This document shows, in pieces, positions 1 to 64,000 of a stretch of DNA of 64,000 nucleotides. Each line of letters opens with the position of its first letter. The stretch's first letter is position 1. The notes beneath the pieces are model-generated. The model ran no database searches. It saw only the letters and a program-made list of their open reading frames with translations, and was not told the DNA's origin. The stretch spans positions 1,984,001-2,048,000 of the forward strand of contig NZ_CP137080.1 of NCBI RefSeq assembly GCF_036324365.1. The letters run 5' to 3'. This DNA comes from Microbacterium limosum (GTDB taxonomy: Bacteria > Actinomycetota > Actinomycetes > Actinomycetales > Microbacteriaceae). A program made the position numbers and the translations under genes.

Positions 1-2169
1 CACCTTCACAGGGAAGCCCGCGAAGCGCTCGGTGAAGGTCTCGGAGTGCTGCTTGACCAGGAGGGTCGTCGGCACGAGCATCGCGACCTGCTTGCCGTCC
101 TGGATCGCCTTGAAGGCCGCCCGCACGGCGACCTCGGTCTTGCCGAAGCCGACGTCGCCCGACAGCAGCCGGTCCATCGGGATCGGGCGCTCCATGTCGG
201 CCTTGATCTCATCGATCGTCTGCAGCTGGTCCGGGGTCTCGGCGAACGGGAACGCCTCCTCCAGCTCCCGCTGCCACGGCGTGTCGGGCCCGAACGCGTA
301 GCCCTTGGCCGACATCCGCGCCGAGTAGAGCTTCACGAGCTCCACGGCGATGTCGCGGACGGCCTTGCGCGCCTTGCCCTTGGCCTGCGCCCAGTCGCTT
401 CCGCCCATCTTCGACAGCGCCGGGGCCTCCCCCCCGACGTACCGGGAGAGCTGGTCGAGCTGATCGGTGGGTACGAACAGCTTGTCTCCCGGGTAGCCGC
501 GCTTGGTGGGGGCGTACTCCACCACGAGGTACTCGCGCATGCTCTTGACGGGGTTGCGGCCGCCCGAGGACACCTCCCGCTGCACGAGCTCGACGAAGCG
601 GCCGATGCCGTGGGTGGTATGCACGACGAAGTCGCCGGCCTTCAGCTGCAGCGGGTCGACGACGTTCTTGCGACGAGACGCGAGCTTTTTCACGACGCGG
701 CTGTCGCCGCCGATCGTGCGGCCGTAGAAATCGGCTTCGGTCAGCAGTGCGATGCGCGCATCGGATGCCTCGAAGCCCGCCTCGACGCTCGCCTGCGTCA
801 ACAGCGCCACACCTGCTTCGGGGATCTCGTCGATCGTCTCGGCGACGCGCGCCGCCAGGCCCCGCTCGGAGAGCACATCGCGCGCCCGCTCGACCAGGCC
901 GTGGCCGCTCGCCGCGACGACGACGCTCCAGCCGTCACGGAGGAGTTCGCCGACGTGTTCGGTCGCCCCCTCGACGTTGCCGTGGAAGGACGGCACCGGT
1001 GCGGCGGGGATGCGCGTGGCGACGCCGCCCTCGGCATCCAGCACTCCCTCGGCGGCCGCATCGGCGGCTCCGGAGTCGAACGCGCTGAAGCTCCACCACA
1101 CGCCGCCCCGCTCGCGGGCCGACTCCCGCAGGCTCGCCAGCGGGAGGAAGTCGCCCGACCCGAGGTCGACCGGCACGGCGGCTCCCGCGACGGCGGCGCT
1201 CCACGCGGCCTCGAGGAACTCGCGGTTGGTCTCCTGCAGGGTGAGGGCGCGGGTGACGGCCCTCTCCGGGTCGACGAGCGCGACGGCCGCCCCGGCGGGC
1301 AGGTAGTCGATGAGCGGCACCAGCCGGTCCACGAGCGCCGGCAGCAGGGACTCCATGCCGTCGGCGGGAATGCCCTCGGACATCTTCTCCAGCATTCCCG
1401 CCAGGCCCGGCAGCCCGTCCCGGAGGGCCCCCGCCCGTTCGCGGATGTCGGGGGTCAGCAGCAGCTCGCGGCTCGGGCCGAGGCGCACGGCGTCGACCTC
1501 GCCGGGAAGCGAGCGCTGATCCGCGACCGAGAACGCGCGCACCTCCTCGACCTCGTCGCCGAAGAACTCGATGCGGTACGGATGGTCGGCCACGGGAGGG
1601 AAGACGTCGAGGATGCCGCCGCGGACGGCGAACTCGCCGCGCCGGGAGACCATGTCGACCCGCGCGTACGCGAGCTCGACCAGGCGCTCGGCGATGCGCG
1701 GCAGATCGTAGCCCCGGCCGCCGCGGCGCAGGTCGACCGGTTCCACGGCGTCGAGGCCGGGCGCGAGCGGCTGGATCGCGGCGCGGACCGAGGCGGTGAC
1801 CACGAGCGGCGTCGATCCGTCCCATGCCCCGATCTCGCGCAGGGCCTCGAGCCGCGCACCGATCGTCTCGGCGCTGGGGCTGAGTCGCTCGTGCGGCAGC
1901 GTCTCCCAGGCGGGGAAGGAGAGCACCCGCGCCTCGGGAAGGTAGGCCGACAGCGCGGGCCCCACCTGCTCGGCGCGGCGCCCGGTGGGAGCGATGACCA
2001 GCACCGCCGGCGGCTCGCCCGCGGCAGCCCGCCGCTCCAGCAGCGCCGCGATCGCGGGCGCGACGAGCCCCTCGACGAGCGAGAAGTCGGTGTCGACGGA
2101 TGCGGCCGAGAGCCCCTCACGGAACGCCTCCGAGCGCGCGAGGGCGCGCGTGATCCCGTGAATTGTCAC
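1..2169 (-). CDS. mfd: Transcription-repair coupling factor Mfd (N-terminal part, runs off left edge)
   Basis: Mfd is a translocase that displaces RNA polymerase stalled at DNA lesions and recruits UvrA. The first 723 codons are visible of a family that is usually about 1150-1200 residues long, so the C-terminal translocase half lies outside the window. An N-terminal UvrB-like part is followed by a CarD/RID-type RNA polymerase interaction domain from about residue 500 (DFVVHTTHGIGRF) and by the translocase Walker A (GDVGFGKTE) near residues 670-679. The GTG at 2169 is chosen because it begins the conserved N-terminus and sits 6 bases after a TAGACT hexamer, which suggests a leaderless mRNA. 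It is divergent from the gene at 2253. Family assignment is secure. Confidence 0.96.
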   Translation of the reverse strand, partial: MTIHGITRALARSEAFREGLSAASVDTDFSLVEGLVAPAIAALLERRAAAGEPPAVLVIAPTGRRAEQVGPALSAYLPEARVLSFPAWETLPHERLSPSAETIGARLEALREIGAWDGSTPLVVTASVRAAIQPLAPGLDAVEPVDLRRGGRGYDLPRIAERLVELAYARVDMVSRRGEFAVRGGILDVFPPVADHPYRIEFFGDEVEEVRAFSVADQRSLPGEVDAVRLGPSRELLLTPDIRERAGALRDGLPGLAGMLEKMSEGIPADGMESLLPALVDRLVPLIDYLPAGAAVALVDPERAVTRALTLQETNREFLEAAWSAAVAGAAVPVDLGSGDFLPLASLRESARERGGVWWSFSAFDSGAADAAAEGVLDAEGGVATRIPAAPVPSFHGNVEGATEHVGELLRDGWSVVVAASGHGLVERARDVLSERGLAARVAETIDEIPEAGVALLTQASVEAGFEASDARIALLTEADFYGRTIGGDSRVVKKLASRRKNVVDPLQLKAGDFVVHTTHGIGRFVELVQREVSSGGRNPVKSMREYLVVEYAPTKRGYPGDKLFVPTDQLDQLSRYVGGEAPALSKMGGSDWAQAKGKARKAVRDIAVELVKLYSARMSAKGYAFGPDTPWQRELEEAFPFAETPDQLQTIDEIKADMERPIPMDRLLSGDVGFGKTEVAVRAAFKAIQDGKQVAMLVPTTLLVKQHSETFTERFAGFPVKV

Positions 2170-2175
2170 CCGACC

Positions 2176-2181
2176 AGTCTA
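2176..2181 (-). promoter_or_regulatory. -10 element of mfd, leaderless type
   Basis: TAGACT on the minus strand, followed by a 6-base spacer and the GTG of mfd. A -10 hexamer this close to the start implies that transcription begins at or next to the start codon. No convincing -35 or Shine-Dalgarno sequence is visible. Confidence 0.6.
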
Positions 2182-2240
2182 AGAGCGGGCGCCGACACCG
2201 GAGGCGCCCGGGGCGTCCTCGCCCGCCAGGAGCCGCCGCC

Positions 2241-2246
2241 TAGGAT
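2241..2246 (+). promoter_or_regulatory. -10 element, leaderless type, for the proline-rich membrane protein
   Basis: TAGGAT, a 6-base spacer, then ATG at 2253. It faces away from the mfd -10 element about 60 bases to the left. The position favours ATG 2253 over the in-frame GTG at 2247, which would lie inside the spacer. Confidence 0.6.
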
Positions 2247-2252
2247 GTGGGC

Positions 2253-2897
2253 ATGAGCGAGAAGACGCCGCCCCCCGCCGGCGACGGGTCGGCAGGGGGC
2301 GCTGCGCCCGCATCTCCCCCGCCACCGGCGCCGCCCGTTCCGCCGCTTCCCCCGCTGCCGCCGCTGCCCGCGGCTCCCGTGAGCACCCCTCCCGCCGGCA
2401 CCCACGGGTTCCCGGGCGCGCCGCCGGCCCACCCCGCCCACGTCCCGGCCGCACCGTATCGGTATCCGGTGAGCCCCGCCTACGGCGCCGCCGTGACCGC
2501 GCGCCCCGCGACGGCATCCGGCGCGCTGGGTGTGGTCGCACTCGTGCTCGCGATCGTCGCGTTCCTCATTCCGGCGCTCGTCGCGGGCATCGCGGGATAC
2601 CCGATCGGGGCGGGCGTGGGCGAGCAGCTGAATGTGGCGAGCGCCGAGGGCTGGGACGATCTTTCGGTGCTCAGCCCGGTTCGCGGGTGGATCCTCGCAG
2701 CGGAGATCGCCTTCTGGGCGGGCACCGTCCTCGGCATCTGGGCCATCGCTCAGGGGATCGTCGCGATCGTGCGTGGGCGCGGCCGGGGGCAGGGCATCGC
2801 CGCCCTCGTCGTCGCCGTCGTCGCGCCCATGGTGTTCGGCGTCGTGCTCTACGCGGCTGCGCTCGCCGGCGTCGCCGCGGGTGCCGCAGGCTTCTGA
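2253..2897 (+). CDS. Proline-rich multi-pass membrane protein of unknown function
   Basis: The product has 214 residues. The first 85 or so are rich in Pro, Ala and Gly (PPPAPPVPPLPPLPP) and look disordered and probably cytoplasmic. They are followed by about four hydrophobic helices: ALGVVALVLAIVAFLIPALV, a segment around GWILAAEIAFWAGTVLGIWA, and two near the C-terminus. This is the layout of many actinobacterial DUF4190-like membrane proteins, but I cannot assign a family with confidence. The gene stands alone between divergent mfd and convergent pth, with only 14 bases before the pth stop codon. A start at GTG 2247 is possible but less consistent with the promoter. Confidence 0.75.
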   Translation: MSEKTPPPAGDGSAGGAAPASPPPPAPPVPPLPPLPPLPAAPVSTPPAGTHGFPGAPPAHPAHVPAAPYRYPVSPAYGAAVTARPATASGALGVVALVLAIVAFLIPALVAGIAGYPIGAGVGEQLNVASAEGWDDLSVLSPVRGWILAAEIAFWAGTVLGIWAIAQGIVAIVRGRGRGQGIAALVVAVVAPMVFGVVLYAAALAGVAAGAAGF

Positions 2898-2911
2898 CCC
2901 GCCGCGGCCGA

Positions 2912-3499
2912 TCAGCTCGCGGGCGGCGCGTGGAAGCGCTGCTGCGCCGCCACCAGGCCGTGCTCGATCAGCGTCTCCACCGCGTCGGCGGCGTCGGAGA
3001 GGTGCGCGGCGAGCGTCGCGCGCTCGGCCGAGCCGAACGGGTCGAGCACCCAGTCGGCCGGATCCTGCCGGCCCGGGGGCCGACCGATGCCCACCCTGAC
3101 GCGCGGGAAGTCCGCCGTGCCGAGGGCCTTGGCCACGTCGCGCACGCCGTTGTGGCCGCCGTGCCCGCCGCCGGATTTGAGCTTGATGGTGTCGAACGGG
3201 ATGTCGAGCTCGTCATGGACGACGACGACGCGCCCGGGGTCGACGCCGAAGAAGCGCGCGAGCCCGGCGGCGGGGCCACCCGAGACGTTCATGAAGGAGT
3301 TCGGCTTGGCCAGCACGAGCTTGTCCGCACCGGGGCGCAACCACGTCTCGGCCGTCCGCGCGTTGGCCTTGTGCACGCGGAACACCGCACCGCGTCGCGC
3401 CGCGAGCTCGTCGAGCACCATCTGGCCGACGTTGTGGCGCGTCTTCTCGTATCGCGGTCCGGGGTTGCCCAGACCCACCACGAGCCAGGTATGCGGCAT
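2912..3499 (-). CDS. pth: Peptidyl-tRNA hydrolase
   Basis: Cleaves the ester bond of peptidyl-tRNA released prematurely from ribosomes, recycling the tRNA in the cytoplasm. The 195-residue product matches the family length. It starts with [13 protein letters not shown] and has the conserved Asn12 and catalytic His22 (KTRHNVG), the VHDELDIPF segment with the catalytic Asp, and GGHNGVRD. The ATG at 3499 is preceded by a purine-rich GGAGGGAGAG Shine-Dalgarno. It lies downstream of rplY, a common actinobacterial order, but a strong hairpin between the two suggests mostly separate transcripts. Confidence 0.96.
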
Positions 3500-3544
3500 C
3501 CGGCTCTCCCTCCCTGCGGCGCATCGGTGACGTGAGACGACAAA

Positions 3545-3585
3545 GGGGCACGCCGTGGCGCTCCGTGACGGAGCCGGCGTGCCCC
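3545..3585 (-). terminator. Intrinsic-type terminator hairpin after rplY
   Basis: Two perfectly complementary 11-base arms (GGGGCACGCCG at 3545-3555, CGGCGTGCCCC at 3575-3585) enclose a second smaller stem. On the minus strand the hairpin is followed by CCCCTTTG, a short T-run. It lies 21 bases after the rplY stop and upstream of pth. Confidence 0.7.
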
Positions 3586-3606
3586 CTCGTGCGAGCGGGC
3601 GTCGGA

Positions 3607-4227
3607 TTACTCCGCGTCGGACTCTTCGGACTGCTCGGCGGCGACCTCGGCATCGGCCGCGGCGATCTCGTCCTCGGCGGCCAGCGTCGCGGCGGGCACG
3701 GTGACGGCGACGATGAGGGTCTCGGGGTCGGAGAGCAGGCTCGCGCCGCGGGGCAGCGTCAGCTCGCCCGCCGTGATGTGCGTGCCGTCTTCGAGGCCCT
3801 CGACATCCACCTCGATGTGCTCGGGGATGTGGGTGGCCTCGACCTCGAGCGAGATGCTCGAGGCGTCGAGGGTGGCGATGGTGCCCGGGAAGGGCTCACC
3901 GGTCGTGTGCAGCGGCACGTCGACCGTGACCTTCTCGCCCTTTTTCACGACGAGCAGGTCGATGTGCTCGATGATCTGGTGCACCGGGTCGCGCTGGACG
4001 TCCTTGACGAGGGCGAGCTGCGACGTGCCCTCGACGTCGAGCTCGATGACCGCGTTCGCGCGGCGCACGAGCAGCATCATCTGGTGGCCGGGCAGGGCCA
4101 CGTGCACGGGGTCGGTGCCGTGGCCGTAGATGACGGCGGGGATCTTGCCGGCGGCGCGCAGGCGGCGGGCGAAGCCCTTGCCGAAGCGGGAACGCAGCTC
4201 GGCGGGAACGGTGGTGTCTTCCGACAT
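3607..4227 (-). CDS. rplY: 50S ribosomal protein L25, general stress protein Ctc type
   Basis: Binds 5S rRNA in the large subunit. The 206-residue product is the long TL5/Ctc form: an N-terminal L25 domain (residues about 5-95, with [19 protein letters not shown]), a C-terminal beta domain and an acidic Glu/Ala/Asp tail. The ATG at 4227 has a good GAGGAGAATC Shine-Dalgarno. A minus-strand TAGCAT near 4399-4404 is the likely -10, giving a leader of roughly 170 bases. The terminator at 3545-3585 separates it from pth. Confidence 0.95.
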
Positions 4228-4398
4228 GATTCTCCTCGGGGTGCGCGGCGACGGGCCGCCGCGGTGGTCTGGTTGTCCGCTCGGACGCCGACGTGCGAGG
4301 AGGGCCCCGCGAGGAGCTCACATCACCGCGTCGATCACGGATGCCGGCGCACGCGCCGTGCGGCACGCAGAAGCATCCCTCGCCGAGGGTCACCGGCA

Positions 4399-4424
4399 AT
4401 GCTACCCGACGAAGCCTGTAGCCT
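4399..4424. promoter_or_regulatory. Divergent -10 elements for rplY (minus) and the 41-residue membrane peptide (plus)
   Basis: TAGCAT on the minus strand (4399-4404) and TAGCCT on the plus strand (4419-4424) lie 14 bases apart in the 255-base rplY upstream region. No consensus -35 is evident for either. The rest of this intergenic region shows nothing recognisable. Confidence 0.4.
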
Positions 4425-4482
4425 GAGTACACGAAGCCGGCGCCGTGCGCCGGGCCCCCCGCATCCGAGCCCCGGAGGACCC

Positions 4483-4608
4483 ATGATCGACGGCGCACTC
4501 GTCTCCCACTACCTCGCCTGGTTCATCGCGGCTCTCAGCACGGTCGGCGGAGTGCTCGTCGTCGGCGCATTCTTCGCGATGGGCCGGGCCGGCTACCGCA
4601 AGGACTGA
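4483..4608 (+). CDS. Small single-pass membrane protein, 41 residues, unknown function
   Basis: An ATG at 4483 is preceded by CGGAGGA with a 4-base gap, a strong ribosome-binding site that supports translation of this very short gene. The peptide begins MIDGALVSHYLAW, has one hydrophobic helix (about residues 11-33, FIAALSTVGGVLVVGAFFAM) and ends in a positively charged tail GRAGYRKD, predicting a cytoplasmic C-terminus. Its size resembles small accessory subunits of transporters or oxidases, but no partner gene is adjacent and I do not recognise the family. Confidence 0.6.
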   Translation: MIDGALVSHYLAWFIAALSTVGGVLVVGAFFAMGRAGYRKD

Positions 4609-4644
4609 GCGCCCCTCGCGGGCCGTAGGGGCGCCGAGCCGTGC

Positions 4645-5667
4645 CTACGCGCTCTCGCGTGGCCACACCGCGACGACGACCTTGCCGGAGGCCTGCGAGT
4701 CCTTCGCGACCGCGAACGCGCTCTCCGCATCGTCGGCATCGACCACGTGGGTGATGACGCCCTCGATCGCGGGCTCGCGCGAGAGCAGGTCCAGCGCCGC
4801 GTCGATCTCGTCGTTGAAGCGGAACGTGCCGACGTAGGTCACCTCTTTCGAGATGAACGGAGCGATGTTGAGCAGACGCGCCTCGTTCGGCACCATCCCC
4901 ACCTGCACCACCGTTCCGGCGGGACGCACGGCGGCGAGCGCCGACGAGATGGACGGCGCGACGCCCGAGCATTCGAGGACGACGTCGTAGGCCGATGCGG
5001 GCAGCTCCTCCGCGGTCACGTCGATCGTTCGCGTCGCGCCCAGCGCCCGCGCCCGCTCGAGGGGCCCGGGCAGCACGTCGGTCGCGGTGATCTCGGCGGC
5101 CCCGGCATCCTTCACGGCCGCGATCGCGAGCAGGCCGATCGGGCCCGCGCCCGTCACGAGCACCCGCTTGCCCTCGACGTCGCCCGCCTTGGAGAGCCCG
5201 TGCAGGGCCACGGCGAGAGGCTCGGCGAGCACGGCGCGGCGCACGGACAGCCCGGCCGGCAGAGGGCGCACCATGTCGCGATCCACGAGCAGATACTCCG
5301 CCAGCCCGCCCTGGGTGTGCGGCCAGGTCGACGCACTGCCGAGGTAGGCGCCGTTCGGCCACAGGTGCGGAGCGTGCTCGAGCCCTTCCACCGGCGTGCC
5401 GAACGTCGCCGGGTGCACCGTGACGGGCGTGCCCGCGGGCCAGTCGCCGCTCGGGTCGAGGTCGACCCGCCCCGACACCTCGTGACCGGGCGTGAGGGGC
5501 TCACGCACGACGAAGGCCCCGTTGGCGCCCTCGAAGTAGTAGTGCAGATCCGAGCCGCAGATGCCGACGTAGTCGATGCGCACGCGCACCTGCCCGCGGG
5601 CCGGTGCGGGCGTGTCGACCTCCCTCACGGCAAGGGTCTGCTTGGCGTCGATGAATACGGCACGCAT
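4645..5667 (-). CDS. idnD: L-idonate 5-dehydrogenase-type zinc-dependent alcohol dehydrogenase
   Basis: Predicted to oxidise L-idonate to 5-keto-D-gluconate with NAD(P). The 340-residue medium-chain dehydrogenase has the catalytic zinc ligands Cys37 (GICGSDLHYY) and His61-Glu62 (PGHE) and a Rossmann motif VTGAGPIGLLAI. The segment that normally carries four structural-zinc cysteines contains none here (HPATFGTPVEGLEHAPHLWPN), although the following LGSAST...GGLAEYL matches IdnD proteins. ATG 5667 opens the conserved MRAVFIDAKQ; a start further upstream would run into idnO. It is the last gene of the gntP-idnO-idnD transcription unit. The specific substrate is inferred from neighbours. Confidence 0.8.
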   Translation of the reverse strand: MRAVFIDAKQTLAVREVDTPAPARGQVRVRIDYVGICGSDLHYYFEGANGAFVVREPLTPGHEVSGRVDLDPSGDWPAGTPVTVHPATFGTPVEGLEHAPHLWPNGAYLGSASTWPHTQGGLAEYLLVDRDMVRPLPAGLSVRRAVLAEPLAVALHGLSKAGDVEGKRVLVTGAGPIGLLAIAAVKDAGAAEITATDVLPGPLERARALGATRTIDVTAEELPASAYDVVLECSGVAPSISSALAAVRPAGTVVQVGMVPNEARLLNIAPFISKEVTYVGTFRFNDEIDAALDLLSREPAIEGVITHVVDADDAESAFAVAKDSQASGKVVVAVWPRESA

Positions 5668-5693
5668 GGGGGGCCTTTCGGGGAGGAGAGCGC

Positions 5694-6461
5694 TCAGACG
5701 ACGGCCGTCATGCCGCCGTCGACGAAGATGTTCTGCCCCGAGACGAAGCTCGAGGCGTCCGAGGAGAGGAAGAGCAGGGCGCCGTCGAGCTCGGCGAAGT
5801 CGCCCCAGCGCTGCGCGGGCGTGCGCTGCGTGAGCCACGCGGTGAAGTCGGGGTCATCAACCAGCGCCCGGTTCATCTCCGTCGCGAAGTAGCCCGGGGA
5901 GAGGGCGTTGACCTGGATGCCGTGGCGCGCCAGATCGGCGGCCATGCCCTTCGTGAGCTGGGCGACGCCGCCCTTGGAGGCGGAGTAGGGCGCGATCGTG
6001 TGACGCGCCAGGTGTGACTGCACGGACGCGACGTTGACGATCTTGCCGGAGCCTCGCGCGATCATCGCGGGCGCGACGAAGCGCGAGACGTAGAAGACGC
6101 CGGAGAGGTTCGCGGCGATGATGTCGTCCCAGTCCGAGACGGCGAAGTCCTGGATGGGCGCGCGGCGCTGGACGCCGGCGTTGTTGACAAGGATGTCGGG
6201 GGTCCCGACCCGCGCGAGCAGGTCGGCGACGCCCGCCTCGACCTCCGCCGCATCGGTCACGTCGAAGGTGACCGATGCGGCGGCGCGGCCGGAGAGGCGC
6301 TCGGCCTCGGCCCTCGTGCCCTCGACCGCCGCGGCATCCCGTCCGTGGACGATCAGCCGGGCCCCGGCACGGGCGAGGCCCAGGGCGAGGGAGCGGCCGA
6401 GCCCCCGGGAGGACCCGGTGACGAGGGCGAGGCGGTCGGAGACGTCGAAGAGCGAGGTCAT
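5694..6461 (-). CDS. idnO: Gluconate 5-dehydrogenase-type short-chain dehydrogenase
   Basis: Expected to interconvert 5-keto-D-gluconate and D-gluconate with NADP(H), the step after IdnD. The product is a classical SDR of 255 residues: cofactor motif VTGSSRGLGRSLA near residue 15, the NNAGVQRR motif, catalytic Ser in VASVQSHLARH and the YSASK Tyr-Lys pair. The ATG at 6461 is preceded by a weak GGAGAAGA. It lies 26 bases upstream of idnD and 33 bases downstream of gntP. SDR substrate specificity cannot be read from sequence, so the gluconate role rests on context. Confidence 0.82.
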   Translation of the reverse strand: MTSLFDVSDRLALVTGSSRGLGRSLALGLARAGARLIVHGRDAAAVEGTRAEAERLSGRAAASVTFDVTDAAEVEAGVADLLARVGTPDILVNNAGVQRRAPIQDFAVSDWDDIIAANLSGVFYVSRFVAPAMIARGSGKIVNVASVQSHLARHTIAPYSASKGGVAQLTKGMAADLARHGIQVNALSPGYFATEMNRALVDDPDFTAWLTQRTPAQRWGDFAELDGALLFLSSDASSFVSGQNIFVDGGMTAVV

Positions 6462-6494
6462 GAGTCTTCTCCTGATCGTGGCGGGGGTGCCGGG

Positions 6495-7883
6495 TCAGAG
6501 CATCGAGCCGATGCCGTAGACGACGAGCACGAGGGCGAAGGCCAGCACCGACTCGATCGTCTGCTGCACGGTCCACGTCTTCAGCGTGGTCTTGACGTCC
6601 ATGCCCATGAGCCGACCGACGAGCCAGAAGCCCGAGTCGTTCACGTGGCCGGCGAAGACCGATCCGGCGGCCGTCGCGAGGGTGATCGCGGCGATCTGCA
6701 GGGGGTTGAAGTCGCCCGCGATGACCGCGGGGGCGGCAAGGCCCGCCGCCGTGACGAGCGCGACGGTCGCGGAGCCCTGTGCGAGGCGGATGACGACGGC
6801 GATGATGTATGCGGCGAAGATGATCGGCAGGCCGAGCGCGCTGAGCGAGTCGGCGAGCGCATCGCCGATGCCCGAGGCGCGCAGCACGGCGCCGAACATG
6901 CCGCCGGCACCGGTGATGAGGATGACGGACGCGACGGGCCCGAGGGCGGAGTCGACGATCTTCTCGAGAGCCGAGCCGTTCTCGCCGCGACGACGACCCA
7001 GCACGATCATCGCGACGATGACGGTGATCAGCAGCGCGACGGCGGAGTTGCCGAGGAGGATGAGCGTCTGCGCCCAGAGGTCCTCGACCGGGACGATCCC
7101 GGCGGCGCCGAGGGTCGTGAGCCCCGTGTTGAGGAAGATCAGCAGCATCGGCAGGAGCAGCAGCAGGATGATCGTGCGCGGCTTGGGCGGGTTGACCGGC
7201 TGGTCCTCGTCGATGCCTCCGAAGAGGTTCGGGACGGGCAGCGGGATGCGCGCGGCGACGAACTTGCCCCACAGGTAACCGGAGACGTACCAGACCGGGA
7301 AGGCGATCACGAGCCCGACGACCAGGACGATGCCGAGGTTCGCGCCGTACAGCTCACTGGCGGTCACGGGACCCGGGTGCGGGGGCAGGAAGACGTGCAT
7401 GACCGAGAAGGCCGCGGCCGCCGGGATGCCGAACAGCAGGACGTTGTTGGTCGAGACGCGGCGCGCGATCGCGAAGATGATCGGCAGCATCATGACCAGG
7501 CCCGCGTCGAAGAACATCGGGAAGCCCAGGATGAGCGACGCGATGCCCAGCGCGAACGGCGCGCGCTTCTCGCCGAAGACCTCGACGAACTTGTCGGCCA
7601 GCGCCTTCGCGCCGCCCGAGTGCTCGATGAGGCGACCGAGCATCGCGCCGAGCGCGACGAGCAGGGCGACCGTTCCGAGCGTGCCGCCGAAGCCTCCCGT
7701 CAGCGTCGCGGCGATGGCCGACACGGGCACGCCCGCCACGAAGGCGGTGAGCAGTGAAACGACGATCAGCGTCAAGAAGGCGTGCACCTTGAAGACGATG
7801 ATCATGACGAGGATGAGCGCGATCGCGCCGGCCGCAATGCCGAGAAGCGGCACGGTACCCAGCGTTTGGGTCCAATCTTCCAT
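6495..7883 (-). CDS. gntP: GntP-family gluconate/sugar-acid:H+ symporter
   Basis: A 462-residue polytopic membrane protein with about 12-14 helices and GntP hallmarks such as ALGAMLGRLIEHSGGAKALADKF, FDAGLVMMLPIIF and VFLPPHPGPVTAS. It should import gluconate, idonate or a ketogluconate. ATG 7883 begins MEDWTQTLG. It is the first gene of the minus-strand unit gntP-idnO-idnD and is divergent from the GntR regulator at 8055. A GTGAG/CTCAC inverted repeat between them is a plausible operator. Confidence 0.9.
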   Translation of the reverse strand: MEDWTQTLGTVPLLGIAAGAIALILVMIIVFKVHAFLTLIVVSLLTAFVAGVPVSAIAATLTGGFGGTLGTVALLVALGAMLGRLIEHSGGAKALADKFVEVFGEKRAPFALGIASLILGFPMFFDAGLVMMLPIIFAIARRVSTNNVLLFGIPAAAAFSVMHVFLPPHPGPVTASELYGANLGIVLVVGLVIAFPVWYVSGYLWGKFVAARIPLPVPNLFGGIDEDQPVNPPKPRTIILLLLLPMLLIFLNTGLTTLGAAGIVPVEDLWAQTLILLGNSAVALLITVIVAMIVLGRRRGENGSALEKIVDSALGPVASVILITGAGGMFGAVLRASGIGDALADSLSALGLPIIFAAYIIAVVIRLAQGSATVALVTAAGLAAPAVIAGDFNPLQIAAITLATAAGSVFAGHVNDSGFWLVGRLMGMDVKTTLKTWTVQQTIESVLAFALVLVVYGIGSML

Positions 7884-7989
7884 CGGGATCTCCGTTGATG
7901 TGAGGAATGGGGAGCCGCCCCGATGGGCCGGTGCTCCCGCGTTAGGATTTCGAGCGGCCCGTCGGAGCGGGGATGCCTCGCCGCGAGCC

Positions 7990-8003
7990 GTGAGAATCCT
8001 CAC
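7990..8003. promoter_or_regulatory. Inverted repeat, candidate GntR operator between gntP and gntR
   Basis: GTGAG-AATC-CTCAC. A related half-site GTGAGGAAT occurs at 7900-7908 in the gntP leader. The repeat would cover the predicted +1 of gntP and the -35 zone of gntR, so one bound dimer could repress both. Confidence 0.45.
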
Positions 8004-8009
8004 ACAAAG

Positions 8010-8019
8010 ATCGTATTTT
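8010..8019. promoter_or_regulatory. Back-to-back -10 elements of gntP and gntR
   Basis: ATCGTATTTT reads as TACGAT on the minus strand (8015-8010) and TATTTT on the plus strand (8014-8019); the two hexamers share the TA at 8014-8015. The region is markedly AT-rich for this genome. Confidence 0.45.
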
Positions 8020-8054
8020 TGGCAACATGTCGTCATACCTTTGATCGGAGCATT

Positions 8055-8750
8055 GTGGCCCAGGCCTCGCACGGACCCGTTCTCGACGCCCTGGGTACGC
8101 GAATCGCGGCGGGCGAGCTCCCCCCGGGGTCCGTCCTCACGCTTGCGGGGCTCGAGTCCGAGTACGGTGTGTCCCGCACCGTCATCCGCGAGGCGGTCCG
8201 CGTCCTCGAGGCCATGGGCATGCTCGCGTCCCGACGCCGGGTCGGCGTCACGGTGCGCCCGGTCGCCGAGTGGAGCGCGCTCGACACGCGCCTCATCGAC
8301 TGGCAGCTGCGCGGGCCGCGACGGGACCAGCAGCTGATCGTCGTCACCGAGCTCCGTGCCGCGATCGAGCCGATTGCGGCACGACTCAGCGCCGTGCGCG
8401 CCTCCGACGTCCAGCGGGCGGAGATCCTGCGACTCGCCGCCCGTCTCGAGGAGCTCGGGCACGCGGGCCGGGGCGACTCGGAGGAGTACCTGATCGCCGA
8501 CATCGCCTTCCACGACCTCATCCTCGACGCGAGCGGCAACCTCATGCTCGCCGCGACGAAGGCGCCCATCGCCGCCGTGATCGCGGGGCGCTCGCACCTG
8601 GGTCTCACGCCCGGCACTCCCTACGACGAGGCCCTGCACAACCACATCGAGACCGCCGCCGCGATCGCCCGCGGCGACGCCGACGCGGCCGAGGTCCACA
8701 CCCGCAGGTACGTCGAAGCCGTGCTCAGCGAGGTGCGCGGGAGCAACTAG
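8055..8750 (+). CDS. GntR-family (FadR/FCD subfamily) transcriptional regulator
   Basis: Likely ligand-responsive repressor of the sugar-acid genes. Residues about 10-75 form the winged helix-turn-helix (LAGLESEYGVSRTVIREAVRVLEAMG) and the C-terminal helical FCD domain shows the metal-ligand pattern AFHDLIL and LHNHIETA. The chosen start is GTG 8055, five codons before the domain, with a GGAG four bases upstream; the product has 231 residues. It is divergent from gntP and convergent with the hydroxyacid dehydrogenase. The inducer is probably gluconate, 6-phosphogluconate or idonate, by context only. Confidence 0.88.
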   Translation: MAQASHGPVLDALGTRIAAGELPPGSVLTLAGLESEYGVSRTVIREAVRVLEAMGMLASRRRVGVTVRPVAEWSALDTRLIDWQLRGPRRDQQLIVVTELRAAIEPIAARLSAVRASDVQRAEILRLAARLEELGHAGRGDSEEYLIADIAFHDLILDASGNLMLAATKAPIAAVIAGRSHLGLTPGTPYDEALHNHIETAAAIARGDADAAEVHTRRYVEAVLSEVRGSN

Positions 8751-8766
8751 GGCCCGGCGCGCGGGT

Positions 8767-8936
8767 CCTCTGCCCGGGAGAGTGCCGCGCCCCTCTGCCC
8801 GGGCGAGTGCCGCGCCCCCTCTGCCCGGGCGAGGCGTCCGCGCCCCCATCCCCTCTGCCCGGGAGAGGGCGATTGCCGAGCAGAGGCGAAAAGTCGGCGC
8901 ATCCCTCCTCTCCTCGGCAATCCTCCTCTGCTGGGC
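8767..8936. repeat. REP-like intergenic repeat cluster
   Basis: Four copies of CCTCTGCCCGGG(A/C)GAG at 8767-8782, 8792-8807, 8818-8833 and 8852-8867 are followed by a large inverted repeat: GATTGCCGAG at 8871-8880 with CTCGGCAATC at 8913-8922. An imperfect pair follows, GCCGAGCAGAGG (8875-8886) with CCTCTGCTGGGC (8925-8936). It lies between the convergent 3' ends of the GntR and hydroxyacid dehydrogenase genes and could act as a terminator for both. Confidence 0.75.
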
Positions 8937-9019
8937 AGCGCGCCGTCGGGAAGGCCCTGCCGCGCGTGCGAGCGTGAGGGGATGCGTGGGCCCTCGAGGG
9001 CCGCGCGGGGAGAGGCGGG

Positions 9020-9973
9020 TTAGGGGGTCACCGCGTTCGGCGACCGCTCGCCCCGCAGCACCGTGAGCACGTCGGCCACGGCGCCCTGCGCCATCCGCGC
9101 GATCGCCTCGCGGGTGTGCCCCGCGCTGTGGGGCGTCGACACGACGCGCGGATGACCGACGAGCACGGATGCCGTCGGCGGCTCGGTGTCGTAGACGTCG
9201 ATCGCGACGGCGTGCAGCCGGCCCGCCTCCAGCGCCGACAGCGCGGCGGCCTCGTCGAGCAGCCCGCCGCGGGCGGTGTTGATGACGATCGCCCCCGCGC
9301 GCAGGAGGGCCAGGCGCCGGGCGTCGAGGAGATGGTGGGTCTCGGGCAGCAGTGGCACGTGGACGCTCACGACGTCGCTCATCGAGAGCAGGTCGTCGAG
9401 ATCGGCGCGGTCGACCCCCGCAGCCTCGAACACCGCGTCGGGCAGCAGCGGGTCGTACGCCGCGACGCGCATGCCCAGTCCGCGGGCGCGGTCGGCGACG
9501 AGCCTGCCGATCGCTCCGAATCCGACGACGCCGTACGACCGCCCCGTCAGCTCGATCCCCTCCCCGCGCGGCCACTGCCCCGCCCTCACCCCGGCATCCA
9601 GTCGCGGGATGCCGCGCGCGGCGGCGAAGGCCAGGCCGATCGTCATCTCCGCGACCGCCACGGCGTTGGCGCCCGGCGTGCGCGTGACCACGACGCCCGC
9701 GGCGACCGCGGCATCCCGGTCGACGTTGTCGACGCCGACCCCGTAGCGAGCGATGACCTTCAGCTCGGACGCGTGGTCGAACACCGCTGCGCTGTACTCG
9801 TCGAGACCCGCGATGACGCCGTCGACGCCCGGCAGCGCGCCGACGAGCTCGGCGGCCGTCAGCGGCCTGCCGGTCTCGGCGAACCGCAGCTCGTGGCCGG
9901 CCGCGCGCAGCGGCTCGAGCGCCGGATTGTCACGGTCGCGGCAGAGCGACGTGGGAGTGATCAGGATCTTCAT
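9020..9973 (-). CDS. D-isomer-specific 2-hydroxyacid dehydrogenase (phosphoglycerate/2-ketogluconate reductase type)
   Basis: A 317-residue NAD(P)-dependent dehydrogenase. Visible are the N-terminal ARYGVGVDNVD, the dinucleotide motif VVGFGAIGRL, the substrate-binding Arg in INTARGGLLDE, a Glu in YDTEPP and the catalytic His in STPHSAGHT. Its ATG (9973) overlaps the TGA of the FGGY kinase by 4 bases (ATGA), so the two are translationally coupled. With a sugar-acid kinase and gnd nearby, a role in reducing a 2-keto-6-phospho-aldonate (as KguD does) or oxidising a phosphorylated acid is plausible. The substrate is not determined by sequence. Confidence 0.85.
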   Translation of the reverse strand: MKILITPTSLCRDRDNPALEPLRAAGHELRFAETGRPLTAAELVGALPGVDGVIAGLDEYSAAVFDHASELKVIARYGVGVDNVDRDAAVAAGVVVTRTPGANAVAVAEMTIGLAFAAARGIPRLDAGVRAGQWPRGEGIELTGRSYGVVGFGAIGRLVADRARGLGMRVAAYDPLLPDAVFEAAGVDRADLDDLLSMSDVVSVHVPLLPETHHLLDARRLALLRAGAIVINTARGGLLDEAAALSALEAGRLHAVAIDVYDTEPPTASVLVGHPRVVSTPHSAGHTREAIARMAQGAVADVLTVLRGERSPNAVTP

Positions 9974-11412
9974 ACCGTGTTCCTCTCGGTGCCGGGCAGG
10001 CTCCGGCCGTACTGCTCCAGATAGCGTGCGAAGCCCGCGTCGTACTGCGCACGACGCTCGGTGCGGGGATGCACGATGCGCGGCTCCTCGCCGTCGAGGG
10101 AAGGGTGCGTCTCGGGAAGCCCCGACGCGCGCAGGCCCATCCGCACGGCCCCCGTGATCGAGCTGTGCTGACGGGGGGAGACCTCCATGTCGGCGCCGAA
10201 CACGTCGGCGGTCAGCTGCGCCCAGAACGGGGAGGAGAGGACCCCGCCCGAGAGCACGATGCGTCGTGGGGCGCCGTTGAGGGCGGTGAGTTCCTTGAAG
10301 CAGTGGTAGAGGGAATAGACGATCCCCTCCAGCACCCCCTGATACATGTCCGCGCGGGAATGCTGCGGGCGCAGCTCGACGAGCCCGCCGCGGCGCTGGT
10401 CCTGCCAGCCCGGGCTGCGCTCGCCGAAGAGGAAGGGCAGGAAGACCGGCAGGTCCTGCTTGTCGGCCGAGAGGAGCGGCTCGATCTCGGCGTAGTCCAC
10501 GGAGGCGCCGAAGAGGCGCTCGCGTGCCCAGTCGACGCAGTTGCCGCATCCCGACGTCGCGGCACCGCTGAGCGCACCGAGGGGCGAGCGGTAGGACCAC
10601 GTGCTGAGCGTCGGCGAGAACGAGGGGTGGCGGGTGGAGAAGCGCAGGGCGCCGCTCGTGCCCATCGAGAACGTCATGTCGCCCGGGTTGGTGGCGAGGT
10701 CCCCCACCTGGCTGAGGCCGCCGTCGGGACCGGGGGTGAGGACGGGGATGCCGGGGCGCAGGCCCAGCAGCACGGCCGCCTCCGCGGTCAGCCCCGCCGT
10801 GGCCGTCGCGTCCTTCAGCTCGGGCAGCACGACGCCGCGAAGGCCGAGGCGAGCGATGACCTCGTCGTCCCATTGCGCCGTGTGCGCGTTGAGCAGGCCG
10901 GTGCCCGAGGCCAGCGCGGGGTTGGTCCACACCTCCCCCGTCAGCCGCGCGAACGTGAGGCTCGGCTGATCGAGCGCGACGAGCCCGTCGAGGCTCTGCC
11001 CCTGCTCCGCAAGGTGCAGCAGCTTGAAGACCGGGTAGACGGCGTTGACCATGCACCCGGTGCGCTCGTAGAACCACCAGGTGAACTCCTGGTCGGCGCG
11101 CAGCCTCGCGCAGAGGTCCTGGGCGCCCGTGTACGGCCACTCCATGACGGGGGTGACGGGGGTGAGGTCGGGGGTCCGCAGCGTCAGGCCGTGCCAGGTG
11201 CCGCTCAGCACGATCAGATCGACGGGCCGACCGCGCGCGCTCTCGCGCCCGAGCGCCATCAGCTGCGTGTAGACGTCGTCGCCGTCGCGCACCGCGGCAT
11301 CCGGCCCGTCCACCTCGAATCGGCGGCTGCGGACCGAGATCTCTCCGCTGTCGGTGTCGAAGAGCATCGTCTTCGCCGAGGTCGTGCTGGCTTCGAGCGC
11401 GAGAATGATCAT
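9970..11412 (-). CDS. FGGY-family carbohydrate kinase, gluconokinase-like
   Basis: ATP-dependent sugar or sugar-acid kinase of 480 residues, the family's normal length. It has an actin-fold N-terminus (ILALEASTTSAKTMLFD), a glycine-rich ATP-contact segment MGTSGALRF and a late adenosine motif VLSGGVLSSPFWAQL. Resemblance to FGGY gluconokinases (NAVYPVFKLLHL, EFTWWFYERTGCM) and the gluconate neighbours suggest phosphorylation of gluconate or a ketogluconate. The ATG at 11412 begins MIILALEAS. It is divergent from the KDPG aldolase gene across a 108-base region holding a perfect 12-base palindrome. Confidence 0.85.
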   Translation of the reverse strand: MIILALEASTTSAKTMLFDTDSGEISVRSRRFEVDGPDAAVRDGDDVYTQLMALGRESARGRPVDLIVLSGTWHGLTLRTPDLTPVTPVMEWPYTGAQDLCARLRADQEFTWWFYERTGCMVNAVYPVFKLLHLAEQGQSLDGLVALDQPSLTFARLTGEVWTNPALASGTGLLNAHTAQWDDEVIARLGLRGVVLPELKDATATAGLTAEAAVLLGLRPGIPVLTPGPDGGLSQVGDLATNPGDMTFSMGTSGALRFSTRHPSFSPTLSTWSYRSPLGALSGAATSGCGNCVDWARERLFGASVDYAEIEPLLSADKQDLPVFLPFLFGERSPGWQDQRRGGLVELRPQHSRADMYQGVLEGIVYSLYHCFKELTALNGAPRRIVLSGGVLSSPFWAQLTADVFGADMEVSPRQHSSITGAVRMGLRASGLPETHPSLDGEEPRIVHPRTERRAQYDAGFARYLEQYGRSLPGTERNTV

Positions 11413-11472
11413 GGTGTCCTGGTCCGTCGTTGGGAGGGCGCGGTGCGGCACATCGTCGTCACCCGGCCAATG

Positions 11473-11484
11473 ATATGATCATAT
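11473..11484. promoter_or_regulatory. Perfect palindrome ATATGATCATAT between the kinase and eda genes
   Basis: A 12-base perfect palindrome, strikingly AT-rich for this genome, 36 bases before the eda ATG and 60 bases before the kinase ATG. Each strand contains TATGAT, a good -10 hexamer, so it may be operator, two overlapping promoters, or both. GntR-type regulators bind such sites; which regulator acts here is not known. Confidence 0.55.
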
Positions 11485-11520
11485 TGACCGCCGCGCGACG
11501 TCCGCGCCTTCGGGAAGCAG

Positions 11521-12174
11521 ATGATGATGTCCCCTCTCCTAGACCGCCTCGCCGCCCACAGGATCGTCCCCGTCGTGACCGCGACCACCGCCGACGAGGG
11601 GGCGCGCATCTCGGCCGCGCTCGCCGAGGGGGGCCTGCCCGTCGCGGAGATCACCTTCCGCACGGCCGCCGCCGCCGCCGCGATCGAGGCCGCCTCCGCG
11701 CGCGGCGACGTGCTGATCGGCGCCGGCACCGTCATCCGCCCCGATCAGGTGGATGCCGCGGTCTCCGCCGGTGCGCGCTTCATCGTCTCCCCCGGCACGT
11801 CCCGCGCCGTCATGGAGCGCTGCGGCGAGCACGGAGTGCCGATCGTGCCGGGAGCGGTCACCGCCACGGAGATCCAGGCCGCCCTCGAGCACGGCGCACC
11901 CGCGGTGAAGTTCTTCCCCGCCGAGTCCTCCGGCGGGGCGGCCAGCCTGCGCGCCCTCTCGGCGCCGTTCGCCGACGTGCGATTCCTGCCCACGGGCGGC
12001 ATCTCGCCGAAGAACATGCACGACTACCTCGCGATCCCCTCCGTCCTCGCCGTCGGCGGATCGTGGATGCTGCCGCCCGACGCCGTGCGGGCGGGCGACT
12101 GGGACCGGATCGTGCGCCTCACACGCGAGGCCGTCGCCATCGCCGAATCGGAGCACACGACCGCACTACGCTAG
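11521..12174 (+). CDS. eda: 2-dehydro-3-deoxy-6-phosphogluconate (KDPG) aldolase
   Basis: Class I aldolase cleaving KDPG to pyruvate and glyceraldehyde 3-phosphate. The 217-residue product has the Eda core: catalytic Glu in PVAEITFRT, the phosphate-site GAGTV, the GAxFIVSPG segment and the Schiff-base Lys in AVKFFPAE, then LPTGGI. Three consecutive ATG codons (11521, 11524, 11527) follow a GGGAAG Shine-Dalgarno; spacing fits 11524 or 11527 best, and the longest form is listed. No 6-phosphogluconate dehydratase (edd) gene is in the window, so KDPG must come from another source or from a dehydratase elsewhere. gnd follows 61 bases downstream. Confidence 0.92.
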   Translation: MMMSPLLDRLAAHRIVPVVTATTADEGARISAALAEGGLPVAEITFRTAAAAAAIEAASARGDVLIGAGTVIRPDQVDAAVSAGARFIVSPGTSRAVMERCGEHGVPIVPGAVTATEIQAALEHGAPAVKFFPAESSGGAASLRALSAPFADVRFLPTGGISPKNMHDYLAIPSVLAVGGSWMLPPDAVRAGDWDRIVRLTREAVAIAESEHTTALR

Positions 12175-12235
12175 GGAACGGTCCCGGGTGCATCCTGTCG
12201 CGGAGCACTGCTGGTCGGCACGCACGAGGAGAGGT

Positions 12236-13807
12236 ATGAACAGCACCAACACGTCCACCGATCGAGACGACGACCCGGGTTCGGCCGAGGTCCACGAGGG
12301 CGCGCCCTCGCCCGAGGACGTCCCCCGCGACGCCCCCGCGCCCACGGGTCCCGCCAGCGGCACGGCCCCCACGGCCAATATCGGCGTCGTCGGCCTCGCG
12401 GTGATGGGCTCCAACCTGGCGCGCAACCTCGCCTCCCGCGAAGGCAACACCGTCGCCATCTACAACCGCAGCCACGAGAAGACCGAGCAGCTCGTCGCCG
12501 CGCACCCGGAGGCCGAGTTCGTCCCGGCCTCCTCCTACGAGGAGTTCGCCGCGTCGCTGACGACCCCCCGCACCGCGATCATCATGGTCAAGGCCGGACG
12601 GGCGACGGATGCCGTCATCGACGCGCTGATCGAGGTCTTCGAACCCGGCGACATCATCGTCGACGGCGGCAACGCCCTCTTCACCGACACGATCCGCCGT
12701 GAGAAGGCCGTCCGCGAGACGGGCATCAACTTCGTCGGCGCCGGCATCTCCGGCGGCGAGGAGGGAGCCCTGAACGGCCCCTCGATCATGCCCGGCGGCT
12801 CCGACGAGTCGTGGGTGACGCTCGGCCCGATTCTCCGCTCCATCGCGGCCGTCGCCGAGGGCGAGCCCTGCGTGACGCACGTCGGGCACGACGGGGCCGG
12901 TCACTTCGTGAAGATGGTGCACAACGGCATCGAGTACGCCGACATGCAGCTCATCGCCGAGGCCTACGACCTCATCCGGCGCGGAACCGGCAAGACCCCC
13001 GCCGAGATCGCCGACGTCTTCGCCGAGTGGAACCGCGGCGAGCTCGAGAGCTACCTCATCGAGATCACCGCCGAGGTGCTGCGCCAGGTGGATGCCGCGA
13101 CCGGCAAGCCGCTCGTCGACGTCATCCTCGACCAGGCCGGCGCCAAGGGCACGGGCGCGTGGACGGTGCAGACGGCCCTGTCCCTCGGCGTCCCCGTCTC
13201 GGGTATCGCCGAGGCGACGTTCGCCCGCTCGCTGTCCTCGCACCCCGAGCAGCGCGCCGTGTCGGGCGACCTGCCCGGTCCCGCAGAGGGCCTGTCGGTC
13301 GACGACGTCGACGCGTTCATCGAGGACGTCCGCCTCGCGCTCTACGCCTCGAAGATCGTGGCGTACTCGCAGGGCTTCGACGAGATCCGTGCCGGCGCGG
13401 CCGAGTACGACTGGTCGATCGACCTGGGGGCGATCGCGAAGATCTGGCGCGGCGGCTGCATCATCCGTGCCCAGTTCCTCAACCGCATCGCCGAGGCGTA
13501 CGACGTCGAGCCGGGCCTCCCCGTGCTGCTGACGGCCCCGTACTTCGTCGAGGCGCTGGGCCGTGCGCAGGCCGCGTGGCGTCGTGTCGTCGCCGAGGCC
13601 GCCGCCGCCGGCATCCCCGCTCCGGCGTTCTCGTCGTCGCTGTCGTACTACGACGGCCTGCGCGCCGAGCGCCTTCCCGCATCGCTGATCCAGGGACAGC
13701 GCGACTTCTTCGGTGCGCACACCTACAAGCGCATCGACAAGGAGGGCACCTTCCACACGCTGTGGTCGGGAGACCGCACCGAGATCGAGGCCGAAGACAC
13801 CCACTGA
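12236..13807 (+). CDS. gnd: 6-phosphogluconate dehydrogenase, decarboxylating
   Basis: Oxidises and decarboxylates 6-phosphogluconate to ribulose 5-phosphate with NADP+. The product has 523 residues. An acidic, low-complexity extension of about 40 residues, absent from most homologues, precedes the cofactor motif NIGVVGLAVMGSNLARNLA. Catalytic residues lie in HFVKMVHNGIEYADMQ and the C-terminal helical domain contains SYYDGLR. ATG 12236 has an ideal GAGGAGAGG ribosome-binding site, which supports the extension being translated. Downstream of eda on the same strand and followed by a strong terminator, it is the outlet of the island into the pentose phosphate pathway. Confidence 0.96.
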   Translation: MNSTNTSTDRDDDPGSAEVHEGAPSPEDVPRDAPAPTGPASGTAPTANIGVVGLAVMGSNLARNLASREGNTVAIYNRSHEKTEQLVAAHPEAEFVPASSYEEFAASLTTPRTAIIMVKAGRATDAVIDALIEVFEPGDIIVDGGNALFTDTIRREKAVRETGINFVGAGISGGEEGALNGPSIMPGGSDESWVTLGPILRSIAAVAEGEPCVTHVGHDGAGHFVKMVHNGIEYADMQLIAEAYDLIRRGTGKTPAEIADVFAEWNRGELESYLIEITAEVLRQVDAATGKPLVDVILDQAGAKGTGAWTVQTALSLGVPVSGIAEATFARSLSSHPEQRAVSGDLPGPAEGLSVDDVDAFIEDVRLALYASKIVAYSQGFDEIRAGAAEYDWSIDLGAIAKIWRGGCIIRAQFLNRIAEAYDVEPGLPVLLTAPYFVEALGRAQAAWRRVVAEAAAAGIPAPAFSSSLSYYDGLRAERLPASLIQGQRDFFGAHTYKRIDKEGTFHTLWSGDRTEIEAEDTH

Positions 13808-13825
13808 CGCCACGATCGCGTCCGC

Positions 13826-13860
13826 GAGGCGCCGGTGCACATCTGCTGCACCGGCGCCTC
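13826..13860 (+). terminator. Terminator hairpin after gnd
   Basis: Perfect 14-base arms (13826-13839 and 13847-13860, GAGGCGCCGGTGCA and its complement) with a 7-base loop, 18 bases after the gnd stop. It lies between convergent genes and could also serve the ABC transporter genes on the other strand. No T-run follows. Confidence 0.75.
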
Positions 13861-13886
13861 CGTCGTATCGCCCTGGCCCCAGCGGG

Positions 13887-14612
13887 TCAGCGCGTGATGT
13901 CGCGCACGCTCCCCCGCTCGAGGCGCAGCCGGCGCGTCGCCCGCCTCGCCACGGCGGAGTCGTGCGTGACGACGATGAGGGTCAGCCCCTGCCCGTTCAG
14001 GCCCTCCAGCAGTGCGAGGATCTCGTCTCGCATCGACTCGTCGAGGTTTCCGGTGGGCTCGTCCGCCAGCAGGACCCGCGGGCGCTTCACGATGGCGCGC
14101 GCGATCGCGACGCGCTGCTGCTGACCGCCCGAGAGCTCGCCCGGGCGATGATCCGCCCGCTCGGCGAGCCCCACATGGGTCAGCGCCTCCGCGACCCGCG
14201 CCCTGCGCTCGGCGGGCGCGACCCGGAGCGGCTCGAGCGCCATGTCGACGTTCTCGTGCGCGGTGAGGGTGGGGATCAGGTTGAATCCCTGGAAGACGAA
14301 ACCGATCTCGTGCGCCCGCAGGCGTCCGAGCGCGGTCGCAGAGGCCCGGGCGATGTCGGTGCCGCCGAGCATCACGGTGCCGGAAGTTGGCCGGTCCAGC
14401 GCTCCAAGCAGCTGGAGGAACGTCGACTTGCCGCCCCCGGTGGGCCCCTGGATCGTGACGAACTCGCCCGCCGCGATCTCGATGTCGACGCCCGTGAGCG
14501 CCGTCACCCGGCGACCCTTCTGCGGGTAGGTCTTCACGACCCGCGAGAGGCGGTAAAGCGTGGATGCCGCGGCATCCGCCGTACCCGTGCTCTCAGTGGT
14601 GATGAGTGTCAT
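13887..14612 (-). CDS. ABC transporter ATP-binding protein, MacB/LolD type
   Basis: ATPase subunit of an exporter or mechanotransducing complex, 241 residues. It has Walker A GPTGGGKST, Q-loop VFQGFNLIPTLTAHENV, signature LSGGQQQRVAIARA, Walker B VLLADEPTGNLDE and the switch His in VVTHDSAVA. ATG 14612 is preceded by GAAGGAGAT at good spacing. It is 26 bases downstream of its permease partner, and both are divergent from a two-component system that probably regulates them. Confidence 0.92.
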   Translation of the reverse strand: MTLITTESTGTADAAASTLYRLSRVVKTYPQKGRRVTALTGVDIEIAAGEFVTIQGPTGGGKSTFLQLLGALDRPTSGTVMLGGTDIARASATALGRLRAHEIGFVFQGFNLIPTLTAHENVDMALEPLRVAPAERRARVAEALTHVGLAERADHRPGELSGGQQQRVAIARAIVKRPRVLLADEPTGNLDESMRDEILALLEGLNGQGLTLIVVTHDSAVARRATRRLRLERGSVRDITR

Positions 14613-14638
14613 GTCCGTATCTCCTTCGTGTGTGTGCA

Positions 14639-16078
14639 TCAGCCGACCGAACGCAGCGCTTCGGCGGGACTCAGACGGGCCGCGCGCCATCCGCCGAACG
14701 CACCGGCGACGAGGCCTCCCGCGACGGCGAGGCCGACGGCCGCGGCGATGATCCCGGCCGTCACGGGCGCTTGCAGCACGATGTCCGTCGTGGTCTGCGT
14801 CGCCGCGGCGGCGCCGAAGCCTCCCGGGCCGCCCATGCCGCCCGGGCCCGTCTCGGCGGCCGGGGCGGACGAGATCGTCGGGGCTGCCACATTGATGGCG
14901 AGGACGCCGGCGAGCCCCACCACGACGCCCACGGCGCCGCCGACGAGCCCCTGCACGAGCGATTCCCCGGCGACCTGCCCGACGACCCGACGGTTCGACC
15001 AGCCGATCGCCTTCAGCGTTCCGAACTCCCGCGTGCGCCGAGACACCCCCGAGATCGTGAAGAGCACCGCGAGCAGCACGGCGACGGTCAGGACGACGAC
15101 GGAGAGCCAGGTGCCGAGGCTCGTGATGAGCAACGTGGCGCTCGAGAGCGATCCGGAGACGTCCGAGGCGAGGTCCGACTGGGAGCTGACCGTGGCATCC
15201 GGCAGCTCCTCGCCGATCGCGTCCTGTACGGCGGCGATGGCGTCGGAGGACTCCGCCTGGACGTAGACGGTGGAGACGACGTCCTCGACTCCGGCGAGCT
15301 CCTGAGCGACGCCCAACGGCAGATACACGTTCGCGGCAGTGTCCGCATCGCTCGAGGTCGATGCGACGACGCCGACGACCTCCACGTCGGCACCGGCGAC
15401 GTCGATCGTGTCGCCGACGGCGATCTCCGCCGTCGCGGCGTAGGTCGCATCGACGACGGCGACGTACGCCTCCGCGTCATCCGCCGCCAGGCCGCGTCCG
15501 CCGGTCAGCTCGACGGCGGACAACGGCCCCACCGACGCGGCGGCGGGATCGACGCCGAGCACCGTGAAGGAGTCGAGGTCGAAGGCGCTTCCCCCGGCGC
15601 CGTCCGCGCCGCCCTCGGGGGGCGCCGCGCCCTCTCCCGGGGCGGTCGTCTGCGAGCGGTCGGGCATCTCGCCGGAGAAGGTCGTGTTGGTCAGGCTCAG
15701 CGCCCCGGATGCCGCGGCGACCCCGTCGATCGCCAGGATGTCATCCAGCGTCGACGAGTCCAGAGTGCCGCGCATGCGGTCCGTCATCAGCCGAGACTGA
15801 CTGAGCGTCGTCGTCCCGTCCGCACTCTCTCCCGCGCCGTCCTCGAACTCGAACTGAGGTCCCCCGCCCGATCCGGGTTCCGCCCGGGCGCCCGTGACGG
15901 TCAGGTCGGTTCCGACGCCGTAGACCGATTCGAGCGCCTGCGCCTGCGCCTCGCGGACTCCCGCCGACAGCGCGTTCACGATGATCACGAGCGCGATCGC
16001 CAGGCCCAGCCCCGCCGCGACGATGATCGTCTGTTTCTTGCGGCCCGCCAGTTCGCGCCGCAGATACATGCCGTACAT
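14639..16078 (-). CDS. ABC transporter permease, FtsX/MacB family
   Basis: A 479-residue permease with one N-terminal helix (about residues 15-38, KQTIIVAAGLGLAIALVIIV), a large extracytoplasmic MacB_PCD-type domain with Gly/Ala-rich low-complexity stretches (about 40-325), and three C-terminal helices. These carry the FtsX-type motif SRRTREFGTLKAIGWSNRRVVGQV. The start listed is 16078; an in-frame ATG at 16069 is equally possible. It is the first gene of the exporter pair. The substrate may be a peptide, antibiotic or cell-envelope component; the sequence does not say. Confidence 0.9.
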   Translation of the reverse strand: MYGMYLRRELAGRKKQTIIVAAGLGLAIALVIIVNALSAGVREAQAQALESVYGVGTDLTVTGARAEPGSGGGPQFEFEDGAGESADGTTTLSQSRLMTDRMRGTLDSSTLDDILAIDGVAAASGALSLTNTTFSGEMPDRSQTTAPGEGAAPPEGGADGAGGSAFDLDSFTVLGVDPAAASVGPLSAVELTGGRGLAADDAEAYVAVVDATYAATAEIAVGDTIDVAGADVEVVGVVASTSSDADTAANVYLPLGVAQELAGVEDVVSTVYVQAESSDAIAAVQDAIGEELPDATVSSQSDLASDVSGSLSSATLLITSLGTWLSVVVLTVAVLLAVLFTISGVSRRTREFGTLKAIGWSNRRVVGQVAGESLVQGLVGGAVGVVVGLAGVLAINVAAPTISSAPAAETGPGGMGGPGGFGAAAATQTTTDIVLQAPVTAGIIAAAVGLAVAGGLVAGAFGGWRAARLSPAEALRSVG

Positions 16079-16230
16079 CTCTCTCCCTCTCGTCGGCCAC
16101 TCGGCCCACCGGAAGCGACGTTAGGGAGCCATCTCATGGAGACCCTCAGCGCCGCCTATCGGGACGCTATGGACGCGCGGCATCCCTCACAGGAACGGCA
16201 TGGCCCTCTTCATAGCCGGCGCATAGGTTG

Positions 16231-16980
16231 ATGCGCACAATGGGAACCATGACCTCCGCCGCCGTACCCGCCCTGAGCCGACCCGACGGCTCTCCCCTGC
16301 GCATCGCCGTCGTCGACGACGAGCAGATGCTCACCGACCTGCTCTCGATGGCTCTGCGGATGGAGGGGTGGGAGGTGCGGACGGCAGCGTCGGGCTACGA
16401 GGCGCTGCAGCTGGTGCGGGACTTCCAGCCCGACGCCCTCGTGCTCGACATCATGATGCCCGACCTCGACGGGATGGCGGTGCTGCAGCGCCTGCGCCAG
16501 TCCGGGAACGACACCCCCGTGCTGTTCCTGACCGCCCGGGATGCCGTCGCGGACCGCGTCGCGGGCCTCACCGCCGGAGGTGACGACTACGTCACGAAGC
16601 CGTTCAGCCTCGAGGAGGTCGTCGCGCGTCTGCGGGGCCTGATGCGTCGCGCGGGCTCCGCCTTCGCGGCGGAGGAGGAGCCCATCCTGCGCCTGGCCGA
16701 CCTCAGCCTCAACGAGGACAGCCACGAGGTCGAGCGGGGCGGCGAGCAGATCGAGCTGACCGCGACCGAGTTCGAGCTCCTCCGGTTCCTGCTGCGCAAT
16801 CAGCGTCGTGTCGTCTCGAAGGCGCAGATCCTGGACCGGGTGTGGAATTACGACTTCGGCGGGCGATCCAGCGTGGTCGAGCTGTACATCTCCTACCTGC
16901 GCAAGAAGATCGACGCCGGTCGCACCCCGCTCATCCACACCGTCCGCGGCGTGGGCTACATGATCAAGGCGCCCCAGTGA
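16231..16980 (+). CDS. OmpR/PhoB-family response regulator
   Basis: The receiver domain (about residues 25-140) has the acidic pair in VVDDEQM, the phosphoacceptor Asp in LVLDIMMPDLDG, the switch Thr in LFLTARD and the Lys in VTKPFS. The C-terminal winged helix contains LTATEFELLRFLLRNQRRVVSKAQIL and the YISYLRKKID/VRGVGYMIK signature. Possible starts are ATG 16231, 16240 or 16249; TAGGTT at 16224-16229 is a candidate -10, which would favour 16240 or 16249. Its last 4 bases overlap the kinase start (GTGA). It is divergent from the MacB-like exporter, the usual arrangement for a cognate regulator. Confidence 0.93.
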   Translation: MRTMGTMTSAAVPALSRPDGSPLRIAVVDDEQMLTDLLSMALRMEGWEVRTAASGYEALQLVRDFQPDALVLDIMMPDLDGMAVLQRLRQSGNDTPVLFLTARDAVADRVAGLTAGGDDYVTKPFSLEEVVARLRGLMRRAGSAFAAEEEPILRLADLSLNEDSHEVERGGEQIELTATEFELLRFLLRNQRRVVSKAQILDRVWNYDFGGRSSVVELYISYLRKKIDAGRTPLIHTVRGVGYMIKAPQ

Positions 16981-18464
16981 CGTCGCCGCCGGCGGATGTC
17001 CGGCGCACGCCCTGGACACTCCAGCGGCGCCTCATCCTGACCATCACGGGTGTCGTGTCGGTGATCCTCGTCGTCGTCGCGATCGTCACGAGCGCGATCC
17101 TCGGCAGCGTGCTGCAGAGCCAGCTGGACGAGCAGATCGAGGCCGCCGCGCGGGACGCCGGCCGGGGGCTCGCGCTGCCGGCCTTCCCCGGCACGACGCC
17201 GACCGCACCCGACGCCTACGACGTGCTCGCCGGAGGCCGCCAGCAGCCGGGCTTCCTTCTCGTCCTCGAGACCTCCGACGGTCGGAGCGGGGCGGTCGTG
17301 ACGGGACCGGACAGCGTGCGCGAGCTGACGGAGGGCCAGGTCGAGGAGATCCTCGCGGCGACGCGCGCGGGCGGGTTCACGTCGGCGGGGCTCGGAAGCG
17401 ACCTGGGCGCCTATCGGCTCGTGCCGATCATCGCCCCCGACAGCGGCTTCACGGGGGCCGTCGGGCTGCCCCTCGCCGAGGTGCAGTCGACGATCGGCGA
17501 GATCCTGACGATCATCGCCGTCGTCACGGCGGCGGGGCTGCTCGTGCTGATCCTCGCCACGACGTGGACGATCCGATCGGGACTGAAGCCGTTGCGCGCC
17601 GTGGCCGAGACCGCGACGCGCGTGGCCCGCCAGCCGCTGGCCGTCGGCCAGGTCACGATCAGCGAGCGGGTTCCGCAGGGGCAGGCCGATCCGCACACCG
17701 AGGTGGGCCGGGTGGGAGCCGCGCTCAACACGCTGCTGGACCACGTCGGCTCGTCGCTGGATGCCCGGCAGCGCAACGAGGATCGCATGCGGCGCTTCGT
17801 CGCGGACGCGAGCCACGAGCTGCGTACGCCGCTGTCCTCCATCCGCGGCTACTCGGAGCTCTCCCTCCGTGACAGCACCCTCTCCGAGCCCACGAGTCAG
17901 GCGCTCGAGCGCATCCAGGCCCAGTCGGTGCGGATGACGCGCATCGTCGAGGATCTGCTGCTGCTGGCGCGTCTGGACGAGGGCCAGGAGATCGTCTTCG
18001 GCTCCGTCGACCTCTCGCGCCTCGTCGTCGAGGCGGTCGGCGACGCGCAGGCTGCGAGCGACGACCACCGCTGGGAGCTGGAGGTGGGCGATGAGCCCGT
18101 GCAGCTCGCGGGCGATGTCTCGCGGCTTCAGCAGGTCGTGGTGAACCTCCTCGCGAACGCGCGCACGCACACGCCCGCCGGGACGACGGTCACCGCGAGC
18201 GTGAGCCGTGAGGGCGAGGACGCCGTCGTGCGGGTGCACGACGACGGTCCGGGCGTGGACCCGGCGATCCGTGACGAGCTGTTCGAGCGGTTCTCCCGCG
18301 CCGACCGCTCCCGCGCACGCCAGACGGGCGGCTCGGGCCTCGGGCTGTCGATCGCGCGCGCGATCGTCACGGCCCACGGGGGCAGCATCACCGTACGCTC
18401 GGAACCCGGCGACACGACGTTCGAGGTGCGACTCCCGGCGAAGCCCCCGGACCCCGGGGCCTGA
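16977..18464 (+). CDS. Sensor histidine kinase
   Basis: A 495-residue membrane kinase pairing with the upstream response regulator (4-base GTGA overlap). Helix 1 is at about residues 16-40 and an extracytoplasmic sensor of about 130 residues follows. Helix 2 leads into a HAMP region. The HisKA box is DASHELRTPLSSIRGYSEL and the ATPase domain has N-box NLLANARTHTP, G1 DDGPGVD and G2 GGSGLGLSIA. The stop codon lies inside a perfect 21-base tandem duplication. The stimulus is unknown; cell-envelope stress or an antimicrobial is a reasonable guess given the exporter next door. Confidence 0.93.
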   Translation: MTSPPADVRRTPWTLQRRLILTITGVVSVILVVVAIVTSAILGSVLQSQLDEQIEAAARDAGRGLALPAFPGTTPTAPDAYDVLAGGRQQPGFLLVLETSDGRSGAVVTGPDSVRELTEGQVEEILAATRAGGFTSAGLGSDLGAYRLVPIIAPDSGFTGAVGLPLAEVQSTIGEILTIIAVVTAAGLLVLILATTWTIRSGLKPLRAVAETATRVARQPLAVGQVTISERVPQGQADPHTEVGRVGAALNTLLDHVGSSLDARQRNEDRMRRFVADASHELRTPLSSIRGYSELSLRDSTLSEPTSQALERIQAQSVRMTRIVEDLLLLARLDEGQEIVFGSVDLSRLVVEAVGDAQAASDDHRWELEVGDEPVQLAGDVSRLQQVVVNLLANARTHTPAGTTVTASVSREGEDAVVRVHDDGPGVDPAIRDELFERFSRADRSRARQTGGSGLGLSIARAIVTAHGGSITVRSEPGDTTFEVRLPAKPPDPGA

Positions 18465-18488
18465 CGGCCGGACCCCGGGGCCTGACGG
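18447..18488 (+). repeat. Perfect 21-base tandem duplication spanning a stop codon
   Basis: Bases 18447-18467 are repeated exactly at 18468-18488. The first copy contains the last codons and TGA of the histidine kinase, so the kinase 3' end and its stop codon are present twice. This is likely a recent replication-slippage event. Confidence 0.9.
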
Positions 18489-18584
18489 TGCTCCCGACGG
18501 ATGCCGCGCGCTCGCTCGCCCCGGATGGCGGGTCCACCCCGCCCGCGCCCGCGCTTCGGGACGACCGAAGACGGATGCCGCGCG

Positions 18585-20132
18585 TCAGTACCCCGCGAAG
18601 GCGTCCGTCGTGAGGGAGCGGGCCTTCTCGAGCGCGGGCGCGAGATCGGCGATGAGCGCGGGCGGCCCGGAGATGTACGCATGCCGGTCGTCGAGGTCGG
18701 GAACGACGTCGTGCAGCCCCGCGGCATCCAGGCGCACTCCTTGCGCCCACCGCCAGCGGGCCGGCAGCGGCGACGGGTCGTCGCGCGTGAAGACGACGAC
18801 CTCGGCGCCGGTCGCGGCGAGCTCGTCGCGGAAGGCCAGTTCGGCCGCCGTCGCCGCGACGTAGACGAGCACGACGTCGCGGTCCTCGCCGCGGGCCGCG
18901 GACTCCCGCAGCTGGGAGACGAACGGGGTGACGCCGATGCCCGCCGCCACGAGCAGCAGGGGCGCTCCCGGGTCGCGCGGAAGCACGAAGTCGCCCCAGA
19001 CGCCGGTCGCGGCGTAGTCGGTGCCGGGAGCGGCGACCGCGAGCGCCCGCTTGTACGAGCTCTCGGCCGCCCCCTCCTTCACGCGATAGGCGATGCGCAT
19101 GAGCGGGGCGTCGCTCGGGGCGGAGACGATGCTGAACTCGCGGCGCGTGCCGCGCGCGTCGGGCCGGGAGTGGGGCACCTCGAGTTCGACGTACTGACCC
19201 GCGGCGAAGCGCACGGGCCGGCGGGATTCGAAGGTGAGCTGGCGAACGGTCGGGGTGAGCATCGACGCGTCCCGCAGGCGCAGCCGCACTGTGTGGTGCG
19301 CCGCCCAGACGAAGGCGAGGAGGTTGCCGATCAGCAGCGCGCGCTCCTGGCCGAGCGTGAACCAGCCGACCGAGATCGGCCACCCCGCGAGCACGCCGAC
19401 GACGGCGGCGACGGTCAGCTGCTGCCAGCGACGCGGCGGGAGGGTGAGGGGCTCCGAGAGCATGAAGGCGCCGAGGAAGAGGAAGGGCGAGGACAGCACC
19501 GCGAAGCTCAGCGCCTGCCCCGCGTCGATCGACACGCCCGCCGCCTGCGCCTGCACCGCCAGCCGGAACACGGAGACCCCGACCGCGACCACGAAGAACA
19601 CCGTGACGATGCGCAGGCGCTCGGTGCGAAGCAGCACCGCGAGGCCGAGCAGGAGCACCGGACCTGCCAGCACCGGCGAGCCGACCCACCAGGCGGAGGC
19701 GCCGAGGCCCGACACGGTCAGAGCGGTCGCCCCCACCGCCGCCGGGTTCAGGATGTGGCGTCCGCGCCACGCGATCGCGTACTTCGATACGACGGCCACG
19801 GCACCAGCGAGCGCGATCCATGCCAGCTCGACCGGCACGAGCGTCGGGCGGAGCACGAAGAGCAGGATGAAGGCGGTGATGAGGGAGGACTCGTACCGTC
19901 GCGGCATCCGGAGCACCCGCTGCACGAGGGCATTCACGCCCACGCAAGCGGCGCCCAGCACGGCGGCGGTCACGATCAGCTCGAGCGGCGAGGGCACCAC
20001 CAGGCCGAGCAACGACAGCGCCAGGGCGATCACCGTGAGCGCCGCGAGCGCGAGCATCACGAGGCGGTACATCGAGAACCGCCCCAGGATGCCGAGGAGC
20101 CGGGCACGGAGGGAGGCGAGAGTCGCGATCAC
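18585..20132 (-). CDS. Membrane flavin oxidoreductase: RnfD/NqrB-like domain fused to a ferredoxin-NAD(P)+ reductase module
   Basis: A 515-residue fusion. Residues about 20-280 form roughly ten helices resembling the NqrB/RnfD membrane subunits, with HILNPAAVGAT at 127-136 and the LSEPLTLPP loop at 226-233. Residues about 282-515 are an FNR-type module: FAD-binding RREFSIVSAPSD (330-341) and the NAD(P) motif AAGIGVTPFVS (396-405). No 2Fe-2S cysteines are present. Predicted role: pass electrons from cytoplasmic NAD(P)H across the membrane to a flavinylated extracytoplasmic protein. GTG 20132 overlaps the ApbE stop by 4 bases. It is the third gene of the operon. The canonical SGAT flavinylation motif of RnfD/NqrB is not clear here. 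Confidence 0.85.
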   Translation of the reverse strand: MIATLASLRARLLGILGRFSMYRLVMLALAALTVIALALSLLGLVVPSPLELIVTAAVLGAACVGVNALVQRVLRMPRRYESSLITAFILLFVLRPTLVPVELAWIALAGAVAVVSKYAIAWRGRHILNPAAVGATALTVSGLGASAWWVGSPVLAGPVLLLGLAVLLRTERLRIVTVFFVVAVGVSVFRLAVQAQAAGVSIDAGQALSFAVLSSPFLFLGAFMLSEPLTLPPRRWQQLTVAAVVGVLAGWPISVGWFTLGQERALLIGNLLAFVWAAHHTVRLRLRDASMLTPTVRQLTFESRRPVRFAAGQYVELEVPHSRPDARGTRREFSIVSAPSDAPLMRIAYRVKEGAAESSYKRALAVAAPGTDYAATGVWGDFVLPRDPGAPLLLVAAGIGVTPFVSQLRESAARGEDRDVVLVYVAATAAELAFRDELAATGAEVVVFTRDDPSPLPARWRWAQGVRLDAAGLHDVVPDLDDRHAYISGPPALIADLAPALEKARSLTTDAFAGY

Positions 20133-21022
20133 GAGTCCACGTTATCCGCGCTCGTGAACAGCGTCGCCGCGCAACCCGGCGAATACTCCACCCGCCCGCT
20201 CGAGAGCATCCGCACCCAGGCCACGCCCCACCGGTGGGCGAGCTGCGGACCGCCCTCGAAGAAGAGCGCCGTCGCGACGGCGTCGGCGCGCATCGCGTCG
20301 CCGCCGACGGCCCACGTCGCCACGACGGTGCGCACCGGGACGCCCGTGCGGGCGTCGAGCACGTGGTGCAGCCCGTCCCCCCACGAGCGCCGGTTGGTCG
20401 CCGAGGCGCAGAGCGCGGCATCCCGCACCTCCCACACGCCGATGGCGCGGGACGGGTCGTAGGGGTGCTCGAGCCCCACCCGCAGCGGAGCGCCCCGCGC
20501 GAGGAGGTCTCCCCCGGCATCCACGACGGCGTGCTCCGCCACGTCGGCGGGCAGGGCTGCCGCCACGAGGTCGACGAGGCGGCCCTTGCCGAGCGCCCCC
20601 ACGTCGATGACGGCGGGACCGCCCAGGACGAGGCGGCCGTCGCCGACCGAGAGCGTCTCCCGCCAGTCGTCCGGGGCGGGAAGCGGCGCACCGGCGCGGA
20701 ACGAGTAGGCGCGGTCGTAGCCGAGCCGCTCGAGCGCGGCGCCCACGAGGGGGTTGACCGCCTCCGCGGTCGCGGCGGACAGCTCGGCGTAGGCGGCGAG
20801 CATGTCGGCCGCGTCGGGGGGCGCCGGGAGGGATCCCCCCGCCCGGCCCAGCTGCGACACGACGGAATCGGGGCGGAAGCGCGACCACTGCGCGTCGAAC
20901 TCGTCGACGACCGACCTCACCCGCGCCCTCTCCGGGCCTGTGAACGGCCGCGGTGCCTGGATCTCCCAGCGCGTGCCGATCGCCTCGAACCCCCAGCGGT
21001 GTGTCGCGCGGGAGCCGGGCAC
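20129..21022 (-). CDS. apbE: FAD:protein FMN transferase, ApbE family
   Basis: Transfers FMN from FAD to Thr or Ser of target proteins outside the cytoplasm. The 297-residue product shows GFEAIGTRWEIQ at the N-terminus, DVGALGKGRLVD, VDAGGDLLARG, the HHVLDARTG motif and the metal-binding MRADAVATALF. I see no obvious signal peptide, so its export or topology is uncertain. The GTG at 21022 comes 2 bases after the stop of the FMN-binding lipoprotein gene and its own stop overlaps the reductase start. The natural substrates are the lipoprotein upstream and possibly the RnfD-like domain. Confidence 0.93.
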   Translation of the reverse strand: MPGSRATHRWGFEAIGTRWEIQAPRPFTGPERARVRSVVDEFDAQWSRFRPDSVVSQLGRAGGSLPAPPDAADMLAAYAELSAATAEAVNPLVGAALERLGYDRAYSFRAGAPLPAPDDWRETLSVGDGRLVLGGPAVIDVGALGKGRLVDLVAAALPADVAEHAVVDAGGDLLARGAPLRVGLEHPYDPSRAIGVWEVRDAALCASATNRRSWGDGLHHVLDARTGVPVRTVVATWAVGGDAMRADAVATALFFEGGPQLAHRWGVAWVRMLSSGRVEYSPGCAATLFTSADNVDS

Positions 21023-21024
21023 GG

Positions 21025-21462
21025 TCAGGCCGCCGCTTCGTCCTTGATCGCCTCGACGGCCTCGTTGAAGCCGCCGCTCGTGAGCGACGAGCCGGCGACC
21101 CGGTCGACCTGGATGTCGTCGAGGGCGACGCCCACCACCTCGTCCTCGATGCCGCCGATGAAACGCGACTGATACTGCTGCGTCTCCGCCGTCTGCGGAT
21201 CGCCCTGGATCTCGACCGCGCTGATCTCGCCCGACTCGAGCGTGAGGGTGACCTCGATCGTCTCGACCGACTCGGGCGTCACGTACGACCCCGTGGCCGT
21301 GTACGTGCCGTCCGCGTAGCTGCCCCCGGAGCTCGATCCGTCGGAGGAGGTGTCGGCGGTCGTGGACCCCGTCGCGCCGCAGCCGGCGAGTGCGACGGTG
21401 CCGGCGATGCCGACGAGGGCGGCCCCGAGGCGGAGAGGGCGGGCGGCGGCGGGACGGGTCAT
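21025..21462 (-). CDS. FMN-binding domain lipoprotein (flavinylation substrate)
   Basis: A 145-residue secreted lipoprotein. A signal peptide ends in the lipobox LAGC with Cys28, a Ser/Thr/Gly linker runs to about residue 48, and an FMN_bind domain fills the rest. The ApbE recognition motif appears as DRVAGSSLTSGGF at 120-132, where Ser126 is the likely attachment residue (consensus DxxSGAT/S). ATG 21462 has an AGGAG ribosome-binding site. It is the first gene of the lipoprotein-ApbE-reductase operon and the predicted outer electron carrier. Confidence 0.9.
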   Translation of the reverse strand: MTRPAAARPLRLGAALVGIAGTVALAGCGATGSTTADTSSDGSSSGGSYADGTYTATGSYVTPESVETIEVTLTLESGEISAVEIQGDPQTAETQQYQSRFIGGIEDEVVGVALDDIQVDRVAGSSLTSGGFNEAVEAIKDEAAA

Positions 21463-21566
21463 CGGTTCTCCTGCGTCGTCGGATGCGGCGGGACGGCCGT
21501 ATGCACGCAAGCGTATGCGGCGTCCGAATACATCGTGCCGGAGGAGACTATGAAGACGCCCTGAAG

Positions 21567-21582
21567 GGATGCCGCGGCATCC
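21567..21582. repeat. 16-base palindrome GGATGCCGCGGCATCC after prs
   Basis: A perfect palindrome 9 bases beyond the prs stop. It joins two copies of the heptamer GGATGCC, which is greatly over-represented in this window; the same 16-mer recurs at about 14563 and 50589 inside genes. It could act as a weak terminator for prs. Confidence 0.6.
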
Positions 21583-21590
21583 GCCGGGCC

Positions 21591-22625
21591 CTACGCGGCT
21601 CCGTCGAACATGCTCGTGACCGAGCCGTCCTCGAAGACCTCGTGGATGGCGCGCGCGAGCAGCGGCGCGATCGGCAGCACCGTGAGCCCCGGGAAGCGCC
21701 GCTCGGGCGGCAGGGGGATCGAGTCGGTGACGACCACCTCGTCGATCGAGGCGTCCTGCAGCCGCTTCGTCGCCGGGTCGGAGAAGATCGCGTGCGTCGC
21801 CGCGACGATGACCTTCTGGGCCCCGTTCTCCTTGAGCGCCTGCGCGGCCTTGACGATGGTTCCGCCCGTGTCGATCATGTCGTCGACGAGGAGGCAGACC
21901 CGCCCCTCCACCTCTCCCACGATCTCGTGCACGGTGACCTGGTTGGCCACCTTCGGGTCGCGTCGCTTGTGGATGATCGCGAGCGGGGCACCCAGGCTGT
22001 CCGACCACGTGTCGGCCACACGCACGCGGCCCATGTCGGGCGAGACCACCGTGAGCGCCGCGCGGTCGGCCTCCGAGATCGTGCGCTCGAAGTAGTCCTG
22101 CAGCACCGGCTTGGCGAAGAGGTGGTCGACCGGCCCGTCGAAGAAGCCCTGGATCTGCGCGGCGTGCAGATCGACGCTCATCACGCGGTCGGCGCCGGCC
22201 GTGTGCAGCAGGTCGGCGACCAGGCGTGCGCTGATCGGCTCGCGGCCGCGGCCCTTCTTGTCCTGCCGCGAGTACGGGAAGTACGGCGCGACCACCGTGA
22301 TGCGCTTGGCGGATGCGCGCTTGAGCGCGTCGAGCATGATGAGCAGCTCCATCAGCCACTCGTTGACGGGGTTGCCGAAGGATTGCACGACGAAGACGTC
22401 GCAGCCGCGGATCGACACCTCGAAACGGGTGTAGATCTCGCCGCTGGCGAACGTGCGGTGCTCGGTCGGCGCCAGCTGGGTGCCGAGGGCCACGGCGACA
22501 TCCTGCGCGAGCTCGGGGTGGGATCGCCCGGAGACGACGACCAGACGCTTCCTGGTCTTCGCGACGAGCCCCGGCGCGATGCCGTGATCCCGATCGAGGT
22601 CAACCGTCTTCTTCTTGCGAGCCAT
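21591..22625 (-). CDS. prs: Ribose-phosphate pyrophosphokinase (PRPP synthetase)
   Basis: Makes PRPP from ribose 5-phosphate and ATP for nucleotide, His and Trp synthesis. The product has 344 residues, slightly longer than usual owing to an N-terminal extension of about 25 residues (MARKKKTVDLDRDHGIAPG). It contains SGRSHPELAQDVA, FASGEIYTRFE, the ATP loop YFPYSRQDKKGRGREPISA and the PRPP loop LLVDDMIDTGGT. ATG 22625 lies inside the 3' end of glmU: the genes overlap by 26 bases in different frames, implying translational coupling. glmU-prs is a conserved actinobacterial pair. Confidence 0.95.
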   Translation of the reverse strand: MARKKKTVDLDRDHGIAPGLVAKTRKRLVVVSGRSHPELAQDVAVALGTQLAPTEHRTFASGEIYTRFEVSIRGCDVFVVQSFGNPVNEWLMELLIMLDALKRASAKRITVVAPYFPYSRQDKKGRGREPISARLVADLLHTAGADRVMSVDLHAAQIQGFFDGPVDHLFAKPVLQDYFERTISEADRAALTVVSPDMGRVRVADTWSDSLGAPLAIIHKRRDPKVANQVTVHEIVGEVEGRVCLLVDDMIDTGGTIVKAAQALKENGAQKVIVAATHAIFSDPATKRLQDASIDEVVVTDSIPLPPERRFPGLTVLPIAPLLARAIHEVFEDGSVTSMFDGAA

Positions 22626-24042
22626 GAGCCGCCTTCTCTGCGGCCTGGGCCGCTGATGTGCCGGGACGGTGCGTGAGAACCCAGCCCTCGACGTTGCGTT
22701 GCGAGCCCGACACGACCGCCAGCGCGCCGGGCGGAACGTCCTTCCGCACGACGGTGCCGGCCCCCGTGTAGGCGCCATCACCGATCCTAACGGGCGCGAC
22801 GAACACGTTGTGCGCGCCCGTGCGCACCTCGTCGCCCACCTCGGTCCGGTGCTTCGCGACGCCGTCGTAGTTGGCGACGATCGTCCCCGCGCCGATGTTG
22901 GCGCCCTCGCCGATCTCCGCGTCGCCAACGTACGAGAGGTGGGGCACCTTGCTGCGCCCTCCGATGCGGGCGTTCTTGGTCTCGACGAACGTACCGATCT
23001 TGCCGCGGTCGCCCAGCTCGGTGCCGGGGCGCAGATACGCGAACGGACCCACGGATGCCCCGGCACCGATCACGGCGAGCGTCGCGTCCGTGCGGGTGAC
23101 GATCGCCCCCTCCCCCACCTCGCAGTCGACGAGGCTCGTGTCGGGGCCCACGGTGGCGCCCTCGGCGATCGCCGTCGCGCGGAGGATGTGGGTGTTGGGC
23201 AGCACCGTGACATCCGGCGCCAGCGTCGCGTCGACGTCGATCCACGTCGTCGCGGGGTCGAGCACCGTGACGCCCGCGAGCTGCCAGCGCCTCACCGTGC
23301 GGGCGTTCAGGCGCGCCGCGGCATCCGCCAGCTGCACGCGGTCGTTGACCCCGAGCGCGGCGGCGGCGTCGGGGGCGGATGCCGCGGCGACGGGCAGCCG
23401 GGATGCGCGCAGCAGGCCGACGACGTCGGTGAGGTAGCGCTCCCCCTGCGCGTTCGCCGTACCGACGAGCTCGAGGTGCTCCCGCAGCGGACCCGCGCGG
23501 AACACGTACACGCCGGCGTTGATCTCGGTGACGAGCAGCTCGGCGGGATCGGCGTCCTTGTGCTCGACGATGCGGGCGACCCCGCCGTCGGCGTCGCGGA
23601 TGACGCGGCCGTAGCCGGTGGCGTCGTCGAGAGTCGCCGAGAGCACGGTGGCGGCGGCATCCCCGCGCCGGTGCTGCGCGAGCAGGGCGCCGAGCGCATC
23701 GGCGTCGAGCAGCGGCACGTCGGCGCTCAGCACGAGCACGTCGCCGGTGAAGTCGGGCAGCTGGGCGAGCGCGGACTGCACGGCGCGGCCCGTGCCGGGG
23801 ATCTCGTCCTGATCGACGACGACCGCGGCCGGTGCGGCGTCGGACACCGCCGCGGCGACGAGGTCGCGCTCGTGACGCACGACGACGATCACCCGTTGCG
23901 GGTCGAGGGCGCCCGCCGTGGCGAGCACGTGCCCGAGCAGGGAACGTCCGCCGATGCGGTGGAGCACCTTGGGCGTGCGCGATTTCATGCGCGTGCCCTG
24001 GCCCGCGGCGAGGACGACGACGGCGAGACTGCGATCTGTCAT
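22600..24042 (-). CDS. glmU: Bifunctional UDP-GlcNAc pyrophosphorylase / glucosamine-1-phosphate N-acetyltransferase
   Basis: Catalyses the last two steps of UDP-N-acetylglucosamine synthesis for peptidoglycan. The 480-residue product has the pyrophosphorylase domain (LAVVVLAAGQGTRMKSRTPKVLH, residues 5-27) and a C-terminal left-handed beta-helix acetyltransferase domain (LRPGTELGDRGKIGTFVETKNARIG). ATG 24042 starts MTDRSLAVVV; the nearest upstream in-frame start would lie inside the tRNA-Gln gene. Only one base separates the tRNA 3' end from this ATG, so the mRNA after tRNA processing should be almost leaderless. The 3' end overlaps prs. Confidence 0.95.
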   Translation of the reverse strand: MTDRSLAVVVLAAGQGTRMKSRTPKVLHRIGGRSLLGHVLATAGALDPQRVIVVVRHERDLVAAAVSDAAPAAVVVDQDEIPGTGRAVQSALAQLPDFTGDVLVLSADVPLLDADALGALLAQHRRGDAAATVLSATLDDATGYGRVIRDADGGVARIVEHKDADPAELLVTEINAGVYVFRAGPLREHLELVGTANAQGERYLTDVVGLLRASRLPVAAASAPDAAAALGVNDRVQLADAAARLNARTVRRWQLAGVTVLDPATTWIDVDATLAPDVTVLPNTHILRATAIAEGATVGPDTSLVDCEVGEGAIVTRTDATLAVIGAGASVGPFAYLRPGTELGDRGKIGTFVETKNARIGGRSKVPHLSYVGDAEIGEGANIGAGTIVANYDGVAKHRTEVGDEVRTGAHNVFVAPVRIGDGAYTGAGTVVRKDVPPGALAVVSGSQRNVEGWVLTHRPGTSAAQAAEKAAHGSQEEDG

Positions 24043-24043
24043 G

Positions 24044-24115
24044 CTCCGCCGCCAGGACTCGAACCTAGACCTCACAGCTCCAAAGGCTGTCGTGCTGCCA
24101 TTACACCACGGCGGA
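24044..24115 (-). tRNA. tRNA-Gln (anticodon TTG)
   Basis: 72 bases. The acceptor arms TCCGCCG/CGGCGGA pair fully with discriminator G. The anticodon stem-loop ACAGC-CTTTGGA-GCTGT places TTG in the anticodon, and the T arm contains GGTTCGAGTCC. The CCA end is not encoded; the three bases after the discriminator are CAT, where AT are the first two bases of the glmU ATG. It is on the same strand as glmU and immediately upstream of it. Confidence 0.95.
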
Positions 24116-24230
24116 CCGCGGCCCCCGCCGGTGGGTGGGCGCCGTGCGTCAAGTCTGCCAGAGCGAGGCGGTCGGCCCCGCGTTCCGACGCGCTCCGCCG
24201 TCGAGGCACGCCCCGACCGACCCGCGATGC

Positions 24231-24236
24231 CATGAT
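24231..24236 (+). promoter_or_regulatory. Possible -10 element of the marR-type gene, leaderless type
   Basis: CATGAT, a 6-base spacer, then ATG 24243. It deviates from TAnnnT at the first base but fits the spacing seen at many other genes in the window. Confidence 0.4.
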
Positions 24237-24242
24237 GGTCGG

Positions 24243-24740
24243 ATGCCGAAGGAGAGCGACGAGGTCGACCGCATCGTCGCGGCGTGGAGTGCTCAGCGCC
24301 CCGACCTCGACTTCTCCCCGCTGGGGGTGCTCTCCCGCGTCGACCGGCTCTCGCGCCACCTCGACCGGGCGCGGCGCGCGGCCTTCCGCCGCAGCGAGCT
24401 CGAGCCGTGGGAATGGGACGTGCTCTCGGCGCTGCGGCGTTCGGGCGAGCCGTTCCAGTTGAGCCCCAAGCAGCTGCTGCAGCAGACCCTCGTCTCCAGC
24501 GGCACCATGACCAACCGCATCGACCGTCTCGTCGGCCGGCGGCTCGTGCGGCGGGAGGCCGACCCGGCCGACGGCCGCAGCGTGCTCGTCACCCTCACCG
24601 ACGAGGGACGCACGCGCGTGGATGCCGCGATCACCCGCCTCGTCGATGCCGAGTCCGAGCTGCTCGACTCGCTCTCCCGGCCCGACCGCGACCGGCTCGC
24701 CGCGCTGCTGCGCAAGCTCAGCCTCGGCTTCGACGGCTGA
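24243..24740 (+). CDS. MarR-family transcriptional regulator
   Basis: A 165-residue regulator with a winged helix core: LEPWEWDVLSALRRSGEPFQLSPKQL, the recognition region LVSSGTMTNRIDRLVGRRLVRRE, the wing DPADGRSVLVTLTDEG and C-terminal dimerisation helices. ATG 24243 begins MPKESDEVDR. It is convergent with the ABC-F gene (12 bases between stops) and divergent from tRNA-Gln/glmU. Its targets are not evident; no transporter or enzyme gene lies directly downstream. Confidence 0.9.
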   Translation: MPKESDEVDRIVAAWSAQRPDLDFSPLGVLSRVDRLSRHLDRARRAAFRRSELEPWEWDVLSALRRSGEPFQLSPKQLLQQTLVSSGTMTNRIDRLVGRRLVRREADPADGRSVLVTLTDEGRTRVDAAITRLVDAESELLDSLSRPDRDRLAALLRKLSLGFDG

Positions 24741-24752
24741 CCCCGGCCGGGT

Positions 24753-26558
24753 CTACAGCTTCTCGGAGAGCTCCAGCCAGCGCTCTTCGAGCGCGGAGTT
24801 CTCCTCCTCGAGCGCCCCGATCTCGGCCATCTTCTCCCCCAGCCCGACGAAGTCCCCCTGGTCGTGGTCGGCGAGCGCCGTGCGCTTGCGCTCGATCTCG
24901 CTCGTGAGCTTGGCCATGCGGCGCTCGGCGGCGGCGAGCTCCTTCTCCGCCGCGCGGCGCTCGGCGCCGGTGAGCGCGGACGCGGGCGCCGACGACGCCC
25001 GGCCGGACGCCGCGGCGGACGAGCCGCCCGCGGCATCCCGCTGCTGCTCGTGCCGGCGCCGCAGGTACTCCTCGACTCCCCCCGGGAGATGGCGCAGCCG
25101 GCGATCGAGGATCGCGTACTGCTGGTCGGTCACGCGCTCGAGGAAGTAGCGGTCGTGGCTGACGACGATGAGCGTTCCGGCCCACGAGTCCAGCAGGTCC
25201 TCGATCGCCGCGAGCATGTCGGTGTCGAGGTCGTTGGTGGGCTCGTCGAGGATCAGCACGTTGGGCTGGTCGAGCAGGATCAGCAGCAGCTGCAGGCGCC
25301 GCTTCTGGCCGCCCGAGAGGTCCTTCACCGGCGTCGACAGCTGCGCCGAGGCGAACCCCATGCGCTCGAGAAGCTGGCCCGGCGTGAGGTCCTGCGCCTT
25401 GGAGCCGGTGCCGATCGTGTAGCTCGTGCGCAGCCCCGAGATCACGACGCGCACGGGGTCGTCGAGGTGCGGGTCGAGGGCGTCCATCTGCTGCGTCAGG
25501 GTCGCGACCTTCACGGTCTTGCCGCGCTTGACGCGCCCCGACGTGGGCTCGAGCGTGCCTGCGACAAGACCCAGGAGCGTCGACTTGCCCGCACCGTTGA
25601 CGCCCAGGATGCCGGTGCGCTCGCCCGGCGCGATGCGCCACTCGACGTCCTCCAGCACGGGCGTGCCGTCGTACGACACCGACGCGTCGAGCAGGTCGAC
25701 GACGTCCTTGCCGAGGCGGCTGAGCGCGAGCGACTGGAGCGAGACGCGGTCGCGGATCTCGGGGACGTCGGCGATCAGCTCGTTCGCGGCGTCGATGCGG
25801 AACTTCGGCTTGCTCGTGCGGGCCGGCGCCCCGCGGCGCAGCCACGCGAGCTCCTTGCGGGCCAGGTTCTGCCGTCGCGCCTCGATCGCCGCGGCCTGCC
25901 GGTCGCGCTCGACACGCTGCAGGATGTACGCCGCATAGCCGCCCTCGAAGGGGTCGACGACGCGGTCGTGCACCTCCCACGTGACGGTGCACACGGCATC
26001 CAGGAACCATCGGTCGTGCGTGACGACGAGCAGTCCCCCGGCCGTCGCCGGCCACCGCCGCTTCAGGTGCTCGGCGAGCCAGGCGATGGCCTCGACGTCG
26101 AGATGGTTCGTGGGCTCGTCGAGGGCGAGGATGTCCCAGTCGCCCGCGAGCAGGCGCGCGAGCGCGACGCGTCGGCGCTGGCCGCCCGAGAGTGCGCGCA
26201 GCTCGGTATCCCAGGGCAGATCTCCGAGCAGCCCCGCGATGACGTCGCGGATGCGCGGGTCGCCCGCCCACTCGTGCTCGGGGGTGTCGCCGACCACGGC
26301 GTGCCCGATGGTGTCGTCGTCGTCGAGCACGTCGGCCTGGTCGAGCACGCCCACGCGCACACCGCCCCGCACCGTCACGCGCCCGCCGTCGGGCTCGAGC
26401 CGACCGGCCAGCATCGCCAGCAGGCTCGACTTTCCGTCGCCGTTGCGGCCGACGATGCCGATGCGGTCGCCCTCGTTCACGCCGAGAGAGACGGAATCGA
26501 AGACGACCTTGGTGGGGAATTCCAGGTGCAGGGCCTCGGCCCCGAGAAGATGCGCCAT
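24753..26558 (-). CDS. ABC-F family ATPase (Uup/EttA-like, ribosome-associated)
   Basis: A 601-residue protein with two ABC domains and no membrane segments. Walker A motifs are GIVGRNGDGKSSL (about residue 35) and [13 protein letters not shown] (about 318), with signatures LSGGQRRRVALARLL and LSGGQKRRLQLLLIL and Walker B LALDEPTNHLD and LILDEPTNDLD. A linker of about 80 residues joins them and a basic coiled coil (RRAAEKELAAAERRM) ends the protein, as in Uup-type members. These proteins act on the ribosomal E site or confer antibiotic protection; which applies here is not clear. ATG 26558 has a GGAG at 5-base spacing, and TAGCCT at 26568-26573 is a likely -10. Confidence 0.92.
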   Translation of the reverse strand: MAHLLGAEALHLEFPTKVVFDSVSLGVNEGDRIGIVGRNGDGKSSLLAMLAGRLEPDGGRVTVRGGVRVGVLDQADVLDDDDTIGHAVVGDTPEHEWAGDPRIRDVIAGLLGDLPWDTELRALSGGQRRRVALARLLAGDWDILALDEPTNHLDVEAIAWLAEHLKRRWPATAGGLLVVTHDRWFLDAVCTVTWEVHDRVVDPFEGGYAAYILQRVERDRQAAAIEARRQNLARKELAWLRRGAPARTSKPKFRIDAANELIADVPEIRDRVSLQSLALSRLGKDVVDLLDASVSYDGTPVLEDVEWRIAPGERTGILGVNGAGKSTLLGLVAGTLEPTSGRVKRGKTVKVATLTQQMDALDPHLDDPVRVVISGLRTSYTIGTGSKAQDLTPGQLLERMGFASAQLSTPVKDLSGGQKRRLQLLLILLDQPNVLILDEPTNDLDTDMLAAIEDLLDSWAGTLIVVSHDRYFLERVTDQQYAILDRRLRHLPGGVEEYLRRRHEQQRDAAGGSSAAASGRASSAPASALTGAERRAAEKELAAAERRMAKLTSEIERKRTALADHDQGDFVGLGEKMAEIGALEEENSALEERWLELSEKL

Positions 26559-26640
26559 ATCCGCTCCAGGCTACGCGGCCCGGGGCGTCCCGTGATCCGC
26601 GGGCCGCGGCACCCGCCCCCGGACCGCCCCCCAGACGGAA

Positions 26641-26696
26641 CGAGGCGCCCGGGGCGGATGCCGCCGGGCGCCTCGTTCGCGGAGATCTCCGCGAAC
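26641..26696 (-). terminator. Tandem hairpins after the osmoprotectant operon
   Basis: A perfect 22-base palindrome at 26675-26696, five bases beyond the opuC stop codon, is followed by a second hairpin with 12-base arms (26641-26652 and 26664-26675). Either could terminate the operon. No T-run is present. Confidence 0.7.
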
Positions 26697-26701
26697 CCGG
26701 G

Positions 26702-27619
26702 TCAGACCAGCCCGTTCTCCTCGAGGAAGGCGGCGGCGATGTCGTCGGGCGACATCTGGTCCTCCGTGCTCTGCACGTTGAGCGCGACGAGCGCGTCGGC
26801 CGTCAGCGCGGCGCTGACCTCGTTGATGACGTCGGCGATCTCGTCGGCGATCTCGGCGTTCACGACGGGAACGACGTTCGAGGCGAGGAACAGGCCCTCG
26901 GGGTCCTCGAGCACCACGAGATCCTGCGTCTCGATGCGCGGGTCGGCGGTGAAGACGTTCGCGACGTTCACGGTGCCGGCGACGAGGTTCTCGACCGTCG
27001 TGTCACCCGTGGGCGAGAACGTCACGTCGACGCCGTAGACCTCGGACAGTCCCGCCGGCCCGTAGGGACGCTCGGCCAGCTCCGGCGGCCCGCCGAGGGT
27101 GAGCGGCTCCGTCACGTTCGCCAGGTCGGCGATCGTGGTCAGCCCGTTCTCGTCCGCGAAGGCGGCCGTGACGGTGTAGGAGTCCTGGTCGCTCGCCTCG
27201 GCCTGCTCGAGCACCGTCAGGTTCTCGGGCAGCGCCTCCTGCAGCGCGGCGAAGACGTCGTCGGGGGTGCGCGCCTCGGTCTCGGCATCGTAGTACTGCA
27301 GCAGGTTGCCGCTGTACTCGGGGAAGAGCGAGATCGCACCCGACTCGAGCTCGGGGATGTACGCGTCGCGCTGGCCGATGTTGAACTGTCGCTCGACGTC
27401 GAAACCGGCGTTCTCGAGTGCCTGGGCGTAGATCTCGGCGATGATCTCGCTCGAGTAGTAGGCCTGCGAGCCGACGACGATCGTCTCGCCCGCGGACTCA
27501 CCGCCGGATCCGGAGGTCTCCTCGTCGAGGGGGTTGCTCGACGAGCACCCGGCGAGCACGAGCGCCGCGGTGGCGGCGAGGGCGGCGCCCGCGGTGAGGC
27601 GCTTTGCGGCTGTGAACAT
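26702..27619 (-). CDS. opuC: Osmoprotectant (glycine betaine/choline) ABC transporter substrate-binding lipoprotein
   Basis: A 305-residue lipoprotein: lipobox VLAGC near residue 24, then an OpuAC-type domain beginning IVVGSQAYYSSEIIAEIYAQALE, with the typical ALFPEYSGNLLQYY-like segment (SLFPEYSGNLLQYY) and LVPVVNAEIADE near the end. It should capture quaternary ammonium compounds at the outer membrane face. ATG 27619 follows AAGGACAG. It is the last gene of a four-gene minus-strand operon (ATPase, permease, permease, binding protein), separated from the permease by 59 bases. Confidence 0.92.
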   Translation of the reverse strand: MFTAAKRLTAGAALAATAALVLAGCSSSNPLDEETSGSGGESAGETIVVGSQAYYSSEIIAEIYAQALENAGFDVERQFNIGQRDAYIPELESGAISLFPEYSGNLLQYYDAETEARTPDDVFAALQEALPENLTVLEQAEASDQDSYTVTAAFADENGLTTIADLANVTEPLTLGGPPELAERPYGPAGLSEVYGVDVTFSPTGDTTVENLVAGTVNVANVFTADPRIETQDLVVLEDPEGLFLASNVVPVVNAEIADEIADVINEVSAALTADALVALNVQSTEDQMSPDDIAAAFLEENGLV

Positions 27620-27678
27620 TTTCTGTCCTTCTCTTTTCGGTGTGCTGTGTGGGACGGGTAGGGGGACGGGGACGCCGA

Positions 27679-28425
27679 TCACGCTTCGGCAGTCTGGGGG
27701 GATGACGCGGCCCGCCTGACGCGCGAGCGACGGGCGCCGCCGCCGGCGGGGGCGCGGCCCGCGTGCACTCCGCGCGGCACGACGAGGCGCTCGGCGATCG
27801 CGAACGCTCCGTCGAGCAGGAGCGCGAGTGCCGCGACGAGGATGGCGCCCGCGAGCACCTGGTCGAAGCGGTTGAGGTTGATGCCCTGGATGATGTACTG
27901 GCCGAGGCCGCCGAGCCCGACGTACGCCGCGATCGTCACGGTGGCGACGATCTGCAGCGTCGCCGCGCGCAGCCCCGACACCAGCAGCGGCAGACCGAGC
28001 GGCACCTCGATGCGCCACAGCACCTGCCACGGCGTCATGCCCATGGCACGACCGGCGTCGATGACGCGGCGGTCGATCGCCTCGAAGCCGGAGTAGGCGC
28101 CCGCGAGGATCGAGGGGATGCCGAGCAGGACGAACGTGATGACGGCGGCGGCCTGCGTCTGCAGGACGCCCATGATGAGCACGAGCAGCACCAGGAGACC
28201 GAACGAGGGGATGGCGCGGGCGGCGCCGGAGACGGCGACGGCGACCTCGCGCCCCCGGCCCGTGTGCCCGATCGCCCATCCGGCGGGCACGGCGATCGCG
28301 GCCGCGATGAGCACCGACAGGAACGTGAAGCCCAGGTGCTGGGCGAGGGCGACGGGCATGCCGGTCGGCCCCGACCAGCGCTCGGGCTGGAGAAGCCAGG
28401 CGAAGGCCTCTGCGATGAGGTTCAC
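27679..28425 (-). CDS. Osmoprotectant ABC transporter permease (second)
   Basis: A 248-residue BPD-type permease with about six helices and the ABC-contact EAA-like segment SGFEAIDRRVIDAGRAMGMTPWQVLWRIEVPLGLPLLVSG. The C-terminal 30 residues are Arg/Ala-rich. GTG 28425 has a near-perfect GGAGGTGA ribosome-binding site located in the preceding gene, whose TGA overlaps this start (GTGA). It forms a heterodimeric channel with the 28422-29114 product. Confidence 0.92.
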   Translation of the reverse strand: MNLIAEAFAWLLQPERWSGPTGMPVALAQHLGFTFLSVLIAAAIAVPAGWAIGHTGRGREVAVAVSGAARAIPSFGLLVLLVLIMGVLQTQAAAVITFVLLGIPSILAGAYSGFEAIDRRVIDAGRAMGMTPWQVLWRIEVPLGLPLLVSGLRAATLQIVATVTIAAYVGLGGLGQYIIQGINLNRFDQVLAGAILVAALALLLDGAFAIAERLVVPRGVHAGRAPAGGGARRSRVRRAASSPQTAEA

Positions 28426-29114
28426 GCGGTCACCTCCGTTGCCGCGACGGCGCGGCGACCGGAGCGACGTTCGCGCCGCGAGGGGGTGCGCGCCCAGGGC
28501 ATGAGCGCACGACCCGCCAGCACGAGCAGGTAGTCGATGACGAGCGCGATGACGACGACGGCCACGAGGCCGGCGAGGACCTCGGGGATGATGCGCCGCT
28601 GCAGCCCGTTGGTGAAGAGGTAGCCGAGGTTCGTCACGCCGATCAGGATGCCGACGGTCGCGAGCGAGATCGTGCTGACGGCCGTCACCCGCAGCCCCGC
28701 GAGGATGACGGGGCCGGCGAGCGGGAACTCCACCGTCCAGAAGCGGCGGAAGGATCCGAACCCGACCGCGGTGGACGCCTGCCGGATGCCGGGATCGACG
28801 GATCGGAGCCCGTCGGAGACAGAGCGGACCATGATCGCGAGGGCGTAGATCGTCAGGGCGACGATGAGGTTCGTCTCGCTGATCGCGCTGTAGCCGAACA
28901 CGACCGGCAGCAGCATGAGCAGCGCGAGCGAGGGGATCGTGTAGAGCAGCCCGACGATCGTGATCAGACCGCTCCGCAGCAGGCTGTATCGGAAGGCGAC
29001 CCATCCGATCGGCACGGACAGCACGAATCCGCACACGATCGCGATGACGCTCTGACGCAGGTGGATGAGCGTCAGATCGCCGATGAGGTCGAGGTTGTCG
29101 AGCACCCAGGTCAC
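28422..29114 (-). CDS. Osmoprotectant ABC transporter permease (first)
   Basis: A 230-residue BPD-type permease with six helices and the EAA loop DPGIRQASTAVGFGSFRRFWTVEFPLAGPVILAG. It starts with GTG (MTWVLDNLDLIGDLTLIHL), overlapping the ATPase stop by 4 bases, and its own stop overlaps the next permease start. It is the partner of the downstream permease in the OpuC/ProU-type importer. Confidence 0.92.
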   Translation of the reverse strand: MTWVLDNLDLIGDLTLIHLRQSVIAIVCGFVLSVPIGWVAFRYSLLRSGLITIVGLLYTIPSLALLMLLPVVFGYSAISETNLIVALTIYALAIMVRSVSDGLRSVDPGIRQASTAVGFGSFRRFWTVEFPLAGPVILAGLRVTAVSTISLATVGILIGVTNLGYLFTNGLQRRIIPEVLAGLVAVVVIALVIDYLLVLAGRALMPWARTPSRRERRSGRRAVAATEVTA

Positions 29115-29935
29115 GGGGCGGGCTCCTCCACGAGGGCGCCCTGTGTGCGCCCGTCGGCGTCGACGACGACGGTTCCGTGGGCCGTGCGCTTCAGGCTCAG
29201 CGCGCGCTTGCCCCGGTCGGCGCCGATGAACGTCTCCACGAACTCCGACGCGGGCTTCTCCATGATCTCGTCGGGGCTGCCCAGTTGCGCGATCCGGGCG
29301 CCTTTCTCCAGGATCACGACCTGGTCGCCGAGGAGGAAGGCCTCGTCGATGTCGTGCGTGACGAACACGATCGTCTTGCCGATCTCGCGCTGCAGCCGCA
29401 GCAGCTCCTCCTGCAGCTCGGCCCGCACGATGGGGTCGACCGCACCGAACGGCTCATCCATCAGCAGGATGTTCGGGTCGGCGGCGAGACCCCGCGCGAC
29501 GCCGACGCGCTGCTGCTGTCCGCCCGAGAGCTGGCTCGGGTAGCGGTCGGCCATCGCGTGGTCGAGCCCGACCGTGTCCATCAGCTCACGCGCGCGCTCC
29601 CGCGCCTCCTTCTTGGGCGTCCCCTGCAGCACCGGCACGGTGGCGATGTTGTCGATGACGGTGAAATGCGGCAGCAGACCGGAGTTCTGCATGACGTAGC
29701 CGATGCTGCGCCGCAGCTGAACGGGCGGGCGCGCGGCGATGTCCTCGTCGTCGATCGTGATCGTCCCGGCCGTCGGCTCTACCATGCGGTTGATCATCCG
29801 CAGCAGGGTGGTCTTCCCACAGCCCGAGGACCCGACGAACACCGTCGTCTTGCGTGACGGGAGGAGGAGGCTGAAGTCGTCCACGGCGGTCGTGCCGTCG
29901 GGGAAGACCTTGGACACGGCGGAGAACTCGATCAC
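29111..29935 (-). CDS. Osmoprotectant ABC transporter ATP-binding protein
   Basis: A 274-residue ATPase: Walker A VGSSGCGKTT, Q-loop MQNSGLLPHFTV, signature LSGGQQQRVGVARGLA, Walker B ILLMDEPFGAVDP, switch His VTHDIDEAF. The two CBS domains that sense ionic strength in OpuCA/ProV proteins are missing; only a short tail follows the ABC domain. GTG 29935 opens the operon. No specific regulatory site could be identified upstream. Confidence 0.92.
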   Translation of the reverse strand: MIEFSAVSKVFPDGTTAVDDFSLLLPSRKTTVFVGSSGCGKTTLLRMINRMVEPTAGTITIDDEDIAARPPVQLRRSIGYVMQNSGLLPHFTVIDNIATVPVLQGTPKKEARERARELMDTVGLDHAMADRYPSQLSGGQQQRVGVARGLAADPNILLMDEPFGAVDPIVRAELQEELLRLQREIGKTIVFVTHDIDEAFLLGDQVVILEKGARIAQLGSPDEIMEKPASEFVETFIGADRGKRALSLKRTAHGTVVVDADGRTQGALVEEPAP

Positions 29936-29982
29936 GAGCGGGGTCCCCTCGTCGGGCGGCGGTGGCGAGCGTCAGGCGGCGA

Positions 29983-30282
29983 TCAGCCGACCTCGACTCC
30001 GGGAGAGAAGGCCACGAAGCCGGAGTAGTCGCGGCCGACCCGCTCGAACGAGCCGGGATACGGGGAGGGGTAGCTCCATGCGCCGTCTTCGAAGCGGCCG
30101 TCGGGCGTGGCGATCGAGAAGTACTGCGCCGCGCCCTTCCAGGCGCAGGTGTACGGGGTGTCGCTGCTTTCGAGCACTCCCTCGGCGATGCTCGAGGGAG
30201 GGAAGTACCAGTTTCCCTCGATGCGGACCAGGTCTTCCTCGGGGGCTTCGGCGATCACGTGATCGCTCCAGACTGCGCGCAC
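29983..30282 (-). CDS. DUF427 family protein
   Basis: A small beta-rich protein of 99 residues. It has the family's features: VRAVWSDHVIAEA at the start, EGNWYFPPSSI, and the TPYTCAWKGAAQYFSI segment. The function of DUF427 proteins is not established. GTG 30282 is preceded by GGAGGAACC, an excellent ribosome-binding site, which excludes the longer upstream reading. It ends 47 bases before the osmoprotectant ATPase start and may be cotranscribed with that operon. Confidence 0.88.
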   Translation of the reverse strand: MRAVWSDHVIAEAPEEDLVRIEGNWYFPPSSIAEGVLESSDTPYTCAWKGAAQYFSIATPDGRFEDGAWSYPSPYPGSFERVGRDYSGFVAFSPGVEVG

Positions 30283-30476
30283 GGTTCCTCCAGCGGGCCG
30301 GTGTGGCGGGGGGTTCGAGCCTAACGGCACCCGCCGGCACTCGGCGCGGGTGTTGCAGAAGAAGCGCACTACCCGCTATGCGCGGTCGGTCCGTGATGCC
30401 GGAGATGCCGGTGCCGGACGCCGCCTCGTCGACGGATCACGCGTGTCCTCGGTCGGGGCGCGGCCCCGCCGCCCCA

Positions 30477-30482
30477 TAGGGT
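30477..30482 (+). promoter_or_regulatory. -10 element of the DUF2254 gene
   Basis: TAGGGT, 19 bases before GTG 30502. Unlike the leaderless genes, this distance leaves room for the GGAGGTG ribosome-binding site at 30490-30496. Confidence 0.5.
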
Positions 30483-30501
30483 GAGGCGCGGAGGTGGTCG
30501 C

Positions 30502-31743
30502 GTGGGCGGTTGGAAGGTGTTCCTCGGAAGGCTGGTGCGGCGGATCTGGTTCCGCGCCGCCGTGTTCAGCGTCGCGGCGGTCGCGCTCGCCCTCGTCGCC
30601 GGGCTGCTCGGCCCCTTCCTCCCCGACGCGCTCGCTGTCGAGCTCGGGCAGAACTCGGTCGACAACATCCTCCAGATCATCGCCTCGTCGATGCTCGCGG
30701 TCACGACCTTCTCGCTCACGGCGATGGTGCAGGCCTACTCCGCGGCGACGACCACGGCCACGCCCCGCGCGACGCAGCTGCTGGTCGCCGACCCCACCTC
30801 GCAGAACGCGCTGTCGACGTTCATCGGGTCGTTCCTGTTCGCGATCGTCGGCATCGTCGCCCTCTCCACGGGGTACTACAGCGGGCAGGCGCGCACGGTG
30901 CTCTTCTTCGGCACGCTCGTCGTGATCGCGATCATCACGATCACGCTGCTGCGCTGGATCGCGCACTTGGCGCAGTTCGGCCGCATGTCCGACGTGATCG
31001 ACCGCGTGGAGGACGCCGCGACGCGCGCCGCGCGGGACTTCGCCGCGCGTCCGCATCTGGGGGGTCGGCCCGCCGCACCCATCCCCACCGCCGCTCAGGC
31101 CGTGCACGCGGAAGACATCGGATACGTCACCGCGATCGACGTCGCGGCCCTGCAGCGCATCGCCGACGACGCCGACACGACGGTGCACGTCACCGCCATC
31201 CCGGGCACCGTGGCGGACGCCACGCGCCCCCTCGCCCGCGTGGCCGGCGGGCTCGACGAGGACGGATGCCGCGCGCTGCGCCGAGCCTTCACGGTCGACC
31301 CCCACCGCACGTACGACCAGGATCCGCGCCTGGGCGTCATCGCCCTGGCCGAGATCGCCAGCCGCGCCCTCTCCCCCTCCACCAACGACCCCGGCACGGC
31401 CGTCGAGGTGCTGGGATCGCTGCAGCGGGTCTTCGCCGTCCTCGAGGCCTCGCCGGATCCCGACGCGACCGCGTGCGACCGGGTCTTCGTGCCCGCGCCC
31501 GGCATCCGCGACCTCGTCGAGGACGCCTTCCGCCCGATCGCCCGCGACGGCGCCGGCATGATCGAGGTGCAGCTGCGCCTGCAGAAGACGCTCGCGGCGT
31601 GCGCGGCGCACTGCCCGCAGCACGCGGAGGAGTTCGCGCGCGCCGCCGCCGCCGCGCGAGGCCGGGGGGAGCGCGCGCTCACCGAGCGCAGCGACCGCGC
31701 CCTGCTGCGGCGCACGGCCCGCGAGGCCTGGGCGGGCGTGTGA
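30502..31743 (+). CDS. DUF2254 family membrane protein
   Basis: A 413-residue protein with about four helices in the first 160 residues (for example AAVFSVAAVALALVAGLLGPFL and VLFFGTLVVIAIITITLLRWI) and a large soluble C-terminal part. The family signature includes the conserved IIASSMLAVTTFSLTAMVQAYSAA and SRALSPSTNDPGTAVEVLGSL segments. The biochemical role is unknown. GTG 30502 has GGAGGTG upstream. It is convergent with ispE; the stops are 7 bases apart. Confidence 0.88.
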   Translation: MGGWKVFLGRLVRRIWFRAAVFSVAAVALALVAGLLGPFLPDALAVELGQNSVDNILQIIASSMLAVTTFSLTAMVQAYSAATTTATPRATQLLVADPTSQNALSTFIGSFLFAIVGIVALSTGYYSGQARTVLFFGTLVVIAIITITLLRWIAHLAQFGRMSDVIDRVEDAATRAARDFAARPHLGGRPAAPIPTAAQAVHAEDIGYVTAIDVAALQRIADDADTTVHVTAIPGTVADATRPLARVAGGLDEDGCRALRRAFTVDPHRTYDQDPRLGVIALAEIASRALSPSTNDPGTAVEVLGSLQRVFAVLEASPDPDATACDRVFVPAPGIRDLVEDAFRPIARDGAGMIEVQLRLQKTLAACAAHCPQHAEEFARAAAAARGRGERALTERSDRALLRRTAREAWAGV

Positions 31744-31750
31744 CGGGCGC

Positions 31751-32686
31751 TCAGGCGGGCAGCAGCCGCGCGCCCGGCACGGGCCCGTGGGCGTGGAACG
31801 CGTCGCGCCCGAGCGCGGCGAGCGCGACGCGCACGTCGAGGGCCGCCTCCGGGGCCTCGCACAGGAACGCCACGGTGGGTCCGGACCCCGACACGATCCC
31901 GGCGAGCGCACCCGCCGACTCCCCCAGCTCGAGCACCTCTGCCAGCTCGGGCCGCAGGTTCAGCGCCGCGGCCTGCAGGTCGTTGCGCAGGCACGCCGCC
32001 AGCCGTACGGGGTCACCGGCGCGCAGGGCGTGCAGGACGTCGGGGTCGACGAACGGCTGCGTCGGCGCGGGGGCGATGTCGGTGCGCCGGCGCTCGCGGT
32101 GCGCGTCGAGCTCGGTGTAGACGTCGGGAGTGGACAGGCCCTCGGCATCCGTCGCGAAGACCCACTCGAAGCGGCCCCGCGCGAGGGCGGCGCTGAGCTC
32201 GTCCCCGCGTCCCGTGCCCACGGCCGTCCCGCCGTGGAGGGAGAACGGCACGTCCGCGCCCAGGCGGGCGGCCAGCTGGTGCAGCTGCGCGTTCGTCAGC
32301 TCGGTCCCCCACAGCGCGTCGCACGCGACGAGCGCCGCCGCGGCATCCGCCGACCCGCCCCCCATGCCGCCCGCGACAGGCACGCCCTTGCGCACATGCA
32401 GGTGCACGCCGCCGGCCTGTCCCGTCTTGCGGGCGAGCAGGCGCGCGGCGCGCAGGGCCAGGTTCCGGTCGTCGAGCGGAACACCGCTCGTGTCGACCGA
32501 CCCGGTCACCTCGATGGTGAAGTCGTCGGATGCCGTGGCCCACACGTCCTCGTACAGCGAGACCGCCTGGAATGCCGTCGCCAGCTCGTGATAGCCGTCG
32601 GGCATCGCGGCGCCCACCTCGAGGAAGAGGTTGACCTTGCCCGGGGCGCGCACGTGCACGCGGTCGGCGTCGGAGGCGGGGATCAC
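31751..32686 (-). CDS. ispE: 4-diphosphocytidyl-2-C-methyl-D-erythritol kinase
   Basis: GHMP kinase of the non-mevalonate isoprenoid pathway. The 311-residue product has [14 protein letters not shown] at the start, the ATP loop [17 protein letters not shown] and the late GSGPTVAFL motif. GTG 32686 overlaps the aldo/keto reductase stop by 4 bases. In many actinobacteria ispE follows rsmA directly; here an aldo/keto reductase gene is inserted between them. Confidence 0.94.
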
Positions 32687-33750
32687 TTCTCGGACGACTC
32701 CGCCCAGAGGTTGACGTCGATCCCGTCGGACAGCGCGTCGATCCGCTCGATCTCCTCGGTGTCGAACGCGGGTCCGGCGAGCGCACCGAGGTTCTCATCG
32801 AGCTGCGAGGGGCGGGATGCCCCGATCAGCGCCGACGCGACGACGTCGTCGCGCAGCACCCACTGCAGCGCCATCTGCGCGAGGCTCTGCCCGCGCTCCT
32901 TCGCGATGACATCGAGCGCCCGCAGCGTCGAGCGCCCCTGCTCCGACAGCGGTCGCTCGGGCAGCGACGCGCGCTTCTGCGCACGCTCGGCGGGGCCGTC
33001 GCCGAGGTACTTGTCGGTGAGCAGTCCCTGCGCGAGCGGAGTGAACGCGATCGCGCCCATGCCCTCCTGGCGCAGCACGCCGGTCAGCCCGTCCTCGATC
33101 CAGCGGTTCAGGATCGAGTAGGAGGGCTGGTGGATGACGAGGGGAGTCCCGAGCGAGCGGGCCACCGCCGCGGCGGCCGCCGTGCGCTCGGCGCTGTACG
33201 ACGAGATGCCCACGTAGAGCGCCTTGCCCTGCCGCACGAGGGTGTCGAGCGCCCCGACGGTCTCCTCGATCGGCGTGTCGGCGTCGACGCGATGCGAATA
33301 GAAGATGTCGACGTAATCCAGGCCCATTCGGGTCAGCGACGCCTCGGCGCTCGCGAGGAGGTACTTGCGCGAGCCGTGGTCGCCGTAGGGGCCGTGCCAC
33401 ATGTCGTAGCCGGCCTTCGAGGAGATGATGAGCTCGTCGCGGTAGGGGTCGAGATCCTCCCGCATCATGCGGCCGAAGTTCGTCTCGGCGGAGCCGTAGG
33501 GCGGGCCGTAGTTGTTCGCCAGGTCGAAGTGCGTGATGCCCGAGTCGAAGGCGTGGCGCAGCAGCGCGCGCTGGTCGTCGAACGGGATGTTGTCGCCGAA
33601 GTTCCACCACAACCCCAGCGAGATGGGGGGAAGCCTCAGCCCGCTCGTGCCGACCCGCCGGTAGTCGGCCAGGTCGTATCGGTCGGGGGCGGCGGTGTAC
33701 GGGCGGTGCAGGTCGCCCCCGCGCGAATAGAAGGAAGGCGTCTCGGTCAC
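32683..33750 (-). CDS. Aldo/keto reductase (YghZ / L-glyceraldehyde 3-phosphate reductase type)
   Basis: NADPH-dependent carbonyl reductase of 355 residues. The catalytic tetrad is visible: Asp in HFDLANNYG, Tyr in the same NNYG element, Lys in [11 protein letters not shown] and His in [12 protein letters not shown]. The NADP-binding C-terminus includes [22 protein letters not shown] 33750 is nine bases after the rsmA TAG and has a leaderless-type promoter built on that stop codon. It is coupled to ispE by a 4-base overlap. The physiological substrate is unknown. Confidence 0.9.
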
Positions 33751-33756
33751 CGCTCC

Positions 33757-33762
33757 AGGCTA
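33757..33762 (-). promoter_or_regulatory. -10 element of the aldo/keto reductase gene, formed by the rsmA stop codon
   Basis: TAGCCT on the minus strand: its TAG is the rsmA stop codon, then a 6-base spacer and GTG 33750. The spacer also contains GGAG, so translation coupling is an alternative explanation. Confidence 0.5.
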
Positions 33763-34611
33763 GCGACCCGGCGCCGCGCGGGCGATGCGCAGATACTCCT
33801 CGACCCCCAGCTGCTCGCCGCGCACGGTCGGGGCGATTCCCGCCGCCTCGAGAACGGCGGATGCCTCGGCGGCCGAGCCCCCGAGCACCCCCGCGAGCGC
33901 CTGCCGGAGCATCTTGCGGCGCTGCTGGAACGCCGCGTCGACGATCGCGAACGTGCGCCGGCGCTCCTCCTCGGTGCCCCGGGCGGTCGCGTCGCGCTCG
34001 AACGCGACCAGCACGGAGTCGACCCCCGGCACGGGCCAGAACACCTGCCGGGACACGGTGCCGGCGAGCCGCCACGGGCCGTACCAGGCGGCCTTGACGC
34101 TCGGGGCGCCGTAGGTCTTCGAGCCCGGCGGTGCGGCGAGCCGCTCCCCCACTTCCGCCTGCACCATCACGACGCCGCGGCCCAGCCGCGGGAAGGTCTC
34201 GAGGAAGTGCAGCAGCACAGGGACCGAGACGTTGTAGGGCAGGTTCGCCACGAGCACGCCGGGGTCTCCGGGAAGCTCCCGCACCGCGAGGGCATCGGCA
34301 TCCACCACGGTGAGCGCCCCCTCGGGCACGCCGTGCGCGGCCGCCGTCGCGGGCAGCCGCGCCGCCAGCCGCGAGTCGATCTCGACGGCGGTGACGGTTG
34401 CCCCCGCCTCGAGGACCGCGAGGGTCAGCGACCCCAGGCCCGGGCCGACCTCTACGACCCGGTCGCCGGGTCGCACGCGCGCGAGGTGCACGATCTTGCG
34501 CACGGTGTTGGCGTCGACGACGAAGTTCTGCCCGAGCTTCTTGGTCGGCGTGACCCCGAGCTCGGACGCGAGAGCGCGGATCTCGGCCGCGCCGAGCAGG
34601 TGCACCGACAC
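33760..34611 (-). CDS. rsmA: 16S rRNA (adenine-1518/1519-N6) dimethyltransferase
   Basis: Also called KsgA; dimethylates two adenines in the 3' hairpin of 16S rRNA during 30S maturation. The 283-residue product has the SAM motif [20 protein letters not shown], the acidic [11 protein letters not shown] and the catalytic [15 protein letters not shown] 34611 lies 6 bases after a minus-strand TAGAGT, suggesting leaderless expression. It is divergent from an MFS sugar transporter. Confidence 0.95.
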
Positions 34612-34617
34612 CTGTCA

Positions 34618-34623
34618 ACTCTA
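34618..34623 (-). promoter_or_regulatory. -10 element of rsmA, leaderless type
   Basis: TAGAGT on the minus strand, 6-base spacer, GTG 34611. A divergent -10 for the MFS gene lies 24 bases to the right. Confidence 0.55.
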
Positions 34624-34647
34624 CGGCCCCGCCCGACGGGGTGAGAG

Positions 34648-34653
34648 TAGGGT
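34648..34653 (+). promoter_or_regulatory. -10 element of the MFS sugar transporter gene, leaderless type
   Basis: TAGGGT followed by 7 bases and GTG 34661. This decides the start, since the reading frame is open far upstream through rsmA. Confidence 0.55.
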
Positions 34654-34660
34654 GTCGCCG

Positions 34661-36121
34661 GTGAGCAGAACCGGCACGATCCCCACGGCAGCGTTCTCGA
34701 TGAAGAGCCCTCTCGGCCGGCGCGCCGTGGCCCTGTCGATCTCCGCCGCCGTCGGCGGTTTCCTCTTCGGCTTCGACTCCTCCGTCATCAACGGCGCGGT
34801 CGACTCGATCGAGAACCAGTTCGGCCTGAACGACGTCGTGACGGGCTTCGTCGTCGCCGTCGCTCTCCTCGGCTGCGCCCTCGGCGCGGTGCTCGCGGGC
34901 GTTCTCAGCGACCGCTGGGGTCGCCTGCGGGTCATGATGATCGGCGCCGCGCTGTTCTTCGTCAGCGCGATCGGATCGGGCCTCGCGTTCAGCGCGGCGG
35001 ACCTGACGGTGTGGCGCTTCATCGGCGGCCTCGGCATCGGCATCGCCTCGGTCGTCGCGCCCGCCTACATCGCCGAGATCGCGCCGCGGCAGATCCGCGG
35101 CACGCTCGGCTCGCTGCAGCAGCTCGCGATCACCCTCGGGATCTTCGGTGCGCTGCTCTCGAACGCCCTCCTGGCCGGGATCGCGGGCGGATCGTCGTCG
35201 CAGCTGTGGCTCGGGCTCGAGGCGTGGCGCTGGATGCTGCTCGTGGAGGCCGTCCCCGCCGTCGTCTACGGCGTTCTCGCGTTCACGATGCCCGAGTCCC
35301 CGCGTTTCCTCATCGCGAAGGGACGCTACGACGAGGCCCGGGAGATCTTCGCCCGGCTCGTGCCGAAGGCCGACCTCGACCAGACGATGCGCGAGCTCGA
35401 GCAACGCATCGCCGAAGACCGCAAGTCCAAGGGCGTCTCGCTCAGGGGCCCCCGCTTCGGACTGCAGCCGATCGTGTGGGTCGGCATCATCCTGTCGGTG
35501 TTCCAGCAGTTCGTCGGCATCAACGTGATCTTCTACTACTCCACCACGCTCTGGCGGGCCGTCGGGTTCACGGAGTCGAACTCCCTTCTGATCAGCGTCA
35601 TCACGTCGGTCACGAACGTCCTCGTCACGATCGTCGCCATCGCCCTGGTCGACCGCGTCGGCCGCAAGCCGATCCTGCTCACCGGCTCGGTCATGATGAC
35701 GGCCTCGCTCGGCACGATGGCCCTCGCGTTCGCCTTCGCCGAGACGGTCGACGGCGAGGTCTCGCTGCCGGGCGCCTGGGGCCCGATCGCGCTCGTCGCG
35801 GCCAACATCTTCGTCATCGGCTTCGGCGCCTCGTGGGGGCCCCTCGTGTGGGTGCTGCTGGGCGAGATCTTCCCGAGCCGCATCCGCGGGAAGGCGCTCG
35901 GCGTCGCCGCCGGGGCGCAGTGGATCGCGAACTTCCTCATCACGGTCAGCTTCCCGGCGATGTCGGGCTGGTCGCTCCCGGTCACCTACGCGATGTACGC
36001 CGTCTTCGCGGCGCTGTCGTTCGTCTACGTGCTGACGAAGATCCCCGAGACCAAGGGGATGGAGCTCGAGCAGACCGAGACGCTCTTCACGACGAAGCCC
36101 AAGGCATCCGCCGCCCGCTGA
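34661..36121 (+). CDS. MFS sugar:H+ symporter (sugar porter family)
   Basis: A 486-residue, 12-helix transporter of the XylE/GlcP type. Signature elements are GGFLFGFDSSVINGA, DRWGRLR after helix 2, PESPRFLI after helix 6, QQFVGINVIFYYST in helix 7, DRVGRKP after helix 8 and KIPETKG after helix 12. GTG 34661 is chosen from the promoter position and gives a normal N-terminus. The gene lies in opposite orientation between rsmA and tatD, which are often near each other in relatives. The substrate is a hexose or pentose, not further resolvable. Confidence 0.92.
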   Translation: MSRTGTIPTAAFSMKSPLGRRAVALSISAAVGGFLFGFDSSVINGAVDSIENQFGLNDVVTGFVVAVALLGCALGAVLAGVLSDRWGRLRVMMIGAALFFVSAIGSGLAFSAADLTVWRFIGGLGIGIASVVAPAYIAEIAPRQIRGTLGSLQQLAITLGIFGALLSNALLAGIAGGSSSQLWLGLEAWRWMLLVEAVPAVVYGVLAFTMPESPRFLIAKGRYDEAREIFARLVPKADLDQTMRELEQRIAEDRKSKGVSLRGPRFGLQPIVWVGIILSVFQQFVGINVIFYYSTTLWRAVGFTESNSLLISVITSVTNVLVTIVAIALVDRVGRKPILLTGSVMMTASLGTMALAFAFAETVDGEVSLPGAWGPIALVAANIFVIGFGASWGPLVWVLLGEIFPSRIRGKALGVAAGAQWIANFLITVSFPAMSGWSLPVTYAMYAVFAALSFVYVLTKIPETKGMELEQTETLFTTKPKASAAR

Positions 36122-36177
36122 TCCCCGCGGGCGCTCGCCCGTACCGCATCGATCGCCGCCCGCCGACGCCGCGGGTG

Positions 36178-36269
36178 CTCACCTGTCGCATATCGATCTC
36201 CGCGCGCCCACGGTGGAGCGGTTCGTGACAGGCGAGCCCGACCGACGGAGCGGTTCGTGACAGGCGAGC
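36178..36269. repeat. Short intergenic repeat: two direct 23-base copies and one diverged inverted copy
   Basis: Bases 36215-36237 recur exactly at 36247-36269 (both begin GGAGCGGTTC and end AGGCGAGC). A diverged copy in inverted orientation lies at about 36178-36201 (GCTCACCTGTC). The cluster sits between the convergent MFS and tatD genes, so the RNA could fold into a hairpin that ends both transcripts. Confidence 0.75.
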
Positions 36270-36287
36270 GCGGGCGCGCGGGCGGGG

Positions 36288-37187
36288 TCAGCCGCCGAAG
36301 GGGCCGTAGACCTCGAGGGTGTTCGCCGCGATCTGCGCGCACAGCGCGTCGACGTCGGCCCCCAGTTCCTCGGCGATGAAGCGCACCGTGACGGGGATCA
36401 GGTAGGGCGCGTTCGGTCGCCCGCGATGGGGCGTGGGCGTGAGGAACGGGGCATCCGTCTCGACGAGGATTCTCTCGCGCGGGATCACCGCGAGGGCGTC
36501 GCGGAGGTTCTGCGCGTTCTTGAACGTGACGTTGCCCGCGAACGAGAGCCAGTACCCGCGATCGGCGGCGATGCGCGCCATGTCGGCGTCACCCGAGAAG
36601 CAGTGGAAGACCGTGCGCTCGGGGGCACCGACCCTCTCGAGCGTCTCGAGGACGGCATCGTGGGCGTCGCGGTCGTGGATCTGCATCGCGATGCCGTGCT
36701 TCTTCGCCAGCGCGATGTGCGCCTCGAAGCTCTCGAACTGCGCGGGCAGGCCGGCCTCTCCGGTGCGGAAGAAGTCCAGGCCCGTCTCGCCGATCGCGCG
36801 CACCCGGGGCTGCGCCGCGAGCTCGTCGATCACGGCGATGGCCTCGTCGAGCCGGCCGGCCTCGGCGTACGCCGGGGCCTCGTTCGGATGGATGGCGACC
36901 GCCGCCAGCACGCGCGGGTGGGATGCCGCGGCCCACGCCGACCACCGGCTCGACTCGATGTCGCCGCCCGCCTGCACGACGCCGATCACCCCGACGGCGG
37001 ACGCGCGCTCAAGCTGCTCGTCGAGCGAGAGCCCCTCGGCGTCCTCCCCCGCCGACGGCCCGTCCGCGATCTCGAGGTGCGCGTGATTGTCGTACACCGG
37101 CACGGCGAGCGGCTCGGGCGCGTCGGGGTAGGTCACATCGCGCGCCCCTTTCTCGCGCTGGCGCACGTACTGCGAGGGGTCGCTCAC
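36288..37187 (-). CDS. tatD: TatD-family metal-dependent deoxyribonuclease
   Basis: A 299-residue TIM-barrel hydrolase. The metal-binding HxH appears as YDNHAHLE, followed by IHPNEAP, GETGLDFF, QIHDRDA, FHCFSGD and VETDAPFLTP. GTG 37187 has GGAGGG upstream. It is 31 bases downstream of metG, a widely conserved pair. The resuscitation-promoting factor gene often found between tatD and rsmA in actinobacteria is absent; the MFS transporter lies there instead. Confidence 0.93.
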   Translation of the reverse strand: MSDPSQYVRQREKGARDVTYPDAPEPLAVPVYDNHAHLEIADGPSAGEDAEGLSLDEQLERASAVGVIGVVQAGGDIESSRWSAWAAASHPRVLAAVAIHPNEAPAYAEAGRLDEAIAVIDELAAQPRVRAIGETGLDFFRTGEAGLPAQFESFEAHIALAKKHGIAMQIHDRDAHDAVLETLERVGAPERTVFHCFSGDADMARIAADRGYWLSFAGNVTFKNAQNLRDALAVIPRERILVETDAPFLTPTPHRGRPNAPYLIPVTVRFIAEELGADVDALCAQIAANTLEVYGPFGG

Positions 37188-37218
37188 GAGCGCCCTCCCT
37201 CGCCGCGCACGCCGGGGA

Positions 37219-38796
37219 TCATTCGGGCTGCTCGACGCGGGGGAACAGGGGCGCGAGCGGCTGCGTCTGCGCGGCGGGGGGGAGGAGGCCCCAGGCCCCG
37301 GCCTCGCGGATCGGCTGCTCCTCGAGCGCGCCCAGCTCCTGCTCGGCGCCGAGCGACGCCCACAGCTTCCGGGTCGAGACCGGCATCACGGGCGACAGCA
37401 GCACCGCGAGGGCGCGCAGGCCCTCCGCGCAGGTGTAGAGCACGGTGCCCAGGCGCGGGCGGGATGCCTCGTCCTTCGCCAGCGCCCACGGCTCGTTCTC
37501 GGTGATGTAGCCGTTGAGGGCGTCGACGATCGTCCAGATCGCCTCGATCGCCTCGTCGATGCGGAACCGCTCGACCGCGGCGTCGGCGGTGGCCGCGGCA
37601 TCCGCCACGATCCGCTGGATCGCCAGGTCGGCGTCGGTGTAGTCCGCCGGCTCGGGCACGGCCCCGCCGAAGTACTTGCCGATCATCGCCACCGTGCGGG
37701 AGGCGAGGTTGCCGAAGCCGTTGGCGAGCTCGGCCTGGTAGCGGGCCGAGAGGTCCTCCCAGGAGAAGGACCCGTCCTGCCCGAAGGCGATCGCCGACAG
37801 GAAGTAGAACCGGTACGCGTCGGAGCCGAACACGTCGGTGATCTCGGTCGGGGCGATGCCCGTGAGCTTCGACTTCGACATCTTCTCGCCGCCCACGAGC
37901 AGCCAGCCGTGGGCGAAGACGCCCCGGGGCACGTCGACGCCCGCCGCCATGAGCATGGCGGGCCAGATGACGGCGTGGAAGCGGAGGATGTCCTTTCCGA
38001 CGACGTGGTAGGCCGGCCACCGGCGTTCGAACGTCTCGGGGTCGGCGCCGTAGCCCACGGCCGTGGCGTAGTTCAGCAGCGCGTCGACCCATACGTAGAT
38101 GACGTGCGAGGCATCCCACGGCACCTTGATGCCCCAGTCGAACGTCGAGCGCGAGATCGAGAGGTCCTTCAGCCCCGAGCGCACGAACGACATGACCTCG
38201 TTGCGCGCCGACTCGGGTCGGATGAAGTCGGGCTGCGAGCGGTAGAGGGCCAGGAGCGGCTCGGCGAACTCGCTGAGCTTGAAGAAGTAGTTCTTCTCCT
38301 GCAGCAGCTCGAGGGGCTTGGAGTGGATGGCGCAGACCTTGAGGCCCTCGAAGGGTCCGGAGCCGTCGACGATCTCGGACTCGGGCTTGAACTCCTCGCA
38401 GCCGACGCAGTACAGCGCCTCGTACTCGCCGGCGTAGATGTAGCCGCGGTCGTAGATCGCCTGCAGGAAGGTCTGCACGCGCGTCTCGTGGCGCTCCTGC
38501 GTCGTGCGGATGAAGTCGTCGTTGGCGATGTCGAGGGTCTCGAGCAGCGGAAACCACGACTCGGTGACGAGCTTGTCGACCCACTCCTGCGGGGTGGCGT
38601 TGTTCGCCGACGCCGCGCGGATCATCTTCTGGCCGTGCTCGTCCGTGCCCGTGAGCATCCAGGTGTCATCGCCCGCCTGGCGGTGCCACCGCGCGAGCGC
38701 GTCGACCGCCACCGTCGTGTACCCGTGCCCGATGTGGGGCACATCGCTCGGGTAGTAGATCGGGGTGGTGATGTAGAACGAACCGCGGGAAGTCAC
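37219..38796 (-). CDS. metG: Methionyl-tRNA synthetase
   Basis: Charges tRNA-Met. A class I synthetase of 525 residues with HIGH-type motif VPHIGHGY, KMSKS motif GGEKMSKSKL and a zinc-knuckle-like CVGC...CAIH in the connective peptide. The C-terminal dimerisation domain found in some homologues is missing. GTG 38796 is 6 bases after TAGAAT on the minus strand, a leaderless-type start. It forms a unit with tatD. Confidence 0.96.
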   Translation of the reverse strand: MTSRGSFYITTPIYYPSDVPHIGHGYTTVAVDALARWHRQAGDDTWMLTGTDEHGQKMIRAASANNATPQEWVDKLVTESWFPLLETLDIANDDFIRTTQERHETRVQTFLQAIYDRGYIYAGEYEALYCVGCEEFKPESEIVDGSGPFEGLKVCAIHSKPLELLQEKNYFFKLSEFAEPLLALYRSQPDFIRPESARNEVMSFVRSGLKDLSISRSTFDWGIKVPWDASHVIYVWVDALLNYATAVGYGADPETFERRWPAYHVVGKDILRFHAVIWPAMLMAAGVDVPRGVFAHGWLLVGGEKMSKSKLTGIAPTEITDVFGSDAYRFYFLSAIAFGQDGSFSWEDLSARYQAELANGFGNLASRTVAMIGKYFGGAVPEPADYTDADLAIQRIVADAAATADAAVERFRIDEAIEAIWTIVDALNGYITENEPWALAKDEASRPRLGTVLYTCAEGLRALAVLLSPVMPVSTRKLWASLGAEQELGALEEQPIREAGAWGLLPPAAQTQPLAPLFPRVEQPE

Positions 38797-38802
38797 CCGT
38801 CG

Positions 38803-38808
38803 ATTCTA
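38803..38808 (-). promoter_or_regulatory. -10 element of metG, leaderless type
   Basis: TAGAAT on the minus strand, 6-base spacer CGACGG, GTG 38796. No T-box leader fits in this space. Confidence 0.6.
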
Positions 38809-38864
38809 GGCGGGGCGGATGCCGCGGCCCGGCGGTGTGACGGCGGCGCCCGGCCGGTGCCGGG

Positions 38865-39680
38865 TCAGCGCGCGGCGAGCGCGGCCTGATACAGGTCGCG
38901 GGAGGAATGCTCCGTCGCGCTCGCGACCGCGGCGCACGCGTCCTTCAGGCGTTCGCCCGCCGACGCGCGCTCGAGCACCTGCGACACGGCGTCCTCGAGC
39001 GGCACGCGACGGGCGGCCGCGCCCGCCACGACGATGACGCACTCGCCGCGCACGCCCGGAGCCGCCCACTCGGCCAGCTCGGCGAGGGTTCCGCGGGCGA
39101 CCTCCTCGTGCAGCTTCGTGAGCTCGCGGCACACGGCCGCGCGCCGGTCGGCGCCGAACGCCTCGGCCATCGCCTCCAGCGTGGCGGCCACGCGGGTGGG
39201 CGCCTCGAAGAAGACCATCGTGCGCGGCTCGGCCGCGAGCGCCGCGAACGCCGTGCGCCGCTCGCCGGGCTTGCGCGGCGCGAAGCCCTCGAACGCGAAC
39301 CGGTCGGTCGGCAGTCCGGAGAGGGCGAGCGCAGTGGGCACCGCGCTCGGGCCGGGGATGACCGTCACGTCCACCCCCTGCGCGATGGCTTCGGCGACGA
39401 GGCCGTACCCGGGGTCGGAGACCGTCGGCATCCCCGCATCGGAGAGCATGAGCACGTCCTCGTCGCGCGCGAGGGCGACGACCTCGGCCGCACGCTCCTT
39501 CTCGTTGTGGTCGTGCAGCGCGATCAGCCGCGGACGGTTCTGGATGCCGAGGCCCGCAAGCAGCCGCACCGTCGTGCGCGTGTCCTCGGTCGCGACGATC
39601 CGCACGGAGCCGAGCGTCTCGACGAGCCGGCGCGAGGCGTCCCCGAGGTTTCCGATCGGGGTCGCCGCGAGGATGAGCAC
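38865..39680 (-). CDS. rsmI: 16S rRNA (cytidine-1402-2'-O)-methyltransferase
   Basis: A 271-residue tetrapyrrole-methylase-fold enzyme that methylates C1402 in the ribosomal P site. Visible motifs are ILAATPIGNLGDAS at the N-terminus, EDTRTT, LMLSDAGMPTVSDPG and IPGPSAVPTALALSG. GTG 39680 comes 6 bases after a minus-strand TAGGCT. It is divergent from pmt, a frequent actinobacterial arrangement, through a 22-base intergenic region. Confidence 0.95.
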   Translation of the reverse strand: MLILAATPIGNLGDASRRLVETLGSVRIVATEDTRTTVRLLAGLGIQNRPRLIALHDHNEKERAAEVVALARDEDVLMLSDAGMPTVSDPGYGLVAEAIAQGVDVTVIPGPSAVPTALALSGLPTDRFAFEGFAPRKPGERRTAFAALAAEPRTMVFFEAPTRVAATLEAMAEAFGADRRAAVCRELTKLHEEVARGTLAELAEWAAPGVRGECVIVVAGAAARRVPLEDAVSQVLERASAGERLKDACAAVASATEHSSRDLYQAALAAR

Positions 39681-39681
39681 G

Positions 39682-39701
39682 ACGCCAGCCTATGCTGGCG
39701 T
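39682..39701. promoter_or_regulatory. Palindromic bidirectional promoter of rsmI and pmt
   Basis: ACGCCAGC-CTAT-GCTGGCGT, with perfect 8-base arms. It holds TATGCT on the plus strand (39691-39696) and TAGGCT on the minus strand (39692-39687), sharing the TA step. Each hexamer ends exactly 6 bases from its GTG start, so the 22 bases between the two genes carry both promoters and nothing else. Confidence 0.65.
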
Positions 39702-39702
39702 G

Positions 39703-41289
39703 GTGCAGCCCGCCCCCGACGCCCTCGCGGACGATACCGCGGTGCCGGAGCGACGGGTCACCCCCGTCGAGCGCGTGCGCGAGCGGATGCGGACGCGGCC
39801 CCGCATCGGGCGCCTGTGGCGCTGGCTGGGCCCGGCGCTCGTCGTGCTGCTGGCGGGCGTGCTGCGGCTGTGGAACCTCGCGCATCCCCACGCCCTCGTC
39901 TTCGACGAGACCTATTACGCCAAGGATGCCTGGACGCTCCTGCACCTCGGATACGAGGGCTCCTGGCCGGCCGACCCCGACGCGGCGTTCCTCGCCGGCG
40001 ACGTGTTCTCGTTCCTGCCCGAGGGCAGCTTCGTCGTCCATCCCCCGCTCGGGAAGTGGCTCATCGCCCTCGGCCTGGGGGCCTTCGGCGCGGACTCCGC
40101 GTGGGGCTGGCGCATCGCCCTCGCGCTCGCGGGCACGGCGACCGTGCTCGTCGTCATCCTCATCGGCCGGCGCCTGACGGGCTCGACGCTGTGGGGCTGC
40201 GTCGCGGGCTTCCTCCTCGCGATCGACGGGCTCGGCATCGTGCTCGGCCGCGTCGCCCTCCTGGACGGCCTCCTCGCGCTCCTCGTCGCGCTCGCCTTCC
40301 TCTTCCTCCTGATCGACCGCGACCGCATGCAGACGCGCATCGCCTGGACGGCGGGTGCGCGGGGCGCCGGCGGGATGCCGGTGTCGATGGGCCCCGTGAT
40401 GTGGGCCCGACCGTGGCTGGTGGCCGCCGGCGCGACGCTCGGCGCGGCCGCCGCCGTGAAGTGGTCGGGGGTCTACGTCCTCGCCGCGGCGGGGATCTAC
40501 GTCGTCGTCTCGGACGCCCTCGCCCGGCGGCACGCCGGCATCGACGGCTGGGCCAGCGACGCCGCCGTGCGGCAGGGTCCGGTCAGCTTCCTCCTGCTCG
40601 TGCCCGTCGCCGCGGCGACCTACCTCGCCAGCTGGAGCGGATGGCTCCTCACCGGCGGCGGATGGGACCGTAGCTCGGCGGAGAACCCGCTCGTCGCGCT
40701 CTGGAATTACCACGAGGCGATCTACCGCTTCCACGTGGGCCTCACCGTCGAGCACTCCTACGCCTCGCCGGCGTGGCAGTGGCCCCTGCTCCTGCGACCG
40801 ACGTCGATGTTCTGGGAGAAGGTCGAGCAGGGCACGGACGGCTGCGACATGTCGGGCGGCTGCGTGCAGGCGATCTCCTCGGTCCCGAACCCGCTCATCT
40901 GGTACGCCGGGATGGCGGCGATCGTCTTCCTCGCGATCCGCCTCGCGTGGCCCGGCGGCGGGCGCGTGCGCGACTGGCGCGCGGGGTTCGTGCTCACCGG
41001 GGTCGCCGCCACCTATGTGCCGTGGCTCCTGTACCCCGAGCGGACGATCTTCCAGTTCTACACGGTCGTGATGATGCCCTTCGTCGTGCTCGCGCTCATG
41101 CTCGCGCTGCAGCGCATCGCCGGCCGGCCGGATGCCGCCCCCGAGCGGCGCGCGGGGGGTCAGGGCGTCGTCGCGGTCGTGCTCGCGGTCGCCGTGCTGC
41201 TGACGGTGTTCTGGTACCCCGTGTGGACGGCGACGGAGGTCCCCTACGACTTCTGGCGCCTCCACAACTGGATGATCAGCTGGATCTGA
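39703..41289 (+). CDS. pmt: Dolichyl-phosphate-mannose:protein mannosyltransferase (Pmt)
   Basis: A polytopic glycosyltransferase of 528 residues that transfers mannose from polyprenyl phosphate to Ser/Thr of secreted proteins outside the membrane. The first extracytoplasmic loop carries the catalytic Asp-Glu in [13 protein letters not shown], followed by [12 protein letters not shown]; about 10-11 helices are visible. GTG 39703 is fixed by the promoter. The last 14 bases overlap the 3' end of the convergent DUF255 gene. Confidence 0.92.
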
Positions 41290-43162
41290 CCCGCTCCCGG
41301 TGAAGGTCCGCCGGATCGGTCGTGGGCAGCCGGCAGACGAACGCGCGACAGTCGTAGGCGACGGGGGCCGCGGCGGCCGTCTTGCCCTCGAAGAGCGAGA
41401 ACCCCGCCGCGGCGAGGCCGGCCGCGGCATCCGGCGTCACGATCGCGACGACGTCGGCGTCTACCCTGCGCGCGGCGCCGACGAGCGGCGCGGCGGGTTC
41501 GGCGGTCACGACGACGAGCTGGCGCGGCTCGTCGGCCAGCACCGCGGCCACGCGCAGCAGCTCGCCGTGTGCGAGGGGGCGCGCGAGCGCCTCGGGCGCG
41601 TGGGCGGCGACGATGCGCTCGGCGCGCCGGCGGTACTCCTCGGGGGCGCCGAGGAGCCACAGGTCGAGGCAGGCGGCGGCGATCGCGGAGAGCCCGGAGG
41701 GCTGATCTCCGTCGGTCGCCTCGGCGGCCACCGTCATGGCGCCTTCGCGCAACACGGGATCGCCTCCCCCGGGCACGGCGGGCCGACCGTCCGGCGCTTC
41801 CGCGAAGCACGCGTCCACGAGCTCTCGCGCCGCGGCGGCGTGCTCGGGCGCGCCGCCGGCGACGGCGAGCGCGACGAGCCCGCGCGCGAGCTGGCCGTAG
41901 TCGGCGAGGGTCGCCGCGGCCGCAGAGGGCGTGCCCTCGAGCGAGGCGCGCACGAGCGCGCGGATGCCGCTGCCTGCGTCCGGCGCGCGGTTGTCTCGGA
42001 GCACGGTGCGCGCCGCATCCTCGGCAGCGGCGATCCAGTGCGGCTCGCCCCACCGCGCCCCGGCGCGCGCGAGCGCCCCGATCGCGAGCCCGTTCCAGCC
42101 GGTGACGACCTTCCCGTCGACGGCGGGCGGCTCGAGCCCGGTGCGACCCGCGGCATCCCGCGCGTAGTAGCCGCCCTCGTCGCGGCGACCGTCGATGATC
42201 GACTCCGAGTCCTGCGCGGCGCCGAACCCTCCCGAGGGGCGGCGCAGCACCTCGAGCAGGAACGACGCGATCCCCGCCGCGGTGGCGTGGTCGCCCAGCG
42301 CCGTCGCGGCATCCAGCAGCAGGGCGTTGTCGGTGAGCATCCGCTCGTAGTGCGGCACGCCCCAGTCCCGCCGCGTCGCGTAGCGGAAGAACCCGCCCTC
42401 GACGGGGTCGCGCAGCTCGGAGCCGGCCATCGCGTTCATCGCCCGGGCTGCGGCGGCCGATTCGGCGGGGGCGGCCGCCCGCACGAGCGGCGAGAGCAGG
42501 AAGCCCAGCGCCGTGGCGACGGGGAACTTGGGGGTGTTCGGCGCGGGGCGCGGTGCGTTCACGAAGCCGCCGTGGTCGGGGTCCTCCTGCGCCGCGAGGG
42601 AGCGGGCGGCCGCGACGAGGGCGCCCGCCGAGGGCACGGAGCCTTCCTTCTCGGCCGCGTCGCCGCTGCGGGCGAGCGACGCCGTGATGGCGGATGCCGT
42701 GGCATCCACCTCGTCGCGCCGGTTCGTCCAGGCCTCCCGCACGGCGCGCAGCACGTCGCGGAACGCCGGGAGGGGCGGCCTCGGCGCGGGCGGATAGTAG
42801 GTGCCCGCGTAGAAGGGCACGCCCTCCGGCGTCGTGAACACCGTCAGCGGCCAGCCCAGGTGCGGCGTGAAGGCCGAGGCGGCCGCCATGTAGGAGGCGT
42901 CCACCTCGGGGTGCTCCTCGCGGTCGACCTTGATCGCGACGAAGCCCTCGGCGAGGTCGGCCGCCGTCTCGGGGTCGGCGAAGGACTCCCGCGCCATGAC
43001 GTGGCACCAGTGGCAGGTCGAGTATCCGATCGATACCAGCACGGGGACAGCGCGCCGGCGCGCCTCGTCGAACGCCTCCCTCCCCCACGGGAACCAGTCG
43101 ACGGGGTTGCCCGCGTGCTGACGCAGGTACGGGCTCTGGACGTGTTCGAGGCGTGAGGCCAT
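41276..43162 (-). CDS. DUF255 / thioredoxin-domain protein (YyaL, spermatogenesis-associated protein 20 type)
   Basis: A 628-residue protein. The N-terminal thioredoxin-like domain (about 1-165) contains [17 protein letters not shown] and the redox-like CHWC motif ([14 protein letters not shown]). The rest is an (alpha/alpha)6-barrel-like region with [16 protein letters not shown]. The family's role is poorly defined; a redox or glycan-related function has been suggested by fold only. ATG 43162 is 6 bases after a minus-strand TAGCGT. It overlaps the convergent pmt gene by 14 bases. Confidence 0.9.
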
Positions 43163-43168
43163 CGCTTC

Positions 43169-43174
43169 ACGCTA
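43169..43174 (-). promoter_or_regulatory. -10 element of the DUF255 gene, leaderless type
   Basis: TAGCGT on the minus strand, 6-base spacer GAAGCG, ATG 43162. Confidence 0.55.
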
Positions 43175-43211
43175 CGCCCCCTCGCGGGGCGCGGCGCGGG
43201 GGTTGCGGAGA

Positions 43212-43315
43212 CGAGGAGATCTGCCGAGGCGAGGAGATCTGCCGAAGCGAGGAGATCTGCCGAAGCGAGGAGCCCGGGGCCGGATCGGGTCCTCTCCCGA
43301 GCAGATCTCCTCGCC
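43212..43315. repeat. 18-base tandem repeat with an inverted copy
   Basis: CGAGGAGATCTGCCGA occurs at 43212-43227, 43230-43245 and 43248-43263 (period 18) with a partial fourth copy at 43266-43271. An inverted copy (GAGCAGATCTCCTCGCC) lies at about 43299-43315. The cluster follows the 3' end of the aldo/keto reductase gene and precedes the DUF255 promoter. The RNA would fold into a strong stem, a possible terminator. Confidence 0.8.
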
Positions 43316-43369
43316 TGGGCCGCGGTGCCCGCAGGACGACCGGGGCACGGGCGCCCTGCGGCGCGGGGG

Positions 43370-44215
<846 letters not shown>

Positions 44216-44218
<3 letters not shown>

Positions 44219-45547
44219 GGAACGCGGGAGCGGCAGCGGGTCGTGCAGCCCATAGACGTGCAGCGCTCCCGACCCGCCGGCGAAGAACGTGTCGAGCGTC
44301 GCGCGGGGCGGCACGGCGATGACCGAGACGACATCGCCCGGCAGCCGGTCGAGCACGGCGACCGTCGAGCTCGGCGACTTCGCGTCGGCGCCCGACGCCG
44401 CGCGGCTCACGCGCGCGAGCTGCGTGTGGGCGCGATAGCGCGGGTTCGCCGGCGCGACGTAGTTGCCCCACGCGCACAGCACTCCCGCGACGGATCCGGC
44501 GCCCACGGGCCGCACGTCGTCCGCGAGGGCGTGCTGGCCGTCGACGTTGAAGACGTAGCCGCCGGATGCCGCGGCGATCGCGTCGGCGCGCAGCGACGCC
44601 CCGCACGAGGGGACGAGCTGCAGTTCGAGGCCCTCGCCCGCGTCGCGGGGCCAGCGGTTGCGGGGCAGGCCGCGCCGCAACCGCCCGTCGGCGTGGTCGA
44701 GGCAGATCTCCACCCCCACGTCCACGGGGCATTCCGAGCCGGGATCCAGCCGCACGATCGCGTGCGCATCGCCGGCGCGGCGCTTGAGGTCTCCGCCGGA
44801 GAGGTCGACGAAGGCGTGCGCGACCATCTGCTCCGTCACGACGTCGTCGCGGCCCGTCGTGTCCCAGAGCACGAAGTCCTCGCCGGAGTCGAGGGACTTC
44901 TCGGTCGTGACGAGGCGCTCGGGGAAGGCGCCGGTGGGCGTTCCCAGCGCCGCGCCGCCCAGCACGAGCGCGCGGTTGCGCACCTGCACGACGGGGTGCG
45001 CATGACCCCACTGCAGGTAGTCCTCGACGATCTCGAAGATCTTCGCCTGGTCCTCCCCCGAGGCCTGCCGGTAGCGCCGCGCGAGATCGGCGACGACGCC
45101 GTTGCGCACGAGGGTCGTGGCGCGGGCGAAGATCTCCCGCGGGTCGTCGGCCTCGGCCGAGACCGCCGTGCCGAAGACGAACAGCCAATCGGCGTACTCG
45201 TCGGCGGGGAACTCCTCGGCGAGCCGCTCGATGAGCCCGTCGACGGGGTCGGGCTCCCCCGCGGCGTAGAGATAGGGCCCCTGCGGTCCGTGCCAGAAGA
45301 ACTCGGGCGCCACGAAGACGTTGAGCACCCCCGACTCCTCGGCCGGCAGGGCATCGCGCGCGGCGCGCACGGCGGCCCGCAGGACGCCGAGCCTGCCGGC
45401 GATGTCGGCCGCGGCATCCGGCAGACCCAGGTAGGTGCCGCCGACCGAGCCGCCCCCCGACGGGGAGCCCAGCGGGGCGACCTGGGCGGGGCCGGTCGGG
45501 ATCGCGAAGCCGATGAAGCGGACGCGCTGCCAGCCCGGGTGCACCAT
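44216..45547 (-). CDS. Nitrilase-superfamily-like carbon-nitrogen hydrolase, divergent
   Basis: A 443-residue protein, much longer than the usual 260-330 for single-domain members. A plausible Glu-Lys-Cys triad is present: Glu82 in VFVAPEFFWHG, Lys217 in VTTEKSLDS and Cys282 in VGVEICLDH. The extra length is an insertion between Glu and Lys (about residues 90-190) and extended loops. No signal peptide is visible. The substrate is unknown and catalytic competence is inferred from motifs only. ATG 45547 follows TAGGCT by 7 bases. It is divergent from hrpA. Confidence 0.7.
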
Positions 45548-45554
45548 GGCCCTC

Positions 45555-45560
45555 AGCCTA
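45555..45560 (-). promoter_or_regulatory. -10 element of the nitrilase-like gene, leaderless type
   Basis: TAGGCT on the minus strand, 7-base spacer, ATG 45547. Confidence 0.55.
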
Positions 45561-45577
45561 GGGGCGGCGGGGCGCTC

Positions 45578-45583
45578 TACGAT
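45578..45583 (+). promoter_or_regulatory. -10 element of hrpA
   Basis: TACGAT, then 8 bases and ATG 45592. The spacer contains GGAAGG, so a very short leader with a weak ribosome-binding site is also possible. Confidence 0.5.
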
Positions 45584-45591
45584 GGAAGGCC

Positions 45592-48500
45592 ATGTCCGCG
45601 CCCGCCCTGCAGATCTCCTACCCGCCGGAGCTGCCCGTCAGCGGCGCGCGGGAGGAGATCGCCGCGGCGATCCGCGACAACCAGGTCGTCATCGTCGCCG
45701 GCGCGACCGGTTCGGGCAAGACGACGCAGCTGCCGAAGATCTGCCTCGAGCTCGGCCGCGAGAGCATCGCGCACACGCAGCCGCGGCGCATCGCCGCGCG
45801 GACGATCGCCGAACGAGTGGCCGAGGAGCTGCACGTCGAGCTCGGCACGACCGTCGGCTACAAGGTGCGCTTCACCGACAAGGTGGGCGCCGACACTCGC
45901 GTCGCGCTGATGACCGACGGCATCCTGCTCAACGAGATCCACCGCGACCGGCTGCTGCGCCGCTACGACACGATCATCGTCGACGAGGCCCACGAGCGCA
46001 GCCTCAACGTCGACTTCCTGCTCGGCTACCTGCGCCGCATCCTCCCGGATCGCCCCGACCTCAAGGTCGTCATCACGTCCGCGACGATCGACCCGCAGAG
46101 CTTCGCCGAGCACTTCGCGGATGCCGCGGGGCGACCCGCGCCCATCATCGAGGTCTCGGGCCGCACCTACCCCGTCGAGATCCGCCACCGCCCGCTCCTG
46201 GCCGACGACGAGGTGCCGGCCTACGACGTCGACGGCGACGAGATCGCCGGCGTCGTGGCCGCCCTGCAGGAGCTCGACCGCGAGCCCCGCGGGGACGTGC
46301 TCGTCTTCCTCCCGGGCGAGGCGGAGATCCGCGACGCCGCCGACGCCGTGCGAGCGGCCTACAGCGGCGCGGCATCCCCCACCGAGGTGCTGCCGCTGTT
46401 CGGGCGCCTGAGCGCCGCCGAGCAGCACCGCGTGTTCGAGCGGTCGACGGTCGCGGGCGTGCGGCGCCGCGTCGTGCTCGCCACCAACGTCGCCGAGACG
46501 AGCCTCACGGTTCCGGGCATCAAGTACGTCGTCGACACCGGCACGGCGCGCATCTCCCGCTACAGCAACCGCGCCAAGGTTCAGCGGCTCCCCATCGAGC
46601 CGGTGTCCCAGGCCTCCGCCCAGCAGCGCTCGGGGCGCGCCGGCCGCACGAGCGACGGCATCGCGATCCGCCTCTACGGCGAGGAGGACTTCGCGGGGCG
46701 CCCCGAGTTCACCGAGCCGGAGATCCTGCGCACGAGCCTCGCCTCCGTCATCCTGCAGATGCTCGCGCTGGGCTTCGGCGACATCCAGGCGTTCCCCTTC
46801 CTCACGCCGCCGGACTCGCGGGGCGTGCGCGCGGCGCTCGACCTGCTCGTCGAGCTCGGTGCGGTCACGGTGCGCGCCGGGGCGGAGCCCCGGCTGACCA
46901 AGACGGGGCGCGAGATCGCGCGGATGCCGATCGACCCCCGATTCGCGCGGATGCTGATCGAGGCGCAGCGCCAGGGCACGACCGACGCGATGCTCGCGAT
47001 CGTCGCGGGCCTGTCGATCCAGGACGTGCGCGAGCGCCCCGAGGCGGAGCGGGAGCAGGCCGACCGGCTGCACGCGCGGTTCACCGACCCCACGAGCGAC
47101 TTCCTCAGCCTGCTGAACCTGTGGAACCACCTGCGCACGCGGGCGTCCGAGCTCGGCTCGAGCGCGTTCCGGCGGCTGTGCCGCGCGGAGCACCTCAACT
47201 ACGTGCGCGTGCGCGAGTGGTTCGACGTGCACCGCCAGCTGCGCACCCTCGTGCGCCACCCGGGCGGGCGCGGCGGCTCCGAGCGGGCGCCGCGCGAGGA
47301 GACCACGACCGCCGACCCCGACGCGATCCACCGCGCGATCCTCTCGGGGCTGCTCTCCCACATCGGCGTGCTCGACGCGCGCGCTCTCGCGAAGGCCTCG
47401 AACGAGCGCCGCGACCGGCGCCCCGCGCCCGCCGAGTACCTCGGCGCCCGCGGCATCCGCTTCGCCGTCTTCCCCGGGTCGGGGCTGAAGAAGAAGCGCC
47501 CGCAGGCGGTCATGGCCGCCGAGCTCGTGGAGACCTCGCGCCTGTTCGCGCGCACCGTGGCCGCGATCGACCCGGCGTGGGCCGAGCCGCTCGCGGGCGA
47601 CCTCGCGGGGCGTCAGGTGAGCGAGCCGCACTGGTCCAAGGATGCCGGCGCCGCCGTCGCGTTCGAGAAGGTGACCCTCTTCGGCGTCGAGATCATCCCC
47701 CGGAGGCGGATCCAGTACGCACGGATCGACCGCGACGGCGCGCGAGAGCTCTTCGTGCGACACGCGCTCGTCGAGGGCGAGTGGGATCCGTCGGTGCTCG
47801 ACAAGCGGCTCTCGGCGTTCGTGCGCGCGAACCACGAGCTGCGCCGGCGGCTCGAGAAGCTCGAGGAGCGGGAGCGTCGCCGCGACATCCTCGTCGGGGA
47901 CGAGGCGGTGTTCGCGTTCTACGACGCGCGCGTGCCGCGGGACGTCTTCGACGTGCGCTCGTTCGAGCGCTGGTGGCGCGAGCAGCAGTCCCGCACCCCC
48001 CACCTGCTCACCATGCGCCAGAGCGACCTGGCCCCCGAGGAGGCGCGGGCGGATGCCCGCGACTTCCCCACCCGGTGGGTGCAGGGCGACCAGACGCTGA
48101 CGCTCGCGTACCGCTTCGAGCCGGGCGCCGACGACGACGGGGTCAACGTCGTCGTCCCGCTTCCGCTGCTGCAGGGACTGCGCCCCGACGGGTTCGACTG
48201 GCAGGTGCCGGGCATGCGCGCGGAGCTGATCGCCGCCATGCTGCGCGCCCTCCCCAAGGCGATCCGGCGCAACGTCGTGCCGGCCGCCGATTGGGCCGCG
48301 CGCTTCGGCGACGAGCTCGCCGGGGCGGGCCCCGAGTCGCACGAGGGGCTGCCGCCGTCCGCGATGGTCGACGCGCTCGCCCGCCTCGTGCAGCGGGCGG
48401 CGGGCCAGCCGGTGACGGCGGCCGACTTCGAGGTCGAACGCGTGCCCGCCCACCTGCGCATGGCGTTCCGCGTCGTCGACGGGCGCGGGCGCACGGTCGG

Positions 48501-49527
48501 CGCGGGGCGGGACCTCGCAGAGCTGCAGGCCCGCCTGGCGGGCCGGGCCCGCGAGAGCGTCGCGGCGCGCATCACCGGCGCCGGAGCCGCCCCCGCCGCG
48601 CGCGTCGCCGGAGCCCCGGGGCCGGGTGCGGAGACATCGGGAGCCGTCGTCGCCCTTCGCGAACGCACGGGGATCACGTCGTGGGACCTCGGCGACCTGC
48701 CCGAGGTGATCGACACGAGGGTCGCCGGCGGCGTCGTGCGGGGATACCCGACGCTCGTCGACGAGGGGGCCTCGGTCGCGCTGCGGGTCGAGAGCACGCC
48801 CGAGGCCGCCGAGCGCGAGCTGCGACGCGGCATCCGTCGTCTCATGCTGCTGGCCGTTCCCTCCCCCGTGTCCTACGTGCAGGAGCACCTCACCGCCAAC
48901 GAGAAGCTCGCCCTCGCAGCCTCCCCCTACCCCTCGGTCAAGGCGCTCATCGAGGACTGCCGCGCCGCCGTCGCCGACGAGGTGATCGAGGGGGCCGCGC
49001 ACGGGGGCCCGGTGCGGGATGCCGCCGCCTTCGCCGCAGTGCAGGGCGCCTTCTCCGCCGCCGTCGTCGAGCGGCTGTTCCAGACCGTCTCGCTCACGGC
49101 CCGCATCCTCACGCTGCTGCGCGACGCCGAGCGCGAGGTGCGCTCGGCGAACTCCCTCACGCTACTGCCGGCCCTGAACGACGTGCGCGGACAGCTCGCG
49201 GGGCTCGTCTTCCCGGGATTCGTGCTGCGCACCGGCACGGCACGGCTCGGCCACCTGCCGCGATACCTCGACGGGGCGCTCACGCGCCTGCGCGGCCTCG
49301 CCGACAACGCCGGCCGCGACCGGCAGCGCCAGAGCGAGATGGAGCGCGCCCTCGCCGCGTACGCCGAGGCGGGCGGCACGTTGCCCCCGGCGCCGGATGC
49401 CGCGGCATCCCTCGTGCGCACGCGCTGGCTGCTCGAGGAGCTGCGCGTGAGCCTGTTCGCGCAGCAGCTGGGAACCTCCGAGCCCGTCTCGCTCCCGCGC
49501 ATCGCGAAAGCGCTGCGCGGCGGATAG
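45592..49527 (+). CDS. hrpA: ATP-dependent RNA helicase HrpA (DEAH box)
   Basis: A 1311-residue DEAH-box helicase, the expected length for the long bacterial HrpA. The helicase core has Walker A GATGSGKTTQLP (about residues 38-49), DEAH in IIVDEAHERSLN, SAT in VVITSATIDPQSF, and motif VI SAQQRSGRAGRTSDG. The HA2 and OB-like parts follow, and the C-terminal DUF3418 region spans the last 550 residues. HrpA resolves stalled or collided ribosomes in E. coli. The TAG stop lies inside the -10 element of the next gene. Confidence 0.96.
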   Translation: MSAPALQISYPPELPVSGAREEIAAAIRDNQVVIVAGATGSGKTTQLPKICLELGRESIAHTQPRRIAARTIAERVAEELHVELGTTVGYKVRFTDKVGADTRVALMTDGILLNEIHRDRLLRRYDTIIVDEAHERSLNVDFLLGYLRRILPDRPDLKVVITSATIDPQSFAEHFADAAGRPAPIIEVSGRTYPVEIRHRPLLADDEVPAYDVDGDEIAGVVAALQELDREPRGDVLVFLPGEAEIRDAADAVRAAYSGAASPTEVLPLFGRLSAAEQHRVFERSTVAGVRRRVVLATNVAETSLTVPGIKYVVDTGTARISRYSNRAKVQRLPIEPVSQASAQQRSGRAGRTSDGIAIRLYGEEDFAGRPEFTEPEILRTSLASVILQMLALGFGDIQAFPFLTPPDSRGVRAALDLLVELGAVTVRAGAEPRLTKTGREIARMPIDPRFARMLIEAQRQGTTDAMLAIVAGLSIQDVRERPEAEREQADRLHARFTDPTSDFLSLLNLWNHLRTRASELGSSAFRRLCRAEHLNYVRVREWFDVHRQLRTLVRHPGGRGGSERAPREETTTADPDAIHRAILSGLLSHIGVLDARALAKASNERRDRRPAPAEYLGARGIRFAVFPGSGLKKKRPQAVMAAELVETSRLFARTVAAIDPAWAEPLAGDLAGRQVSEPHWSKDAGAAVAFEKVTLFGVEIIPRRRIQYARIDRDGARELFVRHALVEGEWDPSVLDKRLSAFVRANHELRRRLEKLEERERRRDILVGDEAVFAFYDARVPRDVFDVRSFERWWREQQSRTPHLLTMRQSDLAPEEARADARDFPTRWVQGDQTLTLAYRFEPGADDDGVNVVVPLPLLQGLRPDGFDWQVPGMRAELIAAMLRALPKAIRRNVVPAADWAARFGDELAGAGPESHEGLPPSAMVDALARLVQRAAGQPVTAADFEVERVPAHLRMAFRVVDGRGRTVGAGRDLAELQARLAGRARESVAARITGAGAAPAARVAGAPGPGAETSGAVVALRERTGITSWDLGDLPEVIDTRVAGGVVRGYPTLVDEGASVALRVESTPEAAERELRRGIRRLMLLAVPSPVSYVQEHLTANEKLALAASPYPSVKALIEDCRAAVADEVIEGAAHGGPVRDAAAFAAVQGAFSAAVVERLFQTVSLTARILTLLRDAEREVRSANSLTLLPALNDVRGQLAGLVFPGFVLRTGTARLGHLPRYLDGALTRLRGLADNAGRDRQRQSEMERALAAYAEAGGTLPPAPDAAASLVRTRWLLEELRVSLFAQQLGTSEPVSLPRIAKALRGG

Positions 49528-49530
49528 CGT
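49525..49530 (+). promoter_or_regulatory. -10 element of the quinone oxidoreductase gene, formed by the hrpA stop codon
   Basis: TAGCGT: TAG (49525-49527) ends hrpA, then the 6-base spacer GAAGGC and ATG 49537. Confidence 0.6.
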
Positions 49531-49536
49531 GAAGGC

Positions 49537-50478
49537 ATGGCACACGCGATCACGTACTCCTCCCACGGCGGCCCCGAGGTCCTCCAGCTGACCGAGGTGC
49601 CGGCGCCCCAGCCCGGGCCCCGGCAGCTCGTCGTGCGCGTCGAGGCGGCGGGGGTCAACCCGATCGATGCGAAGCTGCGCTCGGGACGCCGGGCCTCCTC
49701 CCCCCTCAGCGCGCCGCGCCGCATCGGGCGCGACGGCGCGGGGGTCGTCACCGCCGTCGGCGCCGAGGTCTCCGGGTTCGCCGTCGGCGAGGCCGTGGTG
49801 TTCCACGACACGAGCGGGTCGTACGCGAGCGAGGTCGTCGTGGAGGCGGCCCACGCCGTGCCGCGCCCGCCGCGCGTCTCGGCCGCCGAGGGCGCCGGCA
49901 TCGGCATCCCGGTCGGCACCGCCTATCAGTGCCTGCGCTCGCTCGCGGTGCGCGCCGGCGACACGCTGCTCGTGCACGCCGGGTCCGGCGCGGTCGGGCA
50001 GGCCGCCATCCAGTACGCCGCGCTGTGGGGCGCCCGTGTCGTGGCGACCGCGAGCGAGCGCCGCTTCGATCGGGTGCGGGGGCTCGGCGCCACGCCGGTC
50101 GCCTACGGCCCCGGCCTCATCGAGCGCGTGCGCGAGGCGGCGCCGGAGGGCGTCACCGTGGCACTGGATGCCGCGGGCACCGACGAGGCGATCGAGGCCT
50201 CGCTCGAGCTCGTCGCCGACCACGCCCGCATCGCCACGATCGTTCGCGGCGCGGACGCCGCGGGCTTCGGCATCCGTGCGTTCTCGGGCGGCTCGCCCGA
50301 ACCGCTCACCGACGTCGAGCTGGGCTGGCGTGCCGAGGCCCTGCCGGTGACGGTCGCCCTGCTGGCGGCGGGGGCGTTCTCGATCGAGGTGGGCCCCTCG
50401 CTTCCGCTGTCCGACGCCGCAGAGGCCCACCGTCTCCTCGAGCGGGGCGTCGACGGCAAGATCGTCCTGGTGCCCTGA
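49537..50478 (+). CDS. NADPH:quinone oxidoreductase-type medium-chain dehydrogenase
   Basis: A zinc-free medium-chain reductase of 313 residues. The N-terminal GroES-like domain contains EAAGVNPIDAKLRSG and RIGRDGAGVV; the Rossmann domain contains VHAGSGAVGQAAIQYAALWGARVVATAS. The zinc-ligand Cys/His pairs of alcohol dehydrogenases are lacking. It likely reduces quinones or activated alkenes. ATG 49537 is nine bases after the hrpA stop. The next gene starts 82 bases downstream with its own promoter-like element. Confidence 0.9.
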   Translation: MAHAITYSSHGGPEVLQLTEVPAPQPGPRQLVVRVEAAGVNPIDAKLRSGRRASSPLSAPRRIGRDGAGVVTAVGAEVSGFAVGEAVVFHDTSGSYASEVVVEAAHAVPRPPRVSAAEGAGIGIPVGTAYQCLRSLAVRAGDTLLVHAGSGAVGQAAIQYAALWGARVVATASERRFDRVRGLGATPVAYGPGLIERVREAAPEGVTVALDAAGTDEAIEASLELVADHARIATIVRGADAAGFGIRAFSGGSPEPLTDVELGWRAEALPVTVALLAAGAFSIEVGPSLPLSDAAEAHRLLERGVDGKIVLVP

Positions 50479-50548
50479 CGCCGGCACCGCCGCGGGAGCT
50501 CGTGACACACGGCGACACACGCATTGCCGCTCGGCGGCGGGTCCGTGT

Positions 50549-50554
50549 GACGAT
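50549..50554 (+). promoter_or_regulatory. Possible -10 element of metY, leaderless type
   Basis: GACGAT, 6-base spacer GTGGGC, ATG 50561. It is less canonical than the TAG-type elements. A short CACACGG/CCGTGTG inverted repeat lies just upstream; no SAM riboswitch is seen. Confidence 0.4.
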
Positions 50555-50560
50555 GTGGGC

Positions 50561-51898
50561 ATGAGCGATACCCGTGATCCCGCGCGCCCGGATGCCGCGG
50601 CATCCGCCTTCGCGACCCTTCAGGTGCAGGCCGGCTACACGCCGGGAACGGCGCAGAACACGGCCGTGCCGCCCATCTATCAGTCCAACGCCTACGAGTT
50701 CCCCTCGCTCGCCCACGCGCGCGACGTCTTCGCGCTGCGTACCCTCGGCAACGTCTACAGCCGCACCTCCAACCCGACGCAGCTCGTGCTGGAGGAGAGG
50801 ATCGCCCGGCTCGAGGGCGGCCGATCCGCCGTCGCGGTGGCGTCCGGGCAGGCGGCCTCCGCGGGCGCCATCCTCGCGCTCGCCTCGCAGGGGCACCACG
50901 TCGTCGCGGCGCGGCAGCTGTACGGCGGCACCGTGGACCTCCTCGCGGACTCGCTCGCCGACCTCGGCATCGACGTGACGTTCGTCGACCAGGACGATCT
51001 CGACGGGTGGCGCGCGGCCGCCCGCCCCGAGACCCGCGCCTTCTTCGCCGAGTCGATCACCAACCCGCTGGCCACGGTGCTCGATGTGCGCGCGGTCGCC
51101 GACATCGCGCACGAGGCGGGCGTGCCCCTCGTGATCGACAACACGGTGGCGACGCCCTTCCTGCTGCGCCCCGGCGACCACGGCGCCGACCTCGTCGTCC
51201 ATTCCGTGACGAAGTACCTCGGTGGGCACGGCACCGCCCTGGGCGGCGTCGTCGTCGACATGGGGCGCTTCGACTTCGGCGCCGATCCGCGGCGCTGGCC
51301 CCAGTTCACACATCCCTCCCCGCGTTTCGGCGACCAGGTGCTGTGGGAGCGGTTCGGCCCCACCGGTCAGGCGCTCACGGTGTATCTGCGTTCGAAGTAC
51401 GTGCACGACTTCGGGCCGACCCTCTCGGCGTGGAGCGCTTTCCAGCTCCTCCAGGGGATCGAGACACTCGATCTGCGCATGCGCCGCCACAGCGACACGG
51501 CCCTCGAGGTGGCGCGGTTCCTGGCGCAGCGCCCCGAGGTCGCCCGCGTGCACCACCCCGGGCTCGAGGGGAGCCCATGGCACGCCGCCGCGCAGCGCTA
51601 CCTGCCGCGGGGCACATCCGCCGTGTTCGCGTTCGACCTCGTCGCGACCGAGGACCCCGCCGCCGACGACGCCCGCCTCGAGCGGGTGATCGACGCCCTG
51701 CGGGTCGTGCGCCTGGCCGCGAACATCGGGGATGCGCGCAGCATGGTCTCGCACCCGGCATCCATGACGCACGGTCACATGAGCGCGCAGCAGCTCGCTC
51801 AGGCGGGCATCTCCCCCACGACGATCCGGCTCTCGATCGGCCTCGAGGATCCGGCCGACCTCATCGCCGATCTCGCCCGCGCGCTCGACGCCGCCTGA
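50561..51898 (+). CDS. metY: O-acetylhomoserine aminocarboxypropyltransferase / cysteine synthase
   Basis: PLP enzyme of the Cys/Met metabolism family that makes homocysteine from O-acetylhomoserine and sulfide. The 445-residue product has [22 protein letters not shown], the YGG segment of the PLP phosphate site ([10 protein letters not shown]), [13 protein letters not shown], and the PLP Lys in [17 protein letters not shown]. The C-terminal SLGD-like region reads [24 protein letters not shown] 50561 is preferred over GTG 50555 on promoter spacing. It is convergent with the sugar transporter permease, with a bidirectional terminator between. Confidence 0.94.
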
Positions 51899-51910
51899 CG
51901 CCGCCGCGCG

Positions 51911-51973
51911 GAACGCCTCCGTTCGCGCTGCTCACCCCGTGATACGGGGCGCGTGACGCGAACGGAGGCGTTC
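51911..51973. terminator. Bidirectional terminator between metY and mmsB
   Basis: Perfect 17-base arms at 51911-51927 and 51957-51973 (GAACGCCTCCG... and complement), with an inner stem CCCCGT/ACGGGG at 51935-51940 and 51944-51949. It lies between convergent stops at 51898 and 51992. No T-run is present on either strand. Confidence 0.8.
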
Positions 51974-51991
51974 TGCTGCGGGACGCCGGCG

Positions 51992-53236
51992 TCAGCCGGC
52001 CGAACGGCGCTTGTTGTAGACGTCGAAGGCGACGGCCAGCAGCAGCACGAGGCCCTTGACGGCCTGCTGCCACTCGATGCCGATGCCCATGATCGACATG
52101 CCGTTGTTGAGCACGCCGATGATGAGACCACCGATGATCGCGCCGCCGATCGTGCCGACGCCGCCCTGCACGGCCGCGCCGCCGATGAACGCCGCCGAGA
52201 TCGCCTCGAGCTCGAAGCCGTCTCCGGCCTTGGGGCCCGCGAGATTCAGGCGCGCCGTGAAGATGAGGCCCGCGAGCGCCGCGAGGAAGCCCATGTTCAC
52301 GAAAAGCCAGAAATCCACCCGGCGGGTCTTGATGCCCGACAGCTCCGCCGCGTGACGGTTTCCGCCGATCGCGTAGATGTGACGGCCGAACACCGTGCGG
52401 TTCATCACGACGCCGTACACGAGCACGAGCACCGCGAGGATGATGAGCGTGACGGGGATCCCCTTGTAGGTGGCCAGCGAGTACGCGAAGAACGCGATGG
52501 CGGCCGAGATCAGCACGAGCTTGGCGGCGAACCACACCATGGGCTCGACGTCCTGGCCGTACTTCTGACGGCCGCGGCGGGTGCGCAGCTGCTGCGTCAC
52601 GATGAGCACGATCGCGAGCACCCCGACGCCGAGCGTCATCAGGTCGGGGTCGCTCTCACCGAAAAGGCCCACGACGAAGCCGTTGCCGAGCGCTCGGTAT
52701 TCGGCGGGGAACGAGCCGATGTTGGCGTTTCCGAGGACGACGAGCGCGAGGCCGCGGAAGATGAGCATGCCCGCCAGGGTCACGATGAAGGCGGGGATGC
52801 CGACGAAGGCGATCCAGAAGCCCTGCCACGCCCCGACGAGGGCGCCGATCGCGAGGGAGAGAACGACCGCGAGCCACCAGGGCAGACCCCAGTTGACCGC
52901 GAAGACACCCGAGCACGCGCCGACGAAGGCCGCGACCGAGCCGACCGAGAGGTCGATGTGCCCGGCGATGATGACCATCACCATGCCGATGGCCAGCACG
53001 AGGATGTACCCGTTCTGCACGACGAGGTTGGAGATGTTCTGCGGCCGCAGCAGAATGCCCTCGGTCAGGATCGCGAACAGCACGATCACCGCGAGCAGCG
53101 CGAGGAAGATGCCGTTCTTGCCGAGGTCGGACAGGACGTGGCTCAGCCACGACGTGAACCGGTTCTCGGTGGGGTTGATGCTCGCACCGACGGCGGTGGA
53201 CTCGGTGGAGGGAGGGGTGTTGGTGGAATTGGACAT
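51992..53236 (-). CDS. mmsB: Multiple-monosaccharide ABC transporter permease
   Basis: A 414-residue permease of the ribose/xylose branch (BPD_transp_2), also known as GguB. It has about 10-12 helices and hallmarks MVMVIIAGHIDLSVGSVAAF, TLAGMLIFRGLALVVLG and the late IGGAAVQGGVGTIGGAIIGGLIIGVLNNGMS. ATG 53236 has AGGAG at 5-base spacing, better than GTG 53242. It is the last gene of the araD-chvE-mmsA-mmsB operon, 24 bases after mmsA. Confidence 0.93.
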   Translation of the reverse strand: MSNSTNTPPSTESTAVGASINPTENRFTSWLSHVLSDLGKNGIFLALLAVIVLFAILTEGILLRPQNISNLVVQNGYILVLAIGMVMVIIAGHIDLSVGSVAAFVGACSGVFAVNWGLPWWLAVVLSLAIGALVGAWQGFWIAFVGIPAFIVTLAGMLIFRGLALVVLGNANIGSFPAEYRALGNGFVVGLFGESDPDLMTLGVGVLAIVLIVTQQLRTRRGRQKYGQDVEPMVWFAAKLVLISAAIAFFAYSLATYKGIPVTLIILAVLVLVYGVVMNRTVFGRHIYAIGGNRHAAELSGIKTRRVDFWLFVNMGFLAALAGLIFTARLNLAGPKAGDGFELEAISAAFIGGAAVQGGVGTIGGAIIGGLIIGVLNNGMSIMGIGIEWQQAVKGLVLLLAVAFDVYNKRRSAG

Positions 53237-53260
53237 TGTCACTCCTGTGTGCCGCCGCGC

Positions 53261-54790
53261 TCAGCGCGGCTTCTCCATGGTCATGAGTTTGAGGACCGAC
53301 TCGGGCGTCGCCTCGGCGATGGGCAGCTCGCCCGTGATGCGCCCCTCCGAGAGCGCGTACACGCGGTCGGAGATGCCGAGCAGCTCGGGCAGCTCCGACG
53401 AGATGACGATGATGCCCTTGCCGGATGCCGCGAGGCGATTGATGATCGTGTAGATCTCGTACTTCGCTCCCACGTCGATGCCGCGTGTGGGCTCGTCGAG
53501 GATGAGCACGTCGGGGTCGGAGTAGATCCACTTCGACAGCACGACCTTCTGCTGGTTGCCGCCGGAGAGCTTCCCGGTCTTGACCAGCACGGAGGGCGCC
53601 TTGATGTTGAGGTCGCGTCGGTACTCGTTCGCGACCTTGTACTCCTCGTTGTCGTTGACCAGGCCCGCCGATTCGAGCTTGCGCAGTGCCGCCATCGAGA
53701 CGTTGCGCTTGATGTCCTCGATGAGGTTCAGGCCGTACGTCTTGCGATCCTCGGTCGCATACGCCAGCCCGTTCGCGATGGCCTCCGACACCGTCCGCGT
53801 CTTGATCTCCTTGCCGCGCAGGAAGACCCGGCCGGAGATCTTCGATCCGTAGCTCTGCCCGAACAGGCTCATGGCGAACTCCGTGCGCCCCGCCCCCATG
53901 AGCCCCGCGATGCCGACGATCTCGCCCGCCTTGACGGTGATGGAGACCTTGTCCACCATGACTCGGCCGCCGTCCTGCGGGTGGTACGCGGTCCAGTCCT
54001 CGACGCGCAGCAGCTCCTCGCCGATGTCGGGAGTGTGGTCGGGGTAGCGGTGTTCGAGGTCGCGGCCGACCATGTCGCGGATGATGCGGTCCTCGGTGAC
54101 CTCGCCCTTGGCGATCGTCTCGATCGTCTTGCCGTCCCGGATGACGGTCACCGAGTCGGCGACCTTCTTGATCTCGTTCAGCTTGTGGCTGATGATGATC
54201 GACGTGATCCCCTGACCCTTCAGGTGCAGGATGAGATCGAGCAGGTGGTCGGAGTCCTCGTCGTTGAGCGCCGCGGTGGGCTCGTCGAGGATGAGGATCT
54301 TCACGCGCTTGGACAGCGCCTTGGCGATCTCCACGAGTTGCTGCTTGCCCACGCCGATGTTCTTGATCGCCGTCGTGGGGTTCTCGCGCAGTCCGACGCG
54401 GGCGAGCAGTTTGGCGGCCTCGAAATTCGTCTTGTTCCAGTCGATCAGCCCGAGCGGGCCGCGCACCTCGTTGTTGAGGAAGATGTTCTCGGCGATCGAG
54501 AGGTGCGGGCTCAGCGCCAGCTCCTGATGGATGATCACGATGCCCTTGGCCTCGCTGTCGCTGAGGCTGCGGAATTCCACCGCCTCCCCCTCGAGGACGA
54601 TGTCGCCCGTGTACGTCCCGTGCGGGTAGACGCCCGAGAGCACCTTCATGAGGGTCGACTTCCCGGCGCCGTTCTCGCCGCAGATCGCGTGCACCTCGCC
54701 GGGCTGCACCGACAGGGTGACGTTCGAGAGCGCCTTGACGCCCGGGAAGGTCTTCGTGATCCCCCGCATCTCGAGGATGGGCTGGGGCAT
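53261..54790 (-). CDS. mmsA: Multiple-monosaccharide ABC transporter ATP-binding protein
   Basis: A 509-residue double-domain sugar ABC ATPase (XylG/GguA type). The first domain has Walker [12 protein letters not shown] and Walker [14 protein letters not shown]. The second has a degenerate Walker A ([13 protein letters not shown]), signature [15 protein letters not shown] and [16 protein letters not shown] degenerate P-loop in the second domain is normal for this family. ATG 54790 has GGAGGAACCC upstream. A large stem-loop separates it from chvE. Confidence 0.94.
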
Positions 54791-54815
54791 GGGTTCCTCC
54801 TTGCGTGAGAGGACC

Positions 54816-54851
54816 GGTCGGCCGGACGGGGTGGCCCCCGCCCGGCCGACC
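54816..54851 (-). promoter_or_regulatory. Stem-loop between chvE and mmsA
   Basis: Arms GGTCGGCCGG (54816-54825) and CCGGCCGACC (54842-54851), with inner pairing of CGGGG and CCCCG. It sits 8 bases after the chvE stop and 25 bases before the mmsA start. It probably stabilises the binding-protein mRNA or partly terminates, giving more binding protein than ATPase and permease. Confidence 0.65.
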
Positions 54852-54859
54852 CGTCGATG

Positions 54860-55972
54860 TCAGCCGCTGATCTCTTCTTCGGTCCAGTAGCCGGAGTCCA
54901 CGAGGATCTCCTGGATGTTGTCCTGGACGACGATCGCCGACTCCAGCAGGTACGACGGCACGACCTTCACGCCGTTGTCGTAGTCCTCGGTGTTGTTGAC
55001 CTCGGGCTCCTCGCCGTTGAGCAGCGCGATCGCCATGTCGGAGGCGACCTCGGCCAGCAGACGGGTGTCCTTGAAGATGGTCGCGTACTGCTCACCCGAC
55101 ACGATGGCCTTCACCGAGTCGAGCTCGGCGTCCTGGCCGGAGATGATCGGCCAGTCCTCGCCCACGGTGTAACCGGCATCGGTGAGGGCGGAGATGATGC
55201 CGCGCGAGAGGCCGTCGTAGGGCGAGAGGACGCCGTCCACGGTCGATCCGTCGGAGTACGTCGAGGTGAGGAGGTTCTCCATGCGCTCCTGAGCGACCTC
55301 GCCGTCCCAGCGCAGGATGGCCGCCTGCTCGAAATCGGTCTGACCCGACTTCACCACGAGGGTCCCCTCGTCGATGTAGGGCTGCAGGGTGTCGATGGCG
55401 CCTTCCCAGAAGAACGTGGCGTTGTTGTCGTCGGGCGAGCCGGCGAACAGCTCCACGTTGAACGGCCCGGCGGGAGCGTCGGGAAGAGGCTCTCCCTCGA
55501 GGTCGGTCAGGCCGAGGCCGTTGAGCACCGACGTGGCCTGCTGCACGCCGACGATGTAGTTGTCGAACGATGCGTAGTAGTCCACGTTCTCGGAGTCGCG
55601 GATGAGGCGGTCGTAGGCGATGACGGGGATGTCCGCGTCCGCGGCATCCTGCAGCACCTGCGAGAGCGTCGTGCCGTCGATCGAGGCGACGATGAGCGCG
55701 CGGGCTCCCCGGGTGATCATGTTCTCGATCTGCGAGACCTGGGTCGGGATGTCGTCCTCGGCGTACTGCAGGTCGACCTCGAAACCCGCCTCCTCGAGCT
55801 GGGACTTCACGGCGTCGCCGTCCTGGATCCAGCGCTCGGAGCTGCGGGTCGGCATCGCGACGCCGATCAGGCCGTCGCCCTCGCCGCCGCTGTCGCCGGT
55901 CGATCCGGAGCAGGCGGTGAGAAACAGCGCGCCGGTGGCCACGGCCGCCAGCAGTGTCTTCTTGGCTTTCAC
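54860..55972 (-). CDS. chvE: ChvE-type multiple-monosaccharide-binding lipoprotein
   Basis: A 370-residue periplasmic-binding-protein-fold lipoprotein with lipobox FLTAC near residue 21 and a mature domain closely resembling Chv[59 protein letters not shown] and [13 protein letters not shown]. ChvE proteins bind arabinose, xylose, galactose and glucose. The adjacent araD favours L-arabinose here. GTG 55972 is preceded by GAGAGGAACC. It lies 90 bases downstream of araD. Confidence 0.94.
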
Positions 55973-56062
55973 TGTGGTTCCTCTCAAAGGGACTTCGTTG
56001 TCTTGGTGTCGATGTTCAGTTGTGGATCCACCCGCGTCCCGCGCGGGAAGTCTTCTGCCGCG

Positions 56063-56788
56063 TCAGGAATCGCGGGTCTCGTCGCGGCGGTCGTCGGTGG
56101 CTTGGCCGTAGACGTTCTGGTACCGGTTGTAGAGCGCGTCGATCTTCTCCTGCGGGATCGGGATCAACGGGCCCGCCTGCGCCGCGATATGCACCGTCCG
56201 CGCCGCGTCCTCACACATCACCGCGGCCTTGACCGCATCCTTCGCCGACACCCCGATCGTGAACGGCCCATGGTTCTGCATCAACACCGCACGCGACCGG
56301 TGACCCGTGAGGGTCTCCACGATCCCCCGCCCGATCGAGTCATCCCCGATCACCGCGAACGGACCCACCGGAATCGGACCCCCGAACTCATCCGCCATCC
56401 CCGTGATCACACACGGAATCTCCTCACCCCGCGCCGCCCACGCCACCGCATACGTCGAATGCGTGTGCACCACACCACCCACACCCGGCATGTTCCGATA
56501 CACATACGCATGCGCCGCCGTATCACTCGACGGCGAACGATCACTCCCCGGAGTCCCCGGAACCACAACCCCGTCCAGATCGCACACGATCATGTTCTCC
56601 GGCGCCAGATCCTCATACGACACCCCCGACGGCTTGATCACGAACAGATCAGCACCCGGCACCCGACCCGACACATTCCCACCCGTCCACACCACCAGGC
56701 CATACCGCACCAACTCCCCATGCAACCGGGCAACCTCGGCGCGGGTACGCGCGATGGCGACCTCGACCTTCGGTCCGTAGCTGCTCAC
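56063..56788 (-). CDS. araD: L-ribulose-5-phosphate 4-epimerase
   Basis: Zinc-dependent epimerase making D-xylulose 5-phosphate in L-arabinose breakdown. The 241-residue product has GGNVSGRVPG, KPSGVSYEDL, SSDTAAHAYVYRNMP with HTHSTYA (zinc ligands) and VLMQNHGPFTIG. GTG 56788 has AAGGAG upstream. Codon use is strikingly unlike the neighbours from about residue 20 to about 200: GGT, GAT, CAT, TAT, CGG and TTG replace the usual GGC, GAC, CAC, TAC, CGC and CTC, while both ends are normal, so part of the gene may be recombined. No araA or araB is in the window. Confidence 0.93.
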   Translation of the reverse strand: MSSYGPKVEVAIARTRAEVARLHGELVRYGLVVWTGGNVSGRVPGADLFVIKPSGVSYEDLAPENMIVCDLDGVVVPGTPGSDRSPSSDTAAHAYVYRNMPGVGGVVHTHSTYAVAWAARGEEIPCVITGMADEFGGPIPVGPFAVIGDDSIGRGIVETLTGHRSRAVLMQNHGPFTIGVSAKDAVKAAVMCEDAARTVHIAAQAGPLIPIPQEKIDALYNRYQNVYGQATDDRRDETRDS

Positions 56789-56864
56789 GGTTCACTCCTT
56801 CGTGGGCCCCGTACGGGACCGTGCGTGCGGTGCGGCGGCGCTCCGAGTTCGTCAGATCGGACCC

Positions 56865-56880
56865 ATGTGACCGTTCACAT
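56865..56880. promoter_or_regulatory. LacI-type operator upstream of araD
   Basis: ATGTGACCGTTCACAT: six-base arms around a CCGT centre, the form of LacI-family sites with a central CG. It covers the predicted transcription start of the araD operon. Related sequences flank the lacI gene start region at 57991-58005 and 58038-58053. Confidence 0.7.
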
Positions 56881-56888
56881 CGGGTGCA

Positions 56889-56919
56889 ATGCTAGCCAGA
56901 TCGGCTCCGAAGTTGTCAA
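56889..56919 (-). promoter_or_regulatory. Promoter of the araD-chvE-mmsAB operon
   Basis: On the minus strand TTGACA (56919-56914) and TAGCAT (56894-56889) are 19 bases apart. This is one of the few consensus -35 elements in the window. The operator begins 8 bases after the -10. Confidence 0.6.
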
Positions 56920-56949
56920 GACGCGAATGTCTCGGCTTGGTAACGGCGC

Positions 56950-57960
56950 TCAGAAGACGGGCGGCGCCGTGGAGGCGCGGACGATCAGCTCGGGTGCGAG
57001 CGTGTGGCGCGACCGCGCCGCCTCCGCTCCGCCGAGCAACAGATCCACGCAGCGCCGTCCCAGCTCGGGGAAGTCCTGGCGCACGGTGGTCAGCGGCGGC
57101 CAGTAGTGCCCCGCCTCGGGGATGTCGTCGAACCCGACGATGCTGACATCGTGCGGCACCTCGAGACCCTCGTCGCGGACGGCGTGCATGAGCCCCAGCG
57201 CCATCTGGTCGTTCGAGGCGAAGATGGCCGTGAAATCGCGGACCCGCAGCAGCTCACGGCCGGCGAAATACCCGAACTCCGCGGTCCAGTCGCCCAGGAT
57301 CGGGGCCGTCGTGGGCACGTCGCGCGCGCCCATCTCCTCGAGGAATCCCCGCATGCGCGCCTCGGCCTCGATCCAGTCCTGCGGACCCGCGAGGTGATAG
57401 ATCCAGCGATGGCCGAGGTCGAGCAGGTGGCGCGTCGCCAGCCGCGCACCGGCGATCTGGTCGACCGAGAGGGCGTGCTCCTCGTCGAGACCGGTCGACT
57501 GGAGCGTCACGTAGGGAACCTCGATCTCGAGCGCCCCGAGCACTCGGAATACCCGCACCTGCGGGGCGATCACGACGAGCCCCTCGATCGACTGCGCCAT
57601 CAGGTGCGCCAGCCCGGCCTCGATCGACCCGGGGTCCGAGGCGTCGATGTTCGCCGTCGAGACCCAGTAGCCGCGCTCACGCGCCGCGGCCTCGATCGCG
57701 GCGATGCTCGATGCCGGCCCGTACTGCGTGCTCGATGCGGAGAGGATGCCGATCGTCTGCGACCGGCTCGTGACGAGCGCGCGCGCGGCGCGGTTCGGGC
57801 GGTACTGCAACTCCTGCATGACGCCGTTGACCCGGTCGCGCGTCTCCGGCGCGACGCTCGGATGCTCGTTGAGCACGCGCGACACGGTCTGGTGGGACAC
57901 GCCTGCCAGGCGCGCCACATCGCGGATGCTGGGTGGCCGCGGTCTCGCGGTGTCGCTCAT
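56950..57960 (-). CDS. LacI-family transcriptional regulator
   Basis: A 336-residue repressor. The N-terminal helix-turn-helix reads SIRDVARLAGVSHQTVSRVLNEHPSVAPETRDRV (residues 11-44) with hinge YRPNRAARALVTSRSQTIGIL. A sugar-binding periplasmic-type domain follows, including AIFASNDQMALGLMHAVRDEG and SIVGFDDIPEAGHYWPPLTTV. ATG 57960 has GAGGGAG upstream. It is immediately upstream of the araD-transporter operon on the same strand, so it very likely controls that operon and, through the sites near 58000, itself. Confidence 0.93.
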   Translation of the reverse strand: MSDTARPRPPSIRDVARLAGVSHQTVSRVLNEHPSVAPETRDRVNGVMQELQYRPNRAARALVTSRSQTIGILSASSTQYGPASSIAAIEAAARERGYWVSTANIDASDPGSIEAGLAHLMAQSIEGLVVIAPQVRVFRVLGALEIEVPYVTLQSTGLDEEHALSVDQIAGARLATRHLLDLGHRWIYHLAGPQDWIEAEARMRGFLEEMGARDVPTTAPILGDWTAEFGYFAGRELLRVRDFTAIFASNDQMALGLMHAVRDEGLEVPHDVSIVGFDDIPEAGHYWPPLTTVRQDFPELGRRCVDLLLGGAEAARSRHTLAPELIVRASTAPPVF

Positions 57961-57990
57961 GGGGCGGCACTCCCTCGTGGTGGCCCGTGC

Positions 57991-58053
57991 GCACGGTCAC
58001 ATGGGTCGTTCCCCCCATTATGGGCGTGAGCGGCGCTCATGTGACGGTTCGCC
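57991..58053. promoter_or_regulatory. Candidate autoregulatory operators of the LacI gene
   Basis: Two imperfect copies of the araD operator: CCCATGTGACCGT on the minus strand at 57991-58005, sharing 13 bases with the araD site, and ATGTGACGGTTC on the plus strand from about 58039. Only one half of each matches well. They lie between lacI and the divergent gene at 58090. Confidence 0.45.
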
Positions 58054-58077
58054 GGTGTCACACCGCACGACCGGGCG

Positions 58078-58083
58078 TAGGGT
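58078..58083 (+). promoter_or_regulatory. -10 element of the 178-residue protein gene, leaderless type
   Basis: TAGGGT, 6-base spacer GTGCGC, ATG 58090. Confidence 0.6.
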
Positions 58084-58089
58084 GTGCGC

Positions 58090-58626
58090 ATGTCCGACCT
58101 GTTCCGCGAGCTGCCGCTGAGCTCGCGCACGCCCCGCGACGAATCGGGGGTGACGGGCGACTGGCGTGGCCAGCTCGCCGATGTCGTGGGCGAAGCCGCC
58201 CGCCTGCTCGCACGGGTCGACGACGACTCCCGCAGCCCGCGCACCCGCGCATTCCTCGTCGAATCGGGGCTCGACCGGGAGCGCTCCGAGGACGATCTCA
58301 CCGGACTCGCCGACGCCGTGCGCTCCGGTCGCCGCCGGCGCATCCGCGATCTCTCCCGCGCGGTGACCGCGACGCTCGTCCTCGCCCGCGACACGGGCGG
58401 CGCCGTCTCCCTCGCCCCCCTGACGTTCGGCGCGGTCGCCCTCTACCGCACGACAGCGGCCCCCCTTCCCATCCGGGCCGTCGTCGCGGGACGCACCCTG
58501 CGCTCGAGCGACCATGGCTGGGAGTTCGGGCACGGCCCCCTGCTGGAGGACAGCTCCGAGCGGATCGTCGCGTTTCTGTGCGGGGTGAGCGAGAACGCTC
58601 CCGGCGGAGGCTCTCGGCCGCGTTAG
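58090..58626 (+). CDS. Hypothetical protein, 178 residues
   Basis: I do not recognise this family. The product is soluble and rich in Arg, Asp, Ala and Leu. Residues about 20-100 look helical (GQLADVVGEAARLLARVDD, and a basic stretch SGRRRRIRDLSRAV); the second half contains short beta-like segments (APLTFGAVALYR, IRAVVAGRTLRSSDHGWEFGHG). No signal peptide, membrane helix or cysteine cluster is present. ATG 58090 is supported by its promoter; GTG 58084 would lie within the spacer. Its TAG stop is the first half of the next gene's -10, so the pair is tightly arranged. Confidence 0.7.
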   Translation: MSDLFRELPLSSRTPRDESGVTGDWRGQLADVVGEAARLLARVDDDSRSPRTRAFLVESGLDRERSEDDLTGLADAVRSGRRRRIRDLSRAVTATLVLARDTGGAVSLAPLTFGAVALYRTTAAPLPIRAVVAGRTLRSSDHGWEFGHGPLLEDSSERIVAFLCGVSENAPGGGSRPR

Positions 58627-58629
58627 GCT
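58624..58629 (+). promoter_or_regulatory. -10 element of the Gfo/Idh/MocA gene, formed by the upstream stop codon
   Basis: TAGGCT: TAG (58624-58626) ends the 178-residue protein gene, then the 6-base spacer CGGCAG and ATG 58636. Confidence 0.6.
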
Positions 58630-58635
58630 CGGCAG

Positions 58636-59619
58636 ATGACCGGACTGCGCTGGGGCATCCTCGCCACGGGCGGAATCGCCCACGCCTTCACCCACGATCT
58701 CCGCACGGCGGGCCTCGACCCCGTCGCCGTGGGATCGCGCACCGCCGCATCGGCGCAGGCGTTCGCCGACGAGTTCTCGATCCCGCGGGCCCACGGCGGC
58801 TACGACGCTCTGCTCGCCGACCCCGACGTCGACATCGTCTACATCGCGACGCCCCACCCCATGCACGCCGAGAACGCCCTGGCGGCGATCCGTGCGGGGA
58901 AGCACGTTCTGGTGGAGAAGCCGTTCGCCCTGAACGCGGCCGAGGCGGCGGCGATCCGCGACGCCGCGGCCGCTCGGGGCGTGCTCGCCATGGAGGCCAT
59001 GTGGACGCGCTATCTGCCGCACATGGAACGCGTCCGGGAGCTCGTCGGCAGCGGCGCCCTGGGCGAGATCCGTGCCCTGACGGCGGACCACACACAGAAG
59101 ATCTCGGCGGACCCCGCGCACCGCCTCAACGCGCTCGATCTCGGCGGCGGCGCGCTCCTCGACCTCGGCGTCTACCCCGTCTCGTTCGCCTGGGACATCC
59201 TCGGCGCTCCCGAGAGCGTCGTGGCCTCGGCCCGGCTCGGCGAGACCGGGGCCGACACCGAGGTCGCGACGATCTTCACCCACTCCGGCGGCGGGATCTC
59301 GACGAGCGTCACGTCGTCGCGCGCGGCGGGCCCCAACACGGCCGCCGTCGTCGGCACCGAGGCGCGGATCGAGATCGACCGCATCTGGTACACCCCCACC
59401 TCCTTCCGCGTGATCGCCCCCGACGGCACGGTGCGCGAGACCTACGTCTCCGACGTCGCCGGGCGCGGCATGCAGTACCAGGCGATCGCGGCCGAGCGCC
59501 TCGTCGCCGAGGGCAACCTCGCCGGCGACGTGCTGCCGATCGACGAGACGGTGGCGATCATGGGCACACTCGATGACATCCGCCGACGCATCGGCCTCGT
59601 TTACCCCCAGGAGCACTGA
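58636..59619 (+). CDS. Gfo/Idh/MocA-family oxidoreductase
   Basis: A 327-residue NAD(P)-dependent sugar or inositol dehydrogenase-like protein. Its Rossmann start is RWGILATGGIAHAFTHDL, with IVYIATPHPMHAENALAAI, the catalytic-region motif VLVEKPFALN and the C-terminal beta-sheet domain with LDLGGGALLDLGVYPVSFA. It most resembles the trans-1,2-dihydrobenzene-1,2-diol/xylose dehydrogenase branch, but the substrate cannot be fixed. Its TGA is followed after one base by the NYN-domain gene. Confidence 0.9.
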   Translation: MTGLRWGILATGGIAHAFTHDLRTAGLDPVAVGSRTAASAQAFADEFSIPRAHGGYDALLADPDVDIVYIATPHPMHAENALAAIRAGKHVLVEKPFALNAAEAAAIRDAAAARGVLAMEAMWTRYLPHMERVRELVGSGALGEIRALTADHTQKISADPAHRLNALDLGGGALLDLGVYPVSFAWDILGAPESVVASARLGETGADTEVATIFTHSGGGISTSVTSSRAAGPNTAAVVGTEARIEIDRIWYTPTSFRVIAPDGTVRETYVSDVAGRGMQYQAIAAERLVAEGNLAGDVLPIDETVAIMGTLDDIRRRIGLVYPQEH

Positions 59620-59620
59620 C

Positions 59621-60493
59621 ATGGCCGACACCCAGAACGGCCGCGTCGCGGTCTACCTCGACTTCGACAACATCGTGATGTCGTGGTACGACCGCGTGCA
59701 CGGTCGCAACGCCTACTCGCGAGACCGGCAGAAGATCGCGGAGTCCCCCGCCGACGCCGAGATCGCCGAGAAGCTCGCCCGGGCCACCGTGGATGTCGGG
59801 GCCATCATCGACTACGCGGCATCCTTCGGAACTCTCGTGCTCACCCGTGCCTACGCCGATTGGTCATCTCCGGTCAACGCCGAATACCGCTCGCAGCTGG
59901 TGGCTCGAGCGGTGGATCTCGTGCAGTTGTTTCCGGCCGCGGCATACGCCAAAAACGGCGCCGACATCCGTCTCGCGGTCGATGCCGTGGAAGACATGTT
60001 CCGCCTGCCCGACCTGACGCACGTCGTGATCGTCGCCGGCGACTCCGACTACGTGCCGCTGGCACAGCGGTGCAAGCGCCTGGGCCGACATGTCGTCGGG
60101 GTCGGCGTCGCCGGATCGACGGCCAAGTCGCTGGCCGCCGCGTGCGACGAATTCGACGCGTACGATGCGCTTCCGGGCGTTGTGCAACCCCAGGCCGACG
60201 AGGCTGCCTCGACCGGGTCGGCGCCGAGCCGAGCCCGCAGCCGCCGCCGTTCGAGCGACCCGACGGCCGAGCTGCTGGAGCGTGCGCTGCGGTTGGGGCA
60301 CGACAAGGACGATTCGCAGTGGCAGCATGCCTCGGCGGTGAAGAGTCTCCTGCGCCGGATGGACCCGGCATTCAGCGAGAAGAGCCTCGGCCACAAGTCG
60401 TTCTCCGACTTCGTCAAGGCCTACCCCAAGGTCGCGGAGGTCGACGAGTCCACCAACATCGTGCGCATCCGCCTCGCGCCCGACAAGGCTTAG
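59621..60493 (+). CDS. NYN-domain PIN-like ribonuclease with C-terminal OST-HTH/LOTUS domain
   Basis: A 290-residue protein. The NYN domain (about residues 8-165) has the acidic active-site residues in VAVYLDFDNIV and VIVAGDSDYVPLAQR, plus the Asp of GADIRLAVDAVEDMF. A linker rich in Ser and Arg follows, then an OST-HTH domain (about 215-290, HKSFSDFVKAYPKVAEV). LabA/Limkain-like proteins of this build are thought to cleave RNA. ATG 59621 has an AGGAG that lies inside the 3' end of the oxidoreductase gene, so the two are translationally linked. Confidence 0.9.
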   Translation: MADTQNGRVAVYLDFDNIVMSWYDRVHGRNAYSRDRQKIAESPADAEIAEKLARATVDVGAIIDYAASFGTLVLTRAYADWSSPVNAEYRSQLVARAVDLVQLFPAAAYAKNGADIRLAVDAVEDMFRLPDLTHVVIVAGDSDYVPLAQRCKRLGRHVVGVGVAGSTAKSLAAACDEFDAYDALPGVVQPQADEAASTGSAPSRARSRRRSSDPTAELLERALRLGHDKDDSQWQHASAVKSLLRRMDPAFSEKSLGHKSFSDFVKAYPKVAEVDESTNIVRIRLAPDKA

Positions 60494-60502
60494 GCCCCGT
60501 CC

Positions 60503-61096
60503 TCACCCCGTTCGCGCACCCGGCGCGACGTGAGCGAGAACCGCGGACCACACATCGGCGAGGGTTCCCACGGCGCTCGCGCGGCGCGCCCCCTCGCTAT
60601 GCTCGACGATCCATGCGGCATCCGCGGACGCCTGCTCGCTCTCCCCCGCGACGACGAGCAGCTTCGCCTCGAGGCGCGTGAGCAGGTCGGCGACGTCGGT
60701 GCGGGCGAGGGGCGCGTCGGGAACGGACACGTCGACGAAGGCGATGCGGTCGATCGCGGGGCCCATCATGACCGCCGCCTCCGCGGCGCGCCAGCCGACG
60801 GCGCCCAGCGCGATCATGCCGGCGGGGCGATCAGGCGACACGCCCTGCTCGCGCATGAGATCGGCGACGGCCGTGGACTGCTCCTCGTCGGGCGTCTCCC
60901 CGCCGAAGGCCTCGTGATCGCTCAGTGACACTGCGGGCACGCTCATCGACACCAGACGCACCCCGAACGAGGAGCTGAGGCTAGGGTTGGGATCGCCGAC
61001 CGTGATCGATCCCTCCCGCAGCAGCACGACCGTGCGGCCGGCGCCGACGGCACCCGAACTGCGGTAGGTGATCTGCGACGGGTGCGGGCTCTCCAT
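60503..61096 (-). CDS. Alpha/beta-hydrolase-like protein lacking the nucleophile
   Basis: A 197-residue protein with an alpha/beta-hydrolase-like pattern, but the nucleophile-elbow position reads IALGAVGWRAAEA, with no Ser, Cys or Asp at the expected G-x-nucleophile-x-G centre. It may therefore be non-catalytic. Later segments IAFVDVSVPD and LLVVAGESEQAS resemble core strands 6 and 7. ATG 61096 is 6 bases after a minus-strand CACGAT. It is convergent with the NYN gene and follows the DoxX gene on the same strand. Confidence 0.6.
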   Translation of the reverse strand: MESPHPSQITYRSSGAVGAGRTVVLLREGSITVGDPNPSLSSSFGVRLVSMSVPAVSLSDHEAFGGETPDEEQSTAVADLMREQGVSPDRPAGMIALGAVGWRAAEAAVMMGPAIDRIAFVDVSVPDAPLARTDVADLLTRLEAKLLVVAGESEQASADAAWIVEHSEGARRASAVGTLADVWSAVLAHVAPGARTG

Positions 61097-61102
61097 CCCG
61101 CC

Positions 61103-61108
61103 ATCGTG
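61103..61108 (-). promoter_or_regulatory. Possible -10 element of the hydrolase-like gene, leaderless type
   Basis: CACGAT on the minus strand, 6-base spacer GGCGGG, ATG 61096. The first base differs from TAnnnT. Confidence 0.35.
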
Positions 61109-61153
61109 GCACGCGGGGGCGGCGGCGGGGCCGCACCGCGCGGCACGGGCCCG

Positions 61154-61582
61154 TCAGCGGGAGCGAGGGCCCGTGGCCCACAGGGCCCAGGCCACGAGCG
61201 CCGGCTGCAGGAACAGGCGGATCAAGCGCGCGCGATCGGGGCGCAGGAGGGGCGCCGCACGCCCCGTGCGCCACTGGTGCACGTTGCCCGGGAAGACGGC
61301 GACGAAGAACGCCGCGACGGCCGCGCCGATCGCGTGTCGCTCGCGGGGAAGGGCCACCAGCGCCGCCCCGAGCCCGATCTCCACGACCCCGGATGCCACG
61401 ACGATCGCGTCCTCGTCGAGCCGCGTCACCCGGGTCGCCCAGCCCGGCACGACGATGCGGTACCCGCGCCTGCCCCACGTCAGGTGGGATGCGCCCGCGG
61501 CCAGGAGCACGGCCGCCAGCGTCCACCTCGCCGCGCTTCGCAGGATCGCGACCGCGTCGCGCCGCCGGCGCGCGGGGCTCAC
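61154..61582 (-). CDS. DoxX-like small membrane protein
   Basis: A 142-residue protein with four hydrophobic helices typical of DoxX-like proteins: WTLAAVLLAAGASHLTW, IVVASGVVEIGLGAALVAL, AAVAAFFVAVFPGNVHQW and LQPALVAWALWATG. The ASHL and FPGNVHQW segments are characteristic. Its GTG (61582) overlaps the SDR stop by 4 bases (GTGA), so the two are coupled. The role is unclear; homologues have been linked to quinone or thiol redox. Confidence 0.82.
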   Translation of the reverse strand: MSPARRRRDAVAILRSAARWTLAAVLLAAGASHLTWGRRGYRIVVPGWATRVTRLDEDAIVVASGVVEIGLGAALVALPRERHAIGAAVAAFFVAVFPGNVHQWRTGRAAPLLRPDRARLIRLFLQPALVAWALWATGPRSR

Positions 61583-62388
61583 CCCTCGCGCCACTCGTCG
61601 CCGGTGAGGTGCGACCCCGCCTGCGGCCCCATCTGCAGCATCCCGCCGTCCACGACCCACGATGCACCCGTGACGTACGATGCGGCGGGCGAGGCGAGGA
61701 AGGCCACGACGTCCGCGATCTCGCGCGGCGCACCGGGGCGCGCGAGCGGGATGCCGGGGCGGTGCACCCGCTCGGCATCCCCGGAGTCCATGTCGTTGAT
61801 GGGTGTCGCGATCTCGCCCGGCGCGACGGCGTTGGCCGTGATCCCGTGCACGCCGAGCTCCTGCGCCATCACCTTCAGCAGGCCGCCGATACCGTGCTTG
61901 GAGGCGACGTAGGCGGCCGAGCCCACACGCGGCTGGTGCTCGTGCACGCTCGAGATGGCGATGAGGCGACCGCCGGCGCCCGAGGCCACCATGCGCCGCG
62001 CGGCCGCCTGCAGACCCACGAACGCGCCGTCGAGGTTGAGCGCGACGATGCGGCGCCAGTCCTCGAGGGTCACGTCGAGGAAGGGACCGCCCGTGCCGCC
62101 GCCGGCGTTGTTGACGAAGACGTCGAGCCCGCCGAGCCCGTCGGCCAGCTCGTCGATCACCCCGGGCACGGCCTCGAAGTCCGTCGCGTCGAAACGGGTG
62201 ACGACGGCACGGCGGCCGAGGCGGCGCACCCCCTCGGCCGTGGCCTGGGCGCCCTCCTCATCGGTGTGCCACGTGACGCCGACGTCCATCCCCGCGGCAG
62301 CGAGGGCGAGCGCGGTCGCGGCGCCGATCCCGGAATCGGATGCCGTCACGATCGCGCGGGAGGGTGTGAAGTCGATGATCTCGGTCAT
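61579..62388 (-). CDS. SDR-family NAD(P)-dependent oxidoreductase
   Basis: A 269-residue classical SDR. The cofactor motif is shifted slightly: AIVTASDSGIGAATALALAAAG (T-A-S-D-S-G-I-G). NNAGGG, catalytic Ser in ISSVHEHQPRVGSAAYVASKHG with the YVASK pair, and the C-terminal TGASWVVDGGMLQM complete the fold. ATG 62388 follows TAGCGT by 6 bases. It is coupled to the DoxX gene. The substrate is not predictable; glucose 1-dehydrogenase-like members look similar. Confidence 0.9.
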   Translation of the reverse strand: MTEIIDFTPSRAIVTASDSGIGAATALALAAAGMDVGVTWHTDEEGAQATAEGVRRLGRRAVVTRFDATDFEAVPGVIDELADGLGGLDVFVNNAGGGTGGPFLDVTLEDWRRIVALNLDGAFVGLQAAARRMVASGAGGRLIAISSVHEHQPRVGSAAYVASKHGIGGLLKVMAQELGVHGITANAVAPGEIATPINDMDSGDAERVHRPGIPLARPGAPREIADVVAFLASPAASYVTGASWVVDGGMLQMGPQAGSHLTGDEWREG

Positions 62389-62394
62389 ACCCCG

Positions 62395-62400
62395 ACGCTA
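62395..62400 (-). promoter_or_regulatory. -10 element of the SDR gene, leaderless type
   Basis: TAGCGT on the minus strand, 6-base spacer CGGGGT, ATG 62388. Confidence 0.55.
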
Positions 62401-62436
62401 TGGCGCGCCGGCGCCGGATCCGAGGGGCTTGACACC

Positions 62437-62472
62437 CTCGCGGCGCGCTCCGAGACGGGAACGCGCCGCGAG
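62437..62472 (-). terminator. Terminator hairpin after the clpC-like gene
   Basis: Arms CTCGCGGCGCG (62437-62447) and CGCGCCGCGAG (62462-62472), perfectly complementary with a 14-base loop, 10 bases after the stop codon. No T-run is present. Confidence 0.65.
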
Positions 62473-62482
62473 AGGCGACGGA

Positions 62483-64000
62483 TCAGGCCGCGGCCGGCAC
62501 CGCCGCACCGATCGGGTCGACGGCGAGCGCGGGGCCCGCGGCATCCACCCGCACGGCGGCGCCGTCGGCCAGACGCCCCGAGACGAAGAGGTCGGCAATG
62601 CGGTCGTCGAGTTCGCGCTGCACCAGCCGGCGCAGCGGCCGCGCCCCGTACTCGGGCTCGTAGCCGCGGTCGGCCAGCCAGTCGATCGCGGCGTCGGTCA
62701 CCTCGAGCGCCACCTCGCGCGAGGCCAGGCGCGCGCGCGTCGCGTCGAGCGCAAGCGAGACGATGCTCCTCAGCTGCGGCTTCTCGAGCTTGCGGAACAG
62801 CACGATCTCGTCGATGCGGTTGAGCAGCTCGGGACGCATGGCCTCCCGCACCTTGCCCATGACGCGGGCACGCAGCTCCTCGTCGGAGCCGAAGCCCGTC
62901 GCCCCGCCGCCGTCGGCGACGAAGCCGAGCGCACCCGAGCGCGAGGCGAGGAACTCCGACCCGAGGTTGGAGGTCATCACGATCACGGTGTTGCGGAAGT
63001 CGACCGTGCGACCCTGCCCGTCAGTGAGGCGCCCGTCGTCGAGCACCTGCAGCAGCAGGGTGAACACGTCGGGGTGGGCCTTCTCGATCTCGTCGAAGAG
63101 CACGACCGCGTAGGGGTTGCGCCGCACCCGCTCGGTGAGCTGGCCCGCCTCGTCGTACCCGACGTATCCGGGAGGGGCACCGACGAGCCGCGAGACGGTG
63201 TGCCGCTCGCCGAACTCGCTCATGTCGAAGCGGATGACGGAGTCCTCGTCGTCGAACACGCTGCCCGCGAGCGCCTTCGCGAGCTCGGTCTTTCCCACTC
63301 CCGTCGGGCCGAGGAAGAGGAACGAGCCGATGGGGCGACGCGGGTCGCTCATGCCGGTGCGGCTGCGGCGCACGGCCTTGGCGACCGCCGCGACGGCGTC
63401 GTCCTGGCCGATCACGCGCGCGTGCAGCTCCTGCTCCAGCGTCGCGAGCCGGCCGCGCTCGGTCTCCGTGAGCCGACTGACCGGGATGCCGGTGGCGCGA
63501 CTGATCACGGCGGCGATCTCCGCCTCGTCCACGACCGTGTCGCGTCCCCCCGCGGCGAGGGCCGCGTCGATGCTCGCCTGCACCTCGCTCATCGCGTCGC
63601 GGATACGGGATGCCTCCTCGTAGTGCTCGGCCGCGACGGCCGCGTTCTTGTCGGCCTCGAGCTGCCTCAGGCGCTCCTGCAGGGCACTCACGTCGACGGT
63701 GACGCCCAGCTGCAGCCGCAGCCGCGCGCCCGCCTGGTCGATGAGGTCGATCGCCTTGTCGGGAAGCACGCGGTCGCCGACGTAGCGGTCGCTCAGCTCG
63801 ACGGCCGCGCGCAGCGCCTGGTCGGTGTACGACACCGCGTGGTGCTCCTCGTACGCGGAGCGCAGCCCGCGCAGGATCTCGACGGCGTCCTCGAGCGAGG
63901 GCTCGCCCACCCGCACGGGCTGGAAGCGGCGCTCGAGCGCCGGATCCTTCTCGATCGTGCGGTACTCCTTGAGTGTGGTCGCACCAATGAGGTGCAGCTC
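62483..64000 (-). CDS. ClpC/ClpB-type AAA+ chaperone ATPase (C-terminal part, runs off right edge)
   Basis: The last 505 residues of a double-AAA+ Hsp100 protein. The visible part begins at the end of the first AAA module (LIGATTLKEYRTIEKDPALERRF). A UVR-like coiled segment follows (DKNAAVAAEHYEEASRIRDAM), typical of ClpC rather than ClpB. The second module has Walker A FLGPTGVGKTEL, Walker B VVLFDEIEKAH and sensor RPELLNRIDEIV. The C-terminus is short and Ala/Val/Pro-rich. I cannot see the N-domain or judge a ClpP-binding loop with confidence. The true start lies beyond 64000. Confidence 0.9.
   Translation of the reverse strand, partial: ELHLIGATTLKEYRTIEKDPALERRFQPVRVGEPSLEDAVEILRGLRSAYEEHHAVSYTDQALRAAVELSDRYVGDRVLPDKAIDLIDQAGARLRLQLGVTVDVSALQERLRQLEADKNAAVAAEHYEEASRIRDAMSEVQASIDAALAAGGRDTVVDEAEIAAVISRATGIPVSRLTETERGRLATLEQELHARVIGQDDAVAAVAKAVRRSRTGMSDPRRPIGSFLFLGPTGVGKTELAKALAGSVFDDEDSVIRFDMSEFGERHTVSRLVGAPPGYVGYDEAGQLTERVRRNPYAVVLFDEIEKAHPDVFTLLLQVLDDGRLTDGQGRTVDFRNTVIVMTSNLGSEFLASRSGALGFVADGGGATGFGSDEELRARVMGKVREAMRPELLNRIDEIVLFRKLEKPQLRSIVSLALDATRARLASREVALEVTDAAIDWLADRGYEPEYGARPLRRLVQRELDDRIADLFVSGRLADGAAVRVDAAGPALAVDPIGAAVPAAA

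Follow-up and report, generated by a model that had tools for sequence, protein, structure and literature searches.

A stretch of 64 kb from the genome of Microbacterium limosum (2.79 Mb, one contig) was analysed; it is called the window in the following. It contains four junctions of same-strand genes at which the stop codon of the upstream gene opens a TAGnnT hexamer. In each of them TAG is the in-frame stop, a T follows three bases on, and after six further nucleotides (N6) the next gene begins with ATG or GTG. Read directly, the sequence bears out the original prediction for all four cases. The features are compiled in Table 1.

Table 1. Genes, junctions and hexamers at the four sites (positions in the window)
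Feature	Position	Strand	Description
hrpA	45592..49527	+	upstream gene; 1311 aa; TIGR01967
hrpA to quinone oxidoreductase junction	49525-49539	+	TAGCGT-gaaggc-ATG
TAGCGT	49525..49530	+	hrpA stop (49525-49527) and candidate -10 of quinone oxidoreductase gene
quinone oxidoreductase gene	49537-50478	+	ATG 49537..49539; ADH_N and ADH_zinc_N matches
rsmA/ksgA	33760..34611	-	upstream gene; 283 aa; TIGR00755
rsmA to aldo/keto reductase junction	33762-33748	-	TAGCCT-ggagcg-GTG
TAGCCT	33757..33762	-	rsmA stop (33760-33762) and candidate -10 of aldo/keto reductase gene
aldo/keto reductase gene	32683-33750	-	GTG 33748..33750; NF007388
443-aa ORF	44216..45547	-	upstream ORF; no family match
443-aa ORF to Dkg-like reductase junction	44218-44204	-	TAGGCT-ggggac-ATG
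TAGGCT	44213..44218	-	443-aa ORF stop (44216-44218) and candidate -10 of Dkg-like reductase gene
Dkg-like aldo/keto reductase gene	43370-44206	-	ATG 44204..44206; family match
180-aa ORF	58084..58626	+	upstream ORF; GTG start 58084; no family match
180-aa ORF to Gfo/Idh/MocA junction	58624-58638	+	TAGGCT-cggcag-ATG
TAGGCT	58624..58629	+	180-aa ORF stop (58624-58626) and candidate -10 of Gfo/Idh/MocA gene
Gfo/Idh/MocA gene	58636-59619	+	ATG 58636..58638; family match

Clear family matches were obtained for six of the eight flanking proteins (rsmA, hrpA, the two aldo/keto reductases, the quinone oxidoreductase and Gfo/Idh/MocA). The first 12 matches listed for the aldo/keto reductase all come from Microbacterium. 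The protein of the 443-aa ORF matched no Pfam or NCBIfam family, and the label "nitrilase-like" that it had carried in the original prediction finds no support there. Among 58 other genomes of the genus, a single one was found to encode a relative (44% identical); there the gene ends with TGA and the arrangement is absent, which leaves the 443-aa ORF/Dkg-like pair without an orthologous junction. The fourth upstream protein comprises 180 residues when counted from its GTG, not 178 as given earlier; it likewise matched no Pfam or NCBIfam family, and homologues occur in eight of the 58 other genomes searched.

Excess of stop codons on the hexamer

Within the window, the pattern TAGNNT-N6-RTG was found 12 times compared to an expectation of 1.28, and none of 100 shuffles reached 12. 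Only in the four sites of Table 1 does the TAG double as an upstream stop. The element is therefore a general one, and the overlap concerns a subset of its occurrences. Throughout the genome, TAGNNT-N6-ATG occurs 112 times, compared to 46 occurrences of the reversed control pattern.

So that the pattern could be tested outside the stretch in which it had been discovered, an independent sample was compiled, which excludes the window and consists of 60 spread 20-kb stretches of the rest of the genome and 60 stretches from 15 complete congeneric genomes. The part from this genome contains 1062 genes and 682 same-strand pairs, that from the congeners 1016 and 625; together they supersede a smaller sample of 40 stretches (five sites at offset 0, seven inside the upstream gene). 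Genes were called with a small home-made phase-specific Markov gene finder. This program penalizes overlaps and permits none above 90 nt, leaves the first 2.4 kb of the window without a gene, and sets starts too far downstream. For the latter reason, all in-frame ATG and GTG codons between 150 nt before and 30 nt after a called start were taken; counts of sites are thus counts of possible starts, to which one gene can add more than one.

The sample comprises 179 same-strand TAnnnT sites with N6 or N7 before the start. At 18 of them, the upstream stop lies exactly on the hexamer (offset 0); ten of these are among the 91 sites of this genome and eight among the 88 sites of the 15 congeners. From the density at offsets +11 to +50, about 1.7 sites are expected per position, so that the 18 constitute a real peak (Poisson, about 3e-13). 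The other hexamers begin inside the upstream gene (ten sites, at offsets -5, -13 and -14 only), at +1 to +10 (five), at +11 to +50 (67), or farther away (79). At least two orthologous pairs are contained among the 18, namely comEC-holA (L200/L217) and xseA-xseB (L239/L252), which leaves at most 16 distinct junctions. Most genes at these junctions look real: a Pfam match with E up to 0.001 was found for 16 of the 18 upstream proteins (eight of eight in the congeners and eight of ten in this genome, one of the latter eight being below Pfam's own cut-off) and for all ten downstream proteins of this genome.

The predicted excess of TAG at 9-base gaps was recovered at gaps of 9 and 10, where 19 of 37 stops are TAG, versus 35 of 370 at the other gaps from 1 to 30 (Fisher, 3e-9). 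At the 18 offset-0 sites, the stop is TAA in one case. The gap had been proposed to be fixed at nine bases; this holds for the four junctions of the window, which are all N6, but not for the independent sample, in which it is 9 (N6) in 11 and 10 (N7) in seven of the 18 sites. The arrangement of a stop codon on the hexamer is thus confirmed as real and exceeds chance.

The hexamer and its conservation in orthologous junctions

In this genome, TAGNNT stands six nucleotides before 48 same-strand and 38 divergent starts and seven nucleotides before 21 and 22, respectively; every other spacing between 2 and 12 gave no more than seven cases per context. Hexamers at spacing 6 are at least as common before divergent genes as before same-strand ones (38 of 302 versus 48 of 682 genes in this genome, 37 of 322 versus 37 of 625 in the congeners). 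As divergent genes have no upstream stop, a stop cannot account for the spacing peak there. The third base is a G in 120 of 213 divergent sites. With a G prevailing at this position in the genus, the element often opens with TAG.

A -35 element with at least four matches to the six bases of TTGACA was found at none of the 22 sites with a stop on the hexamer, window included, and at 22 of the 213 divergent sites compared to 18 of 213 at the control spacing. With at least five matches, the numbers for the divergent sites are eight of 213 versus two at the control spacing, and a few of these sites may possess a -35 element. A dependence on such an element was rejected on the basis of these counts. 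In their position, in their TAnnnT form, in showing no clear -35 signal and in preceding divergent genes as well, the hexamers match the known leaderless -10 elements of high-GC actinobacteria, and they look like ordinary representatives of this type. The original reading of TAGnnT as a leaderless -10 fits these data; the T at position 6 tracks the TAG stop, being present at 17 of 19 TAG stops at gaps 9-10 compared to 16 of 108 other TAG stops (3e-10). By analogy with known actinobacteria, we infer that the hexamers act as -10 elements and that the transcripts are leaderless. Transcription is presumed to start at the four downstream start codons (49537, 33750, 44206 and 58636), and the terms "operon-internal" and "leaderless mRNA" used for the junctions are to be read in the same putative sense.

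Five junctions were followed through orthologous loci of the genus, to which the sampling of junctions was confined. A locus was counted if both genes were found on one strand and within 200 nt. This yielded 18 of 44 loci for rsmA and the aldo/keto reductase gene (rsmA-AKR; 14 + 30 from two sets), 26 of 30 for comEC-holA, 30 of 30 for xseA-xseB, 18 of 30 for hrpA and the quinone oxidoreductase gene (hrpA-qor), and three of nine for the 180-aa ORF and the Gfo/Idh/MocA gene (180-aa/Gfo). The counts include the window's own loci, and two loci (L079 and L119) share identical AKR proteins. Because the five junctions were selected for the overlap seen in one species, their offset-0 shares are not unbiased.

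Taken together, rsmA-AKR, comEC-holA and xseA-xseB have the candidate promoter in every one of their 74 loci; the stop lies on the hexamer in 36 of these and elsewhere in 38. For rsmA-AKR, a TAnnnT hexamer was found in all 18 loci, that of the window included, and carries the stop in nine (four TAG, five TAA); of the other nine loci, six have a TGA ahead of the hexamer, and in three rsmA passes the hexamer in a different frame and stops within the following start codon (GTGA or ATGA). The stop coincides with the hexamer in 12 of the 26 comEC-holA loci and in 15 of the 30 xseA-xseB loci, all of which possess the promoter. The three 180-aa/Gfo loci likewise all have the promoter, and in two orthologues (L104 and L106) the sequence TACGCT-N6-ATGA indicates that it was kept when the stop moved into the start codon. 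According to quick gene trees, the stop changed between positions on and off the hexamer at least five times in rsmA-AKR and at least six times each in comEC-holA and xseA-xseB; several forks of these trees are unresolved, and the numbers of changes do not separate gain from loss. A small control, a junction selected for a stop that is off the hexamer in this genome (offset -5), has the promoter in 21 of 21 loci, and none of its six recognisable upstream stops is on the hexamer (the upstream gene was not recognised in the other 15 of 21). As the promoter is present throughout these orthologues and the stop moves, it appears that the promoter usually persists and that it is the stop which varies.

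The hrpA-qor junction is an exception. A promoter at N6 or N7, the only spacings considered here, was found in only three of 18 loci, and one of the 17 other loci (L049) shares the stop-on-hexamer arrangement of the window. TAG terminates hrpA in nine of the 15 loci that have no such promoter. The gap is 9 in a second genome (G008) and 23-69 in most relatives. Here, the TAG stop probably came first and then became half of a new -10 in M. limosum and G008. Since this order is apparently the reverse of that at the other junctions, two routes may occur: a promoter that ends the upstream gene, or a stop that is turned into a -10. Further features of hrpA-qor loci were noted. By eye, some loci that end with TAG and have no promoter display a Shine-Dalgarno-like stretch before qor. 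In L052 and L057, a TAGGGT stands 8 and 9 nt ahead of the ATG; the stop of L054 opens a TAGGCT, but with the start 27 nt away.

Probable packing of promoters against upstream genes

The most probable explanation of the peak, to which we assign a probability of about 0.8, is that ordinary leaderless promoters have been packed against upstream genes. A TAnnnT -10 whose last base precedes the start codon by 6 or 7 nt would cause transcription to begin on this codon. An upstream gene entering such a promoter in the frame of the first three bases would be ended there by TAG (or TAA). In each of the two other frames, only a stop in the next few bases would keep it from running on into the following gene. 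If the resulting long overlaps are absent, a visible peak of stops on the hexamer would remain, in the order of 10% of the same-strand leaderless promoter sites. The arrangement thus seems to result where an ordinary promoter is packed tightly against the neighbouring gene, and no new mechanism would be involved.

A frame model was computed on promoters that no gene enters, restricted to TAG/TAA hexamers and overlaps of at most 4 nt. It presumes a random entry frame and the loss of overlaps longer than 4 nt, and its fit requires the latter as an added assumption. In the two other frames, the median overlap exceeds 100 nt unless a stop lies within 4 nt of the next start. The model predicts on-hexamer stops in 64% (divergent promoters) or 58% (distant same-strand promoters) of the cases. 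The observed share is 18 of 27 entries, which agrees with both values (p 0.84 and 0.44, respectively), whereas a naive lottery with a chance of one third per frame was rejected (p 7e-4). No overlap longer than 4 nt occurred among the 27 entries; as the gene finder penalizes overlaps, this absence is partly built in. The model leaves unexplained that only five of the 179 promoters start 1-10 nt past the stop, compared to about 17 predicted from the density at 11-50.

Entry frame and avoidance of long overlaps thus give the observed share, and no selection for a dual-purpose codon has to be invoked. A moderate selective excess beyond the model would be compatible with the small sample (n = 27). 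The original prediction had gone further and regarded the stop as specifically recruited and kept by selection as one half of the -10, forming a distinct bifunctional class of fixed geometry. The strong peak at offset 0 and the enrichment of TAG at gaps 9-10 agree with this view, as does the hrpA-qor junction with its seemingly older stop. Moreover, the on-hexamer stops of rsmA-AKR and xseA-xseB are TAG in some species and TAA in others, and TGA, the commonest stop, never occurs among them; however, the definition of the hexamer demands the same. A special class is not supported by the remaining evidence. The share of on-hexamer stops is accounted for by the frame model without dual-use selection, the same hexamers stand before divergent genes, and the proportion of N6 to N7 at the 18 sites is near the mix of all same-strand TAGNNT sites of this genome (48/21). 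Furthermore, the comEC-holA hexamer starts with TAG in 26 of 26 loci irrespective of the stop (i.e. also where the gene ends elsewhere), and the repeated shifts in each junction tree show the stop moving into and out of a constant promoter. We therefore consider a recruited stop unlikely.

It is considerably less probable that TAG-nnT-N6-start is a translational signal, that is, an arrangement for termination-reinitiation or ribosome binding and no promoter. The pairs are all same-strand and close, a setting in which coupling is common, and with 192 possible starts in this genome, a TGA that overlaps the next start by 4 nt is by far the most frequent close spacing. However, hexamer and spacing are identical before divergent genes without an upstream stop, on which ground a coupling signal was rejected, and orthologues keep the hexamer when the stop sits elsewhere. 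That the four junctions are chance hits selected out of one window, where sites at offset 0 are indeed concentrated (four of eight same-strand sites versus 18 of 179 elsewhere), is hardly credible and was rejected given the shuffles of the window and the same peak in the independent sample.

The stop-on-hexamer arrangement links promoter placement to the choice of stop codons. In the sample from this genome, TGA accounts for about 85% of the same-strand upstream stops (578 of 682), and ten of the 104 TAG/TAA stops carry the promoter of the next gene at offset 0; such promoters explain part of the minority usage of TAG and TAA. A more general idea is that in high-GC actinobacteria a TAG-type promoter is a built-in stop, which would catch reading frames that lose their own stop, set the C-terminus and hold TAG/TAA by dual constraint. 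We regard this as a tentative and rather doubtful extension; if true, promoter placement would shape protein ends and stop codon usage. For annotation, TAG-nnT-N6/7-start is suggested as a cue to a likely leaderless start directly behind a gene. Existing maps of transcription start sites (TSS) could separate recruitment of the stop from the frame lottery.

Relation to known systems

Leaderless TAnnnT promoters are already known. TSS mapping in M. tuberculosis revealed a TANNNT -10, no conserved -35 and many leaderless mRNAs (PMC3898074), and ANNNT/TANNNT -10 elements were TSS-mapped in M. smegmatis (PMC6448022). In a survey, high-GC groups, among them actinobacteria, showed a TAnnnT signal some 12 bp ahead of the start (PMC3160421), and in C. 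glutamicum about 33% of the mRNAs are leaderless (PMC3890552). The Microbacterium sites resemble the high-GC leaderless TAnnnT genes in the hexamer and its distance to the start codon (PMC3160421, PMC3898074, PMC6448022), those of M. tuberculosis in the missing -35 signal (PMC3898074), and those of C. glutamicum in the use of both ATG and GTG starts (PMC3890552). In a leaderless system of a different phylum, the -10 likewise stands directly before the ORF and yields a leaderless mRNA. In contrast to the known leaderless TAnnnT systems, the first three bases of some Microbacterium hexamers are also the stop codon of the upstream gene.

In the available parts of these texts, the term "stop codon" does not occur in PMC3160421 and PMC3898074 and is used four times each in PMC3890552 and PMC6448022, never for an overlap of stop and -10. 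The available text on the system of the different phylum contains neither "stop codon" nor "termination codon", and the parts of PMC5348764 and PMC6728331 at hand hold nothing on the overlap. As a class, the stop/-10 overlap thus seems not to have been described previously in the open-access literature searched, much of it available in part, and this silence is weak evidence of absence.

An overlap of the stop codon with the Shine-Dalgarno sequence of the next gene is, however, known, and stop usage is adapted to it at gaps of 5-8 bp (PMC2784483). In both cases a signal for downstream expression restricts the choice of the upstream stop at certain gaps. The signal described in PMC2784483 is a ribosome-binding site on the same mRNA, whereas in Microbacterium it would be a promoter element in the DNA, with gaps of 9-10 and TAG/TAA instead of TGA. 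For the Shine-Dalgarno overlaps, a deletion onto a pre-existing TGA or TAG was argued to be the more parsimonious route (PMC2784483), and the routes at hrpA-qor on the one hand and at the other junctions on the other resemble those discussed there.

Hexamer position relative to the upstream stop

Offsets are given as the start of the hexamer relative to the upstream stop, negative values denoting a start inside the upstream gene. In the sample, from which the window was excluded, only 5 of the 179 TAnnnT-N6/7-start sites have an offset of +1 to +10 (+7 in four cases, +8 in one), compared to about 17 expected from the site density at +11 to +50.

Candidate leaderless -10 hexamers are also embedded, out of frame, in the final codons of some upstream genes, at offsets -13 and -14. 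These upstream genes end in an ATGA or GTGA overlap with the next start. A second register of stop/hexamer overlap was found at offset -5, where the upstream stop codon begins with the last T of the hexamer.

Candidate -10 hexamers in or at the end of the upstream gene (L-numbers: sampled stretches or gathered loci)
Feature	Location	Strand	Detail
Out of frame, last codons	window 20130-20144	-	
Out of frame, last codons	L004, L008 (two), L028, L012, L235		offsets -13/-14
Offset -5 overlap	L005:17249-17256		TAnnnTGA
Offset -5 overlap	L021		TAnnnTGA
Offset -5 overlap	L248		TAnnnTGA
Offset -5 overlap	L211		upstream stop TAG
Hexamer made by TAG stop	L022:15407-16936		TAGGCT-N6-ATG

The TAG stop in L022 belongs to an IS481-type integrase gene, which is followed by a gene for a hexapeptide-repeat protein; the promoter of the latter may have been supplied by an insertion.

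Distribution among taxa

For the aldo/keto reductase gene that follows rsmA in the window, the comparison of Microbacterium with other taxa covers 18 of 80 loci. Among those listed, the TAnnnT-N6/7 promoter can be seen in 14/14 Microbacterium loci (L112-L123, L125, L128), and in 0/4 loci labelled with other taxa (L124, L127, L130, L186).

Genomes of the class (G000 and 117 others) differ in whether TANNNT-N6-ATG clearly outnumbers its reversed control: it does in G145, for instance, with 295 occurrences versus 35, but not in G077, with 350 versus 338.
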